Assembly: GCF_030845995.1 (NCBI RefSeq) | Contig: NZ_CP132719.1 | Span: 806,001-870,000, forward strand | Direction of reading: 5' to 3' | Length of the DNA: 64,000 bases | DNA from: Geothrix sp. 21YS21S-4 | Lineage (GTDB): Bacteria; Acidobacteriota; Holophagae; Holophagales; Holophagaceae | In this document: positions 1 through 64,000 of the stretch, one piece after another | How the letters are laid out: the number at the start of each line of letters is the position of its first letter | Position numbering within the stretch: position 1 is the stretch's first letter | Notes under the pieces: model-generated | What the model saw: only the letters and a program-made list of their open reading frames with translations | Database searches by the model: none | Told to the model about the DNA's origin: nothing | Translations under genes and position numbers: made by a program

Positions 1-410
1 ACGAACACGGGGACCAGGCCGTTCTGCAGGATGGGCGTGACCGTGGTGGGGAAGCCCGCCGCGCAGGTGAGCACTTCGTCCCCCGGCACCAGGCGCCGGT
101 CCCCCAACTGGGGCGAGGTGAGGGCGGAGATGGCCAGCAGGTTGGCGCTGGAGCCCGAATTGACCAGCAGGCAGTGGTCCAGGCCCCACCAGACGGCGAA
201 GCGGCGCTCGAATTCCCGGGCGAACCGGCCCGTGGTGAGCCAGAAGTCCAGCGAGGCGTCCACCAGGTTGCGGACGTCGGCCCCGTCGAACACCTTTCCA
301 CTGACGGGAACCGGGGTCACGCCGGGCACGAACGGACGCTCCTGCCACCGCTCCGTCGCGTAGGCGGAGACCAATTCCAGGATCTGGGCACGCAGCGCAT
401 CGGCGCTCAT
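1..410 (-). CDS. rfbH: CDP-4-keto-6-deoxyglucose 3-dehydratase, RfbH-like (partial)
   Basis: The N-terminal 136 residues of a PLP-dependent enzyme of the DegT/DnrJ/EryC1 aminotransferase fold; the rest lies beyond the window edge. The start at 410 gives an N-terminus of the form [14 protein letters not shown], then [11 protein letters not shown] and a [12 protein letters not shown] segment, which match the cofactor-phosphate region of the family. RfbH is the B6-dependent dehydratase that removes the C3 hydroxyl of CDP-4-keto-6-deoxyglucose on the way to 3,6-dideoxyhexoses of O-antigen. The start overlaps the stop of the upstream rfbG-like gene by 4 bases (ATGA), so translation is probably coupled. 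The RfbH name rests on this N-terminal pattern plus the rfbF-rfbG neighbours; a generic sugar aminotransferase is the alternative. Confidence 0.85.
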
Positions 411-1384
411 GGGCGAGCGCCCAGGAAGTCCCGGTACCAGGGGATGGTCCGCGCGAGTCCCGCTTCGAGATCGTGGGCCGGTCGCCACTGGAGGCGCGTG
501 CGGGCCTTTTCGCTGTTCAGGTACTGGTCCTGGATCTCGGCCTTGCCCCCGCCCTGGATCACGGGCTGGAGGTCGGAGCGCCCCATGGCGCGGAGGACGG
601 CCGCGGTCATGTCGAGGACGCTCAGGCGGCTTTCGGGGCTGAAGTTGAAGGCCTCTCCCCGGATGCCTTCCTCGCGGCTCCGCAGCGCGAGCTGCAGGTA
701 GGCGTCCACCACGTCGTCCACGAAGATATAGTCGCGGAGGTTGGTGCCGTTCGAGCGGAGCATAGGCGCCCGCTCCTCCAGGACCGCGCGGATGGTGCCC
801 GGAACGATGCGGCTCCAGTTGAGGTCGCCCCCGCCGTAGATGTTTCCGCAGCGGGCGATGGTCACCGGCAGGCCGTAGGTGTGGGCGTAGGTGTGGGCGA
901 TGAGGTCCGTGCAGCTCTTGGAGACGTCGTAGGGGTGGCGCCCCTTGAGCGGCATCTCCTCGACGTAGGGCAGCAGGTCGGAGTCGCCGTAGGCCTTGTC
1001 GCTGGACGCCACGACCACGGACTTCACCAGTGCGGAGTGGACGCGGCAGGCCTCCAGGAGGTTGTAGGTGCCCCGAATGTTCGATTCGAACGTGAGGAGC
1101 GGACTCCGCAGGGCGACGCCGACGATGGCCTGGGCGCCCAGATGGATGACTGTCTCCACCTCATGCTCGCTGACGGCCCGCTCCACGGCGGCGTAGTCCT
1201 CCAGCGCCCCCTGAACCACGCGGCAGGCGCCGATGGTTCCCGCTCGGACCAGTTCGCTCCGCGGATCCCAATCCCGCACGAAGGCAACCACGTCGGCCCC
1301 CTCCGCGACCAGGCGCGCGCAGAGGGAGGCGCCGACCACGCCCGTGGCGCCGGTGACAAGAACGGAGGTTCCCCGCCAGCTCAT
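407..1384 (-). CDS. rfbG: NAD-dependent CDP-glucose 4,6-dehydratase-like protein
   Basis: A 325-residue extended short-chain dehydrogenase. The N-terminal Rossmann motif is [10 protein letters not shown], the catalytic region has SSDKAYG followed by HPYDVSKSC (YxxxK), and there is a [16 protein letters not shown] segment typical of sugar-nucleotide 4,6-dehydratases, then a [13 protein letters not shown] segment. It should oxidise and dehydrate CDP-glucose to CDP-4-keto-6-deoxyglucose, the step between RfbF and RfbH. The start at 1384 overlaps the rfbF stop by 4 bases (ATGA), and its own stop overlaps the rfbH start the same way, so the three genes form one translationally coupled unit. Substrate is inferred from neighbours; the fold alone would also fit a GDP- or UDP-sugar dehydratase or epimerase. 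Confidence 0.87.
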
Positions 1385-2154
1385 GGCCACACCTTCCAGG
1401 GCGCGCGGCCCGATTCCCACAGCGTTTCGAGGAGGTGCTTCTCGCGCAGGGTGTCCATGGGCTGCCAGAACCCTTCGTGGCGGAAGGCGTGGAGCTGGCC
1501 GTCCCGGGCGAGCTTCTCGAGGGGATCCAGTTCCCACAGGGTGGCGTCGCCGGAGATGTAGTCGAGAACGCGGCGGTCCAGGACGAAGAACCCCCCGTTG
1601 ATCCATCCTTCCCCGGTCTGCGGCTTTTCGTCGAACCGGACCACCTCATCGCCCTCCAGCGAGAGTCCGCCGAAGCGGGCGGGGGGGCGGACGGCGGTGA
1701 TGGTGGCCAGTTTCCCGTGCCGCTTGTGGAAGGCGTACAGCGCCTGTAGGTCGACGTTCCCGAGCCCGTCGCCGTAGGTCATGAAGAAGGTGTCGTCTTC
1801 CCCTAGCCACGCCTCGAGCCGCTTGATCCGACCCCCCGTCTGCGTCTGCGCGCCGGTGTCCACCAGGTGCACCACCCAGGGCACGGGAGCGCCGGGCTGG
1901 GAGGTGTGGCGGCCCGTTGTGAGATCCACCGTGAGGTTCGCGTTGAGGGCGTGGAAATTCAGGAAGTATTCCTTGATCGCTTCGCCCTTGTAGCCCAGGG
2001 CCACGACGAACTCCGCGAACCCGTGCGCGGCGTAGATGTTCATCAGGTGCCAGAGGATGGGCTTCCCACCGATCTCCACCATGGGCTTGGGCCGGATCGC
2101 CGTTTCCTCGGCGAGCCTGGTGCCCATGCCGCCGGCGAGGATGAGGGTCTTCAC
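1381..2154 (-). CDS. rfbF: Glucose-1-phosphate cytidylyltransferase
   Basis: A 257-residue sugar-1-phosphate nucleotidyltransferase. The N-terminus LILAGGMGTRLAEET followed by RPKPMVEIGGKPILWH is the nucleotide-binding signature of the family, and the GYKGEAIKEYFLNFH stretch is characteristic of RfbF rather than RfbA. Length agrees with known RfbF proteins (about 257). It makes CDP-glucose from CTP and glucose-1-phosphate in the cytoplasm, feeding the RfbG and RfbH steps for 3,6-dideoxyhexose synthesis. It lies 28 bases after the flippase-like gene on the same strand and overlaps rfbG by 4 bases. The assignment is firm. Confidence 0.95.
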   Translation of the reverse strand: MKTLILAGGMGTRLAEETAIRPKPMVEIGGKPILWHLMNIYAAHGFAEFVVALGYKGEAIKEYFLNFHALNANLTVDLTTGRHTSQPGAPVPWVVHLVDTGAQTQTGGRIKRLEAWLGEDDTFFMTYGDGLGNVDLQALYAFHKRHGKLATITAVRPPARFGGLSLEGDEVVRFDEKPQTGEGWINGGFFVLDRRVLDYISGDATLWELDPLEKLARDGQLHAFRHEGFWQPMDTLREKHLLETLWESGRAPWKVWP

Positions 2155-2182
2155 GAAACCTCCGGAACGTGGGGGGAGTCTA

Positions 2183-3169
2183 TCACTTCGGCGCGGCGGG
2201 CTCGCGAGGGGGGCGGGCCAGAGCGAGGGTTCCCAGGGTTGTGAGGGTCGCGACGTGGACCACTTCCCCCACCAGGCTCACGGACAGCGCCTCGGCCGGT
2301 CCGAATCCGAAGGGGGTCAGGGCGAGGATCACGGCCGCCTGGTGGGATCCCAGCCCGCCGGGCAGGAGGGGGAGGGCGAAGGCCAGCATGACGAAGAGGG
2401 CCACGCGCAGAGGGGCGGCGAAGGGCAGGCCGGCGCCGGCGGGAAAGGCGAGAAGGCAACACCAGGCGGACAGGACGTCCACGAAGAAGATCGCCGCCTG
2501 CAGCAGTCCGAGTCGGGGCAGCAGGGAGACGTTCCTCAGCGCCGCGGCCTGGTCGTGGATCTCTTCGAAGCGGTCGAGCCAGATGCGCCGACGGGGCTTT
2601 CCGGCAGCCCACTGCCTCAGACGCCCGCGCAAGGCGCGACCTGAAATCGCGAGAAAACCCGCCAGAGCCAGGAGGCCCGCGATTCCGAGGGCCAGGGGGA
2701 CGGTGCCGGGCCTTCCCGTCCATCCGTGACCGGCCACGGCGCCCAGGAGGGCGAGAAGGAGGGCGATGTCGAACATCCGGTCCACGGCCAGGGCCGTTCC
2801 CACGCGGGTCAGGGGCAGGCCGAACCGGTGCCGGAGGGCCGCGGCTTTCACGAGCTCTCCGCCCCCCAAAGGCAGGAACAGGCTGGCGAAATAGCCCAGG
2901 GACACGCAGCGCCAAGTTCCGGGGAAGGAAAGGCCCTTCCCCAGGACGGCCGAGAGTCGCCAGGCCCGGCAACCCATGCTGATCGCGGTCAGCGCCCCCG
3001 CAAGCAGCAGCCAGGGCCAGGCGAGGCCATGAAGGGCCGCCCGCACCTGGCTCCAGGACACCCGGGCGCCGACCCCGACGAGGAGAACGAGTCCCCCCGC
3101 CGCCAGGAACCAGGAGCGCCGGGCTTTCCACAGTCCCGCAGGTCCTTCAATCCTGGTCAAAATGTTCAA
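2183..3169 (-). CDS. Lysylphosphatidylglycerol-synthase-type membrane protein (UPF0104 family)
   Basis: A 328-residue polytopic membrane protein with roughly seven to nine hydrophobic segments. It carries hallmarks of the UPF0104/AglD-like family: the FLPLGGGELVKAAALRH stretch near residue 90, an AVDRMFD segment, and LLPGGLGSHQAAVI near the C-terminus. Relatives act as lipid or glycolipid flippase or synthase membrane modules; the substrate here is unknown, but the sugar-nucleotide genes directly downstream suggest an envelope lipid. No ATG fits: the chosen start is a TTG at 3169 that overlaps the upstream TPR gene stop as TTGA; a second in-frame TTG at 3160 is possible. Family is clear, function and exact start are not. 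Confidence 0.8.
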   Translation of the reverse strand: MNILTRIEGPAGLWKARRSWFLAAGGLVLLVGVGARVSWSQVRAALHGLAWPWLLLAGALTAISMGCRAWRLSAVLGKGLSFPGTWRCVSLGYFASLFLPLGGGELVKAAALRHRFGLPLTRVGTALAVDRMFDIALLLALLGAVAGHGWTGRPGTVPLALGIAGLLALAGFLAISGRALRGRLRQWAAGKPRRRIWLDRFEEIHDQAAALRNVSLLPRLGLLQAAIFFVDVLSAWCCLLAFPAGAGLPFAAPLRVALFVMLAFALPLLPGGLGSHQAAVILALTPFGFGPAEALSVSLVGEVVHVATLTTLGTLALARPPREPAAPK

Positions 3170-4245
3170 TTCCCGCCCAGCGCTTCCATCAACTCGGCCG
3201 CGCCCCGGTGCTTGGGATCGAGTTTGAGGGCTTCGTGTGCAGCGGCGCGGGCTTCGTCCTTGCGGCCGAGGTCGCGGAGGATCTGGCCCTTGCGCCACCA
3301 GGCGCCGGGATAGCCGGCGGAGCCGCCTTCCAGGGGCTCCCGCAGGACCTGCTCCAGGGCGGCGAGGCCTTCGGGGCGATGTAGGCCACTGCTCGCGGCG
3401 ACCTTGCCCAGCTGAAGCCGCAGGAGGCTGGGGGCGTCCACCTGCCCCAACTGGTCCTGGGTGACCTTCCAGGCCATCTCCGGCTGGCCCCCGTGGAGGT
3501 AGGCGTCGCTGACGGCGGCGACCCCGTGACCGCGCCCGCGGATGCCGGGCAGCAGGCGGCCGGCTTCGGCCCGGAGGCGGGCGTTCTTCCCCGCCTCGCC
3601 GAGCGTTTTCTTGGCCGCGCGGCCGTCGAGGGCGTCCAGCCACTGCGCCACGACTTCCGGATCCTGGGGAGCCTGGGCGAGGGCGCGGCCGAAATAGGGC
3701 TCGGCCTCGCGCCACTTGTCCTCCTCCACGAGGATGAGGGCCTGGAGGAGATCCCCGCGGGCGGGCGCCACGCGGCGGAGGCGGTCGGCGCATTCCAGCG
3801 CGCGGCGGGTGGAACCCCCCAGCAGGCCGGGCAGCATTTCGTAGGCCAGGCCCAGGCTCGTCCAGGCGGGGGCCAGCCCGGGATCCGCGGCGGTGGCGGC
3901 GCGGAGGTCGTCCATGGCGCCCAGGGCGCCCCGCAGGCTCGACAGGTCGCGCTGCCGGATGGCTTCTCCCGCCCGGGCGAGGCCGCGGGCCAGAAGGGCA
4001 TCCGCCAATCCAGACTGGAGCGCGAGGGCGCGGTCGGCGGCGGCGCGGGCCTCCGCGAACCGCAGGAGGCTGGAGAGCGCCTGGGACTTGGCGGCCCAGG
4101 CCGCGGCGTCGTTTCCGTTCTGTCCCAGCCGGCTCTCCGCTGCCGCCAGCACCTTGAGGTAGCGGCCCGCCTCCAGATCCGCGCGGAAGACGGGAGCGGA
4201 AGTCTGGGTGAGGAGAAGAAGCGCGGGAACAGGAGCAGCAAGCAC
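3166..4245 (-). CDS. TPR-repeat secreted or periplasmic protein
   Basis: About 359 residues, rich in Ala, Leu, Arg and Glu, made largely of helical TPR-like repeats: AEARAAADRALALQ, then segments ending YFGRALAQAPQDPEV and AAAHEALKLDPKHRGAAEL. The chosen GTG at 4245 puts a hydrophobic stretch (VPALLLLTQT) at the N-terminus as a signal peptide or anchor. An in-frame ATG at 4380 would add 45 residues with no family character and would run into the upstream region of divergent fabI, so I prefer the shorter form, without certainty. It is the first gene of a minus-strand run into the flippase-like gene and rfbFGH, overlapping the next gene by 4 bases. TPR proteins are scaffolds; no specific role can be read from the sequence. 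Confidence 0.75.
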   Translation of the reverse strand: MLAAPVPALLLLTQTSAPVFRADLEAGRYLKVLAAAESRLGQNGNDAAAWAAKSQALSSLLRFAEARAAADRALALQSGLADALLARGLARAGEAIRQRDLSSLRGALGAMDDLRAATAADPGLAPAWTSLGLAYEMLPGLLGGSTRRALECADRLRRVAPARGDLLQALILVEEDKWREAEPYFGRALAQAPQDPEVVAQWLDALDGRAAKKTLGEAGKNARLRAEAGRLLPGIRGRGHGVAAVSDAYLHGGQPEMAWKVTQDQLGQVDAPSLLRLQLGKVAASSGLHRPEGLAALEQVLREPLEGGSAGYPGAWWRKGQILRDLGRKDEARAAAHEALKLDPKHRGAAELMEALGGN

Positions 4246-4400
4246 GGGAACCCCCAGGCGTGAAGACAGGATGGAGAGGATCCGCGCTCCGTTCCAGCTC
4301 GCGGGGGGCCGAGGTCCCGCTCTTGACTCCGGGTATAGCGGGAAATGCGGAGTTGCGCTATGCTGCACGATTGTTTGCACACGACTCTGAAGGAGATCGC

Positions 4401-5180
4401 ATGAGCGCCAAGGGCGGGCTGTTGGAGGGCAAGCGGGGTCTCATCGTCGGCGTGGCGAACAAGCGCTCCATCGCCTGGGGCATCGCCCAGAGGGCGGCGG
4501 AAGCGGGCGCCCAGCTCTGCTTGACCTACCAGAACGACCGGCTGGGAGAGAACGTCCGCGAACTGGCGGCGGAACTGGAAGACCCCCTGCTCCTGCCCAT
4601 GGACGTGGGGAGCGACAGCCAGATCGTGATGGCCTTCGACGAGATCCGCCGGAAGTGGGGCAAGCTCGACTTCGTGGTGCACGCCGTCGCCTACGCGCCC
4701 CGTCAGGCGCTGGAAGGCCGCTTCGTGGAGACCAGCCGCGAGGACTTCCGCGTGGCCCACGACATCAGCGCCTACTCGCTCGCCGCCGTCAGCCACGCCG
4801 CCGCGCCCCTGATGCCGGAGGGCGGTGCCATCGTGACCCTCAGCTACCTGGGTTCCGAGCGGGTGGTGCCGGGCTACAACGTGATGGGCGTGGCCAAGGC
4901 CGCCCTGGAAGCCAGCGTGCGCTACCTGGCCGCCGACCTCGGTCCCCAGGGGATCCGGGTGAACGCCATTTCGGCGGGTCCGATCAAGACGCTGGCCGCG
5001 TCGGCCATTCCCGGCATCGGCAGCAAGCTCAAGCAGCACCGCTCCCACACGCCCCTCCAGCGGGACACGGACCAGCTGGAAGTGGGCGACGCGGGCGTGT
5101 TCCTGATGAGCGACATGGGTCGCGGCATCACCGGCCAGGTGCTCTACGTGGACGGCGGCTTTAACATCATGGCGGGGTAG
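4401..5180 (+). CDS. fabI: Enoyl-[acyl-carrier-protein] reductase (NADH), FabI
   Basis: A 259-residue short-chain dehydrogenase of the FabI subfamily. It starts GGLLEGKRGLIVGVANKRSI, the FabI cofactor-binding loop, and has the FabI-specific catalytic pair Tyr159 and Lys166 with six residues between them (Y-x6-K) rather than the usual YxxxK. The C-terminus GQVLYVDGGFNIMAG is also typical. It reduces trans-2-enoyl-ACP to acyl-ACP, the last step of each fatty-acid elongation round, and is the usual triclosan target. AAGGAG at 4390-4395 is a good ribosome binding site. The gene is alone on its strand; the other fatty-acid genes of the window (plsX, fabD, fabG) are far away. A TTGACT at 4323 has no convincing -10 partner, so no promoter is called. 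Confidence 0.96.
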   Translation: MSAKGGLLEGKRGLIVGVANKRSIAWGIAQRAAEAGAQLCLTYQNDRLGENVRELAAELEDPLLLPMDVGSDSQIVMAFDEIRRKWGKLDFVVHAVAYAPRQALEGRFVETSREDFRVAHDISAYSLAAVSHAAAPLMPEGGAIVTLSYLGSERVVPGYNVMGVAKAALEASVRYLAADLGPQGIRVNAISAGPIKTLAASAIPGIGSKLKQHRSHTPLQRDTDQLEVGDAGVFLMSDMGRGITGQVLYVDGGFNIMAG

Positions 5181-5184
5181 GGCT

Positions 5185-5658
5185 TCACGCCTTCTGCAAC
5201 CGCGCCAGAACCTCCATCACCTCCGCCACGTGGCCCTTCACGCTGACCTTGGGCCAGACGTGGCGGACGATCCCCTTGGGATCCACCAGGAAGGTGGAGC
5301 GGATGATGCCTTCCACTTCCTTCCCGTACATCAGCTTCTTCCCGAACGCGCCCAGCGGCTGCAGGAGCGCGCGTTCCGGATCGGAGAGCAGGCGGAAGGG
5401 GAGCTGCTGCTTGGCGATGAATGCCTGGTGGCTCTTGAGGCTGTCGCGGCTGATCCCGTAGACCTGGGCGCCGAGGGACTGCACCCGCGCCAGGTTGTCG
5501 CGGAAATCGCAGGCCTCGGTGGTGCAGCCCGGGGTGCTGTCCTTGGGATAGGCGTACAGGACGGTCCACCGCCCCTGGAGATCCTTGTCGGTGACGGTCG
5601 CTCCCTGATCGTCCTGGAGGGAGAAAGGGGGAAGCGGGGCGCCGGCTTGGATGGACAT
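5185..5658 (-). CDS. bcp: Thioredoxin-dependent thiol peroxidase, Bcp/PrxQ type
   Basis: A 157-residue peroxiredoxin, the normal length for Bcp. The active-site segment is PKDSTPGCTTEACDFRD, with the peroxidatic Cys and, five residues later, the resolving Cys of the two-cysteine PrxQ type. It reduces hydrogen peroxide and organic hydroperoxides in the cytoplasm using thioredoxin. The start at 5658 gives the usual N-terminus (MSIQAGAPLPPFSLQDD); longer in-frame ATG options upstream would extend through the start of the divergent cyuA-like gene and lack family similarity. It ends 4 bases from the fabI stop, so the two genes converge. The 76-base gap to the next divergent gene must hold both promoters. 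Confidence 0.95.
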   Translation of the reverse strand: MSIQAGAPLPPFSLQDDQGATVTDKDLQGRWTVLYAYPKDSTPGCTTEACDFRDNLARVQSLGAQVYGISRDSLKSHQAFIAKQQLPFRLLSDPERALLQPLGAFGKKLMYGKEVEGIIRSTFLVDPKGIVRHVWPKVSVKGHVAEVMEVLARLQKA

Positions 5659-5734
5659 GCGGCCAGGGTAGCGGAGGCCTGGATGTGACCCAAGCCCTTC
5701 CGTCCGGGGAATGGAATGGAGGACGAGGCCGATC

Positions 5735-6982
5735 ATGCGCTTTTCCGAGTTCCTGGACGCCGAATGGAAGCCCGCCCTGGGCTGCACCGAACCCGCCGCC
5801 GTGGCCCACGCGGCCAGTCTCGCCGCCGCTCGGGCTTCGGGTTCCATCCGCCAGGTGCGTCTGGTCCTGGACGTGCGGACCTACAAGAACTGCCACGCGG
5901 TAGGCATTCCCAACAGCGGGGGCCGGACCGGCGTGCTGTGGGCCCTCGCCCTGGGCGCCTGCCTTCCGGATTCTTCTCACGGCCTGGCCTGCTTTGGGCA
6001 CGTGACGCCGGCGGTGCTCGCCGCGGCGGAGGACCTGGTCGCGCGGAAGCTGCTGCGCGTGGAGGTGGACGCCACCCGGCCCGACCTCTACATCGACTGC
6101 GCGGTGGAAGGCGAAAGCGGAACGGGCCGGGCGGTGCTGGAGGTGGAGCACACGCACGTGGCCCGGCTGGAGGCGGATGGAGTCCAGGTGGGCGGCACGC
6201 CTGCGCCGCGGGGAGACGAACGGCCTTCCGTCAGGGCTGCGGTGGGCGCCCTGGGCCTGGCCGAGATGCGGGATCTGGCGCTGTCCCTCACCGCGGAGGA
6301 CCGCGGGCGGCTGCGGGAGGGCGCCGCGGCCAACCTGGCCATGGCGGAGCACGGCGTGGGGCTTCTGCCGCCGGGCTTCGTCCCGTCGCCGGGAACGGAC
6401 CGCCTCGGGCGGATGTCGCGGCTGGTGAGCGCCGGCGTGCTGGCCCGGATGTCCGGGGAGCCCCTCATGGTGGTCTCCCTGGCGGGATCGGGAAACAAGG
6501 GGATCACGGTGTCGGTGCCCGTCGCGCTGTGGGGCCGGGAAGGCGGGCACGATCCCGCGAGGATCGACGAGGCCCTCGCCTTCGCCTGCCTGGCGACCTC
6601 GGCGACGACTCACCGCCTGGGAACGCTCTCCGCGATGTGCGGTGCGGCCAACGCCGCGGGAATCGGCGTGGCGCTGGGCATCCTCCTGCTCGAAGGGGCG
6701 ACGCCCGCTCAGATGGACTTGGCGGTGAACACCATGGTCGGCAACCTGGCCGGCATGATCTGCGACGGCGCCAAGATCGGGTGCGCCATGAAGGCGATGA
6801 CGGGCGTGGAGGCGGCCTTCCGCGCCGCGTCCCTGGCCCTTGCCGATTTCGGGATTCCCGCCACCGACGGAATCGTGGGCGTCGATGGCGACGCGTCGCT
6901 CCTCCACCTGGGTCGCCTGGCGCGGAACGGCATGACCGGCGTGGACGCCGAAGTGCTGGAGATCATGCAGGCGAAGCTGTAG
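5735..6982 (+). CDS. cyuA: L-cysteine desulfidase / serine dehydratase-alpha-like protein (CyuA/YhaM, UPF0597)
   Basis: A 415-residue protein of the UPF0597 family. The N-terminal GCTEPAAVA (Cys17), NCHAVGIPNS, the SAMCGAANAAGIG block and the MICDGAKIGCAMKA block are the conserved cysteine motifs. In characterised members, three cysteines hold a 4Fe-4S cluster that splits L-cysteine to pyruvate, ammonia and sulfide. The family is related to iron-sulfur serine dehydratases, so serine is an alternative substrate. The start at 5735 is chosen for GGAGGA at 5718-5723; an in-frame ATG at 5711 would add eight atypical residues. The last 20 bases overlap the end of the convergent permease gene. A transporter gene often accompanies cyuA; here the neighbouring minus-strand genes encode an ABC importer, but on the opposite strand. 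Confidence 0.87.
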   Translation: MRFSEFLDAEWKPALGCTEPAAVAHAASLAAARASGSIRQVRLVLDVRTYKNCHAVGIPNSGGRTGVLWALALGACLPDSSHGLACFGHVTPAVLAAAEDLVARKLLRVEVDATRPDLYIDCAVEGESGTGRAVLEVEHTHVARLEADGVQVGGTPAPRGDERPSVRAAVGALGLAEMRDLALSLTAEDRGRLREGAAANLAMAEHGVGLLPPGFVPSPGTDRLGRMSRLVSAGVLARMSGEPLMVVSLAGSGNKGITVSVPVALWGREGGHDPARIDEALAFACLATSATTHRLGTLSAMCGAANAAGIGVALGILLLEGATPAQMDLAVNTMVGNLAGMICDGAKIGCAMKAMTGVEAAFRAASLALADFGIPATDGIVGVDGDASLLHLGRLARNGMTGVDAEVLEIMQAKL

Positions 6983-7697
6983 TTCCCGCACTGCGCCGAA
7001 CCGAGAGCCACGCGAGTCCGAGGACCGCCGCCAACGAAGCCCAGCCCAGCGGGCTCGGATCCGTCGCGAGGCGGGGCAGCTCCTCGGCGAGGAGGCGTCC
7101 CAGGCTGTCGTGCTGGGGGCCGGGACCCAGTCCCAGGGCGGACAGGGTCGCTTCTCCCCACAGGGCGCCCAGCCAAGCGCTGGGGAATAGCGCCGCGGCC
7201 TGCTGCCAGCCCCACGGGCTCCATCGGCGGAGGGTGGAGATCGGAGAGGCGCCCAGGGTGCGCTCTGCGGCCCAGGCGGGAGAGTGACGGAAGGCGTCCA
7301 GCCGCGCCCGCAGGGGCGGTTCGAGGTGGGGCGCCAGGAGGAGCCCCAGCACGCAGAACAGGGCGGGCGGTCCCAGTCCGCCCGCCGCGGCGGCCAGGGG
7401 CAGGAGGAAGAGAAGGGGCGGCACGCTGCGGAGGGCGGACAGGACGCTCTTCCAACGATCCGCCCGCCAAGCCAGGAGGAGGGCGATCCCCAGGGCGAGG
7501 ATCGCGCAGGCGCTGGCGAATCCCAGGCTCCGCGATCCGGCCAGAAGGAGGCGGAGCAGGCCGTCGCGCCCGAGGTCGTCGAGCCCCAGCGGGTGGCGGA
7601 GGCTGGGCGGTGCGCCGCCCTCGAAAGGCGAGAGCGGCAGCTCGGGGAGGAACAGCGCCAGGAGGAAGAGGAGGCGTCCCTTCACGGCGTTTCCCAT
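6963..7697 (-). CDS. ABC transporter permease, DppC-like (short)
   Basis: A 244-residue membrane protein with an N-terminal signal-anchor and about five further hydrophobic segments. AERTLGASPISTLRRW, near residue 160, matches the EAA loop of binding-protein-dependent permeases, where the ATPase docks. Position and length suggest the second permease of a peptide/nickel-type importer (DppC/OppC), although usual members are near 280-300 residues. It starts at 7697, overlapping the upstream permease by 16 bases, and ends inside the convergent cyuA-like gene. No ATP-binding subunit follows, so the importer is incomplete in this window. Sequence is divergent, and the family call rests on the EAA motif and context. 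Confidence 0.72.
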   Translation of the reverse strand: MGNAVKGRLLFLLALFLPELPLSPFEGGAPPSLRHPLGLDDLGRDGLLRLLLAGSRSLGFASACAILALGIALLLAWRADRWKSVLSALRSVPPLLFLLPLAAAAGGLGPPALFCVLGLLLAPHLEPPLRARLDAFRHSPAWAAERTLGASPISTLRRWSPWGWQQAAALFPSAWLGALWGEATLSALGLGPGPQHDSLGRLLAEELPRLATDPSPLGWASLAAVLGLAWLSVRRSAGTTASPA

Positions 7698-8332
7698 TGC
7701 GAGGTCTGGGACACCAGCCACAGGAGCGCCAGCGCTCCCACCCACGCGGCGAGGCCCGCCCGATCCCGCGCCGTCACCCTCGCCAGCCAGTCGGTGCCCA
7801 GCCCGGGCACGCCCAGGAGCCGCTCCAGGACGAGGGTGGCCGTCAGCCATACCGGCAGACGCGCCGCGAGCCAGCGGCCCCACAGGCGCCGCAGGGCGAG
7901 GAACCTCACCCGCCGGACGGCGGCCGGGCCCCAGGCGGCGGGAAAGGGCGATTCCGGGGGGAGGGCCTGGGACAGCCAGCGGATCTCGCCGGGCAGGGCC
8001 GATACGAGAAAGGCCGCGAGCCACCCACCCGTCCCCGGCGGACCCCATACGGCGGGCCAGAGGGCGAGCAGGAGCCCCGCCCAGAGGAGGTCCGGAGGCG
8101 CTTCCAGCAGCGCGAGGGGCGCCGCCGAGGCCAGGGCCGGTCCCCCGACCCAGGCCGCCAGGGGCGCGACCAGAGCCAGAGCGAACAGGGCCCAGCCGGC
8201 GGGGATCAGCGCCGGGAAAGGGAAGGGCGGAGGCGCGGCGGGTTTCCACAGGGCGCCGGGAAGGGCCCAGGCCAGGGCCAGCGCCAAGCCCCACACCGCG
8301 AAGCCTCCGGCCAGGGTCGGCAGGCGCCTCAT
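7682..8332 (-). CDS. ABC transporter permease, DppB-like (short)
   Basis: A 216-residue, very hydrophobic Ala/Leu/Trp-rich protein with about five membrane segments. The C-terminal part carries LERLLGVPGLGTDWLARV followed by a conserved-looking ARDR, which corresponds to the E...IPGLG...RD signature of DppB/OppB permeases. Those are usually about 300-340 residues, so this one is shortened at the N-terminus or in the periplasmic domain. Start 8332 overlaps the stop of the substrate-binding protein gene by 4 bases, and its end overlaps the next permease, so the three genes are translationally coupled. It probably forms a heterodimer with the downstream permease; transport substrate is unknown. 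Confidence 0.72.
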   Translation of the reverse strand: MRRLPTLAGGFAVWGLALALAWALPGALWKPAAPPPFPFPALIPAGWALFALALVAPLAAWVGGPALASAAPLALLEAPPDLLWAGLLLALWPAVWGPPGTGGWLAAFLVSALPGEIRWLSQALPPESPFPAAWGPAAVRRVRFLALRRLWGRWLAARLPVWLTATLVLERLLGVPGLGTDWLARVTARDRAGLAAWVGALALLWLVSQTSQWETP

Positions 8333-9705
8333 CGCGCCCAGCGCCAGCCCGCGGCCCCCGGCGTGGAGAGGTAGAGACCCTGGGGCCCCGGTTCCACCAT
8401 CAGGCGCCGGTCCACCCAGATGGCGCTGTGGAAGTCGAGGAGGGGCAGGGCGGCCGGATTCGCGGCCCACAGGGCCTGGAGGCCGCGCCAGCCCGCGTCC
8501 CCCGGCTGCTGCGCCTTCGTTGCGAGCTCCCGGAAGCGGGGATGGTGCCAGCCGGTGAAGTTCATGGGTCCCCCGGATTCCAGGTACTCGAACACGGCCC
8601 ACGGATGGGGATCGAAGACCACCACCGAGCAGGCCAGGTCGAAGTTCCCTTTCTGGAGCCGGTCCACAAGCAGGCCCTGTTCCATCGGGATCAGCTGGAG
8701 GTCGTAGCCGTCCCTCCGGGCGCGCTCCCGCAGGGCCAGCAGCAGTTTCTCCACGGATTCCTCGCCCGCGGCGTAGTGCAGTTTCAAGGGCGTTCCGGGC
8801 GGAGGCGGCTGAAGACGGTTCTCCCCCGGGTCGATGGCGCGAGGCTCGAAGCCCAGCGTCTCGGGCCACAGGCCGCGGCTGGCCTTCGCGTTGCGGCCCA
8901 GGAGGCGGGGCGGGAATGCGTCCTTCCGCCAGCGCTCCAGCAGGAGGAGAGCGCCGGCTCCCGTCCGGCTCCACGCCACCAACTGGGCGTGCATGGGCTG
9001 GACCAACAGGCGGTGGGTGGGCGGTGGGTCCCCCTGATGGCGGGGAGGCGGGGCGCCGATGGCGAGCCAGCTCTTTTGGAGCGCCTGGAGGACCGCGTTC
9101 GCATCGGGCAGGAGACGGAAGCGGATCCCCTCGATCTGGGGCTTGAGGAAGTGCTCCCGCCGCGTGAAGACCCAGGCCGCGGCCTCCTTGCGGTAGAGGA
9201 AGGGACCGGAGCCCCGGTCGGGATGGTTCCTCTGGGCGATGGGGATGCGCGCCAGCTCGAGCAGAAGGCGCGCCGGGGGCCGGGGCGAGCGGAGCCACAC
9301 GCGCCCATCCTCCACGCCGGTTTCCGCGCCCTCGAGGATGGCCCGCTTGGTGGGGCTGGCGCCGGGGCGCAGCAGTTCGCGAAGGGTCCACACCACGTCC
9401 TCTGGCGCCACGGGACTGCCGTCAGGGAACCGCGCGTCGGTCCGCAGGGTGAACAGGAGGGCGCCGTCCTTCCGCAGCTTCCAGGAAGCGGCGAGGCGCG
9501 GGACCGTCCGCCCGTCGGCCGCCAGGCCCACCAGCGCGTCTCCCGCGAGGGACTGGAGGATCCACTGCTCGTAGCTGTCGCCGCGGATGAAGTCGAGGGG
9601 ACCGGGGTCCTGGGGCAGGGACTCCTCCACCATCTGGGCGCGCAGACTCGGCGGACTGAAGGCTGCGAGGAGAGCGAAAAGCAGGGCGGCGAGGCGGTTC
9701 CGCAT
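8329..9705 (-). CDS. Periplasmic substrate-binding protein, peptide/nickel ABC transporter family (SBP_bac_5)
   Basis: A 458-residue exported protein. It begins with a signal peptide (MRNRLAALLFALLAAF, cleavage probably after SLRAQ). The mature part has features of family 5 solute-binding proteins: VPRLAASWKLRKDG, RTDARFPDGSPVAPEDVVW and, late in the sequence, a DPHPWAVFEYLESGG segment. It should capture a peptide or another small ligand in the periplasm for the two downstream permeases. It is somewhat short (usual 500-540). The start at 9705 is separated by only a few dozen bases from the divergent ABC exporter, so regulatory DNA is shared. The gene opens a three-gene operon with no ATPase. 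Confidence 0.85.
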   Translation of the reverse strand: MRNRLAALLFALLAAFSPPSLRAQMVEESLPQDPGPLDFIRGDSYEQWILQSLAGDALVGLAADGRTVPRLAASWKLRKDGALLFTLRTDARFPDGSPVAPEDVVWTLRELLRPGASPTKRAILEGAETGVEDGRVWLRSPRPPARLLLELARIPIAQRNHPDRGSGPFLYRKEAAAWVFTRREHFLKPQIEGIRFRLLPDANAVLQALQKSWLAIGAPPPRHQGDPPPTHRLLVQPMHAQLVAWSRTGAGALLLLERWRKDAFPPRLLGRNAKASRGLWPETLGFEPRAIDPGENRLQPPPPGTPLKLHYAAGEESVEKLLLALRERARRDGYDLQLIPMEQGLLVDRLQKGNFDLACSVVVFDPHPWAVFEYLESGGPMNFTGWHHPRFRELATKAQQPGDAGWRGLQALWAANPAALPLLDFHSAIWVDRRLMVEPGPQGLYLSTPGAAGWRWAR

Positions 9706-9770
9706 GAATGGGCTCGGAGGTTTCGTCCAGGATGCGCGAGGCCGGCCCCTCTGCCAAGGCGCCTTCGAGG

Positions 9771-11567
9771 ATGGGTGTTGCTACTCTGAATGGCGGAGGC
9801 CCCGTGGCGGATCTTTCGGAGTCCAAGGCGTTCTGGTGGTGGCCCCTGCTGGCCCGGCACCGGCGCACGCTGTACACGGGCCTGGTGGCGACGGTGTGGT
9901 GCAGCGTGGCCGCTTCGGTGGTGCCCTACTGGTCGGGCAAGGCGGTGCATGCGCTGGAGCGCCACGACTGGCACGGTTCGCGGGTCTTCCTGGCGTGGAT
10001 GCTGGCCTTCACCGCGGCGGCGGGCGTCGGGCGCTACCTCATGCGCAACATCCTCATCGGCCTCAGCCGCGACGTGGAGCGGGAGCAGCGCGAGTCCCTG
10101 TATCTCCACCTGCTGTCCCGGCCCTTCGCCTTCTACGAACAGCAGCGGGTGGGGGATCTCATGTCGCGCCTGGGCGACGACGTGGGCACGGTCCGGATGG
10201 CCACGGGGCCGGGCCTGATGAGCTTTCTGCAGGTGCTGTCGATCCTCCCCGTGACGGTGGGACTGATGCTCCACACCAACTGGCGGTTGACCCTGGCCGT
10301 CATGCTGCCCTTCTCCCTTCTCGCTTTGGGGTTCTACTTCATCGGGAAGCGGAGTCACGCGGTGCAGCAGAAGCTGCAACTCGCGTTCTCGGCGCTGTCC
10401 ACCTTCAGCCACGAGACCATCAGCGGCGAGCGCGTGGTCCAGGCCTTCGGGCTGGAGGAGGCCCGCGTGGCGCAGTTCGGCGCGCTCAGCCGCCGCCACG
10501 CCTCCCTCAGCATGAAGCAGTCGGTGATCTTCAGCGCCTACGCGCCGCTGTCCGCCTTCATCGGCGGCATGTCCGCGCTGGTGCTCGTCGCCTACGGCGG
10601 CCGCCTCGTGGTGCGCGGCGCGCTGAACCTGGGCGATCTCACGGCGTTCACGGGGTTCCTCGCGGCCCTCGCCTGGCCGGTGATGAGCCTGGGGTGGTCC
10701 GTGAACCTCTTCCAGCGGGCCAAGGCCGGCCAGGAACGCCTGAACCAGCTGCTCCACAGCCCCGAAGCCCCGCTTCCTCCCGTGGAGGCATGGGCGCTGC
10801 CGGCCACGCCCACGGCGCTCTCTCTGGAAGAGGTGACCCATCGGTTCGAGACGGGCCGCGGCGTGGGACCGCTGACCCTGGATTTGGCGCCCGGCGACAG
10901 CCTGGCGGTGGTGGGCGGGATCGGGTCGGGCAAGACCCTGCTGCTCCAGATCCTGGCGGGCCTCCGCGAACCCCAGGCCGGGCGGATGCTCGTGGACAGC
11001 GAGCCGCTGACGGACGCCAACCTGCGCCGGCACTGGGCGGGCCTCGGCTGGGTTCCCCAGGAGGCCTTCCTCTTCTCGGACACGCTCCGGATGAACCTCG
11101 CCATGGGCCGTCCCGATGCCTCCGAGGAGGAGATCTGGGAGATCGCGCGGGTGGTGGCCCTCGACGACCTGATCCGCCGCCTGCCCCAGGGGCTGGATAC
11201 CGTGGTGGGCGAACGGGGCGTGGCCCTGAGCGGTGGGGAGCGGCAGCGCACGGCCCTGGCGCGCGCCCTCCTCCGCCGGCCGCGGCTGCTGCTGCTGGAC
11301 GACGCGCTGTCGGCGGTGGATGCCGAGACCGAGAGCCGCATCCTCGAGAACCTGCGGTCCTTCCTGGGAACCTCCACCCTTGTGCTCGCCACGCACCGCG
11401 TGTTCGTCGCCGAAACCTGCGGGCGGGTGCTCGTTCTGGAGGAGGGGCGGGCGGTGCAGCTGGGGACTCCCGGGCACTTGGCTGCCGAAGCCGGGCCTTT
11501 CGCCCGCCTGCGGGGCCTTCAGAGCCTGGAGCGGGAGTTTCTGGCGCCGGTGGAGCCCGCCTCCTGA
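9771..11567 (+). CDS. ABC exporter, fused membrane and ATPase domains (MsbA/LmrA type)
   Basis: About 598 residues: six membrane segments in the first 320, then an ATP-binding domain. The Walker A loop is VVGGIGSGKTLLLQ, the signature LSGGERQRTALARALL, and the Walker B region LLLLDDALSAVD. This is the half-transporter layout of lipid A flippases and drug exporters, working as a homodimer or with a partner not seen here. The DVEREQRESLYLHLL stretch and FYEQQRVGDLMSRL are typical of the coupling region. The start is uncertain: in-frame ATGs at 9708, 9732 and 9771 and a GTG at 9804 (preceded by GGAGG) are all possible. 9771 leaves room for divergent promoters. Substrate cannot be read; lipid and drug are both plausible. 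Confidence 0.85.
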   Translation: MGVATLNGGGPVADLSESKAFWWWPLLARHRRTLYTGLVATVWCSVAASVVPYWSGKAVHALERHDWHGSRVFLAWMLAFTAAAGVGRYLMRNILIGLSRDVEREQRESLYLHLLSRPFAFYEQQRVGDLMSRLGDDVGTVRMATGPGLMSFLQVLSILPVTVGLMLHTNWRLTLAVMLPFSLLALGFYFIGKRSHAVQQKLQLAFSALSTFSHETISGERVVQAFGLEEARVAQFGALSRRHASLSMKQSVIFSAYAPLSAFIGGMSALVLVAYGGRLVVRGALNLGDLTAFTGFLAALAWPVMSLGWSVNLFQRAKAGQERLNQLLHSPEAPLPPVEAWALPATPTALSLEEVTHRFETGRGVGPLTLDLAPGDSLAVVGGIGSGKTLLLQILAGLREPQAGRMLVDSEPLTDANLRRHWAGLGWVPQEAFLFSDTLRMNLAMGRPDASEEEIWEIARVVALDDLIRRLPQGLDTVVGERGVALSGGERQRTALARALLRRPRLLLLDDALSAVDAETESRILENLRSFLGTSTLVLATHRVFVAETCGRVLVLEEGRAVQLGTPGHLAAEAGPFARLRGLQSLEREFLAPVEPAS

Positions 11568-11764
11568 TTTAGGTTTCATGACATATATTGAAAGCGGCAA
11601 AATGCCTGTGAATATAATGGGCATGTAGTATTTTTAATATGAAAAAAATCTTTATTTTATCAAAAACAACCCATTTCAGTTGTATAAATTCATATCCTCT
11701 CGGACAATGCCATTATCCTTTGGAGTTTTGAAGGAGAAGCGCAGGATTTATTGGGAGGGCGAAA
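11568..11764 (+). other. AT-rich intergenic stretch before the two-component operon
   Basis: About 200 bases that are strikingly A+T-rich (roughly one third G+C by eye) against neighbours well above 60%. It contains a small hairpin (GGCA-AAA-TGCC near 11600) overlapping a second possible stem (ATGCC/GGCAT about 13 bases apart), followed by a run of T. This could be a weak terminator for the ABC exporter. Farther down, TTGTAT at 11680-11685 and GACAAT at 11703-11708, 17 bases apart, are a possible promoter for the response-regulator operon. No coding region longer than a few dozen codons is visible and no known riboswitch fold was recognised. Confidence 0.55.
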
Positions 11765-11794
11765 ATGGGCGAACAGAATGTGGGGAGGACCGCG

Positions 11795-12223
11795 ATGGCT
11801 GTCGTCAACATTTTGCTGGTCGAGGATGACGATGTCGACGTGATGGCCGTCAAACGGGCCTTCCGGAACCTCAAGATCGCCAATCCCCTTTACGAGGCGA
11901 AAGACGGACTGGAAGCCCTGGAGATGCTGCGCGGAACCGGCGGCCAGTCGCCGCTGCCCCGGCCCATCGTGGTCCTGCTCGACCTCAACATGCCGCGGAT
12001 GGGCGGGCTCGAATTCCTCGACGAGCTGAGGAAGGATCCCGAGCTCCACCGCTGCATCGTCTTCGTGATGACGACCTCCGCCGCCGAGGAGGACCGCGTT
12101 CGGGCCTACGACCGGAACGTGGCGGGGTACGTCCTCAAGCACAGTCCGGGCCGCAGCTTCATGGATGCCGTGTCCATGCTCGAGCACTACTGGCGCGTGG
12201 TGGAGCTGCCGGACGTTCCATGA
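11795..12223 (+). CDS. CheY-like single-domain response regulator (Rcp1 type)
   Basis: A 142-residue receiver domain. It opens NILLVEDDDVDVMAVKRAF with the acidic pair of the fold, has the phospho-acceptor Asp63 in VVLLDLNMPRMGG, TTS later, and a C-terminal segment AGYVLKHSPGRSFMDAV holding the conserved Lys. The DVD and long loop before the aspartate resemble Rcp1-type regulators that pair with phytochrome-like or CHASE3 kinases. The operon's third gene is just such a kinase, its likely partner. GGGGAGGA at 11782-11789 supports 11795; an in-frame ATG at 11765, also with a good site (GGGAGGG), would add ten residues. There is no output domain, so it acts by protein interaction or as a phosphate shuttle. 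Confidence 0.9.
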   Translation: MAVVNILLVEDDDVDVMAVKRAFRNLKIANPLYEAKDGLEALEMLRGTGGQSPLPRPIVVLLDLNMPRMGGLEFLDELRKDPELHRCIVFVMTTSAAEEDRVRAYDRNVAGYVLKHSPGRSFMDAVSMLEHYWRVVELPDVP

Positions 12224-13155
12224 CGAGTTCCATTCCGACCAATTGCCACATCCTGATCATCGATGACGACAGCGTGGACCGCCGCGCTGCGCATCGGGCC
12301 CTGTCGCAGGCGGGGTGGACCGGCGGCATCGCCGAGGCGGCCACGGGCCGCGAGGCGCTGGCCCTGCTGGCGTCCCGCAGCTTCGACTGCATCCTGCTCG
12401 ACTACCACCTGCCTGGCGAGGACGGCCTGAACCTCCTGAAGAACCTGCAGGGGAGGACGGAAGGGAAAGCGCCGGTGGTGATGCTCACCGGCGAGGGCAA
12501 CGAGATGGTGGCCGTGGAGGCCATGAAGCGGGGGGCGCTGGACTATCTTCCCAAGTCGATGATGGGCCCGGACCTCCTCTTCCACACCGTGACCACGGCC
12601 ATCGAGCGGTTCCGCCTCCAGTGGGAACTCGCCCAGGCGGAGGCGCGGCTGGAGCACCTCGCCCTTCACGACGGCCTGACGGGGCTGGGCAACCGCAGCC
12701 TGTTCATGCGGGATCTCGCGAGCATGGTCGCGGGCGGCCGACGGCACAGCCAGGGCTTTTGCGTGATGGTGATGGATCTCGACCGCTTCAAGAACGCCAA
12801 CGACGTCTACGGGCACGAGGCCGGAGACGAGGTGCTGGCGGAGCTGGGGCGCCGTTTCGCGTCCCTGGGGCGCGCCAACGACTTCTTCTACCGCCTGGGT
12901 GGGGACGAGTTCACCGCGCTGATCGACGCCGCCGACGTTTCCGCGGCGGCGCGCGTGGGCCACCTGATCGCGCAGGCCGCCTCAGGTCCCGTCCGCTATC
13001 AGGAGCACGAGATCTGCGTGGGAATCAGCATCGGAGCGGCTCTCTTTCCCGGTCACGGTGCGGCTTCGGAGACCCTGCTCCGGGCCGCGGACGCGGCTAT
13101 GTATCGGGCCAAGCGGGGCAGCACGGGCCTCGCGTTCGCCGAAGCCGAGCCGTGA
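12220..13155 (+). CDS. Response regulator with diguanylate cyclase (GGDEF) output
   Basis: A 311-residue fusion: receiver domain (about 1-120, phospho-acceptor Asp61 in CILLDYHLPG, conserved Lys112) joined by a helical linker to a GGDEF domain (about 145-305). The active-site loop is an intact GGDEF at 227-231, and a complete RxxD inhibitory site (RAND, 218-221) sits exactly five residues before it. So the enzyme should make cyclic di-GMP from two GTP and be product-inhibited. Substrate-binding features such as DGLTGLGNR and DLDRFKNANDVYGHEAGD are intact. It overlaps the upstream regulator by 4 bases (ATGA) and the downstream kinase by 4 bases (GTGA). Phosphorylation by that kinase is the likely switch. 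Confidence 0.93.
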   Translation: MTSSIPTNCHILIIDDDSVDRRAAHRALSQAGWTGGIAEAATGREALALLASRSFDCILLDYHLPGEDGLNLLKNLQGRTEGKAPVVMLTGEGNEMVAVEAMKRGALDYLPKSMMGPDLLFHTVTTAIERFRLQWELAQAEARLEHLALHDGLTGLGNRSLFMRDLASMVAGGRRHSQGFCVMVMDLDRFKNANDVYGHEAGDEVLAELGRRFASLGRANDFFYRLGGDEFTALIDAADVSAAARVGHLIAQAASGPVRYQEHEICVGISIGAALFPGHGAASETLLRAADAAMYRAKRGSTGLAFAEAEP

Positions 13156-14651
13156 GGCGCCTCGCCCTTTTTACCGCCACCGTCGCGGGGGGCGTTTGGC
13201 GGCTCTTCGCCGTCGCGGCGCTTCTCCTCGCCTTCCTCGTGGGAGCGCTCTACTGGAATCTGGAGGCGGCCACGGAGGCCGCCTCCGACGTGGTGCATAC
13301 CCAGGCCGTCGAGCGGGAACTGCAGGGGCTGGGGGAGGACCTGATCAACGCCGAAACCGGGCAGCGGGGCTATCTCCTGACCGGCCAGGAAAATTACCTG
13401 GAGCCCTACAACGCGGGCATCGCTTCCATCGGCGACCGCTTCGCACGGGCGAAGGCGCTGGCCAAGAGCGGAGAAGTGCTGGACGCCCTCCAGAGGATGG
13501 AACCCCTGATCAAGGAGAGGCTCGCCATCATGGCGGGGACCCTGGACCTCGCCCGGAAAGGGGATTGGGCGGATGCCCGGGACCTGGTGAAGCAGGGGCA
13601 GGGCAAGCAGGTGATGGACGAATTCCGACAGTTGCGGGCGACGGCCATCGAGCATGAGGCCCACCTGCTGGCGGAACGGCGAATCGCGTTCGCGGTGCGG
13701 CTCAACCGCCTCCTTCTGGTGGTCGGCGGCGGCGGTCTGCTGGCGGTCGTCCTGCTGGCGATCTCCGCGGCCCGCACGGTGAACCGCCTCAAACAGCCGG
13801 TCGTGGCCCTGCTGGGAGGCATCTCGGCCATGTCGGAAGGCGACCTGGGACAGCACGTGGAGGTCACCTCCCACGACGAGATCGGCCGGGTGGCCGAAGC
13901 TTTCAACGACATGGCCGCCCGCGTGCAGTCCGCCCACCAGGCGAGGGAAGAGAGCCAGCGGGACCTCGAGCGCAGCAACGCGGAACTGGACAACTTCGCC
14001 TATGTGGCTTCCCACGACCTGAAGGCTCCGCTCCGCGGCATCCGCAACCTGGCGGAATGGATCGCGGAGGACCTGGACAATCCGTCCGCGGAGGAGCGGA
14101 AGGAGAACCTCCGGCTGCTGCAGACGCGGGTCGATCGTCTCGACGGCCTGCTGGAGAGCCTGCTGACGTATTCTCGCGTGGGCCGGAAGCACAGCGCCGC
14201 CGAGAGGCTGGACACCGGCCGGCTGGTTGCGGAAATCGGGGACTATCTGGCGCCGCGGGCCGGCTTCAAAGTGGAAGGCTCCCCCGGCATGCCGATCATC
14301 TCCACGCCCCGCGGGCCCCTGGAGCAGGTCTTCATGAACCTCCTCAGCAACGCGCTGAAGCACCACGACGGGCAGACCGGCCGCATCGCCGTCACGGCGC
14401 GGGACATGGGCGAGCGGGTGGAATTCCGGGTGAGCGATGACGGCCCCGGAATCCGGCCGGAATTCCATGACCGCGTCTTCCAGATGTTCCAGACCCTCCG
14501 TCCCCGCGACGAGGTCGAGGGAAGCGGCATGGGCCTCGCCATCGTCAAGAAGACCGTGGAGTCCTTCGGCGGAACGATCCGCGTGGAGAGCGCCCCGCCG
14601 GAGCGGGGAACCACGTTCATCTTCGATTGGCCGAAGGCCGTGATCGCCTGA
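13152..14651 (+). CDS. CHASE3-HAMP sensor histidine kinase
   Basis: A 499-residue membrane kinase starting with a GTG at 13152 that overlaps the preceding stop (GTGA). Domains: membrane segment about 15-35, CHASE3 sensor about 38-175 with the typical NAETGQRGYLLTGQENYLEPY, second membrane segment about 184-206, HAMP about 207-260, HisKA with phospho-acceptor His288 in FAYVASHDLKAPLRG, and HATPase with NLLSNALKHH, DDGPGI and GSGMGLAIVKK. It senses an unknown extracytoplasmic or membrane signal. The H-box sequence (ASHDLKAPLR) is the type found in phytochrome-like kinases that pair with Rcp1-type regulators, matching the first gene of the operon. It ends 15 bases from the convergent pilB/gspE gene. 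Confidence 0.93.
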   Translation: MRRLALFTATVAGGVWRLFAVAALLLAFLVGALYWNLEAATEAASDVVHTQAVERELQGLGEDLINAETGQRGYLLTGQENYLEPYNAGIASIGDRFARAKALAKSGEVLDALQRMEPLIKERLAIMAGTLDLARKGDWADARDLVKQGQGKQVMDEFRQLRATAIEHEAHLLAERRIAFAVRLNRLLLVVGGGGLLAVVLLAISAARTVNRLKQPVVALLGGISAMSEGDLGQHVEVTSHDEIGRVAEAFNDMAARVQSAHQAREESQRDLERSNAELDNFAYVASHDLKAPLRGIRNLAEWIAEDLDNPSAEERKENLRLLQTRVDRLDGLLESLLTYSRVGRKHSAAERLDTGRLVAEIGDYLAPRAGFKVEGSPGMPIISTPRGPLEQVFMNLLSNALKHHDGQTGRIAVTARDMGERVEFRVSDDGPGIRPEFHDRVFQMFQTLRPRDEVEGSGMGLAIVKKTVESFGGTIRVESAPPERGTTFIFDWPKAVIA

Positions 14652-14666
14652 TTTCCGGGGGCGGCC

Positions 14667-16298
14667 TCAGCTTCCTTCGCGGAACGTGACCTTGTTGATC
14701 TCGGTAAAGGTCGTGATCCCCAGGCGCACCTTCTCCACCGCGCTCTCGCGGAGGAACTGCATGCCGCCTCGGCGCGCGGCGGCCTTCACCTCGCGCACGG
14801 GCGCGCGCTGGACCAGGAGTTCGCGGATCTCGTCGTTGAGGCCCATGAACTCGATGATGGCCTGCCGGCCCCGGAATCCCGTCCCGTGGCAGTCCACGCA
14901 GCCCACCCGGTCGAACAGGGTCGCGCCCCGCAGCCAGGCCTCGTCCACGCCGTTCTCCACCAGCTCCTGGGGGCTGGGAGGCGCGGAGGGCCGCTTGCAC
15001 TTGGGGCAGAGGACGCGCACCAGGCGCTGGGCCAGGATGCAGTTGAGGGACGAGACGAAGTTGTAGACCTCGACGCCCATGTGCTGGAAGCGGCCGAGCA
15101 CGTCGAGGACGTTGTTGGCGTGGACGGTGGTGAACACCAGGTGGCCCGTGAGGGCCGACTGGATGGCGATCTGCGCCGTCTCCGGATCGCGGATCTCGCC
15201 GACGAGGATCTTGTCGGGATCGTGGCGGAGGATGGAGCGGAGCCCCAGGGCGAAGGTGAGACCCTTTTTCTCGTTCACCGGGATCTGGGTGACCCCTTCG
15301 AGCTGGTATTCGACCGGATCCTCGATGGTGATGATCTTGTCCTCGGGGGCCTTGATCTCGCTGAGCACGGCGTAGAGGGTCGTGGTCTTGCCGGAGCCGG
15401 TGGGCCCGGTGACCAGGAACATGCCGTAGGGCTCGTGGGCGAAACGGCGGAGCCGCTTCAGCTCGTGCTCGGAGAACCCCAGGATTTCGAGGGTCAAGGC
15501 CTGGAACTCCTCGGTGAGGTTCTCCTTGTCGAGGATTCGGATGACCGCGTCCTCGCCGTGGATGGTGGGCATGATGCTCACGCGGAAGTCGATGGCGCGG
15601 CCCCGCACCTTGAGCTTGAAGCGGCCGTCCTGGGGCTTGCGCTTCTCGGCGATGTCCAGCTCGGACATCACCTTGATGCGGCTGATGATGGGCGAGGCGA
15701 AGCGCCGGTCGATGGGCTCGGCGGCGGGATAGAGGCTGCCGTCGATGCGGTACTTGATCTGGAAGCCCGTGGCCGTGGTTTCCAGGTGGATGTCGGACGC
15801 GCGGCGCTGGAGGGCGTTGAAGATCGTGGTGTCCACGAGCCGCACGATGGGCGCCTCGTCCTTGTCCGTGAGGCGCTCCAGGTCGAGGACCTCGTCGTCC
15901 CAGTCCTCTTCGTGCAGGACCTGGACCTTGAGGGCCTCGCCGGCCTCGTCCATGACCTTCTGTCCGCTCTCGGACTTCTTCAGGACCTCCTGGATCTGGG
16001 CCTGGGGGGCGCCGGCGAACCGGAGGGGCCGCTTCAGGCGGAGGCGGAGCATGTCCTGGGTGGGGATGTCCAGGGGATCGGCCATCGCCAGCCAAAGGGC
16101 CCCGTCCCGCTCCTGCACCGGCACGAAATGGTGTTTGAGCATCAAATCCAGGGGCAGGGCCTGGAAGAGGGCGAAATCCACCGGCTCGCGGGTGAGGTCG
16201 AGGGTGGGGTACAGCTCCTTGGCCGGGCGGAAATCCTCCAAGGCGGGGGCGCCGGGCTCATTGGGATCCGTGGAGACGGGAGGATTCGTGGACGCCAT
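14667..16298 (-). CDS. pilB: Type IV pilus assembly / type II secretion ATPase, PilB/GspE family
   Basis: A 543-residue ATPase. An N-terminal N1/GspE_N-like domain (about 1-150) precedes the motor domain: Walker A VTGPTGSGKTTT, aspartate box with ITIEDPVEYQ, Walker B KILVGEIRDPETA and histidine box TTVHAN. A four-cysteine zinc motif (CPKC then CVDC) near the C-terminus is a marker of extension ATPases, absent from PilT. It powers pilin or pseudopilin assembly from the cytoplasmic face. No pilC, pilT or gsp genes are next to it, although a GspG-like pseudopilin lies at 38.9 kb. PilB versus GspE cannot be settled from sequence alone. It is divergent from nuoA, with 143 bases between them. Confidence 0.9.
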   Translation of the reverse strand: MASTNPPVSTDPNEPGAPALEDFRPAKELYPTLDLTREPVDFALFQALPLDLMLKHHFVPVQERDGALWLAMADPLDIPTQDMLRLRLKRPLRFAGAPQAQIQEVLKKSESGQKVMDEAGEALKVQVLHEEDWDDEVLDLERLTDKDEAPIVRLVDTTIFNALQRRASDIHLETTATGFQIKYRIDGSLYPAAEPIDRRFASPIISRIKVMSELDIAEKRKPQDGRFKLKVRGRAIDFRVSIMPTIHGEDAVIRILDKENLTEEFQALTLEILGFSEHELKRLRRFAHEPYGMFLVTGPTGSGKTTTLYAVLSEIKAPEDKIITIEDPVEYQLEGVTQIPVNEKKGLTFALGLRSILRHDPDKILVGEIRDPETAQIAIQSALTGHLVFTTVHANNVLDVLGRFQHMGVEVYNFVSSLNCILAQRLVRVLCPKCKRPSAPPSPQELVENGVDEAWLRGATLFDRVGCVDCHGTGFRGRQAIIEFMGLNDEIRELLVQRAPVREVKAAARRGGMQFLRESAVEKVRLGITTFTEINKVTFREGS

Positions 16299-16391
16299 GG
16301 AAGCATCCTAGCGGAACCGTTCCCCGCGGGGGTCCTAGAGCCATTGAAGCCGGTCATGGATCACAAAGGATGCCAAGGTTAGCTTCGAGCG

Positions 16392-16421
16392 TTGACCTCG
16401 CCGGGACCGGGGCTCCACAAT
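16392..16421 (+). promoter_or_regulatory. Probable sigma-70 promoter of the nuo operon
   Basis: TTGACC at 16392-16397 and CACAAT at 16416-16421 are separated by 18 bases and lie just ahead of nuoA. GGAGG at 16433-16437 is the ribosome binding site. The start of transcription would be near 16428, giving a very short leader. Five of six -35 positions match consensus; the -10 is weaker. Confidence 0.5.
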
Positions 16422-16441
16422 GATTTGGTCTTGGAGGCTCC

Positions 16442-16795
16442 ATGCGCGGCTACGCGTCCATTTTGCTGCTGATCCTGGTGGCGGTAGCCCTGCCGATCAT
16501 CATCTGGAACCTGTCGTGGCTGTTGCGGCCCAGCTGGCCCAGCGCGGCGAAGTACTCCTCCTACGAGTGCGGCATCACCACCACCAGCGAGGCGCGCGAG
16601 AAGTTTTCGGTGCGCTACTACTTGATTGCAGTGATGTTCCTGGTGTTCGACGTCGAGACCGTCTTCCTGATGCCCTGGGCCATCCAGATGAAGGAACTCG
16701 CCGTGTTCGGGTTCATCGAACTGGGCTTGTTCCTCTTCCTGCTGCTCTTCGGCTACGGCTACATCTGGTCCAAGGGGGCCCTGACATGGGAATGA
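16442..16795 (+). CDS. nuoA: NADH-quinone oxidoreductase subunit A
   Basis: A 117-residue membrane protein with three helices, the usual NuoA size. The conserved loop is YECGITTTSEAREKFSVRYY, and the second helix carries FLVFDVETVFLMPWA with the conserved acidic residues next to the quinone site. It sits at the junction between the membrane and peripheral arms of complex I. The gene opens an eleven-gene operon, has GGAGG five bases before its ATG, and is preceded by a candidate promoter. The 70-base gap to nuoB is the longest spacing inside the operon and contains a small hairpin. Confidence 0.97.
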   Translation: MRGYASILLLILVAVALPIIIWNLSWLLRPSWPSAAKYSSYECGITTTSEAREKFSVRYYLIAVMFLVFDVETVFLMPWAIQMKELAVFGFIELGLFLFLLLFGYGYIWSKGALTWE

Positions 16796-16835
16796 GCATG
16801 AAGCAGGCGTGGAGCGCCCCTTTGCGAAGTGAAGC

Positions 16836-16851
16836 GCCGCAGGCGTGCGGC
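16836..16851 (+). other. Small hairpin in the nuoA-nuoB gap
   Basis: GCCGCA at 16836-16841 and TGCGGC at 16846-16851 form a perfect six-pair stem with a four-base loop. It lies just before the nuoB ribosome binding site (GAGG at 16856-16859). It could tune nuoB translation or mark RNA processing, but a stem this short can occur by chance in G+C-rich DNA. Confidence 0.3.
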
Positions 16852-16865
16852 ACACGAGGTGCCGC

Positions 16866-17375
16866 ATGACGATGAACCAACCCTCCGCCCTTGAGCACGT
16901 CCTGATCACCACCAAGGTGGAGAAGCTCATGAACTGGTCCCGCGCCACCAGCGTGTGGCCGGTGACGTTCGGCCTGGCCTGCTGCGCCATCGAGATGATG
17001 GCCGCCGGCGCCAGCCGCTTCGACTTCGACCGCTTCGGCGCGGGGATCTTCCGCGCGACGCCGCGCCAGGCCGACCTGATGATCGTGGCCGGCACCGTCA
17101 CCTACAAGATGGCGCCCATCATTAAGACCCTTTACGACCAGATGCCCGAGCCCAAGTGGGTGATCGCCATGGGCTCCTGCGCCACCGCCGGCGGGCCCTT
17201 CGATTCCTACCACACGGTCCAGGGCGTGGACAAAGTGGTGCCCGTGGACGTGTTCATCCCCGGCTGCCCGCCCCGGCCCGAGTCGCTGATCTACGGGTTC
17301 ATGAAGCTGCAGGACAAGATCATGACCAGCAGCCTGGCCGACCGGTACAAGGACATCTTCGAGGAGGTGGGCTGA
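16866..17375 (+). CDS. nuoB: NADH-quinone oxidoreductase subunit B
   Basis: A 169-residue soluble subunit that holds cluster N2, the last iron-sulfur cluster before quinone. The ligand cysteines are visible: the tandem pair in [11 protein letters not shown], one in MGSCATAGG and one in IPGCPPRPE. Length is normal. The start at 16866 follows GAGG by six bases; a second ATG at 16872 is possible. Its stop overlaps the nuoC start by one base. Together with NuoC, D and I it makes the connecting (Q) module of complex I. Confidence 0.97.
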
Positions 17376-18256
17376 TGGCGGAAGCGAACGTCCCCCCGGC
17401 CGCCGAAGGCCAGCCTGAGGTCGCCGCCGGTCCCTACGTCTACGACTACAAGACCGCGCCCAACCGCCAGATCGCCCTTCCCAAGACCGTGCCCCTTCCG
17501 AGCCTCCGGACCTACCTCGCCGAGGTGAAGGCCGCCGCCGAGGCCGACGAGGCCAAGTGGAAGAAGATGCAGGCCGACTACGAGACCGCCAAGGCCAAGG
17601 CCGAAGCGGAGGGCAAGGACGCGCCCAAGCCTCCCGTCCGTCCCGTGCCCCGCAAGGATGACAACGACCTGAAGACCCCCTGGCCGCAGGAGGCGAAGGA
17701 TCCGGATCTGCTCCGGCTCCAGGAGTTGCTGGGCGACAAGGTGGAAGAGGTCTTCGAGCAGGCGGGCGAACTCACCTGCCAGGTGGCGAAGGAAGCCATC
17801 CTGGAAGCGCTGCTCCTCTGTCGCGACGACGCGCAGCTGTCCTACGAAATGCTGGCCGACCAGAGTGCCACCCACTATCCGGCGGCGAAGGATTTCGCCT
17901 GCAGCGTGGTCTACCACCTGACCAGCATCGCCCGCCGCAAGCGGCTCCGCCTCCGCATCCTCGTGCCCGACGGGTTCGCGCCCAAGAGCGCCTGCGCCGC
18001 CTATCCGGGGGCGAACTGGATGGAGCGCGAGATCTACGACATGCTCGGGATCCGCTTCGCCGACCACCCGGACATGACCCGCATCCTCTGTCCCGAGGAC
18101 TGGGAAGGCTACCCGCTCCGCAAGGACTATCCCGTGGTGGGGTGGGGCCAGCGCGACATCTCGTTCCGCGAAGACCGCGGCGGGATGCTCGAGCGCATCG
18201 CCCTCCAGAAGGCCGGCCAGTTGGGCATCAACCTGAAGCAACCCAAGGCTGAGTAG
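17375..18256 (+). CDS. nuoC: NADH-quinone oxidoreductase subunit C, with long charged N-terminal extension
   Basis: A 293-residue protein whose C-terminal part (about residues 105-293) is a normal NuoC: it carries WMEREIYDMLGIRFADHPD and EGYPLRKDYP, the 30-kDa subunit signature. The first 100 residues are unusual. After a short Pro-rich start they become an Ala/Lys/Glu-rich helical stretch (about 45-90), then a Pro/Arg/Lys linker. Typical NuoC proteins have 160-220 residues. The extension has no counterpart I recognise and might contact an alternative electron-input module, since nuoE, F and G are missing here. The start at 17375 overlaps the nuoB stop by one base and no later ATG has a good ribosome site. 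Confidence 0.92.
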   Translation: MAEANVPPAAEGQPEVAAGPYVYDYKTAPNRQIALPKTVPLPSLRTYLAEVKAAAEADEAKWKKMQADYETAKAKAEAEGKDAPKPPVRPVPRKDDNDLKTPWPQEAKDPDLLRLQELLGDKVEEVFEQAGELTCQVAKEAILEALLLCRDDAQLSYEMLADQSATHYPAAKDFACSVVYHLTSIARRKRLRLRILVPDGFAPKSACAAYPGANWMEREIYDMLGIRFADHPDMTRILCPEDWEGYPLRKDYPVVGWGQRDISFREDRGGMLERIALQKAGQLGINLKQPKAE

Positions 18257-18265
18257 GAGCGGACG

Positions 18266-19366
18266 GTGTTCAAGAACGAGGAGATGGAAATCAACCTGGG
18301 CCCCCAGCACCCGTCCACGCACGGGGTGCTGCGGGTGAAGCTGCGGCTGGACGGCGAGACCATCACGCACTGCCGTCCGATGATCGGCTACCTGCACCGG
18401 GGCGTGGAGAAGATCTGCGAGAACCAGACCTTCTTCCAGGGCCAGGTGTGGACGGACCGGATGGACTATTGCTCCGCCGTCGCCAATAACCTGGGCTGGG
18501 CCGAAGCCAACGAGAAGCTGTTCGGGATCACCGTGCCCCGCCGGGCGCAGTACATCCGGACGCTGCTGAACGAGTTCAACCGCCTGGCCTCCCACCTCAT
18601 CTGGCTGGCCACGCACGCCCTCGACATCGGGGCCATGACGGTCTTCCTGTACGCCTTCCGCGAGCGCGAGGACATCCTTGACCTCAACGAGGCCTTCTGC
18701 GGCTCGCGTCTCACCACCACCGCCTTCCGCATCGGCGGCCTGCGTGAGGACCTGCCTCCGGGCTTCGAGAAGCTGGCCCGCAAGTTCCTGGCGAAGTTCC
18801 CCACCTGCCTCGAGGAGTACGAAAACCTCCTCAACGAGAACCGCATCTGGAAGAAGCGCACAGTGGGCGTCGCCAAGTTCAGCGCCCAGGACGCCATCGC
18901 CATGGGCGTCACCGGTCCGGTGCTCCGCGCCGCGGGTGTGCCCTACGACATCCGCAAGGCCTTCCCTTACGCGGCCTACGCGGAGATGGACTTCGAAGTG
19001 CCCACCCGCACCGAGGCCGACACCTACGCCCGGTACCTGGTCCGGATGGACGAAATGCGGCAGAGCGCCCGCATCATCCAGCAGTGCCTGGACGGGATGC
19101 CCGAAGGCCCCGTCATGGCCAAGCTGCCGAAGATCCTCAAGTCCGAGGTCAACGAGGTCTACCACGCCACCGAGGCCCCCAAGGGCGAGATCGGCTACTA
19201 CCTCGTGGGCGAGAAGGGCGGGGCGAACCCCTACCGGTTCCACGTGAGGGCGCCCGGATTCATCAACCTCCAATCCCTGCCCAAGATGGCCGAGGGAGGC
19301 CTGATCGCCGACATCGTCGCGGCCATCGGCACCCTGGACATCGTGCTCGGCGAGATCGACCGCTAG
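18266..19366 (+). CDS. nuoD: NADH-quinone oxidoreductase subunit D
   Basis: A 366-residue 49-kDa-type subunit, which builds much of the quinone-binding cavity with NuoB. The N-terminus EINLGPQHPSTHGVLRVKL and GYLHRGVEKICE are diagnostic, with the His and Tyr quinone contacts in these regions; the C-terminus ends in GTLDIVLGEIDR as expected. It starts with GTG at 18266, preceded by TAGGAG at 18254-18259; an internal ATG seven codons on is less likely. It is a separate gene, not fused to nuoC as in enterobacteria. The family descends from group 4 NiFe hydrogenase large subunits, but the hydrogenase metal-binding cysteines are absent. Confidence 0.97.
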   Translation: MFKNEEMEINLGPQHPSTHGVLRVKLRLDGETITHCRPMIGYLHRGVEKICENQTFFQGQVWTDRMDYCSAVANNLGWAEANEKLFGITVPRRAQYIRTLLNEFNRLASHLIWLATHALDIGAMTVFLYAFREREDILDLNEAFCGSRLTTTAFRIGGLREDLPPGFEKLARKFLAKFPTCLEEYENLLNENRIWKKRTVGVAKFSAQDAIAMGVTGPVLRAAGVPYDIRKAFPYAAYAEMDFEVPTRTEADTYARYLVRMDEMRQSARIIQQCLDGMPEGPVMAKLPKILKSEVNEVYHATEAPKGEIGYYLVGEKGGANPYRFHVRAPGFINLQSLPKMAEGGLIADIVAAIGTLDIVLGEIDR

Positions 19367-19385
19367 CCGACGAGGATCCCACCCC

Positions 19386-20552
19386 ATGCCGACTCCGACC
19401 CTCATCCAGTCCATCGTGATCACGCTCATCCAGTGCGTGCTGGTGGTCCTCTTCGTATTCGTCGTCGTCCCCCTGACGGTGTTCGCCGAGCGCAAGGTGC
19501 TCGGCTACCTCCAGCAGCGCCTGGGCTCCACCCGCATCGCCAGCGGCCATGTGGGCCTGTCGGGCTTCCTGAACCGCGGCATGTGGAAGATGGGCAAGGT
19601 GCCCGTCCTCTCCTACTGGCGCGGCATTCCCGGCCTCCTCGCGGACGTACTGAAGCTCATCCTGAAAGAGGACATCATCCCGGCGAAGGCCGACAAGTTC
19701 GTGTTCTTCCTCGCCCCGGCCCTCAGCATGGTGTCCGCGGTGGTGGTGTTCGCGGCCATCTCCTTCGTCCCCGGGACCTTCTTCACCTTCCCGACCTGGT
19801 TCCCCTTCGTCGGCGGGCTGCCCGTCTCCGGCGGAATCGCGGACATCAACGTGGGCCTGCTGTGGATCCTCGGCGTGGCCAGCGTGGGCGTCTACGGGAT
19901 CGTGCTGGCGGGTTGGGCGTCCAACTCCAAGTACCCCCTCCTGGGCGGCCTGCGCAGCGCGGCCCAGATGGTGAGCTACGAAGTGCCCCTAGCCCTCAGC
20001 CTGCTGGCGCCGGTGGTCCTTTCCGCCAGCCTCAATTTCGGCGAGATGGCCGCGCGCATGGCGACCGGGATGCCCGCCTGGGCCCTGTTCCCCCAAGTGC
20101 TGGGCTTCCTGGTCTACCTCACCTGCGGCTTCGCGGAGACCAACCGCCTCCCCTTCGACATGCCCGAGGCGGAAAACGAGCTGGTGGCCGGCTTCCACAC
20201 CGAGTATTCGGGGATGAAGTTCGGATTCTTCTACCTGGCCGAGTACATCAACATGACCGTGGTCAGCGCGCTGGCGGCGGGCTTCTTCCTGGGCGGCCCC
20301 TGGCTCCTGCCTTTCGGCATCCAGGGGCTGGTGAACCCGTACCTCCCGTCCTTCCTGAGTTGGTTCGGCGAGCCCCACGCGATCTTCTTCGTGGCCAAGA
20401 TCGTCTTCCTCCTGTTTACCTACATCTGGGTCCGCGGCACGATCCCCCGCTACCGCTACGACCAGGTCATGAGCGTGGCCTGGAAGTACCTGATCCCCAT
20501 GGCGCTGTTCAACCTTCTGTTGGCGGCGGTTGTCCGCTGCTTCGCCGTCTAA
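19386..20552 (+). CDS. nuoH: NADH-quinone oxidoreductase subunit H
   Basis: A 388-residue membrane subunit with eight or nine helices, linking the quinone cavity to the proton-pumping arm. Conserved blocks are FAERKVLGYLQQRLG near the N-terminus, GWASNSKYPLLGGLRSAAQ, and the acidic loop FAETNRLPFDMPEAENELV, then EYSGMKFGFFYLAEY, with the glutamates thought to conduct protons. It follows nuoD directly; nuoG, which sits between nuoF and nuoH in many operons, is absent. It is slightly longer than the common 320-350 residues because of a periplasmic stretch around residues 125-145. Confidence 0.97.
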   Translation: MPTPTLIQSIVITLIQCVLVVLFVFVVVPLTVFAERKVLGYLQQRLGSTRIASGHVGLSGFLNRGMWKMGKVPVLSYWRGIPGLLADVLKLILKEDIIPAKADKFVFFLAPALSMVSAVVVFAAISFVPGTFFTFPTWFPFVGGLPVSGGIADINVGLLWILGVASVGVYGIVLAGWASNSKYPLLGGLRSAAQMVSYEVPLALSLLAPVVLSASLNFGEMAARMATGMPAWALFPQVLGFLVYLTCGFAETNRLPFDMPEAENELVAGFHTEYSGMKFGFFYLAEYINMTVVSALAAGFFLGGPWLLPFGIQGLVNPYLPSFLSWFGEPHAIFFVAKIVFLLFTYIWVRGTIPRYRYDQVMSVAWKYLIPMALFNLLLAAVVRCFAV

Positions 20553-20562
20553 GGGAGCGCCG

Positions 20563-21066
20563 ATGAACAAGATCCTGAGGACCCTGATCCCCTTCGACAT
20601 CGCCAAGGGCCTGTCCATCACCGGCAAGCACTTCAGCAAGGTGTTCTTCACCGCCAACCGCCGGAAGGTGCCGTACCACATCGTGTCGGAATACCCCGAG
20701 GTCCCCGTCAAGGTGCAGCCCCGCTACCGCGGCCGCCTCACCCTGCTGAAGGACGACCAGGGCGAGATCAAGTGCGTGTGCTGCCTGGCCTGCGAGAAGA
20801 TCTGCCCCACGCAGGTGATCACCATCGAGAAGGGCAAGAAGGAGGGGCGCAAGATGCCCTTCCCGGTCCGCTACGACTTCGAGATGGAGCGCTGCATCTT
20901 CTGCGAGTTCTGCGTGGAGAGCTGCGGCTTCGATTCCATCATCCTCAACCACCAGTTCGAGCTGGCCGCCTACAACCGGGAGGATTTCTCCCTGGGCATG
21001 GAAGGCCTCGAGCAGAACATGTTCGACCCCTCCCCCGTCGGCAAGTTCAGCGTGGCTGAAGACTGA
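20563..21066 (+). CDS. nuoI: NADH-quinone oxidoreductase subunit I
   Basis: A 167-residue 8Fe ferredoxin-type subunit holding clusters N6a and N6b, which hand electrons to NuoB. The two cysteine motifs are CVCCLACEKICP (CxxCxxCxxxCP with an extra Cys) and CIFCEFCVESCG, the second followed by Gly rather than Pro. In a complex I without NuoEFG this subunit is the expected docking point for a reduced ferredoxin or other donor. ATG at 20563 follows GGGAG; it lies 10 bases after nuoH and 27 before nuoJ. Confidence 0.96.
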   Translation: MNKILRTLIPFDIAKGLSITGKHFSKVFFTANRRKVPYHIVSEYPEVPVKVQPRYRGRLTLLKDDQGEIKCVCCLACEKICPTQVITIEKGKKEGRKMPFPVRYDFEMERCIFCEFCVESCGFDSIILNHQFELAAYNREDFSLGMEGLEQNMFDPSPVGKFSVAED

Positions 21067-21093
21067 CCCATCGCGCATTTCCGAGGACGCCCC

Positions 21094-21645
21094 ATGGAAC
21101 ATCTCATCGAAACGATCGGCCGGAATCTGTTCACGGTCTTCGGCGCCATGGCGCTGGGCGGCGCCGCGTTCATGGTCGCCTCCCGGAGCGCCGTCCACAG
21201 CGTGCTCGGGTTCCTCTTCGCGATGCTGAGCATCGCGGGCTGCTTCCTCTCTTTGGAGGCGGAATTCCTCGGCATGGCCCAGATCCTGGTCTACGCGGGC
21301 GGCATCGTGGTGCTCTTCCTCTTCGTCGTGATGCTCGTCGAGCTGAGCAAGGCGAAGGAGAATCGTATCTTCCAGAAGCAGACCCGCGCCGGGGTGATCG
21401 CCGCCGCCGTGGGAGCTGTCGCCTTCCTGACCATCTTCCGGAAGGCCGTGTTCGGTGCCGCTTCGGTCGACGCGCTGGTGCTGCGCCCGGATCTGGCCCA
21501 CGGGCTGAACGTGGCGAAGCAGAACGCCCAGGCCGTGAGCCGGGGCCTCTATGCGGACTACCTGCTGCCCTTCGAGATCCTCAGCGTGATCCTCCTCGTC
21601 GCGCTCGTGGGCGCGGTGGTCCTGGCCAAGACGGAGCGGGTGTGA
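21094..21645 (+). CDS. nuoJ: NADH-quinone oxidoreductase subunit J
   Basis: A 183-residue membrane subunit with five predicted helices. The third helix region, AQILVYAGGIVVLFLFVVML, contains the conserved Tyr and the glycine pair of the pi-bulge helix implicated in coupling quinone chemistry to proton pumping. The C-terminal helix follows a longer loop (about 110-150). Its stop overlaps the nuoK start by one base (TGATG), so the two are probably translated together. Confidence 0.95.
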   Translation: MEHLIETIGRNLFTVFGAMALGGAAFMVASRSAVHSVLGFLFAMLSIAGCFLSLEAEFLGMAQILVYAGGIVVLFLFVVMLVELSKAKENRIFQKQTRAGVIAAAVGAVAFLTIFRKAVFGAASVDALVLRPDLAHGLNVAKQNAQAVSRGLYADYLLPFEILSVILLVALVGAVVLAKTERV

Positions 21646-21947
21646 TGGTCAGCCTCAACACGGTCCTCTTCATCTCCTTCCTCCTGTTCTCCATCGGCGT
21701 GGCGGGCGTCCTCATCCGCCGCAACGCCCTGGTGATCCTCATGTGCGTGGAGCTGATGCTCAACGCAGCCAACCTGAACTTCATCGCCTTCGCCCGCCAC
21801 AGCGGGTCCGTGTCCGGCCAGGCCTTCGCCCTGCTGATCATGGGCTTCGCCGCCGCGGAAGTGGCGGTGGGACTCGCGCTCGTGGTGGCCCTCTACCGCA
21901 AGCGCGACACCGTCCAGGTGGACGACATCAATCTGCTGAAGGGATGA
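21645..21947 (+). CDS. nuoK: NADH-quinone oxidoreductase subunit K
   Basis: A 100-residue membrane subunit of three helices, the standard NuoK length. The conserved glutamates are visible in ILMCVELMLNAANLNF and in FAAAEVAVGLALVVALYR; they line the proton path beside NuoN. The chosen start is the ATG at 21645 overlapping the nuoJ stop; a GTG one codon upstream is in frame but unnecessary. Seven bases separate it from nuoL. Confidence 0.97.
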   Translation: MVSLNTVLFISFLLFSIGVAGVLIRRNALVILMCVELMLNAANLNFIAFARHSGSVSGQAFALLIMGFAAAEVAVGLALVVALYRKRDTVQVDDINLLKG

Positions 21948-21954
21948 CGACGAC

Positions 21955-24294
21955 ATGACTGCCGACATGACCCTGACGCACGGCGCGAACGCCCTGGCGA
22001 CCGCCGCGTCCCACCCGAGCAGCCTGCTCTGGCTGATCCCCTTCCTGCCCTTGTTCGGCTTCCTCGTGAACGGCCTCACCGGCCGCCGCCTGAAGCGCAC
22101 CGGCGTGGTGGACTTCTTCGCCCTCGGCAGCGTGGGCGCGGCCTTCCTGCTCACCCTCTGGCACTTCGCGCAGCTCGTGGGCCTGCCCGCCGAGGGCCGG
22201 TCGATCCACCAGCAGCTGTGGACCTGGTTCAGCGTGGGCGGCGCGCAGGTGATGGGCGGGCTCACCACCTACAAGATCGCGTGGGCCTACAAGTTCGACG
22301 TCCTCAGCGGCTGCATGGCCCTGCTGGTGACCGGCGCCGGCTTCCTGATCCACCTGTTCAGCACCGGCTACATGGCCGAGGAGCGGAACGACGGCCGCTA
22401 CTACCGCTTCATGGCCTATCTGAACCTGTTCGTGTTCAGCATGCTCAACCTGATCCTGGGCGCCAACATCATGATGATGTTCCTGGGCTGGGAGGGCGTG
22501 GGCCTCTGCTCCTACCTGCTCATCGGGTTCTACTTCGACAAGGAATCCGCCGCCATCGCGGGGAAGAAGGCCTTCGTCACGAACCGCATCGGCGACTTCG
22601 GGTTCATGCTTGGGTTCTTCCTGATCTTCCAGGTCTTCGGAAGCCTCGACTACGACACGCTGATGGGCTCCGTCCGCGAAGTGGTGAACCTGCCGGCCAT
22701 CACCCTCTACGGCCACACCGCCAGCCCCACCTGGTGGTTCAACCTCATCGGCTGCTGCCTGTTCGTGGGCGCTATGGGCAAGTCCGCGCAGATCCCCCTC
22801 TACGTCTGGCTGCCGGACGCCATGGCCGGTCCGACGCCCGTCTCCGCCCTGATCCACGCCGCCACCATGGTGACCAGCGGCCTCTACATGATCACGCGGC
22901 TGAACTTCATCTACGTCAACGCCCCCACGGCCCTGGCGGTGGTTCTGGCGTTCGGATCGCTGACGGCCTTCGTGGCCGCCACCATGGGTCTGGCCCAGTA
23001 CGACATCAAGAAGGTGCTGGCCTACTCCACCGTGTCCCAGCTGGGCTTCATGTTCATGGGCATGGGCGCCGGAGCTTTCACCGCGGGCATGTTCCACGTC
23101 TTCACCCACGCCTTCTTCAAGGCCAGCCTCTTCCTCGGATCCGGCGCGGTGATCGCGGCCTGCCACCACGAGCAGGACATGCGGAACATGGGCGGCCTCA
23201 AGAAGCTGATGCCCATCACCGCCATGAGCATGATCCTGGCGACCTTCGCCATCGCCGGCATCTTCCCCTTCTCGGGCTTCTTCTCGAAGGACGAGATCCT
23301 GTGGAAGGTCTTCGAGGGATGGTACAACCACGGCCACTACAACGGTCCCGCCCTGAACCTGGTGGCCTGGATCCTCGGCATGCTGGGCGCCTTCTGCACC
23401 GCTTTCTACATGACCCGTCTCATCGCCATGACCTTCTACGGCGAGTATCGCGGAGCAGGGCACGATCCCCACGGCCTGAGTGTGCCCTCGGAGGCTCATG
23501 GCCACGGCCATGACGACCACGGGCACGGCGAGCCGGCGCACGGCCACGATGATCACGCGGTCGCGCACGGTCACGGGGCTCACGCCCAGGATTCCCATGG
23601 ACACGATGCGCACGACGACCACGGCCACGGCCCCACGGAAGTCTCCTGGCGGATGTGGTTCCCCGTTGCGGTTCTCGCGTGCCTGGCGGTGGTCGGCGGA
23701 TTCCTGAACTACCCGGAGAGCCTGCATCGCATCCTGCCCATCGTGCCCGCCGAGATCTTCAGCAAGTGGCTGGAGCCGCTGCTCTACCAGGCGGCGCCCG
23801 CTCACCACGGCGAGCACGTGCCTCCCGCGATCGAGTACGGCCTCATGGCCTGGGCCACCCTGGTGTGGGCGCCGGGCGCCATGCTGCTGGCCTGGTGGAT
23901 CTACAAGGTGGATCCTACCTGGAGCCGGGCGAGGGCCTTCGTCACCCGCTTCCCGAACCTGTTCCGCTGGGTGAACGCCAAGTACTACGTGGACGAGTTC
24001 TACGAGGCCGCCCTCATCGGGCCCATCAAGCGCTTCTCCGCCCAGCTCTGGAGCTTCGATACCTGGGTGGTGGACGGCATGGTGAACGGCGCGGCGCGCG
24101 TCACGCTCATCTGGGCGCACATCATGCACTGGGTGGACCAGAAGCTGGTGGACGGCGCGGTCAACCTCACCGCCTTCGTGGTGCAGGAGACCAGCTCGGT
24201 CTTCCGCAGCCTGCAGAGCGGCCGCGTCCAGCACTACGCCTTCGTGATGTTCGTCGGCTTCCTCGTCTTCGCCTTCTGGAAATTCCTCGCCTAG
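21955..24294 (+). CDS. nuoL: NADH-quinone oxidoreductase subunit L with histidine-rich insertion
   Basis: A 779-residue antiporter-like subunit, considerably longer than the common 610-660. The core is orthodox: MMMFLGWEGVGLCSYLLIG with the key Glu, KSAQIPLYVWLPDAMAGPTP, STVSQLGFMFMG and FTHAFFKASLFLGSG, plus a C-terminal region for the long lateral helix. Residues about 503-562, between late membrane helices, form an insertion with 18 histidines in 60 residues, interspersed with Gly, Asp and Ala (HGHGHDDHGHG and similar units). This loop may bind divalent metal or simply be a soluble linker. NuoL is the distal proton pump. Neighbours and frame show no sign of fusion or frameshift. Confidence 0.95.
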   Translation: MTADMTLTHGANALATAASHPSSLLWLIPFLPLFGFLVNGLTGRRLKRTGVVDFFALGSVGAAFLLTLWHFAQLVGLPAEGRSIHQQLWTWFSVGGAQVMGGLTTYKIAWAYKFDVLSGCMALLVTGAGFLIHLFSTGYMAEERNDGRYYRFMAYLNLFVFSMLNLILGANIMMMFLGWEGVGLCSYLLIGFYFDKESAAIAGKKAFVTNRIGDFGFMLGFFLIFQVFGSLDYDTLMGSVREVVNLPAITLYGHTASPTWWFNLIGCCLFVGAMGKSAQIPLYVWLPDAMAGPTPVSALIHAATMVTSGLYMITRLNFIYVNAPTALAVVLAFGSLTAFVAATMGLAQYDIKKVLAYSTVSQLGFMFMGMGAGAFTAGMFHVFTHAFFKASLFLGSGAVIAACHHEQDMRNMGGLKKLMPITAMSMILATFAIAGIFPFSGFFSKDEILWKVFEGWYNHGHYNGPALNLVAWILGMLGAFCTAFYMTRLIAMTFYGEYRGAGHDPHGLSVPSEAHGHGHDDHGHGEPAHGHDDHAVAHGHGAHAQDSHGHDAHDDHGHGPTEVSWRMWFPVAVLACLAVVGGFLNYPESLHRILPIVPAEIFSKWLEPLLYQAAPAHHGEHVPPAIEYGLMAWATLVWAPGAMLLAWWIYKVDPTWSRARAFVTRFPNLFRWVNAKYYVDEFYEAALIGPIKRFSAQLWSFDTWVVDGMVNGAARVTLIWAHIMHWVDQKLVDGAVNLTAFVVQETSSVFRSLQSGRVQHYAFVMFVGFLVFAFWKFLA

Positions 24295-24317
24295 CCCTTC
24301 CTGGTTGGAGTCCCCCC

Positions 24318-25982
24318 ATGTTCACCGCTAACACGACACTGATGCTGGTGGCGACCTTCCTGCCCCTCCTGGGCGCGCTGGTCCTCCTCCTCGTGCCCAA
24401 GGACCAGCGCCGGGTCTTCGAGATCGGCTCCCTGCTGGTGATGCTCGCCAGCCTGCTCCTGAGCCTGCCCTTCTGGTTCGGCTACGACCGCGCCAGCGAC
24501 GCGGTCCAGTGGGCCGCCGCCTGGAACTGGATCCCCGCCCTCGGGGTGAAGTTCAGCGTGGGCATGGATGGCATCAGCCTCCTGCTCTGGCTCCTCACCA
24601 CCTTCATCGGGCCCATCGCCGTGGCCTGCTCCTTCACCTCCATCGAGGAGCGGCACAAGGAGTACTACCTCTGGATGCTGGTGCTCCAGACGGCCATGCT
24701 CGGCGTGTTCATCACCCAGGACATGTTCCTCTTCTACCTGTTCTGGGAAGTGATGCTGGTGCCCATGTATTTCCTCATTGGCATCTGGGGCGGCCCCCAG
24801 AAGCTGTACGCCGCCATCAAGCTCTTCCTCTACACCCTGGCGGGCTCCGTGCTGATGCTGGTGGCGATCCTCGCCATCTACTTCCTGCAGCACAAGACCA
24901 CCGGCGCCTACGACTTCTCCCTGGCGAGCTTCCAGGCCATGGCGCCCGTGATCGCCCAGCAGTCCAAGGTCTACCAGACCCTCATGGCCCTCGCCTTCTT
25001 CATCGGCTTCGCCATCAAGGTGCCGATGTTCCCCTTCCACACCTGGCTGCCTGACGCCCACGTGCAGGCGCCCACCGCCGGCTCCGTGATCCTGGCCGCC
25101 ATCCTCCTGAAGATGGGCACCTACGGCTTCATCCGGTTCCTGCTGCCCATCCTGCCCACCGCCACGAAGGAGCTGATGCCCTGGCTGATCGCCCTGGCCC
25201 TCATCGGGATCATCTACGGCGCGCTGGTGGCCATGATCCAGAAGGACATGAAGAAGCTGGTGGCCTACTCCTCCGTCAGCCACCTCGGCCTCTGCATGCT
25301 GGGGATCTTCGCCCTGAACCCCTACGGCATCAAGGGCGGCCTGTTCCAGATGATCAACCACGGAATCAGCACCAGCGGACTCTTCCTCGCGGTGGGCATC
25401 GTCTATGAGCGCCGCCACACCCGCATGATCGCGGACTACGGTGGACTTTCGAAGACCATGCCCGTCTACGCCACGATCTTCATGATCATGACCATGAGCA
25501 GCATCGGTCTCCCCGTCCTCAACGGGTTCATCGGGGAAGGCGTGATCCTGATGGGCTCCTTCCAGGCCTTCCCCTGGGCGGCCGTCGTGGCGACCCTCGG
25601 CATCATCCTCGGCGCCGCCTACATGCTGTGGATGTTCCAGCGCGTGATGTTCGGACCCATCTCTCCCGTGAACGAGAAGATGTCCGACCTGAACCTCCGC
25701 GAGGTCCTCTACTTCGCGCCGCTCGTGGCCGCCGCCTTCTGGATCGGCCTCTACCCCAAGCCGATCATGGACGTGATGGACGCCCCCGTCCGGAAGCTCG
25801 TCGAGCAGGTCCGCCCCGGCTTCCACGCCGCCGAGAGCCTCGCTGCCAAGCAGGCCGCCGCCGCCAAGCTCGGCATGCAGGGCATGGCCGCCCCGGCCCA
25901 CGAGGCTGCCGGTCATGAAGCCGCTCCGGCTGGCCACGAGGCCCCCGCCGCCCACGCTCCTGCCCACGGGGGAGGCCACTGA
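24318..25982 (+). CDS. nuoM: NADH-quinone oxidoreductase subunit M with His/Ala-rich tail
   Basis: A 554-residue antiporter-like proton-pumping subunit with about 14 helices. Family blocks include FYLFWEVMLVPMYFLIG with the essential Glu, IKVPMFPFHTWLPDAHVQAP and AYSSVSHLGLCMLG. The last 40 residues leave the membrane domain and are rich in Ala, His, Glu and Pro, with six histidines in the final 29 residues, echoing the histidine-rich loop of the neighbouring NuoL. GGAG at 24307-24310 precedes the start; the stop overlaps the nuoN start by one base. Confidence 0.96.
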   Translation: MFTANTTLMLVATFLPLLGALVLLLVPKDQRRVFEIGSLLVMLASLLLSLPFWFGYDRASDAVQWAAAWNWIPALGVKFSVGMDGISLLLWLLTTFIGPIAVACSFTSIEERHKEYYLWMLVLQTAMLGVFITQDMFLFYLFWEVMLVPMYFLIGIWGGPQKLYAAIKLFLYTLAGSVLMLVAILAIYFLQHKTTGAYDFSLASFQAMAPVIAQQSKVYQTLMALAFFIGFAIKVPMFPFHTWLPDAHVQAPTAGSVILAAILLKMGTYGFIRFLLPILPTATKELMPWLIALALIGIIYGALVAMIQKDMKKLVAYSSVSHLGLCMLGIFALNPYGIKGGLFQMINHGISTSGLFLAVGIVYERRHTRMIADYGGLSKTMPVYATIFMIMTMSSIGLPVLNGFIGEGVILMGSFQAFPWAAVVATLGIILGAAYMLWMFQRVMFGPISPVNEKMSDLNLREVLYFAPLVAAAFWIGLYPKPIMDVMDAPVRKLVEQVRPGFHAAESLAAKQAAAAKLGMQGMAAPAHEAAGHEAAPAGHEAPAAHAPAHGGGH

Positions 25983-27445
25983 TGACCGGCTTCGCTCAGG
26001 GGCTTCTGGATGCGCTCCTCCGGGATACGCATCTCATCACGCCCCAACTCTTCCTGATGGCTGTGGCCACGCTGATGCTGTGGCCCGGCGACCTCTTCTT
26101 CGACCGGTCGGAGAAGCACAAGTGGGCCTCGATCACCCTGGTGATCCTGGCGGCGACGGCCCTGCTGGTGGGGCGCGTTCCGGACGGCGAGGGCTTCTCC
26201 CGGATGTTCCGGATGGACGGCCTCACCCGGGGCTTCCAGATGCTGTGCATCCTCGGCGCCGCCGGCGCCGTGCTCCTCAGCATGAAGGTGCTCGACAGCC
26301 TCAAGCAGCAGACGGTGGAGTACTACGCCCTGATCCTGTTTTCCGTGGCGGGGATGCTGTTCCTGTGCGGAGCCTCCGATCTGATCTCCGTCTACTTCAG
26401 CATCGAGCTGATGGCCATCTGCATCTACATCCTGGTGGCCTACCTCCGCGACCGCGCCAACAGCGTGGAAGCCGGCATGAAGTACTTTCTGCTCGGGGCC
26501 TTCTCCAGCGGGATCCTGGTCTACGGCATCAGCCTGCTCTACGGCGCCGCCGGCGGCGTGACCACCAACCTCGCCGATCTCAACCAGGCCCTGGCCCTCA
26601 CGCCGACCACCAGCAACCTGCTGGTCTTCGCGGGCGTTCTGATGGTCCTCGTGGGGATGTCCTTCAAGGTGGCTGCGGTGCCCTTCCACATGTGGTCGCC
26701 GGACGCCTACGAGGGCGCTCCGACGCCCATCACCGCCTTCATGGCCACCGCGCCCAAGGCCGCGGCCCTGGCGGCCTTCCTCCGCGTTTTCGGCACGGGC
26801 TTCCACGGCGTATCCAGCGAGTGGGTCACGCCCCTCGCCTACATCGCCGGCGCCAGCATGATCCTCGGCAACGTGGCCGCCGTGAAGCAGGAGAGCATGA
26901 AGCGCCTGCTGGCCTATTCCAGCATCGCCCACGTGGGCTACATGCTGCTGGGCGTCCTGTCCGGCGATCCCAAGGCCGGCGCCCAGGCCGTGTGGCTCTA
27001 CATGCTCATCTACCTGGTGATGAACACCGGCGCCTTCGCGGTGGTGATCTACCTCCAGGGCAAGGGAGAGGGCGAGCGCATCGAGGATTTCAAGGGCCTG
27101 GGCCGCAAGCATCCGGTGTTGGCCTTCGCCATGATGATCTTCCTCCTCAGCCTCGCGGGCATTCCGCCGCTGGTGGGCTTCTTCGGGAAGTTCTACCTGT
27201 TCAAGCTGGCCATCGAGCAGGGCTTCGTCACCCTCACCGTCATCGCGCTCCTGACCAGCGCCATCAGCGCCTACTACTACCTGGGCGTGGTGAACCAGAT
27301 GTACTTCAAGGAGCCCGAGGGCGAAGCCGCCCCCATGAGCTCCGGGCAGATCTTCGTCGTGACCGTGGCCTGCACGCTGGTTCTGGTGGGCACCGCGTTC
27401 GGTCCCTGGCTGCTGGATTGGGCCGGCAGGATCTTCTTGATCTGA
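25982..27445 (+). CDS. nuoN: NADH-quinone oxidoreductase subunit N
   Basis: A 487-residue membrane subunit with about 14 helices, the pump nearest the quinone end. It has YFSIELMAICIYILVAYLRD, FKVAAVPFHMWSPDAYEGAP, SSIAHVGYMLLG and LSLAGIPPLVGFFGKFYLF, all standard for NuoN. It is the last gene of the complex I operon; a strong hairpin with a T-rich tail follows about 45 bases downstream. There is thus no room for nuoE, F or G in this locus. Confidence 0.97.
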   Translation: MTGFAQGLLDALLRDTHLITPQLFLMAVATLMLWPGDLFFDRSEKHKWASITLVILAATALLVGRVPDGEGFSRMFRMDGLTRGFQMLCILGAAGAVLLSMKVLDSLKQQTVEYYALILFSVAGMLFLCGASDLISVYFSIELMAICIYILVAYLRDRANSVEAGMKYFLLGAFSSGILVYGISLLYGAAGGVTTNLADLNQALALTPTTSNLLVFAGVLMVLVGMSFKVAAVPFHMWSPDAYEGAPTPITAFMATAPKAAALAAFLRVFGTGFHGVSSEWVTPLAYIAGASMILGNVAAVKQESMKRLLAYSSIAHVGYMLLGVLSGDPKAGAQAVWLYMLIYLVMNTGAFAVVIYLQGKGEGERIEDFKGLGRKHPVLAFAMMIFLLSLAGIPPLVGFFGKFYLFKLAIEQGFVTLTVIALLTSAISAYYYLGVVNQMYFKEPEGEAAPMSSGQIFVVTVACTLVLVGTAFGPWLLDWAGRIFLI

Positions 27446-27491
27446 GGCGGTCCGCGGGACCGCTCCGGTCCCTTGATCCAGGCTTACACTG

Positions 27492-27524
27492 AACGGCGCG
27501 GGGCGACCCGCGCCGTTTCTTTGT
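27492..27524 (+). terminator. Rho-independent terminator after nuoN
   Basis: A perfect 11-pair stem (AACGGCGCGGG at 27492-27502 with its complement at 27507-27517) closes a four-base loop and is followed by TCTTTGT. It separates the nuo operon from the ATP synthase genes, so those may be transcribed from partial read-through or from a separate promoter. Confidence 0.8.
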
Positions 27525-27534
27525 CGGAGTGGGC

Positions 27535-27828
27535 GTGATCTTCAAGCGGGGCGACGGGGTGGATCCCGGAGAGCGGGCGCTGTGGGGGGACCTCATGTCC
27601 CTCGGCCTCACGTTCCCCCTGTGCATCGCCCTGGGCTTCTTCCTGGGCCGGTGGATCGGCAGGGGATTCGGACATGCCGCCGTGGGGCAGTGGATCGGTC
27701 TGGTGTGGGGCATCGGGGCCGCCTTTTGGGAGTTGTACAAGGTGAACCGCCGGATGGGCCGCCGGGACCAGGAGGAACTGAAGCGCCTCCGCGAAGGGAA
27801 GGGGCCGGATGCGCGCGACCAGAGGTGA
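27535..27828 (+). CDS. atpZ: AtpZ/AtpI-like small membrane protein
   Basis: A 97-residue protein with two hydrophobic helices (about 20-40 and 50-68) separated by a short loop and followed by a basic tail. LSLGLTFPLCIALGFFLGRWIG resembles the first helix of AtpZ/AtpI-family proteins encoded just before ATP synthase subunit a, which help assemble the c-ring or import magnesium. GTG at 27535 is preferred because GGAG (27526-27529) lies five bases before it; a GTG two codons earlier is in frame. It overlaps the next gene by 20 bases. Position next to atpB supports the call; sequence similarity alone is modest. Confidence 0.7.
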   Translation: MIFKRGDGVDPGERALWGDLMSLGLTFPLCIALGFFLGRWIGRGFGHAAVGQWIGLVWGIGAAFWELYKVNRRMGRRDQEELKRLREGKGPDARDQR

Positions 27829-28207
27829 GGGGGAGGAGCACCTCCGCCGGGTCACGGGCGCCATGGTTGTCCTGGGGTTGGCGGGCATTCCCCTGTGGGG
27901 CCTGCTGCGCTCCTGGACCGCCGCCCTCGTCTTCGCCGTGGGAGGGATAGCCAGTCTGGTCTTCTGGAGCCTTCACCGCTTCCTGACCGGCCGGATGCTG
28001 ACCCCCTCGGTCCGCCGGAGATGGCTGTACGGCTTTCTTTCCCTGGGTAAACTGGCGTTGATCGCGCTGGTGCTGCGTGGGATGATGGCGAAATACCCGG
28101 CGGAAGCCCTGCCGCTGGCTGCGGGAATCCTCCTCTTCGTGGCCGGCATCCTCCTGGAAGCCCTGTGCCTGGCCTTCCGGAAACCCGAAGCCGCTCCGCC
28201 CGATTGA
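27809..28207 (+). CDS. atpI: ATP synthase subunit I-like membrane protein
   Basis: A 132-residue protein with four predicted membrane helices, no catalytic motif and basic ends. The number and spacing of helices and the location immediately before atpB fit the AtpI (ATP synthase I chain) family, which aids assembly of the c-ring. Its first 20 bases overlap the AtpZ-like gene. I cannot recognise a specific motif, so the name depends on context. It could also be an unrelated small membrane protein carried in the operon. Confidence 0.6.
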   Translation: MRATRGEGEEHLRRVTGAMVVLGLAGIPLWGLLRSWTAALVFAVGGIASLVFWSLHRFLTGRMLTPSVRRRWLYGFLSLGKLALIALVLRGMMAKYPAEALPLAAGILLFVAGILLEALCLAFRKPEAAPPD

Positions 28208-28219
28208 GGTCCGACCGAA

Positions 28220-28951
28220 ATGGAACACCACGCATCGTTGCTCGCCCAGTGGCTCACCCAGGTGCTGCACCTGGCTCGGCACCCCTGGCCCGGCTTCGCC
28301 CATGGCGCGCCCCTGTCGCTTCTGGAGCGCTACGACCACCTCCTGAACGCGACCCTGGCCGCCCTGCTTGCCATGGCGATCACCACCCTCGTGCGGAAGA
28401 ACCTCGCCCGCATTCCCGGCCCCCTCCAGCAGACCTTCGAAGGCGTGGTCGGCGGGCTGAAGGACATGATCAACGACAACATCGCCCACCACGGCGAGCG
28501 CTACCTGCCCTTCATCGGGACCATGGCCCTGTTCGTCTTCTTCAACAACCTCTTCGGTCTCCTGCCCGCCCTCAGCCCCGGCACCAGCAACTGGAACGTC
28601 ACCCTGGGCGCGGCCCTGGTGGTGTTCGGCTACTACAACTTCCACGGGATGAAGGAGCAGGGCTTCGTCAAGTACTGGGCCCACTTCGCCGGTCCCATCT
28701 GGTGGCTGGCGCCCCTGATGTTCCCCCTGGAGATCCTGGGCCTGCTCAGCCGCATTCTCAGCCACTCCCTCCGTCTCTTCGGAAACATCGCCGGCGAGCA
28801 TGTGGTGGCGGGCATCTTCTTCGGCCTGATGCCCATCCTGCTCCCCGTTCCCATGATGTTCCTGGGGCTGTTCTTCGGCCTGATCCAGACCTTCGTGTTC
28901 ACGATGCTCGCCACGATCTACCTGAGCGGAGCCGTATCCCACGAGCATTGA
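28220..28951 (+). CDS. atpB: ATP synthase F0 subunit a
   Basis: A 243-residue membrane subunit. It contains the diagnostic LSHSLRLFGNIAGEHVV block with the essential Arg that faces the c-ring, and the C-terminal QTFVFTMLATIYLSGAVSHEH helix with the conserved Gln. The FNNLFGLLPALSPGTSNWN segment is also typical. It forms the proton half-channels. A 174-base gap with a strong hairpin separates it from atpE. The b, delta and F1 subunits are not encoded here, so the ATP synthase genes are split between loci, as in several other bacterial lineages such as Geobacter. Confidence 0.96.
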   Translation: MEHHASLLAQWLTQVLHLARHPWPGFAHGAPLSLLERYDHLLNATLAALLAMAITTLVRKNLARIPGPLQQTFEGVVGGLKDMINDNIAHHGERYLPFIGTMALFVFFNNLFGLLPALSPGTSNWNVTLGAALVVFGYYNFHGMKEQGFVKYWAHFAGPIWWLAPLMFPLEILGLLSRILSHSLRLFGNIAGEHVVAGIFFGLMPILLPVPMMFLGLFFGLIQTFVFTMLATIYLSGAVSHEH

Positions 28952-28957
28952 TGCTGT

Positions 28958-28995
28958 CCGGGGGGCGCCCGCTTTGCGGGCGGAGGCCCCCCCGG
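28958..28995 (+). other. Strong two-part hairpin between atpB and atpE
   Basis: CCGGGGGG (28958-28965) pairs with CCCCCCGG (28988-28995), and inside it CGCCCGC (28966-28972) pairs with GCGGGCG (28976-28982) around a TTT loop, leaving a five-base bulge. There is no T-tract after it, so it is not a typical terminator. It may stabilise or help process the atpE message, which must be translated about ten times more than atpB. The rest of the 174-base gap shows no gene. Confidence 0.6.
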
Positions 28996-29125
28996 AGCCC
29001 CCCGGCGCGTCACCCAGGCAGAGCCTGGTTGCCACGCCAGCCCCCACGACCGCCCTTCGATCCGTCTTTCCCTTAACCGTCCCCGGGATTCCGAACCCCG
29101 CGGACACGCTTCAAGGAGCAGTCCC

Positions 29126-29425
29126 ATGAAGAAGTTCCTCACCACCGCCTTCCTGTTCACCCTGGCCGCCGTCGCCTTCGCGCAGGGCGCCCCCGTGGTG
29201 GTTCAGAAGAGCCTGTTCGAAGGCCAGTTCGTGGCCCACCTCTCCCTCGCCATCGCGGCCGCCGGCTGCGGTCTGGCCCAGGGCAAGGCCGTGGTCGCCG
29301 CCTGCGAGGGCGTGGCCCGCAATCCCCAGGCCGCCGGCAACATCCGCACCACGATGATCATCGGCCTGGCCCTCATCGAGGCCCTCGTGATCTACGTGCT
29401 CGTCGCCGCCTTCGCCATCAAGTAG
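29126..29425 (+). CDS. atpE: ATP synthase F0 subunit c, with signal-like N-terminus
   Basis: A 99-residue c-ring subunit: an N-terminal hydrophobic segment ending AFAQ that looks like a cleavable signal (about 1-20), then two helices joined by the polar loop ARNPQA. The ion-binding Glu is in GLALIEALVIY. Compared with the sodium-type c subunit of Ilyobacter, the Gln of helix 1 and the Tyr after the Glu are kept, but the Ser-Thr pair following the Glu is replaced by Ala-Leu, so proton coupling is more likely (inference). AAGGAG lies eight bases before the start. A terminator follows directly. Confidence 0.95.
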   Translation: MKKFLTTAFLFTLAAVAFAQGAPVVVQKSLFEGQFVAHLSLAIAAAGCGLAQGKAVVAACEGVARNPQAAGNIRTTMIIGLALIEALVIYVLVAAFAIK

Positions 29426-29444
29426 GCCCGATCCGCGCACGCCC

Positions 29445-29472
29445 AAGGGCGCCCCTCGGGGCGCCCTTTTTT
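29445..29472 (+). terminator. Rho-independent terminator after atpE
   Basis: AGGGCGCCCC (29446-29455) and its complement (29458-29467) form a ten-pair stem with a two-base loop, followed by TTTTT. It closes the atpB-atpE unit. Confidence 0.88.
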
Positions 29473-29499
29473 CATGATTTCCCCGCGGGGCCGATCAGA

Positions 29500-30681
29500 A
29501 TGCTGGACGCTATGCGAAACGAATCCCTCTTCCCCATGCCCCCGGAGATCACCCAGGTCATCCTGGGGGGCGGGTCCCCCATCGATCTGGATGGCCTGCG
29601 GATCCAGTCCCACGACGAGGCCTGGAACTTCGCCCTCAACTACGGCTACGACATGAGCATCCCCAGCCAGTGGGCGCGGGTGGTGAAGGTCTACGAGGAC
29701 GCCATCGATTTCCTGGAAGGCGTGGTCCTGGAAGGGACGGACCTCCACGTGCCCCACGAGTTGCGGACGCTGGGCGATCCGCTGGATCTCCTCGTATGGG
29801 CGTCGGAGCGGCCCCGTACCTTGGACGGGCGCTGGTCCTGCGCCGTCCTGCGGGTGATGCACACCCTCTTCCACGTGGACCACAACGTGAACCTGCGGTA
29901 TCTCCCGGAGATCCAGCGCCAGGTCTTCGACCGCTACGACCAGTACCTGGTGTGCGAGGACGGGCGGTGGTGCCTGCGGGGGGCCTACGACGTGCCGCTG
30001 GTGACGGTGGAGCGGAAGGAGAACAAGGACCGCGTGTCCATGCTCCTGAAGATGCTGCACAAGCCCGAGAACGTGGCGGAGACCATCTACGACCAGATCG
30101 GGATCCGCCTGGTGGCCGAGGACCAGCTGGGCGTCCTGATGGTCATCCGCTTCCTGCTGGACCACCACGTCCTGATGCCCACCCACATCAAGCCCAGCCG
30201 CAGCCGGAACCTGATGATCGACCTGGAGGCCCTGGCCGCCTGGACCGAGGCCATGCCCCCGCTCTTCCAGGTCTACGACCTCAGTTCCGAGGAGCGCCGG
30301 GCCCTCAGCCACACCCTGGCCCTGAAGCCGGGGAGCCAGGAGCAGAATCCCTTTTCCAGCAAGGATTACTCCGCCGTCCAGTTCACGGCCCGCACCCTGA
30401 TCCGCCTTCCCGGGCCAGCGGCCCCAGCCCTGGAGAGCGTCCAAAAGCGGCTGGAGAGCCTGGGACGATCGGATTTGGTCGATCTTGCCCGCATCCCGGA
30501 GTTGATCCAGGAACAGGAGGAGTTTACGTTCTTTTTTGCACATGAAGTCCAAGTGATGGAACAATCGGGGTTTCAAAGCTCACGATCCGGTCCTGCATCC
30601 CATTCGGAATACAAACAGCGCCAGCGGGACGCTGCGCGGCGCAGGGTGCTTCAGGGAATTCTTCAGGAGGAACCATGTTGA
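29500..30681 (+). CDS. Uncharacterised protein with RelA/SpoT-like nucleotidyltransferase residues
   Basis: A 393-residue cytoplasmic protein without membrane segments. I recall a conserved uncharacterised family of this shape in deltaproteobacterial predators (possibly TIGR04552), but cannot verify it. Residues 173-203 resemble the (p)ppGpp synthetase core: Lys176, Ser180 and Lys184 spaced as in the K-x3-S-x3-K of RelA/SpoT, then Asp198 and Arg203 in DQIGIRLV, spaced like the magnesium-binding D-x4-R. A later IDLEAL (Glu243) could be the catalytic Glu. The Gly-Tyr-x-Ser-x-His segment that stacks the nucleotide is not evident, so activity may be altered or lost. It overlaps the anti-sigma antagonist gene by 7 bases. 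A second start at 29512 is possible. Confidence 0.7.
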   Translation: MLDAMRNESLFPMPPEITQVILGGGSPIDLDGLRIQSHDEAWNFALNYGYDMSIPSQWARVVKVYEDAIDFLEGVVLEGTDLHVPHELRTLGDPLDLLVWASERPRTLDGRWSCAVLRVMHTLFHVDHNVNLRYLPEIQRQVFDRYDQYLVCEDGRWCLRGAYDVPLVTVERKENKDRVSMLLKMLHKPENVAETIYDQIGIRLVAEDQLGVLMVIRFLLDHHVLMPTHIKPSRSRNLMIDLEALAAWTEAMPPLFQVYDLSSEERRALSHTLALKPGSQEQNPFSSKDYSAVQFTARTLIRLPGPAAPALESVQKRLESLGRSDLVDLARIPELIQEQEEFTFFFAHEVQVMEQSGFQSSRSGPASHSEYKQRQRDAARRRVLQGILQEEPC

Positions 30682-31013
30682 ACATCCAGACCCGCCAAGA
30701 GGGCGTCGCCTCGGTGGTGTCGATTCAGGGGAAGGTCAATTTCGAAGTGACCGCCCAGCTGAGGGACGTGATCCGGGAGACCGTCGCGACGGTGCAGCCC
30801 AAGCTCCTGGTGATCAACCTGGAGGGCGTCAGCTTCATCGACTCGTCGGGCCTGGGCCTCCTCGTGGCCGCCCGCAACAGCGTGGACAAGTCCGGCGGCA
30901 AGCTGCACCTGTGCTGCCTGCCCGCGCCGGTCAAGAAGACCTTCGACCAGACCAACCTCACCAACTACTTCTCCATCTTCTCCACGGAACAGGACGCCCT
31001 GCGGGGCGCCTGA
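30675..31013 (+). CDS. STAS-domain anti-sigma factor antagonist (SpoIIAA/RsbV type)
   Basis: A 112-residue single STAS domain. The phosphorylation loop VSFIDSSGLGLLVAARN places the acceptor at Ser57/Ser58, the same spacing as Ser58 of SpoIIAA. Such proteins bind an RsbW-type kinase when unphosphorylated, freeing a sigma factor or another target. AGGAGG precedes the start and the gene overlaps the RelA-like gene. The next gene encodes a phosphatase of the class that dephosphorylates these antagonists. No RsbW kinase or sigma factor gene is adjacent, so the partners must be encoded elsewhere. Confidence 0.93.
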   Translation: MLNIQTRQEGVASVVSIQGKVNFEVTAQLRDVIRETVATVQPKLLVINLEGVSFIDSSGLGLLVAARNSVDKSGGKLHLCCLPAPVKKTFDQTNLTNYFSIFSTEQDALRGA

Positions 31014-31042
31014 GCGGGCACCTTCCCACCTGAGGAACCGGC

Positions 31043-32215
31043 ATGGGCAAGGGCGTAGTCCTGGTCGTGGACGATGAAGCACCGATCCGGGACATTCTGA
31101 CTTTCTACCTCAAGCGAGCGGGTTACCAGGTCCTGACGGCCGGGCACGGCGTGGAAGCTCTGGAGGAGATGGGCCGGGTGCGGCCCGATCTCATCATCTC
31201 GGATCTCCGCATGCCCGAGATGCCCGGGGACGAGCTGTGTAAGCGGGTGAAGAGCGATCCCGCCACCCAGGACGTGTACTTCATCATCCTGTCCGCCCTG
31301 GATGGAACGGCCACCCGGATCGGCGGCCTGTCGCTGGGCGCGGACGACATGATCCCCAAGCCCTTCCACGCGCAGGAGGTCCTTGCCAAAGTGGATTCCA
31401 CCTTCCGCCTCATTGCGATGCAGAAGGAGATCAAGCGCCAGAACAAGGAGCTGACGGCCTTCCAGGAGCGCGTGCGCGAGGAGATGGAACTGGCGGCGGC
31501 GCTGCAGATGGGCCTGCTTCCCAAGCTCCCCGGCGAAGCCCCGGGCTCGCACTACACCCACCGCTATTTGCCCGCCGCGGGGATCGGCGGGGACGTCTAC
31601 GCGATCCTGCCCCTTCCCGACGGATCCACGGCGCTGATGATCGCGGACGTGAGCGGCCACGGCGTCACCGCGGCGCTCATCTCGGCGATGGTGAAGACCT
31701 CCTTCGAGAACCAGGTGCGGCTGGGCGGCGAGCCCCTGGCCTGGGCCCAGGGGATGAACGAGGACCTCTGCCGGTCCACGCTGGCGGAGCAGTTCGCCAC
31801 CGCCTGGCTGGGGCGCCTGGAGCCGACGGCGGACCGCCTGCGCTACGTGGTCGCGGGCCACTGCGCGCCCCTGCGGATCGTCCGGGGCGCCCGCGGCGGG
31901 CTCCAGCGGTCCGAGGTGCTGCGCGGGAAGGGCTTCATGCTGGGCCTGGATCCCACGCTTCCCTTCACGGAGCACGAGACGGAGTTTCTGCCGGAAGACC
32001 GGCTGGTGCTCTATACCGACGGGCTGGTGGAAGTGGAGCGCGAGGACCGCGTCATGCTGGAGGAGGGCGGCCTGCGCCGCATCTGCGCGGAACTGCCCGT
32101 GGGCCCCGAGGAGGCCGCGGACGCCGTCGTCGCCCAGGCGCGGGCCTTCAACAGTCCCGCGCCCTTCGTGGACGACGTCACCCTGGTCGTCCTGGATCGA
32201 AAGCCCCGCCCGTAA
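31043..32215 (+). CDS. Response regulator fused to PP2C-type phosphatase (RsbU/SpoIIE family)
   Basis: A 390-residue protein: receiver domain about 1-125 (DDE at 10-12, phospho-acceptor Asp54 in LIISDLRMPEMPG, Lys106), a helical linker rich in Glu/Lys/Gln (125-160), and a PP2C/SpoIIE domain about 165-388. The metal-binding residues are visible in IGGDVYAI, IADVSGHGVTAALIS and PFVDDVTLVVL. It should dephosphorylate a STAS antagonist, almost certainly the product of the preceding gene 29 bases upstream, when its receiver is phosphorylated by an unknown histidine kinase. This layout is common in deltaproteobacteria and acidobacteria. Confidence 0.93.
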   Translation: MGKGVVLVVDDEAPIRDILTFYLKRAGYQVLTAGHGVEALEEMGRVRPDLIISDLRMPEMPGDELCKRVKSDPATQDVYFIILSALDGTATRIGGLSLGADDMIPKPFHAQEVLAKVDSTFRLIAMQKEIKRQNKELTAFQERVREEMELAAALQMGLLPKLPGEAPGSHYTHRYLPAAGIGGDVYAILPLPDGSTALMIADVSGHGVTAALISAMVKTSFENQVRLGGEPLAWAQGMNEDLCRSTLAEQFATAWLGRLEPTADRLRYVVAGHCAPLRIVRGARGGLQRSEVLRGKGFMLGLDPTLPFTEHETEFLPEDRLVLYTDGLVEVEREDRVMLEEGGLRRICAELPVGPEEAADAVVAQARAFNSPAPFVDDVTLVVLDRKPRP

Positions 32216-32221
32216 CGCCCG

Positions 32222-33157
32222 CTACAGCTCCTTGAGGGTGGCCGCGATGCCGGCCTCCAACTCCGTGAAGGGCGCCGTGAAGCCCGCGGCGCGCAGGCTC
32301 CGCACGTCCGCCTGGGTGAAGCTCTGGTACTTGCCGCGCAGGACCTCGGGGAACGGGATGTACTCGATGCGTCCCCGGCCCAGGTGGGCGATGAGGGTCC
32401 GGGCGATGTCGTTGAAGCTGCGGGCCCGGCCCGTCCCCGCGTTGTGGATGCCCTTCGCCATGGTCCCGCCGCCGAAGTGCAGGTTGATGGCCACCACGTC
32501 GCCCACGAAGACGAAGTCGCGCTCCTGGTCGCCGTTCCCGTAGCCGTCGGTTCCCTCGAACAGGCGGCACACGCCCTCCTCCTTGAGCTGGCGGAGAAGC
32601 TGGTGGAGGACCGACATCATCCGTCCCTTGTGGTCCTCCCGCGGGCCGAAGACGTTGAAGTAGCGCAGGCCCACCACGGGACTCTGGATGGCGGGAAGGA
32701 GGCTACGGACGTGCTGGTCGAAGGCCAGTTTGGAGTAGCCGTAGACGTTGAGGGGCCCCTCGTTCGCGGGGATGGGCTCGAAATCGGGACTGGCGCCGTA
32801 GGTGGCCGCGCTGCTGGCGTAGACCAGGGGCGCCTTCCGCGCCAGGCACCAGTGGAGCAGGGCCCTGGAGTCTCCGTAGTTGTTCTCCATCATGTAGCGG
32901 CCGTCGGCTTCCATGGTGTCGGAGCAGGCCCCGTTGTGGAACACGGCTTCGGGCTGGAGGTCCAGAGTTCCGGCGTCCAGGCGGGCGCGGAACTCGCGCT
33001 TGTCCATGTAGTCCGCCAGCGTGAGGTCCGCCAGGTTCCGGGCTTTCTCGGCGCGCGCCAGGTTGTCCACCACCAGGATGTCCGTGTGCCCGCGCCGGTT
33101 CAGCTCCCGCACCAGGTTGCTGCCCACGAATCCCGCGCCGCCCGTGACGATGAACAT
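32222..33157 (-). CDS. hldD: ADP-L-glycero-D-manno-heptose-6-epimerase
   Basis: A 311-residue extended short-chain dehydrogenase. The nucleotide-binding site is IVTGGAGFVGSNLVREL, the catalytic region SSAATYG and NVYGYSKLAFD (YxxxK), and FHNGACSDTMEADG and GLRYFNVFGPREDHKG are HldD-specific blocks. It converts ADP-D-glycero-D-manno-heptose to the L-glycero form used in the lipopolysaccharide inner core. ATG at 33157 follows GAGGAG at good spacing; a GTG two codons upstream would lack a site. It is the last gene of a minus-strand cluster that includes a GT9 heptosyltransferase-like enzyme, consistent with a heptose-containing core. It converges with the phosphatase gene, leaving 6 bases. Confidence 0.95.
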   Translation of the reverse strand: MFIVTGGAGFVGSNLVRELNRRGHTDILVVDNLARAEKARNLADLTLADYMDKREFRARLDAGTLDLQPEAVFHNGACSDTMEADGRYMMENNYGDSRALLHWCLARKAPLVYASSAATYGASPDFEPIPANEGPLNVYGYSKLAFDQHVRSLLPAIQSPVVGLRYFNVFGPREDHKGRMMSVLHQLLRQLKEEGVCRLFEGTDGYGNGDQERDFVFVGDVVAINLHFGGGTMAKGIHNAGTGRARSFNDIARTLIAHLGRGRIEYIPFPEVLRGKYQSFTQADVRSLRAAGFTAPFTELEAGIAATLKEL

Positions 33158-33187
33158 GCCCACTCCTCTTCCGTTCCAGGATAGCGA

Positions 33188-34129
33188 CTAACCGATGGCC
33201 TCTTCGGCGGCGGTCCGCCGGAGGAGTTTGGCGCCCAGTTCCGCCACCAGGGTCGCGCTGAGAATCAACCCGCAGCCCGCGAGCTGGGCGGGCGAGAGGT
33301 GTTCGCGAATTCCAGGGACCAGCCCGCTGAGGGCGATGGCGGCGGTCCACACCGGCTCCGTGCTGAACAGGATGGCGCTTTCGGTGGCCCCCAGCCGGGC
33401 CTGCATGGTGCTCTGGATGTAGAAGGCGAGGATGGTGGCCAGCAGGCTCATGAAGGCCAGCGCGATCCAGGTTCCGCCTTTGGCGAGGGCCGCGCCCGCG
33501 CCGTGGAATCCGTGGGGGGAGGGCAGCGCCAGGGTGATCAGCAGGGAGATGCCCGCGGTGACCGCCACCTGCATGAAGGCCAGGACCCAGCCTTCGGAGC
33601 GCCGGGAGAAGTGGGCGGTCATCACGATGTGGAACCCGCAGAGGATGGCCGCAAGGAAGGTCTCCGAATCCCCCCGGTTCCAGCCGCCCCAGCCGGTGCC
33701 CGGCTCCCGCACGAGCAGCAGCAGCCCGGCGAGGGCCACCAGCGCCCCCAGGCCGTGGGAAAGGCGCAGCCGGTCCCCCGCCAGCAGGGCCACCGCCGGC
33801 GTGAAGATCACGTACAGCCCCGTGATGAACCCGGATTTGGAGGTGGTGGTGAATCGCAGGCCGTCGGTCTGCAGCCAGAACAGGGTGGCCAGGACGAGGC
33901 CCAGCCACAGGCCGTCCAGGATGGCCCGGCGGCGGAGGGGCACCCGGAAGGCGAGCAGGAGTAGGCCCAGGCCCACGGTGCCCAGGGTGAATCGCAGGGC
34001 CAGGATGGCGCCCACCGAAAGACCCGCCTGAAGGCAGTACTTGGTGGCCGGGAAGCCCCCGCCCCACACCGCCGCAATGGCGCCGAGGGAAACGGCGGCG
34101 ACCAAATGGGAGCGGCGGGATTCCGGCAT
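33188..34129 (-). CDS. EamA/DMT family transporter
   Basis: A 313-residue protein with ten predicted membrane helices in two homologous halves, the drug/metabolite transporter layout. Typical features are AVWGGGFPATKY at the first helix, ALRFTLGTVGLGLLLL in the second and ATESAILFSTEPVWTA in the second half. Members export amino acids, nucleosides or other small metabolites; the substrate cannot be predicted. It sits between hldD and a DUF1573 protein on the same strand, but gaps of 30 and 68 bases leave open whether it shares their transcript. GGAGGG directly abuts the ATG, so translation may be modest. Confidence 0.9.
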   Translation of the reverse strand: MPESRRSHLVAAVSLGAIAAVWGGGFPATKYCLQAGLSVGAILALRFTLGTVGLGLLLLAFRVPLRRRAILDGLWLGLVLATLFWLQTDGLRFTTTSKSGFITGLYVIFTPAVALLAGDRLRLSHGLGALVALAGLLLLVREPGTGWGGWNRGDSETFLAAILCGFHIVMTAHFSRRSEGWVLAFMQVAVTAGISLLITLALPSPHGFHGAGAALAKGGTWIALAFMSLLATILAFYIQSTMQARLGATESAILFSTEPVWTAAIALSGLVPGIREHLSPAQLAGCGLILSATLVAELGAKLLRRTAAEEAIG

Positions 34130-34197
34130 CCCTCCAGGCTATCGCCCTCGCCCGGAGAACCGGGACGCAAATGGAGCGGAGTCTTGACGGACTGTCG

Positions 34198-35160
34198 TTA
34201 CTTCAACAGCACGGCCACGCGGACCGTCAATTCGGGCTGATCGGGATCGTCCGTGGTGAGGGACAGGAGCTCGCTGTAGCGCCCGGCCTTCAGCGTGGCG
34301 GGAACCACCACGGAGAGTTCGTGGTTCGCGGCGCGGGGCCCCATGCCTTCCACCTTCAGCCCGCTGAGGGAGGACCGGCTGCCCGTCACGCGGAAGGCGT
34401 GATCGTCCATCTGCTTCAGGACCAGCTTCTGCCGCAGTTCCTTCCCCGGCGCATCCTGGAAGACCAGTTCCACGGGTGAGGCCTGGATGGCGGGCTTCAG
34501 CTCCCATTGGATGTTGAGGGGAAGCTGGCCCACGCGGGCATTGGTGAAGCGGACGGTGGCCTGCTCCACGCCGCGCATGCGCCCGGCGGGGACCTTCTTC
34601 CCATCGAAGGCCACTTCCAGGACCACGTCCTTCCCTTCGGTCCGGGGGGTGAAGGTGAGGAAGGGCGCGCCGGGGGCCTTGGCGTCGATCAGCTGCACGG
34701 CCTCGCCGTTGCCACTGGCATAGCGGACCGTGCTGTGGGCCTGGCCCGATTTGGGCGCCTGGTGGAAGTAGACGGATTCCACCGATGGCATGATCTCCTG
34801 CACCACTTCCGCTTCGAGGGTGAGGTGGACCGTGGGGGTCTTGGGGTCGTTGCAGACCACTTCGATGGACTTCCGGACGCCGCCCCGGATGCCCTTGGGA
34901 TCGAACACGGCTTCCAGATCCGTGCTCTCGCCGGGGGCCATGGACCACTTGCCGAGGACCGTGGCGGTGCACCCGCAACTCGGGCGGACCTGGCTGATGC
35001 TGAGGTAGGCGTTGCCGGTGTTGGTCACGCGGTACTTGGCTGCCACCTTGCGGTCCGGCGTGATCCGTCCGAGGGCCACGTGGGTCTTGTCGAAGCTGAT
35101 GGCGGGCGCCTGGGCCACGAGGGAAACCGCAGCGCAGGCGAGGAAGAGACGTCGGACCAT
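34198..35160 (-). CDS. Secreted DUF1573 (Ig-like) domain protein
   Basis: A 320-residue exported protein: signal peptide (MVRRLFLACAAVSLVAQA), then a DUF1573 immunoglobulin-like domain with the hallmark VRPSCGCTATVLGKWSMAPG (about residues 55-80), followed by one or two more beta-sandwich domains with no cysteines. DUF1573 proteins are common in the envelope of Bacteroidota and Acidobacteriota, and their function is unknown. It lies between a transporter and glycosyltransferases, but no functional link is evident. GAGG before the ATG at 35160 supports the start. Confidence 0.85.
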   Translation of the reverse strand: MVRRLFLACAAVSLVAQAPAISFDKTHVALGRITPDRKVAAKYRVTNTGNAYLSISQVRPSCGCTATVLGKWSMAPGESTDLEAVFDPKGIRGGVRKSIEVVCNDPKTPTVHLTLEAEVVQEIMPSVESVYFHQAPKSGQAHSTVRYASGNGEAVQLIDAKAPGAPFLTFTPRTEGKDVVLEVAFDGKKVPAGRMRGVEQATVRFTNARVGQLPLNIQWELKPAIQASPVELVFQDAPGKELRQKLVLKQMDDHAFRVTGSRSSLSGLKVEGMGPRAANHELSVVVPATLKAGRYSELLSLTTDDPDQPELTVRVAVLLK

Positions 35161-35187
35161 GGCGGGACCTCGGAGAGAGGTTCGATT

Positions 35188-36153
35188 CTACCCCGAGATG
35201 AGGGCGCGGAATTCGCTCCAGACCTGATCCGACCCCAGTTCTGCGAGACACGGGTGGCCGGGGACGAAGCAGTCGGGCTTGAAGCAGGGGGCGCAGAGAA
35301 TACCCTCCCGCCGCAGCGCGCGGCTCTTGGGCCCCCAGGGCGTCGAGCCGCCGGGGTCCGTCGCGCCGTACAGGGCGAGGACGGGTGCCCCGCAAGCCGC
35401 GGCCAGGTGGCTGAGGCCCGAGTCGTTCCCCAGCGCCCCGGCGGAGCCCCGCAGCCAGGCAGCGGCCTCCTTGAGGGTCGTCCGCCCGCAGAGATCCAGC
35501 CCTTCGGCACCGGCCACGGCGGCGCAGGTGGCGGCTTCGTCCGGCGAACCCAAGACCGCCACGTCGAAACCCTCCGTGCGGGCCCTCAGCAGCAGCGCGC
35601 GGTAGTGCGCCACGGGCCAGGCCTTGGAGGGCCACGTGGAGCCCGGCATCAGACAGATGTAGGGGCCCGCCGGCCGGTCCACGGCCACCCCGGGATCGAA
35701 ATCCGCGTACGGCATGGGCGGAAGGTCGGGCCAGCGTCGCTTCAGCACCGCGTGGTAGCGGAGGAGGAAGGGGCCGTCCGCTTCCCAGAACGGACCGCTG
35801 TGCGTATTGAAGAACCCCGCCAGGCTCTCGTCCACGCCGATGCGCTCGGGCACCCGTGCCAGCCACGCCGCCAGCGCCGGGCGCAGGGACTTGGGGAAGT
35901 GGATGCTGCGCGCCGCCCGGTGCCGCCGGAGGAGCTTCGCCATGGCCACGGGCCCAGGCTTGCCCTCGTCGGGCACCGCTGCGTCGCAGAACCAGGTGTC
36001 CGCCACCAGCCCCACCGCGGTCTTCGGCCCCCACACCACGAGCGGCCCGGCGTCGATTTCCCGCAGCAGCCGGAGAACGGGGAGCTGCATGGCGGCGTCG
36101 CCCACGAAGCGCGGGAAGCGAACCCACGTGGCACCGTTGGGAATCACAGCCAC
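35188..36153 (-). CDS. Glycosyltransferase family 9 (heptosyltransferase-like)
   Basis: A 321-residue GT-B fold enzyme. The N-terminal FPRFVGDAAMQLPVLRLL is the GT9 start motif (usually R.GD...P), the middle CLMPGSTWPSKAWPVAHY matches the donor-site GS...KxWP block and GNDSGLSHLAAACGAPVLALYG the C-terminal block. GT9 enzymes transfer heptose from ADP-heptose to lipopolysaccharide core. With hldD in the same cluster, heptosyltransferase activity is likely, closest in style to WaaF. The start overlaps the end of the upstream glycosyltransferase by 10 bases. The C-terminus contains a Cys-rich segment (CAPCFKPDCFVPGHPC) seen in some WaaF-like proteins. Confidence 0.9.
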   Translation of the reverse strand: MAVIPNGATWVRFPRFVGDAAMQLPVLRLLREIDAGPLVVWGPKTAVGLVADTWFCDAAVPDEGKPGPVAMAKLLRRHRAARSIHFPKSLRPALAAWLARVPERIGVDESLAGFFNTHSGPFWEADGPFLLRYHAVLKRRWPDLPPMPYADFDPGVAVDRPAGPYICLMPGSTWPSKAWPVAHYRALLLRARTEGFDVAVLGSPDEAATCAAVAGAEGLDLCGRTTLKEAAAWLRGSAGALGNDSGLSHLAAACGAPVLALYGATDPGGSTPWGPKSRALRREGILCAPCFKPDCFVPGHPCLAELGSDQVWSEFRALISG

Positions 36154-37259
36154 GGGGCAATTACCTCGCGGAACTTGGCCGCGGCATCGTAGTCCCGGGT
36201 GAGCGCGGTGCCGAAGGCGTGCGCCCGCGCCCGCTGGGCGTCCCAGGCCGCGGGATCGGCGAGGAGGGGCGCCAGCCGAGCCGCCGCCTCGCGCAACGCG
36301 GAATCCTCCACGGGCTTCCGGTCGTCGGTTTTCCGGAGCAGGAAGCCGCCGTCGCCGTCGCGCAGGATGGAGCCGATGCCCCCCACGGGCGGCGCCAGGA
36401 CGGGGACGCCCCGTTCCAGGGCTTCGATCAGGGCGAGGGGGAAGAAGCCCTCGTTGCGGCTGGTCATCACGTAGAGGTCCAGGGCCGCGAAGGCGTCGCC
36501 CAGATCGGGAAGGGCGCCCAGGCGACGGGTCCGCTCGCGCAAGGGGGAGCCCTCCAGAGCGGCCTGGAGCGCGGCGGCGGTCTTATGTTCTTCGCGCCCG
36601 GCGAACAGCAGGGCGGGAGCGGAGCCCGTCCTCGCCAGGGCTTCGGCGAACCGCAGGACGGCGACCGGATCCTTGCGCCCGTCGATCTGGCCCACGTAGC
36701 CCACCAGGGGGCCGTCCGGAGGAAGGCCGAGGCGCGCGCGGGCGGCGCGGCGGGTTTCAGCGTCCATCGGCTGGGCCTCGGGCCGGGGATAGAGGGGGTG
36801 GATGATGGCGCAGGGCGCAGGACTCAGGTGCTCGCGCACGGCGGCGGTGAAATCGTAGGTGCAGATCCAGCGGTCCACCAGTTCCCGGATTCCCCGGTAC
36901 TTCCGGAGGTGGCGCTCGTAGTGCTCGTGGAGGGTGACCGCGGTGGGGATGCGCCGGCCCAGCCGGGCGAGCCAGGGCAGGGCGCGCTGGACGCCCTTGT
37001 GGTTGCACACGACCAGGGCGTCCGGCCGCGCGCGCAGCAGCCACGCGAACGCTCCGAAGGCCCCGGGGATGTGCCGCACGTCGCCCACGTTGGGGTTCCG
37101 CGTCCGCAGCTCGGCTTCGATGTCCCGCCGTCCCGGTTCCTTCCGGAAGAGCACCGACACCCGGACGGGCAGTCCGCGCAGGGCCGCGACCTGCTCCAGG
37201 AGCACCCGCTCGCCTCCCCCGAAGGACAGCTTCCGGTGGGCGAACACGATGTGCTTCAC
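36144..37259 (-). CDS. Glycosyltransferase family 4
   Basis: A 371-residue GT-B glycosyltransferase. The N-terminal LSFGGGERVLLEQVAAL is the acceptor-side glycine loop; VGYVGQIDGRKDPVAVLRFA and SRNEGFFPLALIEALERGVPVLA are the donor-side blocks including the E-x7-E motif. It would add a sugar from a nucleotide donor to a lipopolysaccharide core or O-unit intermediate. It starts with GTG at 37259, with GGAG five bases ahead. It is the first gene of the minus-strand cluster down to hldD and is divergent from the NtrC-type regulator with 64 bases between them. Donor and acceptor are unknown. Confidence 0.9.
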   Translation of the reverse strand: MKHIVFAHRKLSFGGGERVLLEQVAALRGLPVRVSVLFRKEPGRRDIEAELRTRNPNVGDVRHIPGAFGAFAWLLRARPDALVVCNHKGVQRALPWLARLGRRIPTAVTLHEHYERHLRKYRGIRELVDRWICTYDFTAAVREHLSPAPCAIIHPLYPRPEAQPMDAETRRAARARLGLPPDGPLVGYVGQIDGRKDPVAVLRFAEALARTGSAPALLFAGREEHKTAAALQAALEGSPLRERTRRLGALPDLGDAFAALDLYVMTSRNEGFFPLALIEALERGVPVLAPPVGGIGSILRDGDGGFLLRKTDDRKPVEDSALREAAARLAPLLADPAAWDAQRARAHAFGTALTRDYDAAAKFREVIAPWL

Positions 37260-37323
37260 GGGACTCCAGGAAAGGGTTCAAGATGAGGATAACTGACTCA
37301 ACGCGTCACTTGCCCAGGGTGCC

Positions 37324-38775
37324 ATGTCCCTCACCTCGACCCAACGGATCCTGCTGGTGGAGGACGAACCCGGCCTTCGGGAGGTGCTTACTCTGGCCCT
37401 GGAGGGCGCGGGATTCCGCTGCGAGGCGGTGGCGGGGCTGAAGGACGCGCGGCAGGCGTTGGGAGAAGCGGCCTTCGACGGCGTCCTGTCCGACCTGAAG
37501 CTGAAGGACGGCTCGGGGATCGAACTGCTCGGCTGGATGAAGGAGCAGGCTCTTGAGACGCCGGTGGTGATCATGACCGCCTACGCCACGACGGAGACCA
37601 CCGTCGAAGCCCTGAATCTCGGCGCCGTGGACTTCATCACCAAGCCCTTCCGCCATGAGGACCTCATCGCCACGCTGCAGGGGCTCCTCGCCGCCGCGGG
37701 GCCGGAGGCGCCCCCGCCCCAGGATCTGGGCGAGCTGGTGGGCGTGGGGCCGGTGATGCGCAAGATCAACGCCCTGATCGGGAAGGTCTCCCGCGCCGAC
37801 ACCACGGTCCTGCTCACCGGCGAGAGCGGCACGGGCAAGGAGGTGGTGGCCCGGCTGATCCACCGCTATTCCGACCGGGCCCGGGGTCCCTTCGTGGCCG
37901 TGAACTGCGGAGCCCTTCCGGAAGCGCTGCTGGAGAGCGAGCTGTTCGGGTTCGAGAAGGGGGCCTTCACCGGCGCCAGCGCCACCAAGCGCGGGCTGTT
38001 CGAGGAGGCCGGCGGCGGAATCCTGTTCCTCGATGAGATTGGCGAGATGCCGCCGGCCCTCCAGGTGAAGCTGCTCCGCGTCCTCCAGGAGCGCCGCCTG
38101 CGGCGCTTGGGCGCCACGGACGAGCGCCCCGTGGACGTGCGGGTCATCGCCGCCACCAACCGCGACCTGCGGGCCCGGGCCGAGGCGGGGGCCTTCCGGG
38201 AGGACCTCTACTACCGCCTGAACATCCTCCAGATCGAGATGCCTCCTCTCCGGGAGCGGCTCGAGGATCTGCCTGTCCTCGCCGAGCACTTCCTCCGCCG
38301 CTTCTGCCGGAAGCTGGGGAAGCCCCCCATGCCCCTCCATCCCGAGACCATGGCCGTCCTGGCCGCCCATCGCTTCCCGGGGAACGTCCGGGAGCTGGAG
38401 AACCTGATGGAGCGCTGCGTGGCCCTCAATCCCGGCGGCCCCATCACCCGTGACCTGCTTCCCGAGGGACTGGGCGCCCTTCCAGTGGAGGCGGGGGAGC
38501 GGAGCGCTCCGCTGGGTATTCCGCCGGAGGGATTCGACCTGGAGGCGTGGCTCACCGCTCTGAAGGGGTATTTCCTCCGCCGCGCGCTGGAAGACGTGGG
38601 CGGGGTGAAGACCAAGGCCGGCCGGCGGCTGGGGATGGGCTTCCGGGCCTACCGCTATTGGCTCGCGGAACTGGGGGGCCTCGACGCCCTGCCGGGAGCT
38701 TTCCCGTGGCCCGCCGAGTTCCCGCCGCAGGCGGTGGACGAGGGCGGAGGGACCGAGCCCTCGCGGGATCCGTGA
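37324..38775 (+). CDS. Sigma-54-dependent response regulator (NtrC family)
   Basis: A 483-residue activator: receiver about 1-125 (phospho-acceptor Asp57 in VLSDLKLKDGSG, Lys107 in TKPF), AAA+ domain about 140-370 with Walker A GESGTGKE (166-173), the sigma-54 loop GAFTGA (213-218) and Walker B ILFLDEIGE, then a C-terminal Fis-like helix-turn-helix about 420-455. It should activate sigma-54 promoters when phosphorylated. No histidine kinase gene is adjacent. The next gene is a pseudopilin, which would fit a PilR-like role, but this is inference. The C-terminal 30 residues beyond the helix-turn-helix are Pro/Glu-rich and likely disordered. Confidence 0.93.
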   Translation: MSLTSTQRILLVEDEPGLREVLTLALEGAGFRCEAVAGLKDARQALGEAAFDGVLSDLKLKDGSGIELLGWMKEQALETPVVIMTAYATTETTVEALNLGAVDFITKPFRHEDLIATLQGLLAAAGPEAPPPQDLGELVGVGPVMRKINALIGKVSRADTTVLLTGESGTGKEVVARLIHRYSDRARGPFVAVNCGALPEALLESELFGFEKGAFTGASATKRGLFEEAGGGILFLDEIGEMPPALQVKLLRVLQERRLRRLGATDERPVDVRVIAATNRDLRARAEAGAFREDLYYRLNILQIEMPPLRERLEDLPVLAEHFLRRFCRKLGKPPMPLHPETMAVLAAHRFPGNVRELENLMERCVALNPGGPITRDLLPEGLGALPVEAGERSAPLGIPPEGFDLEAWLTALKGYFLRRALEDVGGVKTKAGRRLGMGFRAYRYWLAELGGLDALPGAFPWPAEFPPQAVDEGGGTEPSRDP

Positions 38776-38809
38776 TGCGCCCGTCGGCGCGTCCCATGCG
38801 CCTCAAACC

Positions 38810-38837
38810 TTGCTTTTCCGGCCATTCCTGGCACACT
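38810..38837 (+). promoter_or_regulatory. Candidate promoter before the pseudopilin gene
   Basis: TTGCTT at 38810-38815 and CACACT at 38832-38837, 16 bases apart, could be a sigma-70 promoter for the pseudopilin gene. The overlapping TGGCAC at 38829 followed by GC at 38843-38844 also recalls a sigma-54 site, but its spacing is one base too long. Confidence 0.3.
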
Positions 38838-38884
38838 GGAACGCTCGGGCGCCCCGCGTCCGGGCCCTTTCTGGGGACCCTCCC

Positions 38885-39373
38885 ATGACCTTCCTGACCG
38901 CCCGCCGCACGACCCGGGGCTTCTCGCTGCTCGAGCTCCTGGTGGCGCTGATGATCATCGCCATCATCAGCACCCTCGGCTTCAAGAAGTACCAGAACTT
39001 CAGCGCCCAGGCCCGCTACGTGAAGGCCCAGGACGACCTCAAGACGGTCGCCGAGGGCCTGGACCAGTACTACCTCAAGCACGCCCGCTACCCGGATTTC
39101 GGCAGCTTCGACGCCATGGTGGACGGCAACTCCCCCCTGGTGAAGGAGAACCTGATCAAGGTCGGGATGAGCCCCCTCGATCCCTTCAAGCAGCCGTACG
39201 AAGGGAAGTCCAGTCGCGGGGTCTATGAGCTGAAGAGCGCCGGGGATCCTGACCGGCAGGACGAATTCGGGCCCATCACCCGCACGCCGAGCCAGGGCCA
39301 GGTGCTCGGCGGATCCGCCGGCGAAGGCACGCCCAAGAGCGAAGCGCCCGCCGCCTCCGGAGCCCCCAAGTGA
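38885..39373 (+). CDS. GspG-like pseudopilin (type II secretion / type IV pilin family)
   Basis: A 162-residue prepilin-like protein. The N-terminal RGFSLLELLVALMIIAII has the prepilin peptidase site (cleavage after Gly, before Phe) with Glu at mature position 5 and a long hydrophobic helix. The body, with QDDLKTVAEGLDQYYLKHARYP and a DPFKQPYEG segment, matches major pseudopilins of the GspG family. The tail (about 125-162) is rich in Gly, Ser, Ala and Pro and likely flexible. It could be assembled by the GspE/PilB ATPase at 14.7 kb; other secretion genes are absent. It overlaps the following YceD gene by 4 bases (GTGA), an odd pairing with a ribosome-linked gene. Confidence 0.88.
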   Translation: MTFLTARRTTRGFSLLELLVALMIIAIISTLGFKKYQNFSAQARYVKAQDDLKTVAEGLDQYYLKHARYPDFGSFDAMVDGNSPLVKENLIKVGMSPLDPFKQPYEGKSSRGVYELKSAGDPDRQDEFGPITRTPSQGQVLGGSAGEGTPKSEAPAASGAPK

Positions 39374-39900
39374 TCGATCTCCACAAGCTGCCCGCCGAGG
39401 GGCTCCGCCTGCAGGGCGCCACGGAATCCCTGGCGCTGGAAGGCGGCGTGTCGCTGACGGACGCGACCTGGAGCGTCTTCGCCCTTCCTTCGAACGGCGA
39501 CGTGTTCCTCGACGTCAAGGGCAAAGCCGTGTGGCAGGGCGCCTGCAGCCGCTGCCTCGCCCCCCTCGACTTGCCTCTTTCAGTAGAAAGTCAGTTCCTG
39601 GGGAGCAAGGACGCGGATCTGGTGGCCCGCGGATCGCACACGCTCGGGTCCCAGGATCTGGACGTGGTGTTCCTCCCGGAGGACGCCCTCGACGAGGCGG
39701 AGCTGGTGCGGGAGCAGTTCGAGCTGCACGCCCCCATGCATCCCCTGTGCGCCGAGGACTGCAAGGGCCTCTGTCCCACCTGCGGCAAGAACTGGAACAA
39801 GGGGCCCTGCCAGTGCCCGTCCGATTCGGGGCGGTCCTCCGTCCTCAACCAGGCCCTCGCGAAGGCCCTGGCGGGAATCAAGCTGGACCCGCAGTCCTGA
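39370..39900 (+). CDS. yceD: YceD/DUF177 family protein
   Basis: A 176-residue protein of the DUF177 family that almost always precedes rpmF. Diagnostic features are the CSRCLAPLDLPL block (about residue 58) and the C-terminal PLCAEDCKGLCPTCGKNWN, a zinc-binding-type cysteine cluster seen in many non-enteric members, followed by CQC. In E. coli the protein is linked to 23S rRNA stability, and the plant homologue binds 23S rRNA. GTG at 39370 overlaps the pseudopilin stop. It precedes rpmF by 44 bases. Confidence 0.93.
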   Translation: MIDLHKLPAEGLRLQGATESLALEGGVSLTDATWSVFALPSNGDVFLDVKGKAVWQGACSRCLAPLDLPLSVESQFLGSKDADLVARGSHTLGSQDLDVVFLPEDALDEAELVREQFELHAPMHPLCAEDCKGLCPTCGKNWNKGPCQCPSDSGRSSVLNQALAKALAGIKLDPQS

Positions 39901-39944
39901 AACCCTTAACCTGGAACTTTGTGTTCTGTCCCTAGGAGCTAGTC

Positions 39945-40130
39945 ATGCCGAATCCCAAGCGCCGCCATTCCAAGGCCCGCCGCGACCGCCGGCGCACGCA
40001 CGATTCGCTGGAAGCCATGAGCGCCAGCACCTGCCCCAACTGCCAGACCCCCAAGCTGCCCCACCGCGTGTGCCCCAGCTGCGGCTTCTACCGCGGCAAG
40101 CAGGCCATCCGCGTCGCCGAGTCGGTCTAA
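39945..40130 (+). CDS. rpmF: 50S ribosomal protein L32
   Basis: A 61-residue basic protein with the L32 N-terminus MPNPKRRHSKARRDRRRTHD and a zinc-ribbon CPNC...CPSC. The GFYRGKQAI tail is characteristic. AGGAGC precedes the start. The yceD-rpmF-plsX order is conserved across bacteria and links ribosome synthesis with lipid synthesis. Confidence 0.98.
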   Translation: MPNPKRRHSKARRDRRRTHDSLEAMSASTCPNCQTPKLPHRVCPSCGFYRGKQAIRVAESV

Positions 40131-40140
40131 GGGCCGGCCG

Positions 40141-41166
40141 GTGGACGGCCATCGCATCGCACTGGACGTCATGGGGGGCGATCACGCGCCCCATGCCACT
40201 TTGCAGGGTGCCCGGGAGGCTCTTGAGGCCTGGCCTGGGCTCTTCCTGTTCCTGGTGGGGGACGAGGCGGTTCTGCGCCCGCAATTGGCGCGGCACGGCT
40301 TCACGCCCGCGCTGATGGCGCGCGCGGAGGTGGTGCACGCCTCCCAGACGGTGGTCATGGAAGACAAGGCCACCAGCATTCTCAAAGAGAAGAAGGAAAG
40401 CTCCATCCGCGTGGCCGCCCAGCTGGTCCGCGAGGGGCGCGCCCACGGCGTCGTCTCCATGGGGCATACGGGCGCCGCGATGGTCGCCTCCAGCCTCGTC
40501 ATCGGGAAGCTCGACGGCGTGGACCGGCCGGCCCTGGCCAGCGTTCTGCCGAACATGACCGGGGAACCCACCGTCCTGCTGGACGTGGGCGCCAACGTGG
40601 ACTGCCGCGCGGAGCACATCGCCCAGTTCGCCGTGATGGGTTCCGTCTACGCCGAGGAAGTCCTGGGGCTGGAACGGCCCCGCGTGGGCATCCTCAGCGT
40701 CGGGGAAGAGGACGGCAAGGGCACGGACGTGACCAAGGACGCCTCCGCCATGCTGCGGCAGATGGAGATCCGGTTCGAAGGCAACGCCGAAGGCCGGGAC
40801 ATCTGGAACGGCAATTTCGACGTCATCGCCTGCGACGGGTTCGTGGGCAACGTCGTGCTGAAATCGAGCGAGGCTCTGGCGGAAGGCATCCTCGCCGGCC
40901 TCCGCGACAGCTTCATGGAAGGCGCGGTCACCAAGCTGGCCGGCCTTCTGGCCAAGCCCGCCATGAAGCGGTTCAAGAAGAAGCTCGACTACGCGGAGTA
41001 CGGCGGCGCGCCGCTGCTGGGCGTCAAGGGCGTGAGCATCATCGGCCACGGCCGCAGCGACGCCAAGGCCGTCCGCAACGCCATCCGCGCCGCCCTCCGA
41101 GCCGCGGAGCACCGCCTCCACGAGCGCATCCAGGAGCGCGTCGCGCTGCTGCTTCCGCAGGACTGA
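40141..41166 (+). CDS. plsX: Phosphate acyltransferase PlsX
   Basis: A 341-residue enzyme that converts acyl-ACP to acyl-phosphate for phospholipid synthesis on the membrane surface. The start IALDVMGGDHAPHATL is the PlsX signature, and VSMGHTGAAMVAS, LLDVGANVDC and IACDGFVGNVVLK are the other family blocks. GTG at 40141 comes 10 bases after the rpmF stop, with AAGGG as ribosome site. In the canonical order fabH comes next; here a long inverted repeat and then fabD follow instead. Confidence 0.96.
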   Translation: MDGHRIALDVMGGDHAPHATLQGAREALEAWPGLFLFLVGDEAVLRPQLARHGFTPALMARAEVVHASQTVVMEDKATSILKEKKESSIRVAAQLVREGRAHGVVSMGHTGAAMVASSLVIGKLDGVDRPALASVLPNMTGEPTVLLDVGANVDCRAEHIAQFAVMGSVYAEEVLGLERPRVGILSVGEEDGKGTDVTKDASAMLRQMEIRFEGNAEGRDIWNGNFDVIACDGFVGNVVLKSSEALAEGILAGLRDSFMEGAVTKLAGLLAKPAMKRFKKKLDYAEYGGAPLLGVKGVSIIGHGRSDAKAVRNAIRAALRAAEHRLHERIQERVALLLPQD

Positions 41167-41176
41167 ATCCTTCCCG

Positions 41177-41241
41177 CCGCGGATGAACGCAGATGGACAC
41201 GGATGGGTTTTTCATCCGCGTTCATCCGTGTTTATCTGTGG
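41177..41241 (+). repeat. Long imperfect inverted repeat (REP-like element) between plsX and fabD
   Basis: Two 29-base arms, 41177-41205 and 41213-41241, face each other across a seven-base T-rich loop. The arms differ from perfect complementarity at seven places, all transitions; five become G-U pairs in RNA. Each arm is itself built from a repeated GGATG-Ax-ACxC unit, so shorter alternative stems are possible. This word (GGATGAACGC with variants) recurs in intergenic repeats of many unrelated bacteria; I recognise the pattern but not a function. It ends 21 bases before fabD, so it could terminate plsX messages or affect fabD expression. Confidence 0.85.
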
Positions 41242-41262
41242 CTGATTGTTGCGGGGGTCGAG

Positions 41263-42201
41263 ATGAGCAAGGTGGCGTGGCTGTTTCCGGGGCAGGGATC
41301 GCAGGCGGTGGGGATGGGCGTTGCCTTGGCCCAAGCCGAGCCCGCCGCTCGGGCGGCGCTGGCCGAGGCCGATGAGGCCCTGGGATTTCCGCTATCCCGG
41401 CTGATGGCGGAGGGGCCGGAAGAGACCCTGAAGCTGACGGAGCACACTCAGCCCGCCATCCTCACGCACAGCACGATGGTGGTCCGCGCCTGGGGCGCCC
41501 GGCTGCCGCAGCCCGACTTCGCCGCGGGGCATTCCCTGGGCGAGTACAGCGCCCTCGTCGCCCTGGGGGCGCTGGATTTCCGCGACGCCGTGCGCACGGT
41601 GCGCGAGCGGGGCCGCGCCATGCAGGAGGCCGTGCCCGTGGGCGTGGGCGCCATGGCGGCGCTGCTCGGGATGAGCCTCGCCGACGTGGAGGCCAGCTGT
41701 GCCGAGGCCGCCGCGGCGACGGGCAAGGTGGTGGTCCCCGCCAACTTCAACGGCCCCGGCCAGATCGTCATCGCGGGCCATGCGGAAGCGGTGGACGCGG
41801 CCCTGGAGGCGGCGAAGGCGCGAGGGGGCCGCAAGGCGGTGAAGCTGCCGGTGAGCGCGCCCTTCCATTCGCCTCTGATGGAGCCCGCGAAGGCGCGCAT
41901 GGAGCCGGTGCTCCGCGCCCTGGCTTTCCACGCGCCCCTCTGCCCGCTCGTGAACAATGTGGACGCGGCGGCGGTGACCGCGCCCGAGGCCCTGCGGGAC
42001 GGCCTCGTGCGTCAGATCCCGGGCGCCGTGCGCTGGCAGGCCATCCTGGAGCTGCTGCTCGATGAGGGCGTCACCACGTTCGTCGAACTGGGACCGGGGA
42101 AGGTGCTCGCCGGGTTGGCGAAGCGTCAAGCCAAGGAGCGGAACGTCGAGGTCTCGACCCTCAGCTTGGGGGCTCCCGAAGACTTGTCGCAGCTCAGCTA
42201 A
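41263..42201 (+). CDS. fabD: Malonyl-CoA:ACP transacylase
   Basis: A 312-residue acyltransferase. The nucleophile is Ser91 in GHSLGEYSAL; WLFPGQGSQAVGMG at the N-terminus and APFHSPLM with the catalytic His complete the family pattern. It loads malonyl groups onto ACP to start elongation. The start at 41263 is 21 bases after the inverted repeat; an in-frame ATG at 41203 would translate part of that repeat and is rejected. Gene order places fabD directly after plsX without fabH, and fabG and acpP do not follow; fabG is at 52.6 kb and fabI at 4.4 kb. Confidence 0.96.
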   Translation: MSKVAWLFPGQGSQAVGMGVALAQAEPAARAALAEADEALGFPLSRLMAEGPEETLKLTEHTQPAILTHSTMVVRAWGARLPQPDFAAGHSLGEYSALVALGALDFRDAVRTVRERGRAMQEAVPVGVGAMAALLGMSLADVEASCAEAAAATGKVVVPANFNGPGQIVIAGHAEAVDAALEAAKARGGRKAVKLPVSAPFHSPLMEPAKARMEPVLRALAFHAPLCPLVNNVDAAAVTAPEALRDGLVRQIPGAVRWQAILELLLDEGVTTFVELGPGKVLAGLAKRQAKERNVEVSTLSLGAPEDLSQLS

Positions 42202-42354
42202 ATCCGCGCTGCCACGCTTTTCCGCCGGGAAGGTGTGATGAAAAGCAAGGCCCACCGCGAGTAGGGTGAAGCGAAGGCCCACGTCTTCACAGCGTGCGGC
42301 GGCGGAGGTCCGATGGGCATCCGGTCGCTGCCAACCCTCTCCCCCGAGGTGCCC

Positions 42355-44145
42355 ATGCGCAAGGATCTTGTCTTCGGAATGGCCGGTTCAGGAGGGGACG
42401 GCATCGTCTCCGCCGGCGAATCCCTTCTGCAGGCCGCGGCAGCCGAGGGCTACCACGGCGTGATGACCAAGAGTTTCGGCTCCCAGATCCGGGGCGGCGA
42501 ATCCTCCTGCCGCGTCCGCATCAGCACCGAGCCCATCCTGAATCCCGGCGGCAACCTGGACGTGGCCGTGGCCCTCAACTGGGAGGACTTCCTCCGGTTC
42601 GGCGCCGAGCTGCCCGTGAGCGGCACGACCGTGGTGATCTACGAGGCCGCCACCGGCGTGCCGGAAAGCCAGATCCCGCTGGTGGGCGTGACGCCCCTGC
42701 AGGTGATCGCGGTGCCCATCGCGGAGATGGCGAAGGCCACCGCCGGCACCGAGCGCGCCAAGAACACCGTGGTCCTCGGCGTCATCGCCGGATGGTTCGG
42801 AATCGGCGGCGAGGCCGTGATGGCCGGGATCAAGAAGAAGCTGGCCAAGAAGGGCGAGGAGCTGGTGGCGGCCAATCAGCGCGCGTTCGACGCGGGCTTC
42901 ACCTTCGCCCAGGAGCATCCGCTCAAGGCGGACATGACCGTGGTGCCCTCCACCGCGAAGGGCGCGCCCAAGCTCCTGACCGACGGCAACGACATGTGCG
43001 CCGCGGCGGCCATCTTCGCGGGCTGCCAGTTCTTCGGCGGCTACCCCATCACGCCGTCCACCGAGATCATGCAGTTCTTCACCAACCACGTCTGGAAGTA
43101 CGGTGGCGCCGTGCTCCAGGCCGAGGACGAGATCGCCGGCATCGGCGCCGCGGTGGGCGCGTCCTTCGCCGGCAAGAAGTCCATGACCGCCACCAGCGGC
43201 CCCGGCCTCTCCCTGAAGTCCGAGATGATGGGCCTCGCCAGCATCGCGGAACTGCCCCTCGTCATCGTGGACGTGCAGCGCGGCGGCCCTTCCACGGGCC
43301 TGCCCACCAAGACCGAGCAGTCCGACCTGTTCGCGGCGGCCTTCTCCGCCCACGGCGACGTGATCCGGCCCGTGCTCGCCCCCACCTCCGTGGCCGACAC
43401 CTTCCGGATCACCGTGGAGGCCTTCAACATCGCCGAGCGCTACCAGACGCCGGTGATCGTCCTCTCCGACCAGGAGATCTCCCAGCGCAAGGAGACCCTG
43501 GATCCCATCGACACCAGCGGGTTCAAGGTGGAGGAGCGGCTGCGCCCCACCGCCGCGGATCTCCAGGACTACAAGCGCTTCAAGCAGACCGAGAACCACA
43601 TCAGCCCCATCAGCCATCCTGGGATGCCCGGCGGCGCCTACCTGGCGGCGGGCATCGAGCACACGGAATCCGGCTCCCCCACCAACAGCGGGACGGTCCA
43701 CCAGCGGATGAACGACAAGCGCACGAAGAAGTTCGATCCGCTCAAGGAGCGGAAGGACCTCTTCGAGGTCACGGGCAACCCCGACGCGCCGCTGGCCCTG
43801 GTGGCCTGGGGCAGCGTGGCCGGCGTCTGTCGCGAGGCCCTCCGGATGGCGCAGGAACAGGGCCTGGACGTGAAGCTGCTGGTGCCCTACCTGCTCTATC
43901 CCGTGGCCGAGCAGACCTACCGCGAATTCTTCGCGTCGGTCCAGAAGGGGCTCATCGTCGAGCAGTCCCACCTGGCGCAGACCTTCAAGGTCCTCCGGAT
44001 GCACCTGGACCTGCCCAAGGGCGTGCAGTCCCTGGCCCGCAGCGGCGCGAACCCCTTCCTGCCCGGCGAGATCGTCGCGGCCCTCCACCATCTCCTCGCG
44101 GAGCTGCAGCGCAGCCACGAGGGCAGCCTCCAGCCCCAGGAGTGA
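42355..44145 (+). CDS. korA: 2-oxoacid:ferredoxin oxidoreductase, alpha subunit (fused gamma-alpha)
   Basis: A 596-residue subunit of the 2-oxoglutarate/2-oxoacid:ferredoxin oxidoreductase family. The first about 190 residues are the gamma domain (VFGMAGSGGDGIVSAGE and SFGSQIRGGES), followed by the alpha (pyrimidine-binding) domain with AIFAGCQFFGGYPITPST, ATSGPGLSLKSEMMGLA and QRGGPSTGLPTKTEQ. With KorB it oxidatively decarboxylates 2-oxoglutarate (or pyruvate) with CoA and reduces ferredoxin. ATG at 42355 has GAGG at good spacing and opens directly at the domain; ATG at 42313, also with GGAGG, would add 14 residues. No delta ferredoxin subunit is encoded, so a free ferredoxin must be the acceptor. 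Confidence 0.93.
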   Translation: MRKDLVFGMAGSGGDGIVSAGESLLQAAAAEGYHGVMTKSFGSQIRGGESSCRVRISTEPILNPGGNLDVAVALNWEDFLRFGAELPVSGTTVVIYEAATGVPESQIPLVGVTPLQVIAVPIAEMAKATAGTERAKNTVVLGVIAGWFGIGGEAVMAGIKKKLAKKGEELVAANQRAFDAGFTFAQEHPLKADMTVVPSTAKGAPKLLTDGNDMCAAAAIFAGCQFFGGYPITPSTEIMQFFTNHVWKYGGAVLQAEDEIAGIGAAVGASFAGKKSMTATSGPGLSLKSEMMGLASIAELPLVIVDVQRGGPSTGLPTKTEQSDLFAAAFSAHGDVIRPVLAPTSVADTFRITVEAFNIAERYQTPVIVLSDQEISQRKETLDPIDTSGFKVEERLRPTAADLQDYKRFKQTENHISPISHPGMPGGAYLAAGIEHTESGSPTNSGTVHQRMNDKRTKKFDPLKERKDLFEVTGNPDAPLALVAWGSVAGVCREALRMAQEQGLDVKLLVPYLLYPVAEQTYREFFASVQKGLIVEQSHLAQTFKVLRMHLDLPKGVQSLARSGANPFLPGEIVAALHHLLAELQRSHEGSLQPQE

Positions 44146-44153
44146 GGTCCACC

Positions 44154-45041
44154 ATGAGCGCCACCATGACCACCGCCTCCGAATTCCAAGCGAAGGACTA
44201 CAAGAGCGACCTCAAGCCGATCTGGTGCCCCGGCTGCGGCGACTACTCCGTGGTGCAGGGCATCTACCGCGCCCTGGCCGCCATCGGCCGCGCGCCTCAC
44301 GAGATCGCGTTCATCTCGGGCATCGGCTGCTCCAGCCGCATTCCTGGCTACACCACGGCCTACGGGTTCAATACGGTCCACGGCCGGGCGCTGCCCATCG
44401 CCCAGGGAATCAAGCTGGCCAACCCGGATCTGCTGGTGTTGGCGGCGGGCGGCGACGGCGACGGGTTCTCCATCGGCGGCGGCCACATCGCCCACTTGAT
44501 CCGCCGCAACATCGACATCACCTACATCGTGATGGACAACCAGATCTACGGCCTCACCAAGGGCCAGCTCTCGCCCACCTCCCAGAAGGGCCGGATCACC
44601 TGCACCTCCCGCTACGGCAGCCTGGAGGAGCCCGTGAATCCGCTCCTCTACGTCCTGGCCTACGGCGCGGGCTTCGTGGCCCAGGCTTCGCCCACGGATC
44701 TGGCGGGGATGTCCGCCGTCATCGAGGAGGCCATCCGCTACCCCGGCTTCGCCTTCGTGAACGTCCAGTCCCCCTGCGTCACCTACGGCGAGGAGGCCCA
44801 GCAGATCAAGGGCCTCAAGGCCATCAGCGAGAGCCTCGCGGCCCTGGGCCACGATCCCTCGAACCGACTGGCGGCCATGGATCTCGCCCAGCACTACGGC
44901 GAGAAGATGCACTTGGGCGTGCTCTACCGGAACCCCGAGCCGCCGCCCACCTACGACGCGATGGTGCGCGAGCGCCAGGCCGAACTCTCCAAGGACGCGC
45001 CGTCCCGGGAGCGGATCCTGGATCTCTTCATCAAGAAGTGA
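44154..45041 (+). CDS. korB: 2-oxoacid:ferredoxin oxidoreductase, beta subunit (thiamine-binding)
   Basis: A 295-residue beta subunit. It has IWCPGCGDYSVVQGIYRAL and SGIGCSSRIPGY near the N-terminus and the thiamine diphosphate motif GGDGDGFSIGGGHIAH with a downstream MDNQIYGLTKGQLSPTS. Ligands for one 4Fe-4S cluster are the Cys of CPGC, one in GIGCSS and a later Cys. It forms the catalytic alpha-beta unit with KorA, encoded 8 bases upstream. The 2-oxoglutarate substrate is the usual one for this subfamily, but other 2-oxoacids are possible. Confidence 0.93.
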   Translation: MSATMTTASEFQAKDYKSDLKPIWCPGCGDYSVVQGIYRALAAIGRAPHEIAFISGIGCSSRIPGYTTAYGFNTVHGRALPIAQGIKLANPDLLVLAAGGDGDGFSIGGGHIAHLIRRNIDITYIVMDNQIYGLTKGQLSPTSQKGRITCTSRYGSLEEPVNPLLYVLAYGAGFVAQASPTDLAGMSAVIEEAIRYPGFAFVNVQSPCVTYGEEAQQIKGLKAISESLAALGHDPSNRLAAMDLAQHYGEKMHLGVLYRNPEPPPTYDAMVRERQAELSKDAPSRERILDLFIKK

Positions 45042-45081
45042 CCGCCTTCTCCACTTTTCCACCCCACCCGGGAGGGCCGCC

Positions 45082-45606
45082 ATGGCCACGCGCGGAATCG
45101 ACTTTGCGAACCTGAGCTTGATCGAGGCCCTCGATCTCGCCGTTCTCATCGAAGCGGAGGCCGAGGAACGCTACCAGGAGTTCGCGGCCCAGATGGACCA
45201 GCACCGCACGCCGGACGCGGCCCGCTTCTTCCGCCTGATGGCGGTGAACGAGGCCAAGCACGGCCGCGACCTGGCCGAGCGGCGGACGCAGCGCTTCGGC
45301 GACGCCCCTCCCACCGCCACGCGGGCCATGATCTTTGACGTGGAGGCGCCGGACTACGACGCCGCCCGCGCCTTCATGACGCCCAGGCAGGCCATGAAGG
45401 CCGCGCTGGCCTCGGAAGTGAAGGCCTACGCCTTCTTCGTGGCCGCGCTTCCCGCCATCCAGGACGCCGAAGTCCGCGCCCTGTTCGAGGAACTGCGGGA
45501 CGAGGAGATCGAGCACCAGGACCTAGTGAAGGCGGAGCTGGCCAAGCTGCCGCCGGACAGCGGCCTGTCCGACGAGGACTTCGTCGACGAGCCCGCTGCC
45601 CAGTAG
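45082..45606 (+). CDS. Rubrerythrin-like ferritin-fold protein
   Basis: A 174-residue four-helix protein. The diiron ligands are visible: Glu in VLIEAEAEERYQEF, NEAKH (E-x-x-H at 57-60), a Glu in ASEVKAYAFF, and DEEIEHQDL (E-x-x-H at 142-145). It lacks the C-terminal rubredoxin domain of classical rubrerythrins, like the erythrin and YciF-style members. Such proteins detoxify peroxide or bind iron in anaerobes. It follows the oxygen-sensitive KorAB genes by 40 bases on the same strand, which suggests an oxidative-stress role. It ends next to the convergent cytochrome-like gene. Confidence 0.85.
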   Translation: MATRGIDFANLSLIEALDLAVLIEAEAEERYQEFAAQMDQHRTPDAARFFRLMAVNEAKHGRDLAERRTQRFGDAPPTATRAMIFDVEAPDYDAARAFMTPRQAMKAALASEVKAYAFFVAALPAIQDAEVRALFEELRDEEIEHQDLVKAELAKLPPDSGLSDEDFVDEPAAQ

Positions 45607-45607
45607 G

Positions 45608-46241
45608 TCACCGCGCCGGCCTTCTCCACAGGTCGAGGAGCACCACTGTTCCCAGGACGAGATAGGCGGCGGCCAGCAGCCCGACCGCCGTCCACGTCCA
45701 TGCAAGATGACCCGGCCGCAACTCCGCCTGGATGAGGTCGAACAGCACCGCCGCCGCGCCCGCCGCGAGGAGGATGCGGCGGCCTCGCCAGGTCGTGCGG
45801 CGGAGGTAGCCCGCGCCCGCCGCCAGGAAGACCAGGGGGAAAAGGGCGAAGTGCACGCCCCGCGCACCGAGGGCGGCATAGACGTCGATGCCCGTGGTTT
45901 CCAGCGCCAGCGGGCGCAGGTCCTCGAACGCGGTGAGCCGCGGAGGCTGGCCGCCCTCGCCATGGCACGCGGCGCAGTTGCGGGCCACCACGGCCTCCAC
46001 GGGAGCGTAGGCCTCCCGCGGCGCCGCCTTCGACCCAGCTCCGGAAGACGGCCACTTCCGCAGGGCTGGCGTGGGGGGCCATCACCCCTTCCACGACGGC
46101 GATCAGGCGCGACTGGCCGGACTTCGCCGGCCGGTCCGGCTTCAGGACGAAGCCCAGGCCGCCGGCTAAAAGGGCTCCGAGCGCCAGGATCGCCGCGGTG
46201 GCGAACAGGCGCTCGGAGAGGGGCAGGGTCCGCAGGCTCAC
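45608..46241 (-). pseudogene. Membrane-bound single-haem c-type cytochrome-like protein, frameshifted
   Basis: Two overlapping frames make one coherent protein. The first (GTG at 46241) gives a membrane anchor near residues 12-32 and a VFRSWVEGG segment; the second carries EAVVARNCAACHGEGG, a CxxCH haem c motif, and then three hydrophobic helices up to the stop at 45608. Removing one base from the CCC at 46015-46017 (G on the coding strand) joins them as VEGGAAEAYAPVEAVV. So either the gene is broken by a one-base insertion, or the assembly has an error there. It is the last gene after emrB, 9 bases away. The restored product would be about 210 residues; I do not recognise a named family. Confidence 0.75.
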
Positions 46242-46250
46242 GGCACCCCG

Positions 46251-47816
46251 CTAATCGATGGGCACGTCGCCGGTGGCCCGGCTGCCCCGCATGAGGAACA
46301 GCAGCGGGAAGAGGACGAAGCACATCATCCCCATGAACCAGAACGTGTCCGAGAAGGCCATCATGCTCGACTGCTTGAGCACGGTGCCGTAGACGCTGCC
46401 CTGGGCCATGTGGGCCGCGTCCGCGGGAGACAGGCCGCCGCGGAGGACGCCCATCTGGGCCGCGCGGTCCAGGAAGCCCTGGTAGGCGGGATCGCCGGGC
46501 GTCAGGTGGCCCATCAGGTTGGCCTGATGGACCTGGGCCCGCCGCGCCAGCATGGTGGTGGCCAGGGCGATCCCGGTGCTGCCGCCGATGTTGCGCACCA
46601 GGTTCATGAGGCCCGCGGCGTGGCTGGTCTTCTCCGGAGGGATGTGCTGGAAGGCGGAGACGTTGATGGGGATGAACAGGAAGGCGAAGCCCAGGCTCTG
46701 GACGACGCGGGACCACATCGCCGTCTGGAAATCCACCTGGAGGTTGAACCCGGCCATCTGGATCAGCCCCAGCCCGCAGGCGAAGAACCCGATCCCGATG
46801 AGCCACCGCGTGTCCACTTTCTTCAGGAGCAGCGCCACCACGGGCATCATCAGCATGATGGCCAAGCCGCCCGGACTCAGCACCCAGCCGCTGAGGAGGG
46901 CCGTGTAGCCCAGCAGGGTCTGGAGGAAGATGGGCAGGAGCGCCAGGCTGCCGTAGAGCACGAAGCCCAGGACGAACAGCATCAGGATGGCCACCGCGAA
47001 CGTGCGGTCCTTCAGCAGGCGGAAGTCCACGATGGGCCGGGCCTTCCGCAATTCGTAGAGAACGGCGAAGACCAGCGCCACCGCCGCCGTGATGGCGAAG
47101 AAGACGATGAAATTAGAACTGAACCAATCCTTGCGCTGGCCTTCGTCGAGGACGATCTCCAGCGAGGCGAGGCCCAGGGTGAGGATCCCGATTCCCAGGT
47201 AGTCGAACCGCGCGCCCTCCTTGAGGGAGATGCGGTGGAACGTCGGCGGGTCCTGCACCAGCGAGCTGGTGAGCGTGAAGGACAGGAAGCCCACGGGGAT
47301 GTTGATGAGGAAGATCCAGTGCCAGCTGAAGTTGTCCGTCAGCCAGCCGCCGAGCACGGGGCCGATGATGGGCGCGAGCACCACGCCCATCCCGTAGACG
47401 GCCATGGCGGCGCCGCGTTTCTCGTGCGGGAAGGTCTCCACCAGGATGGCCTGGGAGATGGGCTGGAGGCCGCCGCCGCCGAGGCCCTGGAGCACGCGGA
47501 AGAAGATCAGCCAGCCCAGCGACGGCGCGATCCCGCAGAGGAACGACGCCACCGTGAACACGGTCACGCAGGTGAGGTAGAACCGCTTCCGGCCGATGAG
47601 GCTGGAGAAGTAGCCGCCGAGGGGCAGCACGACGGCGTTCGCCACCAGGTACGACGTCAGCACCCAGGTGGTCTCCTCCACCGTGGCCGACAGGTCCCCC
47701 GCGATGTGCGGAAGGGCCACGTTGGCCACACTGGTGTCGAGGACCTCCATGAAGGTCGCGATCATCACCGTAAGGGCGATGACCCAGGGATTGATGGTGC
47801 GATGGGAGGAGGTCAC
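46251..47816 (-). CDS. emrB: DHA2-family drug:proton antiporter, EmrB-like
   Basis: A 521-residue major facilitator protein with 14 predicted helices. It begins with a cytoplasmic tail and FMEVLDTSVANVALPHIAG, the DHA2 helix 1 motif, then GRKRFYLTCVTVFT, RVLQGLGGGGLQPISQAI and GPVLGGWLTDNFSWHWIF. It works with EmrA and TolC to export drugs or other hydrophobic compounds across both membranes. GTG at 47816 follows emrA by 16 bases. The operon order is marR-tolC-emrA-emrB. EmrB-like proteins often export uncouplers or bile-like compounds; the true substrate is unknown. Confidence 0.93.
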   Translation of the reverse strand: MTSSHRTINPWVIALTVMIATFMEVLDTSVANVALPHIAGDLSATVEETTWVLTSYLVANAVVLPLGGYFSSLIGRKRFYLTCVTVFTVASFLCGIAPSLGWLIFFRVLQGLGGGGLQPISQAILVETFPHEKRGAAMAVYGMGVVLAPIIGPVLGGWLTDNFSWHWIFLINIPVGFLSFTLTSSLVQDPPTFHRISLKEGARFDYLGIGILTLGLASLEIVLDEGQRKDWFSSNFIVFFAITAAVALVFAVLYELRKARPIVDFRLLKDRTFAVAILMLFVLGFVLYGSLALLPIFLQTLLGYTALLSGWVLSPGGLAIMLMMPVVALLLKKVDTRWLIGIGFFACGLGLIQMAGFNLQVDFQTAMWSRVVQSLGFAFLFIPINVSAFQHIPPEKTSHAAGLMNLVRNIGGSTGIALATTMLARRAQVHQANLMGHLTPGDPAYQGFLDRAAQMGVLRGGLSPADAAHMAQGSVYGTVLKQSSMMAFSDTFWFMGMMCFVLFPLLFLMRGSRATGDVPID

Positions 47817-47832
47817 TGGGCGGTTCCGGCGC

Positions 47833-48945
47833 TCACTTCAGGATCACCGTCGCCTCGACGTTCATGCCGGGGCGGAGGATCACCTTCTTGGCGTCCTGCT
47901 CGTCGATGTGGATCTTCACGGGGATGCGCTGGACCACCTTCACGAAGTTGCCCACGGCGTTCTCGGGGGGAAGGAGGCTCATCCGCGAGCCGGTGGAGCC
48001 GGCGATGGAATCCACGCGGGCCTTCAGCACGACGCCGTTCATGTCCACCTTGATTTCGGCCTCCTGGCCGGGCTGCATCCGGGCAAGCTGCGTCTCCTTG
48101 AAGTTCGCGGTGACCCAGGTCTGGTGCAGCGGAATGAGGGTGAGCAGGCCCTGGCCGGGCTGGATGGTCTGGCCCGCTTCCACGATGCGGCGCGTGACCA
48201 CGCCGTCCACGGGGGCGAGGATCTGGGTGTAGCCGAGCTGCAGCTCCAGCCCTTCCTGGGCGGCGCGGGCCTGCTCCACCTGGGCCTGGGCGGACGCCAG
48301 GCGGGCTTCGGCGGCGCCCACGGCCACCTTGCGGATGTCGGCCTCCTGGTGGGAGGAACCGAGGCGCTGCTGGGCGGCGCGCCACTCGCTCTCGGCCACT
48401 TCCGCCTGGGTGCGGATGGTGTCGAACTGCTGGGCGGAGATCTCCTCGCGGTCGGCGAGGGGCTTCATCCGCTGGACGTCGCTCTTGGCCTTGTCGAGGT
48501 TCGCCTTCCGGGCGTCGAGGGTCGCCTTGACGGTCTCCAGGTCCGAGCCCTTGCCCTGCTGGAAGGCCACCCGGGCGCGGGCCAGATCGGCCTTGGCGCC
48601 CTCGACCTGGGCCTGGGCCTGGGAGTAGGCCGCCTTGGCCTGGGCGAGGCGGGCCTGGATGTCGCGGGGATCGACGGCGACGATGGGATCGCCGGCCTTC
48701 ACCGCCTGGTTGTCCTCCACCAGCACCTTGTCGACGGTGCCGTAGACGCGGCAGGAGATGGGCACGAGGTGACCGTCCACCTGGGCGTCGTCCGTGCTCA
48801 CGCGGTTGCGGGAGTAGAACCACATCCCGGCGCCGATGAGCAGGACGACGGGCACGCCGATTTTGAGGGCGAGCATGGCTCGGGAGCCGTTGGGGGCCGG
48901 TTCCTCCACGGGAGGCACGGCCTGGGCGGGGGCATCTTGGTTCAT
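47833..48945 (-). CDS. emrA: Membrane fusion protein, EmrA/HlyD family
   Basis: A 370-residue adaptor: a Pro-rich cytoplasmic start, one membrane segment (about 25-43), a biotinyl-lipoyl half-motif with DGHLVPISCRVYGTV and the matching TQILAPVDGVVTRRIVEAG, and between them a long Ala/Gln/Lys-rich coiled coil (about 90-210) that reaches toward TolC. The C-terminus is a beta-barrel segment. ATG at 48945 has GGAG six bases ahead; an in-frame ATG at 48957 overlapping the tolC stop lacks a site. It links EmrB with the outer-membrane channel. Confidence 0.93.
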   Translation of the reverse strand: MNQDAPAQAVPPVEEPAPNGSRAMLALKIGVPVVLLIGAGMWFYSRNRVSTDDAQVDGHLVPISCRVYGTVDKVLVEDNQAVKAGDPIVAVDPRDIQARLAQAKAAYSQAQAQVEGAKADLARARVAFQQGKGSDLETVKATLDARKANLDKAKSDVQRMKPLADREEISAQQFDTIRTQAEVAESEWRAAQQRLGSSHQEADIRKVAVGAAEARLASAQAQVEQARAAQEGLELQLGYTQILAPVDGVVTRRIVEAGQTIQPGQGLLTLIPLHQTWVTANFKETQLARMQPGQEAEIKVDMNGVVLKARVDSIAGSTGSRMSLLPPENAVGNFVKVVQRIPVKIHIDEQDAKKVILRPGMNVEATVILK

Positions 48946-48956
48946 GGGAGTCTCCA

Positions 48957-50339
48957 TCAGCGGGCGAAGGTCTGTTCGAGCTGCCCCGTGGCCCGGGCCA
49001 GGTCCGCGCGGGACTGGTTCAGGCGGTAGAGGGCGCTGATCTGGTTGTCGTTGGCGCGGGCGAGTTCGTCCTGCGCGTTGATCACTTCGATGTTGTTGCT
49101 CACCCCCGCCTCGAAGCGGTGGCGGGCCTGGGAGAGGGCCTCGGTGGCGAGGTTGACGGCCAGATCGGCCACTTCCACCTCGTGGGAGCCCGCCTCCAGT
49201 TCGGCCTGGGCGACCTGCACCTCGAGGCCCACCTGCGCGCGGATGTCGCGGCGGCTCTCCTGGACGCGGGCTTCCTCGGACTTGGCGCGGGCGATCTGGG
49301 AGGAGATCAGGCCGCCGGTGAACAGCGGCACGCGGACGCCCAGGGTCACCTGGTAGGTGTGGGTCCAGGGCTGGGACTGGAGCGTGGTGGAACCGATGAC
49401 GCCGCTGGCCGTCAGGGTGGGCAGGCGCTGGCTCTGGGCGGCCTGGCGCAGGTTCGCGGCGGCCCGCTCGCGGGCGTCCAGCACCGCCAGTTCCGGGCGC
49501 TGGGCCAGGCCGGCCTGGTAGGCCTCCTGGAGCCCGGCGCCGGGAAGGGCGGGGGCGGCCAGGGAATCCGCCAGGTCGATCACCGTCCCGGGGGCCAGAT
49601 CAAGCAGGCGTCCCAGTCCCGCCAGGGCCGTGAGGCGCTGGGTTTGGGCCTGGATGAGGCGCTGCCGCTCGGTCTGGAGCTGGACCTGGGACCGCAGGCT
49701 GTCGAGCTTGGTGCCCACGCCCTCCTTCTGCTGGTTTCCGGCCAACTGTGCGAGGGCTTCGGCCAGTTCGATCCGCGATTCCGCGGCCTTCACGGAAGCG
49801 GCGGCCCGCAGGGCGCGCAGGTACTGGCCCACGACCAGCCCGGCCACTTCCTCGCGGACGGCGCGGCCCTGGGCGCGGGCGGCGTCCTCCCCGTGGCGGG
49901 CGGCCCGCCACTTCTTCCACAGGCTGAGGTCGAAGAGGGACACCTGGGCCTCTACGCCCACCTGGCCCCAGTTGAAGGGACCCACGACTTCCGGCCCATT
50001 GGGCTGGGGCATGCCCATGAGGGCGTCGAGGTTGTACTTGTTGCGCTGGCCCAGGGCCTGGGCCCCCACCTGGGGCATCAGGGCCGCGGCGGCGGAGCGG
50101 CGGTCGTCGCCGCTTTCCGCGATGGCCAGCAGCGACTGCTGGACCTTGGGATTCTGATCGAGCGCGATCCGCAGGGCCTGGGACAGGGTGAGCGTCACCG
50201 ATTTCGCCGGAGCGGCGGCCGGGGCGGGGGCTGAGGGAGGGGCCTGGGCCGCCAGGGGCGTCCCGGAGGCCGCCGAAGCGGCGGCGAGCGCGAGGCAGAG
50301 CGCGGATCCCCGGCCTGGGCCCGCGAAGGTGCGTGACAT
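48957..50339 (-). CDS. tolC: TolC-family outer membrane efflux protein
   Basis: A 460-residue protein with a signal peptide (cleavage probably near residue 31, after PLAA) followed by an Ala/Pro-rich spacer and two OEP repeats: LTLSQALRIALDQNPKVQQ in the first half, and NLRQAAQSQRLPTLTASG in the second, each in long helical hairpins. Its trimer would form the outer-membrane channel for EmrAB. It starts at 50339 with GGAGG at good spacing; the longer in-frame start at 50351 is less likely. It follows marR by 38 bases, so the pump is probably derepressed as a unit. Confidence 0.93.
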   Translation of the reverse strand: MSRTFAGPGRGSALCLALAAASAASGTPLAAQAPPSAPAPAAAPAKSVTLTLSQALRIALDQNPKVQQSLLAIAESGDDRRSAAAALMPQVGAQALGQRNKYNLDALMGMPQPNGPEVVGPFNWGQVGVEAQVSLFDLSLWKKWRAARHGEDAARAQGRAVREEVAGLVVGQYLRALRAAASVKAAESRIELAEALAQLAGNQQKEGVGTKLDSLRSQVQLQTERQRLIQAQTQRLTALAGLGRLLDLAPGTVIDLADSLAAPALPGAGLQEAYQAGLAQRPELAVLDARERAAANLRQAAQSQRLPTLTASGVIGSTTLQSQPWTHTYQVTLGVRVPLFTGGLISSQIARAKSEEARVQESRRDIRAQVGLEVQVAQAELEAGSHEVEVADLAVNLATEALSQARHRFEAGVSNNIEVINAQDELARANDNQISALYRLNQSRADLARATGQLEQTFAR

Positions 50340-50377
50340 GAAAACCTCCATCCGACGTGAGGAAGCGCCCGCGCGGC

Positions 50378-50860
50378 TCATAGGGAAGCCCCCGCGTTGG
50401 CGCGCATGCGGTTCAGAAATCCTTTGAACTGGTCCAGTTCCTCCCGCGTGAACCCCTTGAGGTACGCGTTCAGCACCTTGATGGCCACCGGGGGGAGGAG
50501 AGGATACAGTTCCCGGCCCGCCTCCGTGAGTTCCAGGGTGATGACCCGACGGTCCGAACGGCTCCGGACCCGGTGGATCAGCCCTTTTTCCTCCAGCCGG
50601 TCCAGCATCCGCGTCATGGACCCGGTGTCGTAGCGGGTGAAGCGGCAGAGTTCCGAGGCGGTGGAGGCGCAGCCGTTGGCGATCCGCATCAGGATCACCC
50701 ACTGGGCGCCGGTGATGTCCATCGCGAGGCTGGTCATCTCGTCGTCGAAGGCCATGAGCAGCCTGCGGGAGATGTCGGCGATGGACAGCCCCACATTGTC
50801 CTGCGGATTGTAGTTTTCAGCGGTATATAGCGCCTCGACTACCCGGCTTTCCTCGTCCAT
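50378..50860 (-). CDS. MarR-family transcriptional regulator
   Basis: A 160-residue winged-helix regulator. The DNA-binding part is near residues 65-105: ASELCRFTRYDTGSMTRMLD is the recognition helix region and RVRSRSDRRVITLELTEAG the wing with the conserved DxR. It is the first gene of the efflux operon, directly under the promoter at 50909-50938 and two palindromes. It is therefore likely to repress its own operon and to be released by the pump's substrate, as with MarR and EmrR. N-terminal residues 1-30 are acidic and variable. Confidence 0.93.
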   Translation of the reverse strand: MDEESRVVEALYTAENYNPQDNVGLSIADISRRLLMAFDDEMTSLAMDITGAQWVILMRIANGCASTASELCRFTRYDTGSMTRMLDRLEEKGLIHRVRSRSDRRVITLELTEAGRELYPLLPPVAIKVLNAYLKGFTREELDQFKGFLNRMRANAGASL

Positions 50861-50881
50861 TGTCGACTCGACCCTATTAAA

Positions 50882-50891
50882 TGCTTAAGCA
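50882..50891 (-). promoter_or_regulatory. Palindromic operator candidate 1 (TGCTTAAGCA)
   Basis: A perfect 10-base palindrome in the leader of marR, just downstream of the predicted transcription start. A site here would let a MarR dimer block the operon. Only sequence symmetry supports it. Confidence 0.45.
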
Positions 50892-50894
50892 ACC

Positions 50895-50908
50895 ACTGCC
50901 AAGGCAGT
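50895..50908 (-). promoter_or_regulatory. Palindromic operator candidate 2 (ACTGCC-AA-GGCAGT)
   Basis: Two perfect six-base half-sites separated by AA, directly adjacent to the -10 element of the marR promoter and covering the predicted start of transcription. Size and position fit a MarR-type operator. Confidence 0.55.
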
Positions 50909-50938
50909 AATGTATCGGCCGGGGGAAGCCCTTGTCAA
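50909..50938 (-). promoter_or_regulatory. Sigma-70 promoter of the marR-tolC-emrA-emrB operon
   Basis: On the minus strand TTGACA (complement of 50933-50938) and TACATT (complement of 50909-50914) are 18 bases apart. The -35 is a perfect match and the -10 matches four of six. Transcription would start near 50902. This is the clearest promoter in the window. Confidence 0.75.
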
Positions 50939-50998
50939 CCGCCCTTCGGGAAACCGCGAACCTTTCGCCGGTGCCGTCATCCTGGAGGTGGAGGTTCC

Positions 50999-51979
50999 AT
51001 GGTCCGCCCCGCCCTGTTTCCCGCCCTGCTGGCCCTGCCTCTGCTGGCCCAGCCCGCTCTGGATCGCCACGTCGGCTTCCCGGGCTTCAACGCGTTTCCC
51101 CTCAAAGGGAGCGTGACGCCCAGCGGGAACCACCCCTACTTCGCGGTGATGGTGGCCGGGTCGGGCCCCACCGACCGGGATTGGTCCAATCCCCTGATTC
51201 CCCTTTCGAGCCACGGGGGGCGCGACTTCGCCGCGTGGCTCCAGGCGCAGGGCGTGGGCTCCCTCCGGTACGACAAGCGGTTCATCGGGTCCAAGGATCC
51301 CAAGCTGGACGTGTCCCTGGACGCGCAGGTGGGGGACATCCGGGCCGCGCTGAAGGCCGCGCGGGACCTGCCGGAAGCGAAGGGGAAGAAGCTGCTGCTG
51401 GTGGGCCACAGCGAAGGGGCGCTGCTGTCGCTGCTGGCGGCGGGGGAGGCGGACGCGGTGCTTCTGCTGGCCCTGCCGGGCGCCAGCATGGGCCGCACCA
51501 TCCTCGCCCAGGTCAAGGGCCAGCTGGACGCCGCCCAGGCTCCTGAAGCCGTGACCCAGGCGAACCTCCAGTTCCTGGAGGCGGCGCTCGACGCCCTCCG
51601 TCGCGACCGTCCGCTTCCTCCCGCCGGCGATCAGGTCGCGCCCGGCGTCGCGCGGCTGGCGGCTTCCCTGGCGGTGCCCGCCACGCGCAGTTTCGTGAAG
51701 GACACCCTGGACCTGGACCCCTGGACCCTGGCCCAGCGCCTGGCGGTGCCCTGCGCCGTGGCCTGGGGGGACCGCGACATCCAGACGCGAAAACCCGACG
51801 GGGTGCCTCCCGGCTTCAAGGGCGCCGTCATCGAGATCCCCGAGGCCAACCACCTATTCAAGCGGGAGACCCGGGCGCGGGCCGGCCTGACCGGACCGGA
51901 CGCCATCAGCGCCTACGGGGACGGCGCGCCCCTGGCGGATCTGGCGCCCCTGGCGGCCTGGCTGAAGACGCTGAAATAG
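50999..51979 (+). CDS. Secreted alpha/beta hydrolase
   Basis: A 326-residue protein with a signal peptide (MVRPALFPALLALPLLAQ). The hydrolase core has VMVAGSGPTDRDW with the oxyanion region, RYDKRF, the nucleophile elbow LLVGHSEGALLSLL and, near the C-terminus, a likely Asp in AWGDRDIQT and His in EANHLFK. It resembles the serine-esterase family often called alpha/beta hydrolase of unknown substrate. GGAGG lies before the start. It is divergent from marR and converges with the small secreted protein gene without a gap; no operon partner is evident. Confidence 0.88.
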   Translation: MVRPALFPALLALPLLAQPALDRHVGFPGFNAFPLKGSVTPSGNHPYFAVMVAGSGPTDRDWSNPLIPLSSHGGRDFAAWLQAQGVGSLRYDKRFIGSKDPKLDVSLDAQVGDIRAALKAARDLPEAKGKKLLLVGHSEGALLSLLAAGEADAVLLLALPGASMGRTILAQVKGQLDAAQAPEAVTQANLQFLEAALDALRRDRPLPPAGDQVAPGVARLAASLAVPATRSFVKDTLDLDPWTLAQRLAVPCAVAWGDRDIQTRKPDGVPPGFKGAVIEIPEANHLFKRETRARAGLTGPDAISAYGDGAPLADLAPLAAWLKTLK

Positions 51980-52405
51980 CTATCGCGTCGGCGGGACGGC
52001 GACGAACAGGGTGTGGATTCCGCCGTGGTCGGAGGTCATCCCCGACAGGGTGAGCGTCTGGGCCATGTGCTCGCTGAAATACTTCGCCAGACTGGCCTTG
52101 CCGTCGCGCCGGGGATGGTGGGGCTCGGGCATGAGGATGTAGAGCGTCCCGCCGGAGGTCAGGAGCCCCGCGGGCGCCCCTTCGGCCACGCACTTGGACC
52201 CGCAGTCCCGGTGGGCGTCCCCGCGCTTTCCCAGCTGGGTGTAGCACGACACGTCCACGATCTCGCCGGTGACCGTCAGGGGCTTGCCTTCGGCCAGGAC
52301 CTTCTTGTTCGCCTCGGTCGCGGCGGCCTCGTAGGTGGTGGCGGACCAGGCGGGTTTGGCGGGAGCGGGATCCTGGGCCAGGAGCGCCAGGGCAAGGAAG
52401 AACAT
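51980..52405 (-). CDS. Small secreted Cys-containing protein, unknown function
   Basis: A 141-residue protein with a short signal peptide (MFFLALALLAQDPAPA). The mature part contains VTGEIVDVSCYTQLGKRGD, then HRDCGSKCVAEGAPAGLL, a spaced Cys pattern (C...C-x3-C) with Gly and His that I have seen in uncharacterised periplasmic proteins of respiratory bacteria. This might bind metal or form disulfides. The remaining part looks like a small beta-barrel with no recognised domain. CAGGAGG precedes the ATG at 52405. It shares its 155-base upstream region with divergent fabG and abuts the convergent hydrolase gene. Confidence 0.8.
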   Translation of the reverse strand: MFFLALALLAQDPAPAKPAWSATTYEAAATEANKKVLAEGKPLTVTGEIVDVSCYTQLGKRGDAHRDCGSKCVAEGAPAGLLTSGGTLYILMPEPHHPRRDGKASLAKYFSEHMAQTLTLSGMTSDHGGIHTLFVAVPPTR

Positions 52406-52559
52406 GGAAGCCTCCTGAAAAACCTCAGGGTAGGCGCGCGCCGGTCCTGCACAACGGAGGAAATGGAAAAATGCGGTCCATCGGGTTTCCTCCGGCCGCG
52501 GCGGAAGCAAGGAGCCGCTCCGTTGGGCAGGCTAGACTGGCCCTTCATCCGGAGGTCCC

Positions 52560-53303
52560 ATGTTCAGCCTTCAGGGCAAGGTCGCCCTCGTCACCGGCGC
52601 CAGCCAGGGCATCGGGGAAGCCATCGCGAAGCAGCTCGCGGCCCAGGGGGCGACGGTGGTCTGCGCGGCCCGGACGCTGAGGAAGCTGCAGGAAGTGGCG
52701 GACGCCATCGAAGAGGCCGGCGGCAAGGCGGACGTGGTGGTGGCGGATCTGTCGGATCCCGCTTCCGTGCGGGCCGCGGTGGCGACGACGGTGGAGCGCC
52801 ACGGCGCCATCCACATCCTGGTGAACAACGCGGGAATCACCCGCGACAAGCTCCTGATCCAGATGAAGGAAGAGGACTGGGACGCGGTCATCGACACCAA
52901 CCTCAAGGGGGCGTGGACGGCCATCCAGGCGTCCACCAAGCCGATGATGAAGCAGCGCTGGGGCCGGATCATCAACATCGCGTCCGTGGTGGGCCAGATG
53001 GGCAATCCGGGCCAGTCCAACTACGTGGCGGCCAAGGCCGGGCTCATCGGCCTCACCAAGTCCGTGGCCCGGGAGCTGGCGAGCCGCAACGTCACCGCCA
53101 ACGCGGTCACGCCCGGCTACGTGGAGACCGCCATGACCGCCGGCCTGCCCGACGCGGTGAAGGCAGAGTTCACCCAGCAGATCCCGCTGGGACGGATGGG
53201 CACGGCGGCCGACATCGCCGCGGCGGTGGCCTTCCTGGCCAGCGAAGAGGCCAGCTACATCACGGGCCAGGTCCTGGGCGTGAACGGCGGCCTGTACATG
53301 TAG
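52560..53303 (+). CDS. fabG: 3-oxoacyl-[acyl-carrier-protein] reductase FabG
   Basis: A 247-residue short-chain dehydrogenase with VTGASQGIGEAIAKQLA at the start, the NNAGITRDKLLIQM block typical of FabG, Ser in NIASVVGQMG, YVAAKAG (YxxxK), and the C-terminal GQVLGVNGGLYM. It reduces 3-oxoacyl-ACP with NADPH in fatty-acid elongation. GGAGG precedes the ATG; TAGACT at 52533-52538 is a possible -10 element but no -35 is visible. A stand-alone fabG outside a fab operon could also serve another pathway, so the name is likely but not certain. Confidence 0.92.
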   Translation: MFSLQGKVALVTGASQGIGEAIAKQLAAQGATVVCAARTLRKLQEVADAIEEAGGKADVVVADLSDPASVRAAVATTVERHGAIHILVNNAGITRDKLLIQMKEEDWDAVIDTNLKGAWTAIQASTKPMMKQRWGRIINIASVVGQMGNPGQSNYVAAKAGLIGLTKSVARELASRNVTANAVTPGYVETAMTAGLPDAVKAEFTQQIPLGRMGTAADIAAAVAFLASEEASYITGQVLGVNGGLYM

Positions 53304-53316
53304 CTCGGAGGACACC

Positions 53317-55245
53317 GTGGGTCTGCTTCCGGACGGAGTCCCCGACCGCTTCCGCACCGCCTGGGCGGGGTTCCGCTTCCGGCGCCACTGGCCGTGGGTG
53401 GCGGTGGTGTGGGGCATCCTGCTGGCGCTGCCGCCGGGGCGTTCGGGCTGCGCGGCGCTGCTGCTGTGGATCGGCGGGCCCGTGCTCGCCTTCCGCGGGC
53501 TGCGGTGGATCTGGGACCGGCTGCTGTTCCGGGTGTCGCGCCGGCTGTGGGTCATCCTCGCGCTGATGTCCGCGCTGCCCGTGGCGGCCCTGGCCCTCGC
53601 CTTGATGGCCCTGAGCTGGCTGGGGCTGGGCGCCCAGGTGAGCCGGTCCACGCAGCAGGCGCTGGGCACCTGGGAAGGGGCCCTGAAGATGGCCGCCCGC
53701 GAGCCCGGCGACGCCGCGGCGCTGCAGCTCCTGCGGAGCTATGGCGACGCGTGGGTGGAGCATGTCCGCGAGCTGCCTCCGGGCGTTTCCGAGACCTTCC
53801 TCGGGATGGTGTGGGCGGACCACCGCGAATCTGATCCCGGCGCGCCCGGGCAGGACACCTACCTCCGCGCGGTGCGGAAGGAGCCCGGCGGCTACCGCGT
53901 CCTATCGCTCCCCCTGGGCGTTCTGGGGGATCGCACCCAGGCGCTGGCGGGGGGACAGGTGGCCTTCGGCCTCGCGCCCCGCCAGGGCGAAGACGGCCAC
54001 AGGATGCGGATCCGGGCCGGGAAGGAAAGCCGCGAATCGGCGGTTCTGGTGGGCCAGGGGGAGGCGCTGGCGGCCTGGACCAAGGGCGTGCCCCTGGAGG
54101 GTTCGGGGCTGTTCGCCCCCTTCCGCCTGCCGCCCCTGGCCTTCCCCCTCACCGAGTGGGCCACGGGCCGGCCCCTGGTGCTCACCGCGACGCCGGAGAC
54201 GAACCTCTACGCCCTGTTCGCGGGCTACCGCAGTGGGGAAGGCCAGGCCCTGTCCGAGGGCATGGTGAAGGCCGTGGTGGTGCTGACCCTGGTGCTCGTC
54301 GCCCTGCTTCTCGCGCAGCTGGTGGCGGCGCTGCTGGGGCTCGTCCTGGCCTGGTCCCTCGGGCGGGCCGTGAACGACCTCCACGGCGGCGTGAAGCGCC
54401 TCAGCCAGGGCGATTTCACGGCCCGCATCCGGCCCCGGGGCCGCGACCAGGTGGCCCACCTCTCCGCGGCCTTCAACGAGATGGCGGGCCGGCTCCAGAC
54501 CGCCGCCACGGAGCGGGAGGAGCGGCTGCGGATGGAGGAGGAACTGCGGGTGGCCCGCGAGGTCCAGATGCGCCTCCTCCCCGACCTGGAAGCCCTGCGG
54601 ATGCCGTCCATCCGCGCGACGATCCTGCCGGCGCGGGAAGTGGCGGGCGACTACTACGACCTGTTCCCCCTGCTGGACGGCGGCCTGGCCTTCCTCATCG
54701 CCGACGTCAGCGGGAAGGGCACCAGCGCCGCCTTCTACGCCGCGGAGACGAAGGGCGTCCTGTCTGCCCTGGACAAGCAGGCCCTGGGGCCCGCCGAGGT
54801 GGCGGAGCGCCTCAACGCCATCTGGTGCGGGGGCCACGGTCGGAACCTGTTCCTCACCCTCGCCTACGGGACCTTCCATCCCCGCACCGGCCGGTTCGCG
54901 TTCGTGCGGGCGGGCCATCCTCCGGCCTACCTCCGCCGCGCCGACGGCACCGTGACGCGCCTCCAGCCGAAGGGCCTGGGCATCGGGCTCACGGCCACCC
55001 GCTTCGCCGCCGCCACCGAAGTCTGCGAAGGGAGCCTGGAACCGGGCGACTGCCTGGTGTTCTTCACGGACGGGCTGTCCGAAGCCCAGGACGCCGCGGG
55101 CGGGTTCTACGGCGAAGCGCGGCTGGAAGCCCTGCTTCGCGGCCCTGCGGAGAACCTGCAGGCCGCCATCCTCGCCGACGTCGTCGCCTTCACCGCCGGG
55201 TGTCCCCTGGCGGACGACCTCACCCTCCTGATCCTCAGCCGCTGA
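53317..55245 (+). CDS. Membrane PP2C-type serine phosphatase with HAMP domain (RsbU family)
   Basis: A 642-residue protein. Two or three hydrophobic segments lie in the first 105 residues, an extracytoplasmic region follows to about 310, then a membrane segment (about 312-345), a HAMP domain (346-400), and a helical linker with REVQMRLLPDLEAL. The C-terminal SpoIIE/PP2C domain (about 430-640) has AREVAGDYYDLFPL, IADVSGKGTSAAFYAA and CPLADDLTLLIL with the metal-binding aspartates. It should dephosphorylate a STAS-type antagonist in response to an external signal. GTG at 53317 follows CGGAGGA. It lies 13 bases after fabG and faces, tail to tail, a Ser/Thr kinase gene 4 bases away. Confidence 0.88.
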   Translation: MGLLPDGVPDRFRTAWAGFRFRRHWPWVAVVWGILLALPPGRSGCAALLLWIGGPVLAFRGLRWIWDRLLFRVSRRLWVILALMSALPVAALALALMALSWLGLGAQVSRSTQQALGTWEGALKMAAREPGDAAALQLLRSYGDAWVEHVRELPPGVSETFLGMVWADHRESDPGAPGQDTYLRAVRKEPGGYRVLSLPLGVLGDRTQALAGGQVAFGLAPRQGEDGHRMRIRAGKESRESAVLVGQGEALAAWTKGVPLEGSGLFAPFRLPPLAFPLTEWATGRPLVLTATPETNLYALFAGYRSGEGQALSEGMVKAVVVLTLVLVALLLAQLVAALLGLVLAWSLGRAVNDLHGGVKRLSQGDFTARIRPRGRDQVAHLSAAFNEMAGRLQTAATEREERLRMEEELRVAREVQMRLLPDLEALRMPSIRATILPAREVAGDYYDLFPLLDGGLAFLIADVSGKGTSAAFYAAETKGVLSALDKQALGPAEVAERLNAIWCGGHGRNLFLTLAYGTFHPRTGRFAFVRAGHPPAYLRRADGTVTRLQPKGLGIGLTATRFAAATEVCEGSLEPGDCLVFFTDGLSEAQDAAGGFYGEARLEALLRGPAENLQAAILADVVAFTAGCPLADDLTLLILSR

Positions 55246-55249
55246 TCGC

Positions 55250-57955
55250 TCAGCGCGCGGCGGTCAGTTCGCGCACGATTTCCGGCGCCTGGACCTTCGC
55301 TCCGGCCAGGGCCTTGGCGAAGAGGGCCTGGGCCTCTTCCGTGCGGCCCTCGCTCCGGGCCAGCCAGGCCTGGGCGCGCAGGATGTAGGGGGTTTCCTCG
55401 GCGGAGCGGGCGCGGCTGCGCTCCAGCAGGCTGCGGCCCAGGGCGCGCCGGCCTTCCCGGGCGAAGCACTCGGCTTCCCCGGCCAGGCAGTGGGCCTCCA
55501 TGGAGGCGTCCCCCAGCTCCTGGTGGAGGGCGAGGGACTGGGCGTAGAACCCCCGTGCGGACACGTAGCGGCCGGCGGTGCGGTGGATCTCCCCCAGGTT
55601 GTAGAGCGCGAGGCCCTCCTTGGGGCGGAGGCGGGTCTTGCGCGCCTGCTCCAAGAACCGCTCCCCCATTTCCTGGGCGCGGTCCAGGTCGCCCCGGGCC
55701 TGGGCGACGCTGGCGAGGCCCATGAAGGAGACGGCCAGCCCCGCCTCGTCTCCCAGCGTCTGCTGGAGGTCGCGGGTCTGGCGGTAGAACGCGTCGGCGC
55801 GGTCCAGCCCGCCCTCCTGTGCCAGGGCCAGATCGCCGAGATTGCCCGTCAGCAGGGCTTCCCCCCACCGGTCCCCGTGGGCGCGAACGGTCTTGAGGGC
55901 GTTGAGGTAGTGGGCCTCCGCCGCCGGGAGGTTGCCCCGCGACCGTTCCACCACCGCCAGGTTGTTGAGGGCGTGGGTGGCGTTGAGGGCATCGCCGCTG
56001 CCCTGGTAGAGGTCGAGGGACTTTCGGTACTCGGCCTCCGCGTCGGACAGCTTGCCCAGCCGCTGGAACTCCATGCCCCACAGGAGGTGGACGCCGGCCT
56101 CGAAGGCCGTCTGGCCCAGGGCCTGGGCCAGGGCCATGGTGGCCCGCCCGGTCTCTTTCGAGGCTTCCCACTCGCCGCGGGCGGCCTGGTCGCCGGACAG
56201 GTAGTGGAGGGCCTTCATTTCCGAAAGGCGGTCGCCGTGGGCTCGGGCCGCCCAGCGGGCCCACTGGAACACGGGCGCGGCGGGAGCCTCCGTCAGATGG
56301 GCCAGGCACCGGGCGTAGCCGAGGACGGCGGGGGCGAAATCCGGCGCCAGGGTGGCCGCGGCCAGGAAGGCCGGGGCGGCTTCCTTGAAGAGCCCCCGGT
56401 CCATCAGCTCCGCGCCCCGGGCGTAGGCGTCCAGGATCTCCTCCCGCAGGGCGGGGAGCGAGGTGGACGAGGAGGCGCCCGCCGCCCGGACGAGCTCCGC
56501 CGTCAGCCGCCGTGCCAGGGGCAGCGCCACCACCGGGCGGTCGCCGGGCTCGCGAAGCTCGCCGGCCCGGCGCACCCGTCCCTTCGCGTCGACCAGTTCG
56601 TAGGTGAGGACGGCCTCTCCGTCCGCGTTCCGGGCGAGTTTCCCGCGCAGGGTGAGCTGCGCGCCCAGCGCCGCGGCCAGGTGCGTCTCGGCATCCCGGG
56701 CGAGGGCGCCCCGCGGCGCGAGATGCAGGGAGGCGCGGGCGCGGCCCAGCGTGTCCGCGTCCAGGGGGGCCAGCTTGGGGTGGCCGCTGAGGGCGGTCTC
56801 CAGGATCTCCGGCAGGATCAGGTGGGTGGCCGCGTCCAGGCGGGGATCGCCGGTGGCGTTGAGGAAGGGCATCACAGCCAGGCGCGCGGGGCGCTCCCGC
56901 GTCAGGTCGGCGATGGCGCCCCGGTTCAGGAAGAGGTGGACGCCCAACCCCCCCGCCAGGGCCGCGGCGGTGCCCACCGCCGTCCAGCGCAGCAGGGTCC
57001 GGGGGCGGAGCAGCCGGTCGAGGGTCTCCACCACGCGCCCCGCGGTGGGCCGCTTGAAGGGGTGGGGCTCCAGCATGGCCCGCAGCAGGTCCGCCGTGCC
57101 CGAGGGCAGGCCGCGGGTCTTCCATTCCCGGCGATCCCCCGCCAGCGTGGCCTGGAGGCGCGCCCGGCCTTCGCCGGGAAAGGGATGCTCGCCCGCCAGC
57201 AGTTCCCAGGCCACCACCCCCAGGGAGAACACGTCGCTGGAGGAACCCGCCGCTTGGCCCTGGATCTGCTCGGGGGAGGCGTAGCCGGGGCTGCCCATGA
57301 AGGTGCCCGCCTGGGTGAGGCGCTCCCAGGAGCGGCCGGAGGTCCCCGACGGCGGTGGGTGGGTCGCCCCGTTCCCCGCCGGATCCGAAGCGGCGGGCCG
57401 CGCGGGCGCATCGTCGCTCGCCCGGCCATCTCCCAGCCGGGCGAGGCCGAAATCCAGGACCTTCACGTGGAGGGGCTGGGTGGCCGAGCGGGGCACCACC
57501 ATGATGTTGCTGGGCTTCAGGTCGCGGTGGACCAGGCCCTTCGCGTGGGCCGCCTCCAGGGCGTGGGCCACGGCGCGGATGACCTGGAGCTTTTCCCGCG
57601 TGCTGAGCTCCGCCTGATCCAGGGTGGAACCCTCCACCAGCTCCATGGCGATGAAGGCGCCCTGGGGACCGTCCACCCAGTCGTGGATGTGGCAGACGCC
57701 GGGATGGTTGAGCTGGGCCAGGGCCAGGGCTTCGCGCCGGAACCGCTCGACGGCGCCCGTGTCCCCGGCTCCCCCCGGATGCAGGGCTTTCAGGGCGACG
57801 CTGCGCTCCAGCGCCGAATCCCAGACCCGGTAGACCTCGCCCATTCCGCCGGTGCCAAGCAGCGCCTCCACCCGGAAGCGCCCGATGACGGCCCCGATGG
57901 CCAGGATCCGGGACTCGGCGGCGGAGTCGGACGAAGGCGGGAAGTCGTTGGACAT
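55250..57955 (-). CDS. Transmembrane serine/threonine protein kinase with TPR repeats
   Basis: A 901-residue protein. The kinase domain (about 25-320) has the Gly loop LLGTGGMGEVYRVWD, Lys56 in VALKALH, HRDLKPSN (Asp145, Asn150), DFG (168-170) and a GTFMGSPGYASPEQ activation segment; an Ala/Pro-rich insertion of about 45 residues precedes the latter. One membrane helix (about 335-352) follows, then a TolB/FlgO-like domain (about 365-505) and about seven to nine TPR-type repeats to the C-terminus. The layout is common in Acidobacteriota and Myxococcota. It converges with the phosphatase gene. It starts at 57955, divergent from the S9 peptidase with a 97-base shared upstream region. Confidence 0.93.
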   Translation of the reverse strand: MSNDFPPSSDSAAESRILAIGAVIGRFRVEALLGTGGMGEVYRVWDSALERSVALKALHPGGAGDTGAVERFRREALALAQLNHPGVCHIHDWVDGPQGAFIAMELVEGSTLDQAELSTREKLQVIRAVAHALEAAHAKGLVHRDLKPSNIMVVPRSATQPLHVKVLDFGLARLGDGRASDDAPARPAASDPAGNGATHPPPSGTSGRSWERLTQAGTFMGSPGYASPEQIQGQAAGSSSDVFSLGVVAWELLAGEHPFPGEGRARLQATLAGDRREWKTRGLPSGTADLLRAMLEPHPFKRPTAGRVVETLDRLLRPRTLLRWTAVGTAAALAGGLGVHLFLNRGAIADLTRERPARLAVMPFLNATGDPRLDAATHLILPEILETALSGHPKLAPLDADTLGRARASLHLAPRGALARDAETHLAAALGAQLTLRGKLARNADGEAVLTYELVDAKGRVRRAGELREPGDRPVVALPLARRLTAELVRAAGASSSTSLPALREEILDAYARGAELMDRGLFKEAAPAFLAAATLAPDFAPAVLGYARCLAHLTEAPAAPVFQWARWAARAHGDRLSEMKALHYLSGDQAARGEWEASKETGRATMALAQALGQTAFEAGVHLLWGMEFQRLGKLSDAEAEYRKSLDLYQGSGDALNATHALNNLAVVERSRGNLPAAEAHYLNALKTVRAHGDRWGEALLTGNLGDLALAQEGGLDRADAFYRQTRDLQQTLGDEAGLAVSFMGLASVAQARGDLDRAQEMGERFLEQARKTRLRPKEGLALYNLGEIHRTAGRYVSARGFYAQSLALHQELGDASMEAHCLAGEAECFAREGRRALGRSLLERSRARSAEETPYILRAQAWLARSEGRTEEAQALFAKALAGAKVQAPEIVRELTAAR

Positions 57956-58052
57956 TTTGCACCAGTCGTTTTTTTTACCTTAGCACGGGCAGCTAACCTG
58001 TCAGGGGCTCCGCGGCGTACCCCGCAGGACCACCCCCACAAGGAGGCTTTCC

Positions 58053-59981
58053 ATGCGCCTGTCTCCCCTCGGCCTCGCCGCCGCCCTCCTGGGCGCGGCG
58101 GGCGCCCTTCCGCTTTCGGCCCAGCTTCCGCCCCCCATTCCCCGCGCGGTCCTGTTCGGGAATCCGGAGCGGAGCACTCCGCAGCTCTCCCCGGACGGGA
58201 AGCGGATGGCCTACCTCGCGCCGGACAAGGGGGTGCTGAACGTCTGGGTGAGGACCGTCGGGCAGAAGGACGACAAGGTCATCACCAGCGACCGCAAGCG
58301 GGGCATCCGGTCCTACTTCTGGCAGCCGGACGGCCAGCACGTCCTGTACGTCCAGGATCAGGACGGCGACGAGAACTGGCACCTCTACCAGACGGGCCTG
58401 GACGGCGCGACGACCCGCGACCTGACGCCGTTCAAGGGCGTCGCCGCCCAGATCGTGGCGCTGGACGAGCGGTTCCCCGACACCATGCTGGTGGGCCTGA
58501 ACCACCGCGATCCCCGGGTCCACGACGTCTACCGCCTGAACCTGAAGAACGGCGCCCTGGACCTGGACACCCAGAACCCCGGCGACGTCCTGGGCTGGGA
58601 GACGGACCACACCCTCACCGTGCGCGGGGCGCAGGTGATGAAGCCCGACGGCAGCACGGAGATCCGCGTGCGGGACGACGCCAAGTCGCCCTGGCGGACC
58701 TTTCTCACCTGGGGCGCCGACGAGACCAACGGCGGCGTCGCCAGCTTCACGCCCGACAACAAGGGCCTGTGGGTGATGTCCAGCGTGGGCGCGAACGCGA
58801 CCCGGCTGGTGCAGGTGGATCTCGCCACCGGCAAGCAGACCGTGGTGAGCGAGGACGCCGCCTACGACCTCGGCGGGCTGCTCGTGCATCCCACCAAGCA
58901 CACCCTGGAGGCCGTGAACTACACCAAGGCCCGCCGCGAGTGGGTGCTGCTGGACAAGGGACTCCAGCCCGATTTCGACGCCCTCCGCAAGGTCCGCGAC
59001 GGGGATCTCGCCGTGGTGAGCCGCGATCTGGCCGACAAGACGTGGCTCGTGGCCTACACCATGGATGACGGCCCCGTGTACTGGTACGCCTACGACCGCG
59101 CGGCGAAGAAGGCCGACCTCCTGTTCAGCAACCAGCCGAAGCTGGAAGAAGCGAAGCTGGCCAAGATGCAGCCCGTGAGCTTCAAGGCCAAGGACGGGAT
59201 GACCATCCACGGCTACCTCACGCTGCCCGTGGGCCTGCCCCCGAAGAACCTGCCGCTGATCGTCAACGTCCACGGCGGTCCCTGGGCCCGGGACACCTGG
59301 GGCTACCGGCCCGAGGTCCAATGGATGGCCAACCGCGGCTACGCCGTCCTCCAGGTGAATTTCCGCGGCAGCACCGGCTACGGCAAGGCCTACCTGAACG
59401 CCGGCGATCGGGAGTGGGGCCGGAAGATGCACCAGGACCTGCTCGACGGCCGGGACTGGGCGGTGAAGCAGGGCTACGCCGATCCCAAGAAGGTGGCCAT
59501 CTATGGGGGGTCCTACGGCGGCTACGCCACCCTGGCGGGGCTCGCCTTCACGCCCACCGAGTTCACCTGCGGCGTCGATATCGTCGGGCCCAGCAACCTG
59601 GGAACGCTCCTCGCGTCCATCCCGCCCTATTGGGCACCCATGAAGGCCATGTTCACCAAGCGCATGGGCGATTCGGAGGCCATCCTGACGGAGCGCAGCC
59701 CCCTCTACAAGGCCGGCGACATCGCCCGGCCCCTGCTCATCGCCCAGGGCGCCAATGATCCGCGGGTGAAGCAGGCCGAGAGCGACCAGATCGTCGCCGC
59801 CATGCGGAAGAACAACCAGCCCGTGGACTACCTCCTGTTCCCCGACGAAGGCCACGGCTTCGCCCGCCCCGAGAACCGGATGAAGTTCTACGCCGCCGCC
59901 GAGGCCTTCCTCGCCCAGCACCTGGGCGGCCGGGTGGAAGCGCCCACCGAAGCGGAGAAGTGGGACGCGCTGAAGAAGTAG
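58053..59981 (+). CDS. S9 family prolyl-oligopeptidase-type peptidase
   Basis: A 642-residue exported enzyme: signal peptide (cleavage near residue 24, after PLSA), a seven-bladed propeller-like N-terminal domain with repeats such as TPQLSPDGKRMAYLA and YFWQPDGQHVLYVQD, and a C-terminal alpha/beta hydrolase domain with IVNVHGGPWARDTWG, the nucleophile in YGGSYGGYATLAG, an Asp in GANDPRVKQ and His in DEGHGFARPEN. This matches dipeptidyl/acylaminoacyl peptidases of the S9C group. It probably degrades peptides in the periplasm. AAGGAGG precedes the start. A strong bidirectional terminator follows 18 bases after the stop. Confidence 0.92.
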   Translation: MRLSPLGLAAALLGAAGALPLSAQLPPPIPRAVLFGNPERSTPQLSPDGKRMAYLAPDKGVLNVWVRTVGQKDDKVITSDRKRGIRSYFWQPDGQHVLYVQDQDGDENWHLYQTGLDGATTRDLTPFKGVAAQIVALDERFPDTMLVGLNHRDPRVHDVYRLNLKNGALDLDTQNPGDVLGWETDHTLTVRGAQVMKPDGSTEIRVRDDAKSPWRTFLTWGADETNGGVASFTPDNKGLWVMSSVGANATRLVQVDLATGKQTVVSEDAAYDLGGLLVHPTKHTLEAVNYTKARREWVLLDKGLQPDFDALRKVRDGDLAVVSRDLADKTWLVAYTMDDGPVYWYAYDRAAKKADLLFSNQPKLEEAKLAKMQPVSFKAKDGMTIHGYLTLPVGLPPKNLPLIVNVHGGPWARDTWGYRPEVQWMANRGYAVLQVNFRGSTGYGKAYLNAGDREWGRKMHQDLLDGRDWAVKQGYADPKKVAIYGGSYGGYATLAGLAFTPTEFTCGVDIVGPSNLGTLLASIPPYWAPMKAMFTKRMGDSEAILTERSPLYKAGDIARPLLIAQGANDPRVKQAESDQIVAAMRKNNQPVDYLLFPDEGHGFARPENRMKFYAAAEAFLAQHLGGRVEAPTEAEKWDALKK

Positions 59982-59998
59982 CCGGCGGCGTCGAAGAA

Positions 59999-60024
59999 AA
60001 CGGGCGGCTCCGGCCGCCCGTTTT

Positions 60025-60025
<1 letters not shown>
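59999..60025. terminator. Bidirectional terminator between the S9 peptidase and the hybrid kinase
   Basis: AACGGGCGGC (59999-60008) and GCCGCCCGTT (60013-60022) form a ten-pair stem with a four-base loop, flanked by A-rich DNA on the left and TTTTT on the right. It serves both convergent genes and touches the stop codon of the kinase gene. Confidence 0.85.
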
Positions 60026-62625
<2,600 letters not shown>

Positions 62626-62675
62626 GAACCTGCCTGGGATCCTATCGATCCCTTTACGGTTCATTTGAACTTTGG

Positions 62676-63986
62676 TCAGCCCAGGGTGGCCCGGCGCTCT
62701 CCGTCCTTCCACCGCAGGCGGAGCATCGTCCCTGTTGGCTGCGCTTCCGAGCGGGTCACGGGCTTGCCCTCCGGATCGAGGGCCAGGACGAAGCCCCGCT
62801 CCAGGGGACCCGTGGGATCCAGTCCCCGCAGGCGCTCGGCGAGCACCGCCAGGCGGTGGTCGCGCCGCTGGAGACTCCGCAGCGCCGCGGGCCCCAGGCG
62901 GCGCTGGGCCTCTCGGACCCGGGGACGATCCGGCTGGCGGGCCGCGACCGCCGCCGCCTCGGCGAGCCGATGGCGGAGGAGCGCCAGGCGCGCGCCCGCG
63001 GCGTCCAAACTCCGACTGGGGCGGACCAGCGCCAGCCGCTGGCCGAGGGTCCCGAGGCGGGTCGCGGCCTCGCGCAGGGGATCCGTCCGCTGGAGGCCGT
63101 GATCGACCAGGAGGTTGAGGGTGGTTTCCAATCCGCGCAGGCGCCAGGCGGTCCGTGCGGCCAGGGCTTCGGTCCGCCGTCCCAGCTCCGCCGCGAGGGC
63201 GCTCCGGTCGGGCGTCGCCAGTTCCGCCGCCTGGCTGGGGGTCGCCGCGCGGCGATCCGCCGCCAGGTCCACGAGCGTGGTGTCGATCTCATGGCCCACG
63301 CCCGTGATGACGGGGATGCGGCATTCGGCCACGGCCCGCACAAGCTCGGGGTCATTGAAGGCCCACAGATCTTCGAGGCTGCCGCCGCCGCGCACCAGGA
63401 GCAGTGCCTCACAGCCCCAGTGCGGATCCTGCACCTCCTGGAGCGCCAGCAACGTCTCGGGAACGCAGCGGTCGCCCTGGGCCGCGGCGGGCGCGATCAG
63501 GAGGTCGATTCCCGGCGCCCGGCGGGCCGTCACCTCCAGCACGTCCCGGAGGGCCGCGCCGCCCAGGGCGGCGACGATGCCGAGCTTCTTGGGGAACCGG
63601 GGCAGGGGCCGCTTCGGGCGATCGAACAGCCCCTGGGCGCGCAGGTCCGCCTCCAGGGCCCGCAGCCGCGCCTGAAGGTCGCCCACGCCCGCCAGTTCGC
63701 AATGGGTGACGGCCAGCGTGATCGTTCCGCCCCCGACGTAGAGGTTGAGGCTGCCCCGCACCACCACCCGCTGCCCGTCCGCCGGCCGGTGCGACAGGAA
63801 GCGCTGCTGGCTCGCCCACACCGCGCAGGACAGCGCCGCGCCCTCCTCCTTCAGGGTGAAGTACCAGTGCTTCCCCGAGCCCCGGAAATTGGACACCTCC
63901 CCCACCACGCAGATCGCGGAGAAGGGCGGCTCCAGCTTCGATTTCACCTGCTCCAGCAGGCGCTTGACGGAAAGCGGCGCGTCCAT
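62676..63986 (-). CDS. xseA: Exodeoxyribonuclease VII large subunit
   Basis: A 436-residue protein. The N-terminal OB-fold has VVGEVSNFRGSGKHWYFTLKE and the nuclease domain KKLGIVAALGGAALRDVLEV, LLLVRGGGSLEDLWAFND and TGVGHEIDTTLVDLAADRRAATPS, all diagnostic of XseA. With the small subunit XseB it degrades single-stranded DNA from both ends. The C-terminal helical region is Arg- and Ala-rich as usual, ending in GPLERGFVLALDPEGKPV. The start at 63986 leaves 14 bases to the window edge. xseB is not in this window; the following gene on this strand is an unrelated kinase. Confidence 0.96.
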   Translation of the reverse strand: MDAPLSVKRLLEQVKSKLEPPFSAICVVGEVSNFRGSGKHWYFTLKEEGAALSCAVWASQQRFLSHRPADGQRVVVRGSLNLYVGGGTITLAVTHCELAGVGDLQARLRALEADLRAQGLFDRPKRPLPRFPKKLGIVAALGGAALRDVLEVTARRAPGIDLLIAPAAAQGDRCVPETLLALQEVQDPHWGCEALLLVRGGGSLEDLWAFNDPELVRAVAECRIPVITGVGHEIDTTLVDLAADRRAATPSQAAELATPDRSALAAELGRRTEALAARTAWRLRGLETTLNLLVDHGLQRTDPLREAATRLGTLGQRLALVRPSRSLDAAGARLALLRHRLAEAAAVAARQPDRPRVREAQRRLGPAALRSLQRRDHRLAVLAERLRGLDPTGPLERGFVLALDPEGKPVTRSEAQPTGTMLRLRWKDGERRATLG

Positions 63987-64000
63987 CCCGGCATCATCGC

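Follow-up and report, generated by a model that had tools for sequence, protein, structure and literature searches.

The window (the whole stretch of DNA analysed, 64,000 nucleotides) belongs to a Holophagaceae genome of 3.08 Mb in a single contig, closest among named relatives to Geothrix. Three plus-strand genes (Table 1) occupy the interval from the atp operon, in which atpE ends at 29425, to a convergent sugar-epimerase gene (32222-33163). The ORF positions confirm the three same-strand ORFs, their coordinates and the 7-base overlap between gene 1 and the STAS gene given in the preliminary description, and most Holophagaceae have the same coupling. Its identification of the other two products as a STAS protein and a response-regulator phosphatase also stands, with strong domain assignments for STAS and for REC plus SpoIIE (E = 3.5e-23, 3e-24 and 7e-42). 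The phosphatase matches PF07228 at 143.9 bits and its translation contains the metal-binding Asp motifs GGD, ADVSG, TDG and DDVT. The start codon kept across gene 1 relatives is the second ATG, at 29512, and not the one at 29500, so the gene 1 protein is probably 389 aa long. A GC hairpin and a T run are found at the place equivalent to the terminator of the atp operon in most of 11 related loci. A simple scan, which covers the sigma-70 type only, found no such promoter 5' of gene 1, and no known RNA family was matched within the window.

Table 1. Features of the gene 1 locus, in window coordinates.
Feature	Position	Strand	Remarks
Intrinsic terminator of the upstream atp operon	29445..29474	+	10-pair stem 29445-29468 plus T tail; 26-38 bases 5' of gene 1
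Gene 1, TIGR04562/TIGR04552 family protein, predicted RelA/SpoT (RSH) synthetase fold	29500..30681	+	393 aa; likely true start 29512
N-terminal all-helical domain, residues 15-125	29542..29874	+	candidate regulatory/docking domain (putative function)
RSH synthetase domain, residues 126-385	29875..30654	+	predicted; match to 5ded
Putative donor (ATP phosphate) motif K176-x3-S180-x3-K184	30025..30051	+	48/48; aligned with K80/S84/K88 of S. aureus RelP (PMC5794853)
D198-x2-G-x-R203, putative Mg-binding Asp and adenine-stacking Arg	30091..30108	+	48/48; aligned with D107/R112 of RelP (PMC5794853)
Putative G-loop equivalent N283-P-x-S-x3-Y290-x-x-x-Q294	30346..30381	+	Y/F at 290; Gln in place of canonical His
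E349-V-Q351, putative catalytic/Mg Glu and adenine-contacting Gln	30544..30552	+	48/48; aligned with E145/Q147 of FaRel2 (PMC11782079)
G-P-A-S-H368-x2-Y-K372	30589..30615	+	probable counterpart of GIAAHWKYK in long RSHs
STAS protein, anti-sigma antagonist type	30675..31013	+	112 aa; TIGR00377 85 bits (cut-off 53)
D56-S57-S58-G59, phosphorylation-type motif of the STAS protein	30840..30851	+	intact in Holophagaceae
Response regulator with SpoIIE/PP2C phosphatase domain	31043..32215	+	390 aa; receiver Asp54

Gene 1 codes for a member of a catalogued protein family. The protein scores 422.2 bits against TIGR04562 (cut-off 140) and 392.7 bits against TIGR04552 (cut-off 125), both over its full length, and all seven other members tested also score above the NCBIfam cut-off. 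The entry is named "TIGR04552 family protein", function unknown, a name that appears in a mutation table of evolved Bdellovibrio (PMC9888234). The Pfam RelA_SpoT model (PF04607) scores 14.6 bits on the gene 1 protein, below its gathering cut-off of 27, and is matched by 46 of 47 members at E values up to 1, the best being 4e-6. With the family profile searched against PDB sequences, YwaC ranks first with the same motif at a weak E value of 0.13; in the reverse direction, long RSHs match the family model weakly over the same stretch. Aligned profile to profile with canonical Rel synthetase domains, the family again scores weakly (E = 0.0023, probability 13), with all catalytic motifs in register. 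The K-x3-S-x3-K and D-x4-R motifs earlier placed at residues 176-184 and 198-203 are indeed there, and their order and spacing recurred in 23 of 20,000 shuffles of the gene 1 protein (0.1%).

A structure was predicted for the gene 1 protein from 47 sequences (pLDDT 87, pTM 0.81). When it was re-aligned to the PDB, the best 28 structures were all RSH synthetases with Z from 11.8 to 7.0, and the next fold, that of unrelated polymerases, reached a Z of 6.4 or less. The best match was SasB/RelQ (5ded; Z 11.8, 3.6 Å over 152 residues, model 126-373). The first 28 Foldseek matches were RSH synthetases too, with E of about 1e-3 and probabilities up to 1.00. Because both methods put RSH synthetases first, the RelA/SpoT synthetase fold is a secure assignment for the modelled protein, and this nucleotidyltransferase fold bears out its earlier description as RelA/SpoT-like. 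As in RelP/RelQ (SasA/SasB) and the synthetase domains of long RSHs, which the model resembles over residues 126-373 at Z 10-11.8, there are counterparts of the donor Lys, Ser and Lys, the Mg Asp and Glu, the Arg of DxxxxR and the Gln of ExQ. What sets the gene 1 protein apart from these enzymes is an additional helical domain of 125 residues at the N-terminus, long insertions that precede the G-loop and the EVQ strand, Gln at the position of the His, Tyr or Phe where they have Tyr, no Arg at R-x-K, and a sequence score under the Pfam cut-off. With no match for the N-terminal domain model among solved structures by Foldseek or re-alignment, no HD-domain Pfam match in gene 1 and no H..HD..D metal-site pattern among the invariant residues, a degenerate HD hydrolase, considered as a candidate for this domain, found no support in these comparisons.

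Conservation was counted over 48 members, including the divergent gammaproteobacterial L190 on its very long branch. K176, S180, K184, D198, R203, E349, Q351 and H368 are unchanged in all 48. By profile-profile alignment and motif order, and not by inspected coordinates, the residue roles described for RelP and FaRel2 (PMC5794853, PMC11782079) would fall on K176 (K80 in RelP, K66 in FaRel2), S180 (S84, S70), K184 (K88, K74), D198 (D107, D90), R203 (R112, R95), E349 (E174, E145) and Q351 (Q147 in FaRel2). The nucleotide-stacking Tyr/His segment, earlier thought to be missing, is present as N283-P-F-S-S-K-D-Y290-S-A-V-Q294, which the profile-profile alignment sets against GYxSLH. The aromatic residue at 290 is Tyr in the window protein, and in the family 19 of the 48 members have Tyr and 29 have Phe; the His of GYxSLH is replaced by Gln294 in 48 of 48. 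The second adenine-stacking Arg (R78 in RelP, R64 in FaRel2) corresponds to position 174, which varies (E/R/N/S/D/Q/K/H/T), beside a nearly invariant Lys173. A Tyr-to-Phe change at the G-loop impairs FaRel2 (PMC11782079). Since Phe is common at 290 and this change cripples FaRel2, we do not class the family with the (p)ppGpp synthetases; given Tyr or Phe at 290, Gln for His and the adenine-stacking Arg not kept, the product need not be (p)ppGpp. The three departures (a variable position 174 in place of the Arg, Gln for His at 294 and, in many members, Phe for Tyr at 290) and the window protein's Pfam score under the gathering threshold would suit an RSH-fold protein without catalysis that serves as a scaffold or as a nucleotide receptor. 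Typical pseudo-enzymes, however, do not keep their active sites as this family does, in which the donor Lys and Ser, both Mg ligands (Asp, Glu) and the adenine Gln are invariant in 48 of 48 widely divergent members, and loss of catalysis is improbable. To judge from the conserved residues, this RSH-fold family is probably active, a candidate enzyme with another acceptor or the same one.

Among the Acidobacteriota, 25 of 297 genomes encode a protein above the family cut-off. All belong to Holophagaceae, in which two further genera have no gene 1. In nearly all Holophagaceae the gene occupies a single, core-gene-like location. Four relatives in another family of the class also code for gene 1 proteins, at 34-37% identity, and over the five loci outside Holophagaceae (Acanthopleuribacteraceae and allies, L051-L054, and also L119) the identity is 31-36%. 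The family is rare in Pseudomonadota (2 of 398 genomes above the cut-off), and a scan of genome contigs added Oxalobacteraceae, Sphaerotilaceae, Comamonadaceae and Lysobacteraceae. L119 and L190 have long branches and their placement in the tree is unsure. BFVD gave weak matches only, some of RSH type. The window genome also encodes a canonical 834-aa Rel, so gene 1 would code for an extra enzyme; in Duganella, the gene 1 relative is the third, beside two long RSHs. Compared by listed taxa alone, TIGR04552/TIGR04562 may be bdRel, a small alarmone synthetase subgroup of β/δ-proteobacteria (Atkinson et al. 2011, PMC3153485): TIGR04552-type proteins occur in β-proteobacteria and Bdellovibrio (PMC9888234), whereas the Acidobacteriota are outside the listed bdRel range.

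An RSH fold, a small partner and overlapping genes also recall toxSAS systems, and CapRel scores Z 7.3 in the structural comparison. FaRel2 and CapRel (PMC11782079, PMC9712102) likewise combine an RSH fold with a small regulatory partner or domain, and the FaRel2 residues K66, S70, K74, D90, R95, E145 and Q147 all have putative gene 1 counterparts. They differ in that R64 has no positional counterpart in gene 1, that the partner of gene 1 is a STAS protein and not a zinc-finger-like antitoxin, and that gene 1 has no sign of mobility. The viral contigs and plasmids searched held no gene 1 relatives and PADLOC gave no match, and a phage or plasmid origin was rejected on these grounds. The locus is moreover fixed in nearly all Holophagaceae, in the manner of a core gene, and the solo proteobacterial members do without STAS, which together make it very improbable that STAS is the antitoxin of a toxSAS-type toxin-antitoxin or phage-defence pair.

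In 34 of 34 Holophagaceae genomes, gene 1 is followed by the STAS gene and then the phosphatase gene. The STAS gene also follows gene 1 in each of the five deeply diverged loci from the neighboring family (L051-L054, L119), where no phosphatase is encoded within 5 kb. The pair is flanked by atpBE and the phosphatase, by atpBE and a flagellar gene, or by unrelated genes and pnp-rpsO, with atpB-atpE upstream in Holophagaceae and L119, and other genes and pnp-rpsO in L051-L054. The STAS proteins of the distant loci match the window STAS better than they match the three other STAS proteins of the window genome, and in the tree STAS-linked genes are on both sides of the deepest Holophagae split. 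Because STAS was kept across changed flanks and across this split, gene 1 and the STAS gene, which alone is constant among its neighbors in these genomes, are the conserved unit; the phosphatase is a later partner, in Holophagaceae only. Thus of the three-gene module first proposed, the gene 1-STAS link holds, its order being kept also beyond Holophagaceae, but the phosphatase is a local addition, and the three genes together were rejected as the conserved unit since the related family lacks the phosphatase. No STAS neighbor was found at the proteobacterial loci in the neighbor survey and, for four loci, by tblastn; STAS is therefore not needed everywhere. A conserved neighbor in the Oxalobacteraceae was also rejected, as neighbors there differ from genus to genus. 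It is conceivable that gene 1 and the STAS gene share an old operon and act separately. Operons can persist through descent, proteobacterial members have no STAS nearby and the phosphatase joined solely in Holophagaceae; however, the pair stayed together while the flanking genes changed between families, and the 7-base overlap couples the two genes in most Holophagaceae, making mere co-location unlikely.

Acanthopleuribacteraceae have an altered Ser motif in STAS, and in L119 the motif is gone, with DAAG in its place. Phosphorylation is therefore not a universal control, and in the second family and L119 STAS may be a constitutive or otherwise controlled subunit. No RsbW-type kinase is encoded adjacent to the locus; orphan and paired RsbW-like kinases are found elsewhere in the genome. 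One orphan, at G000:C1:1934576, is matched by homologues in each of the 31 relatives examined, whether or not they carry gene 1. It therefore cannot be assigned to gene 1-STAS, and it was rejected as an obligate partner because it is also present where gene 1 is absent. The preliminary description had a sensor feeding the partner switch. In that case the gene 1 protein would make or sense a nucleotide and so control STAS, whose own targets would be an anti-sigma kinase of the RsbW type and a sigma factor. The DSSG kept in the window STAS, the classification of this protein as an anti-sigma antagonist and the existence of the orphan kinase, with homologues in 31 of 31 relatives, are consistent with this direction. 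But that kinase is not tied to gene 1, the STAS phospho-motif is not kept everywhere the pair is, and the conservation pattern of gene 1 is that of an enzyme and not of a receptor. No evidence was found that favors the sensor over a switch acting on the enzyme, and we regard it as fairly unlikely.

Our preferred reading, held tentatively at a probability of about 0.45, is that gene 1 encodes an RSH-type pyrophosphotransferase with its activity set by a STAS partner switch, which reverses the direction of the preliminary description. The fold, the invariant active-site residues, the retained gene 1-STAS linkage and the intact STAS and phosphatase motifs are observed; STAS binding, catalysis, the product, the direction of control and the kinase are what we infer. 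The protein would be an ATP-dependent pyrophosphotransferase whose product, a nucleotide pyrophosphorylated at the 3' position, would be an alarmone or something closely related to one. By analogy with other partner switches, the STAS protein would bind it, most likely via the helical N-terminal domain, and act as its on/off control. Upon a sensor kinase signal, the response-regulator phosphatase of Holophagaceae would dephosphorylate STAS at Ser57/Ser58, and an RsbW-type kinase encoded elsewhere would oppose it. The output of the switch would then be a nucleotide signal and not, or not only, a sigma factor.

A response-regulator phosphatase, a STAS-type antagonist and a second-messenger synthase bound by the antagonist are likewise found in HsbR-HsbA-HsbD of P. 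aeruginosa (PMC5085249, PMC6482189), in which HsbA binds the diguanylate cyclase HsbD according to phosphorylation state (PMC5085249). The gene 1 protein differs from HsbD in having an RSH fold, and no kinase adjoins the gene 1 locus. HsbR also carries a kinase domain. SiaABC-SiaD, also from P. aeruginosa (PMC7647112, PMC8457831), has a PP2C phosphatase, SiaA (PMC7647112), and an antagonist-like partner, SiaC, which activates SiaD through binding to its helical stalk (PMC8457831). Unlike the gene 1 locus, the Sia system has a diguanylate cyclase as its output and includes its own kinase, SiaB (PMC7647112), and SiaC is phosphorylated on Thr68. BgrUVW-BgrR is cited in PMC7647112 as a further partner switch on a nucleotide-signal synthase.

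The literature searched for alarmone enzymes joined to STAS partner switches held nothing on such a combination. Within that literature, the earlier statement that no system with an RSH protein, a STAS protein and a phosphatase has been described holds, although the family of gene 1 has catalogue entries, TIGR04552/TIGR04562. What is new is a fold assignment for the family, with an acceptor site that is unusual, and the finding that Holophagae, a class of soil and marine bacteria, have retained the link to STAS; the family name already existed. It is possible, if doubtful, that the family is a separate RSH branch with a changed acceptor site (Tyr/Phe, and Gln for His) that serves a non-(p)ppGpp alarmone or another 3'-OH, and that in Holophagae it is the direct output of a STAS switch, the first such case for an RSH. 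A family of unknown function from Acidobacteriota and Beta-/Gammaproteobacteria gains a fold and a likely chemistry, in hosts that already carry a long RSH or two. Should the STAS link prove functional, partner switching, known for sigma factors and diguanylate cyclases, would come to include alarmone enzymes, and would offer a phosphorylation-controlled route to stringent-type signalling that is independent of ribosome stalling. The invariant Gln in place of His makes acceptor specificity directly testable.

The strong terminator of the atp operon ends 26-38 bases before the start of gene 1, which encodes the TIGR04562/TIGR04552 family protein, with scant space between the two for an ordinary promoter. 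This hairpin before gene 1 is conserved in most relatives. Transcription of gene 1 may come from read-through, or from a promoter within atpE or within the hairpin itself.

A very divergent family member, encoded immediately past a parA-parB pair in a Pseudomonadota genome, retains all the catalytic residues. In Janthinobacterium, the gene next after the family member codes for a protein whose start resembles, by eye, a MEDS-type sensor domain; other genera have different neighbours at this position.

The window encodes a second SpoIIE-type phosphatase, a membrane RsbU-like protein, adjoined by a Ser/Thr protein kinase with repeats. Elsewhere in the genome is an orphan RsbW-like kinase, with no STAS or sigma gene adjoining. 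It is about 90% identical in all same-genus genomes examined and 32-40% identical across the class.

Locations of the features discussed
Feature	Location	Strand	Length (aa)
atpE to gene 1	window 29426-29511		
Membrane RsbU-like phosphatase	window 53317-55245	+	642
Ser/Thr kinase	window 55250-57955	-	
RsbW-like kinase	G000:C1:1934528-1934965		146
Janthinobacterium neighbour	L055 6150-8177		675
Divergent family member	L190 1477-2514
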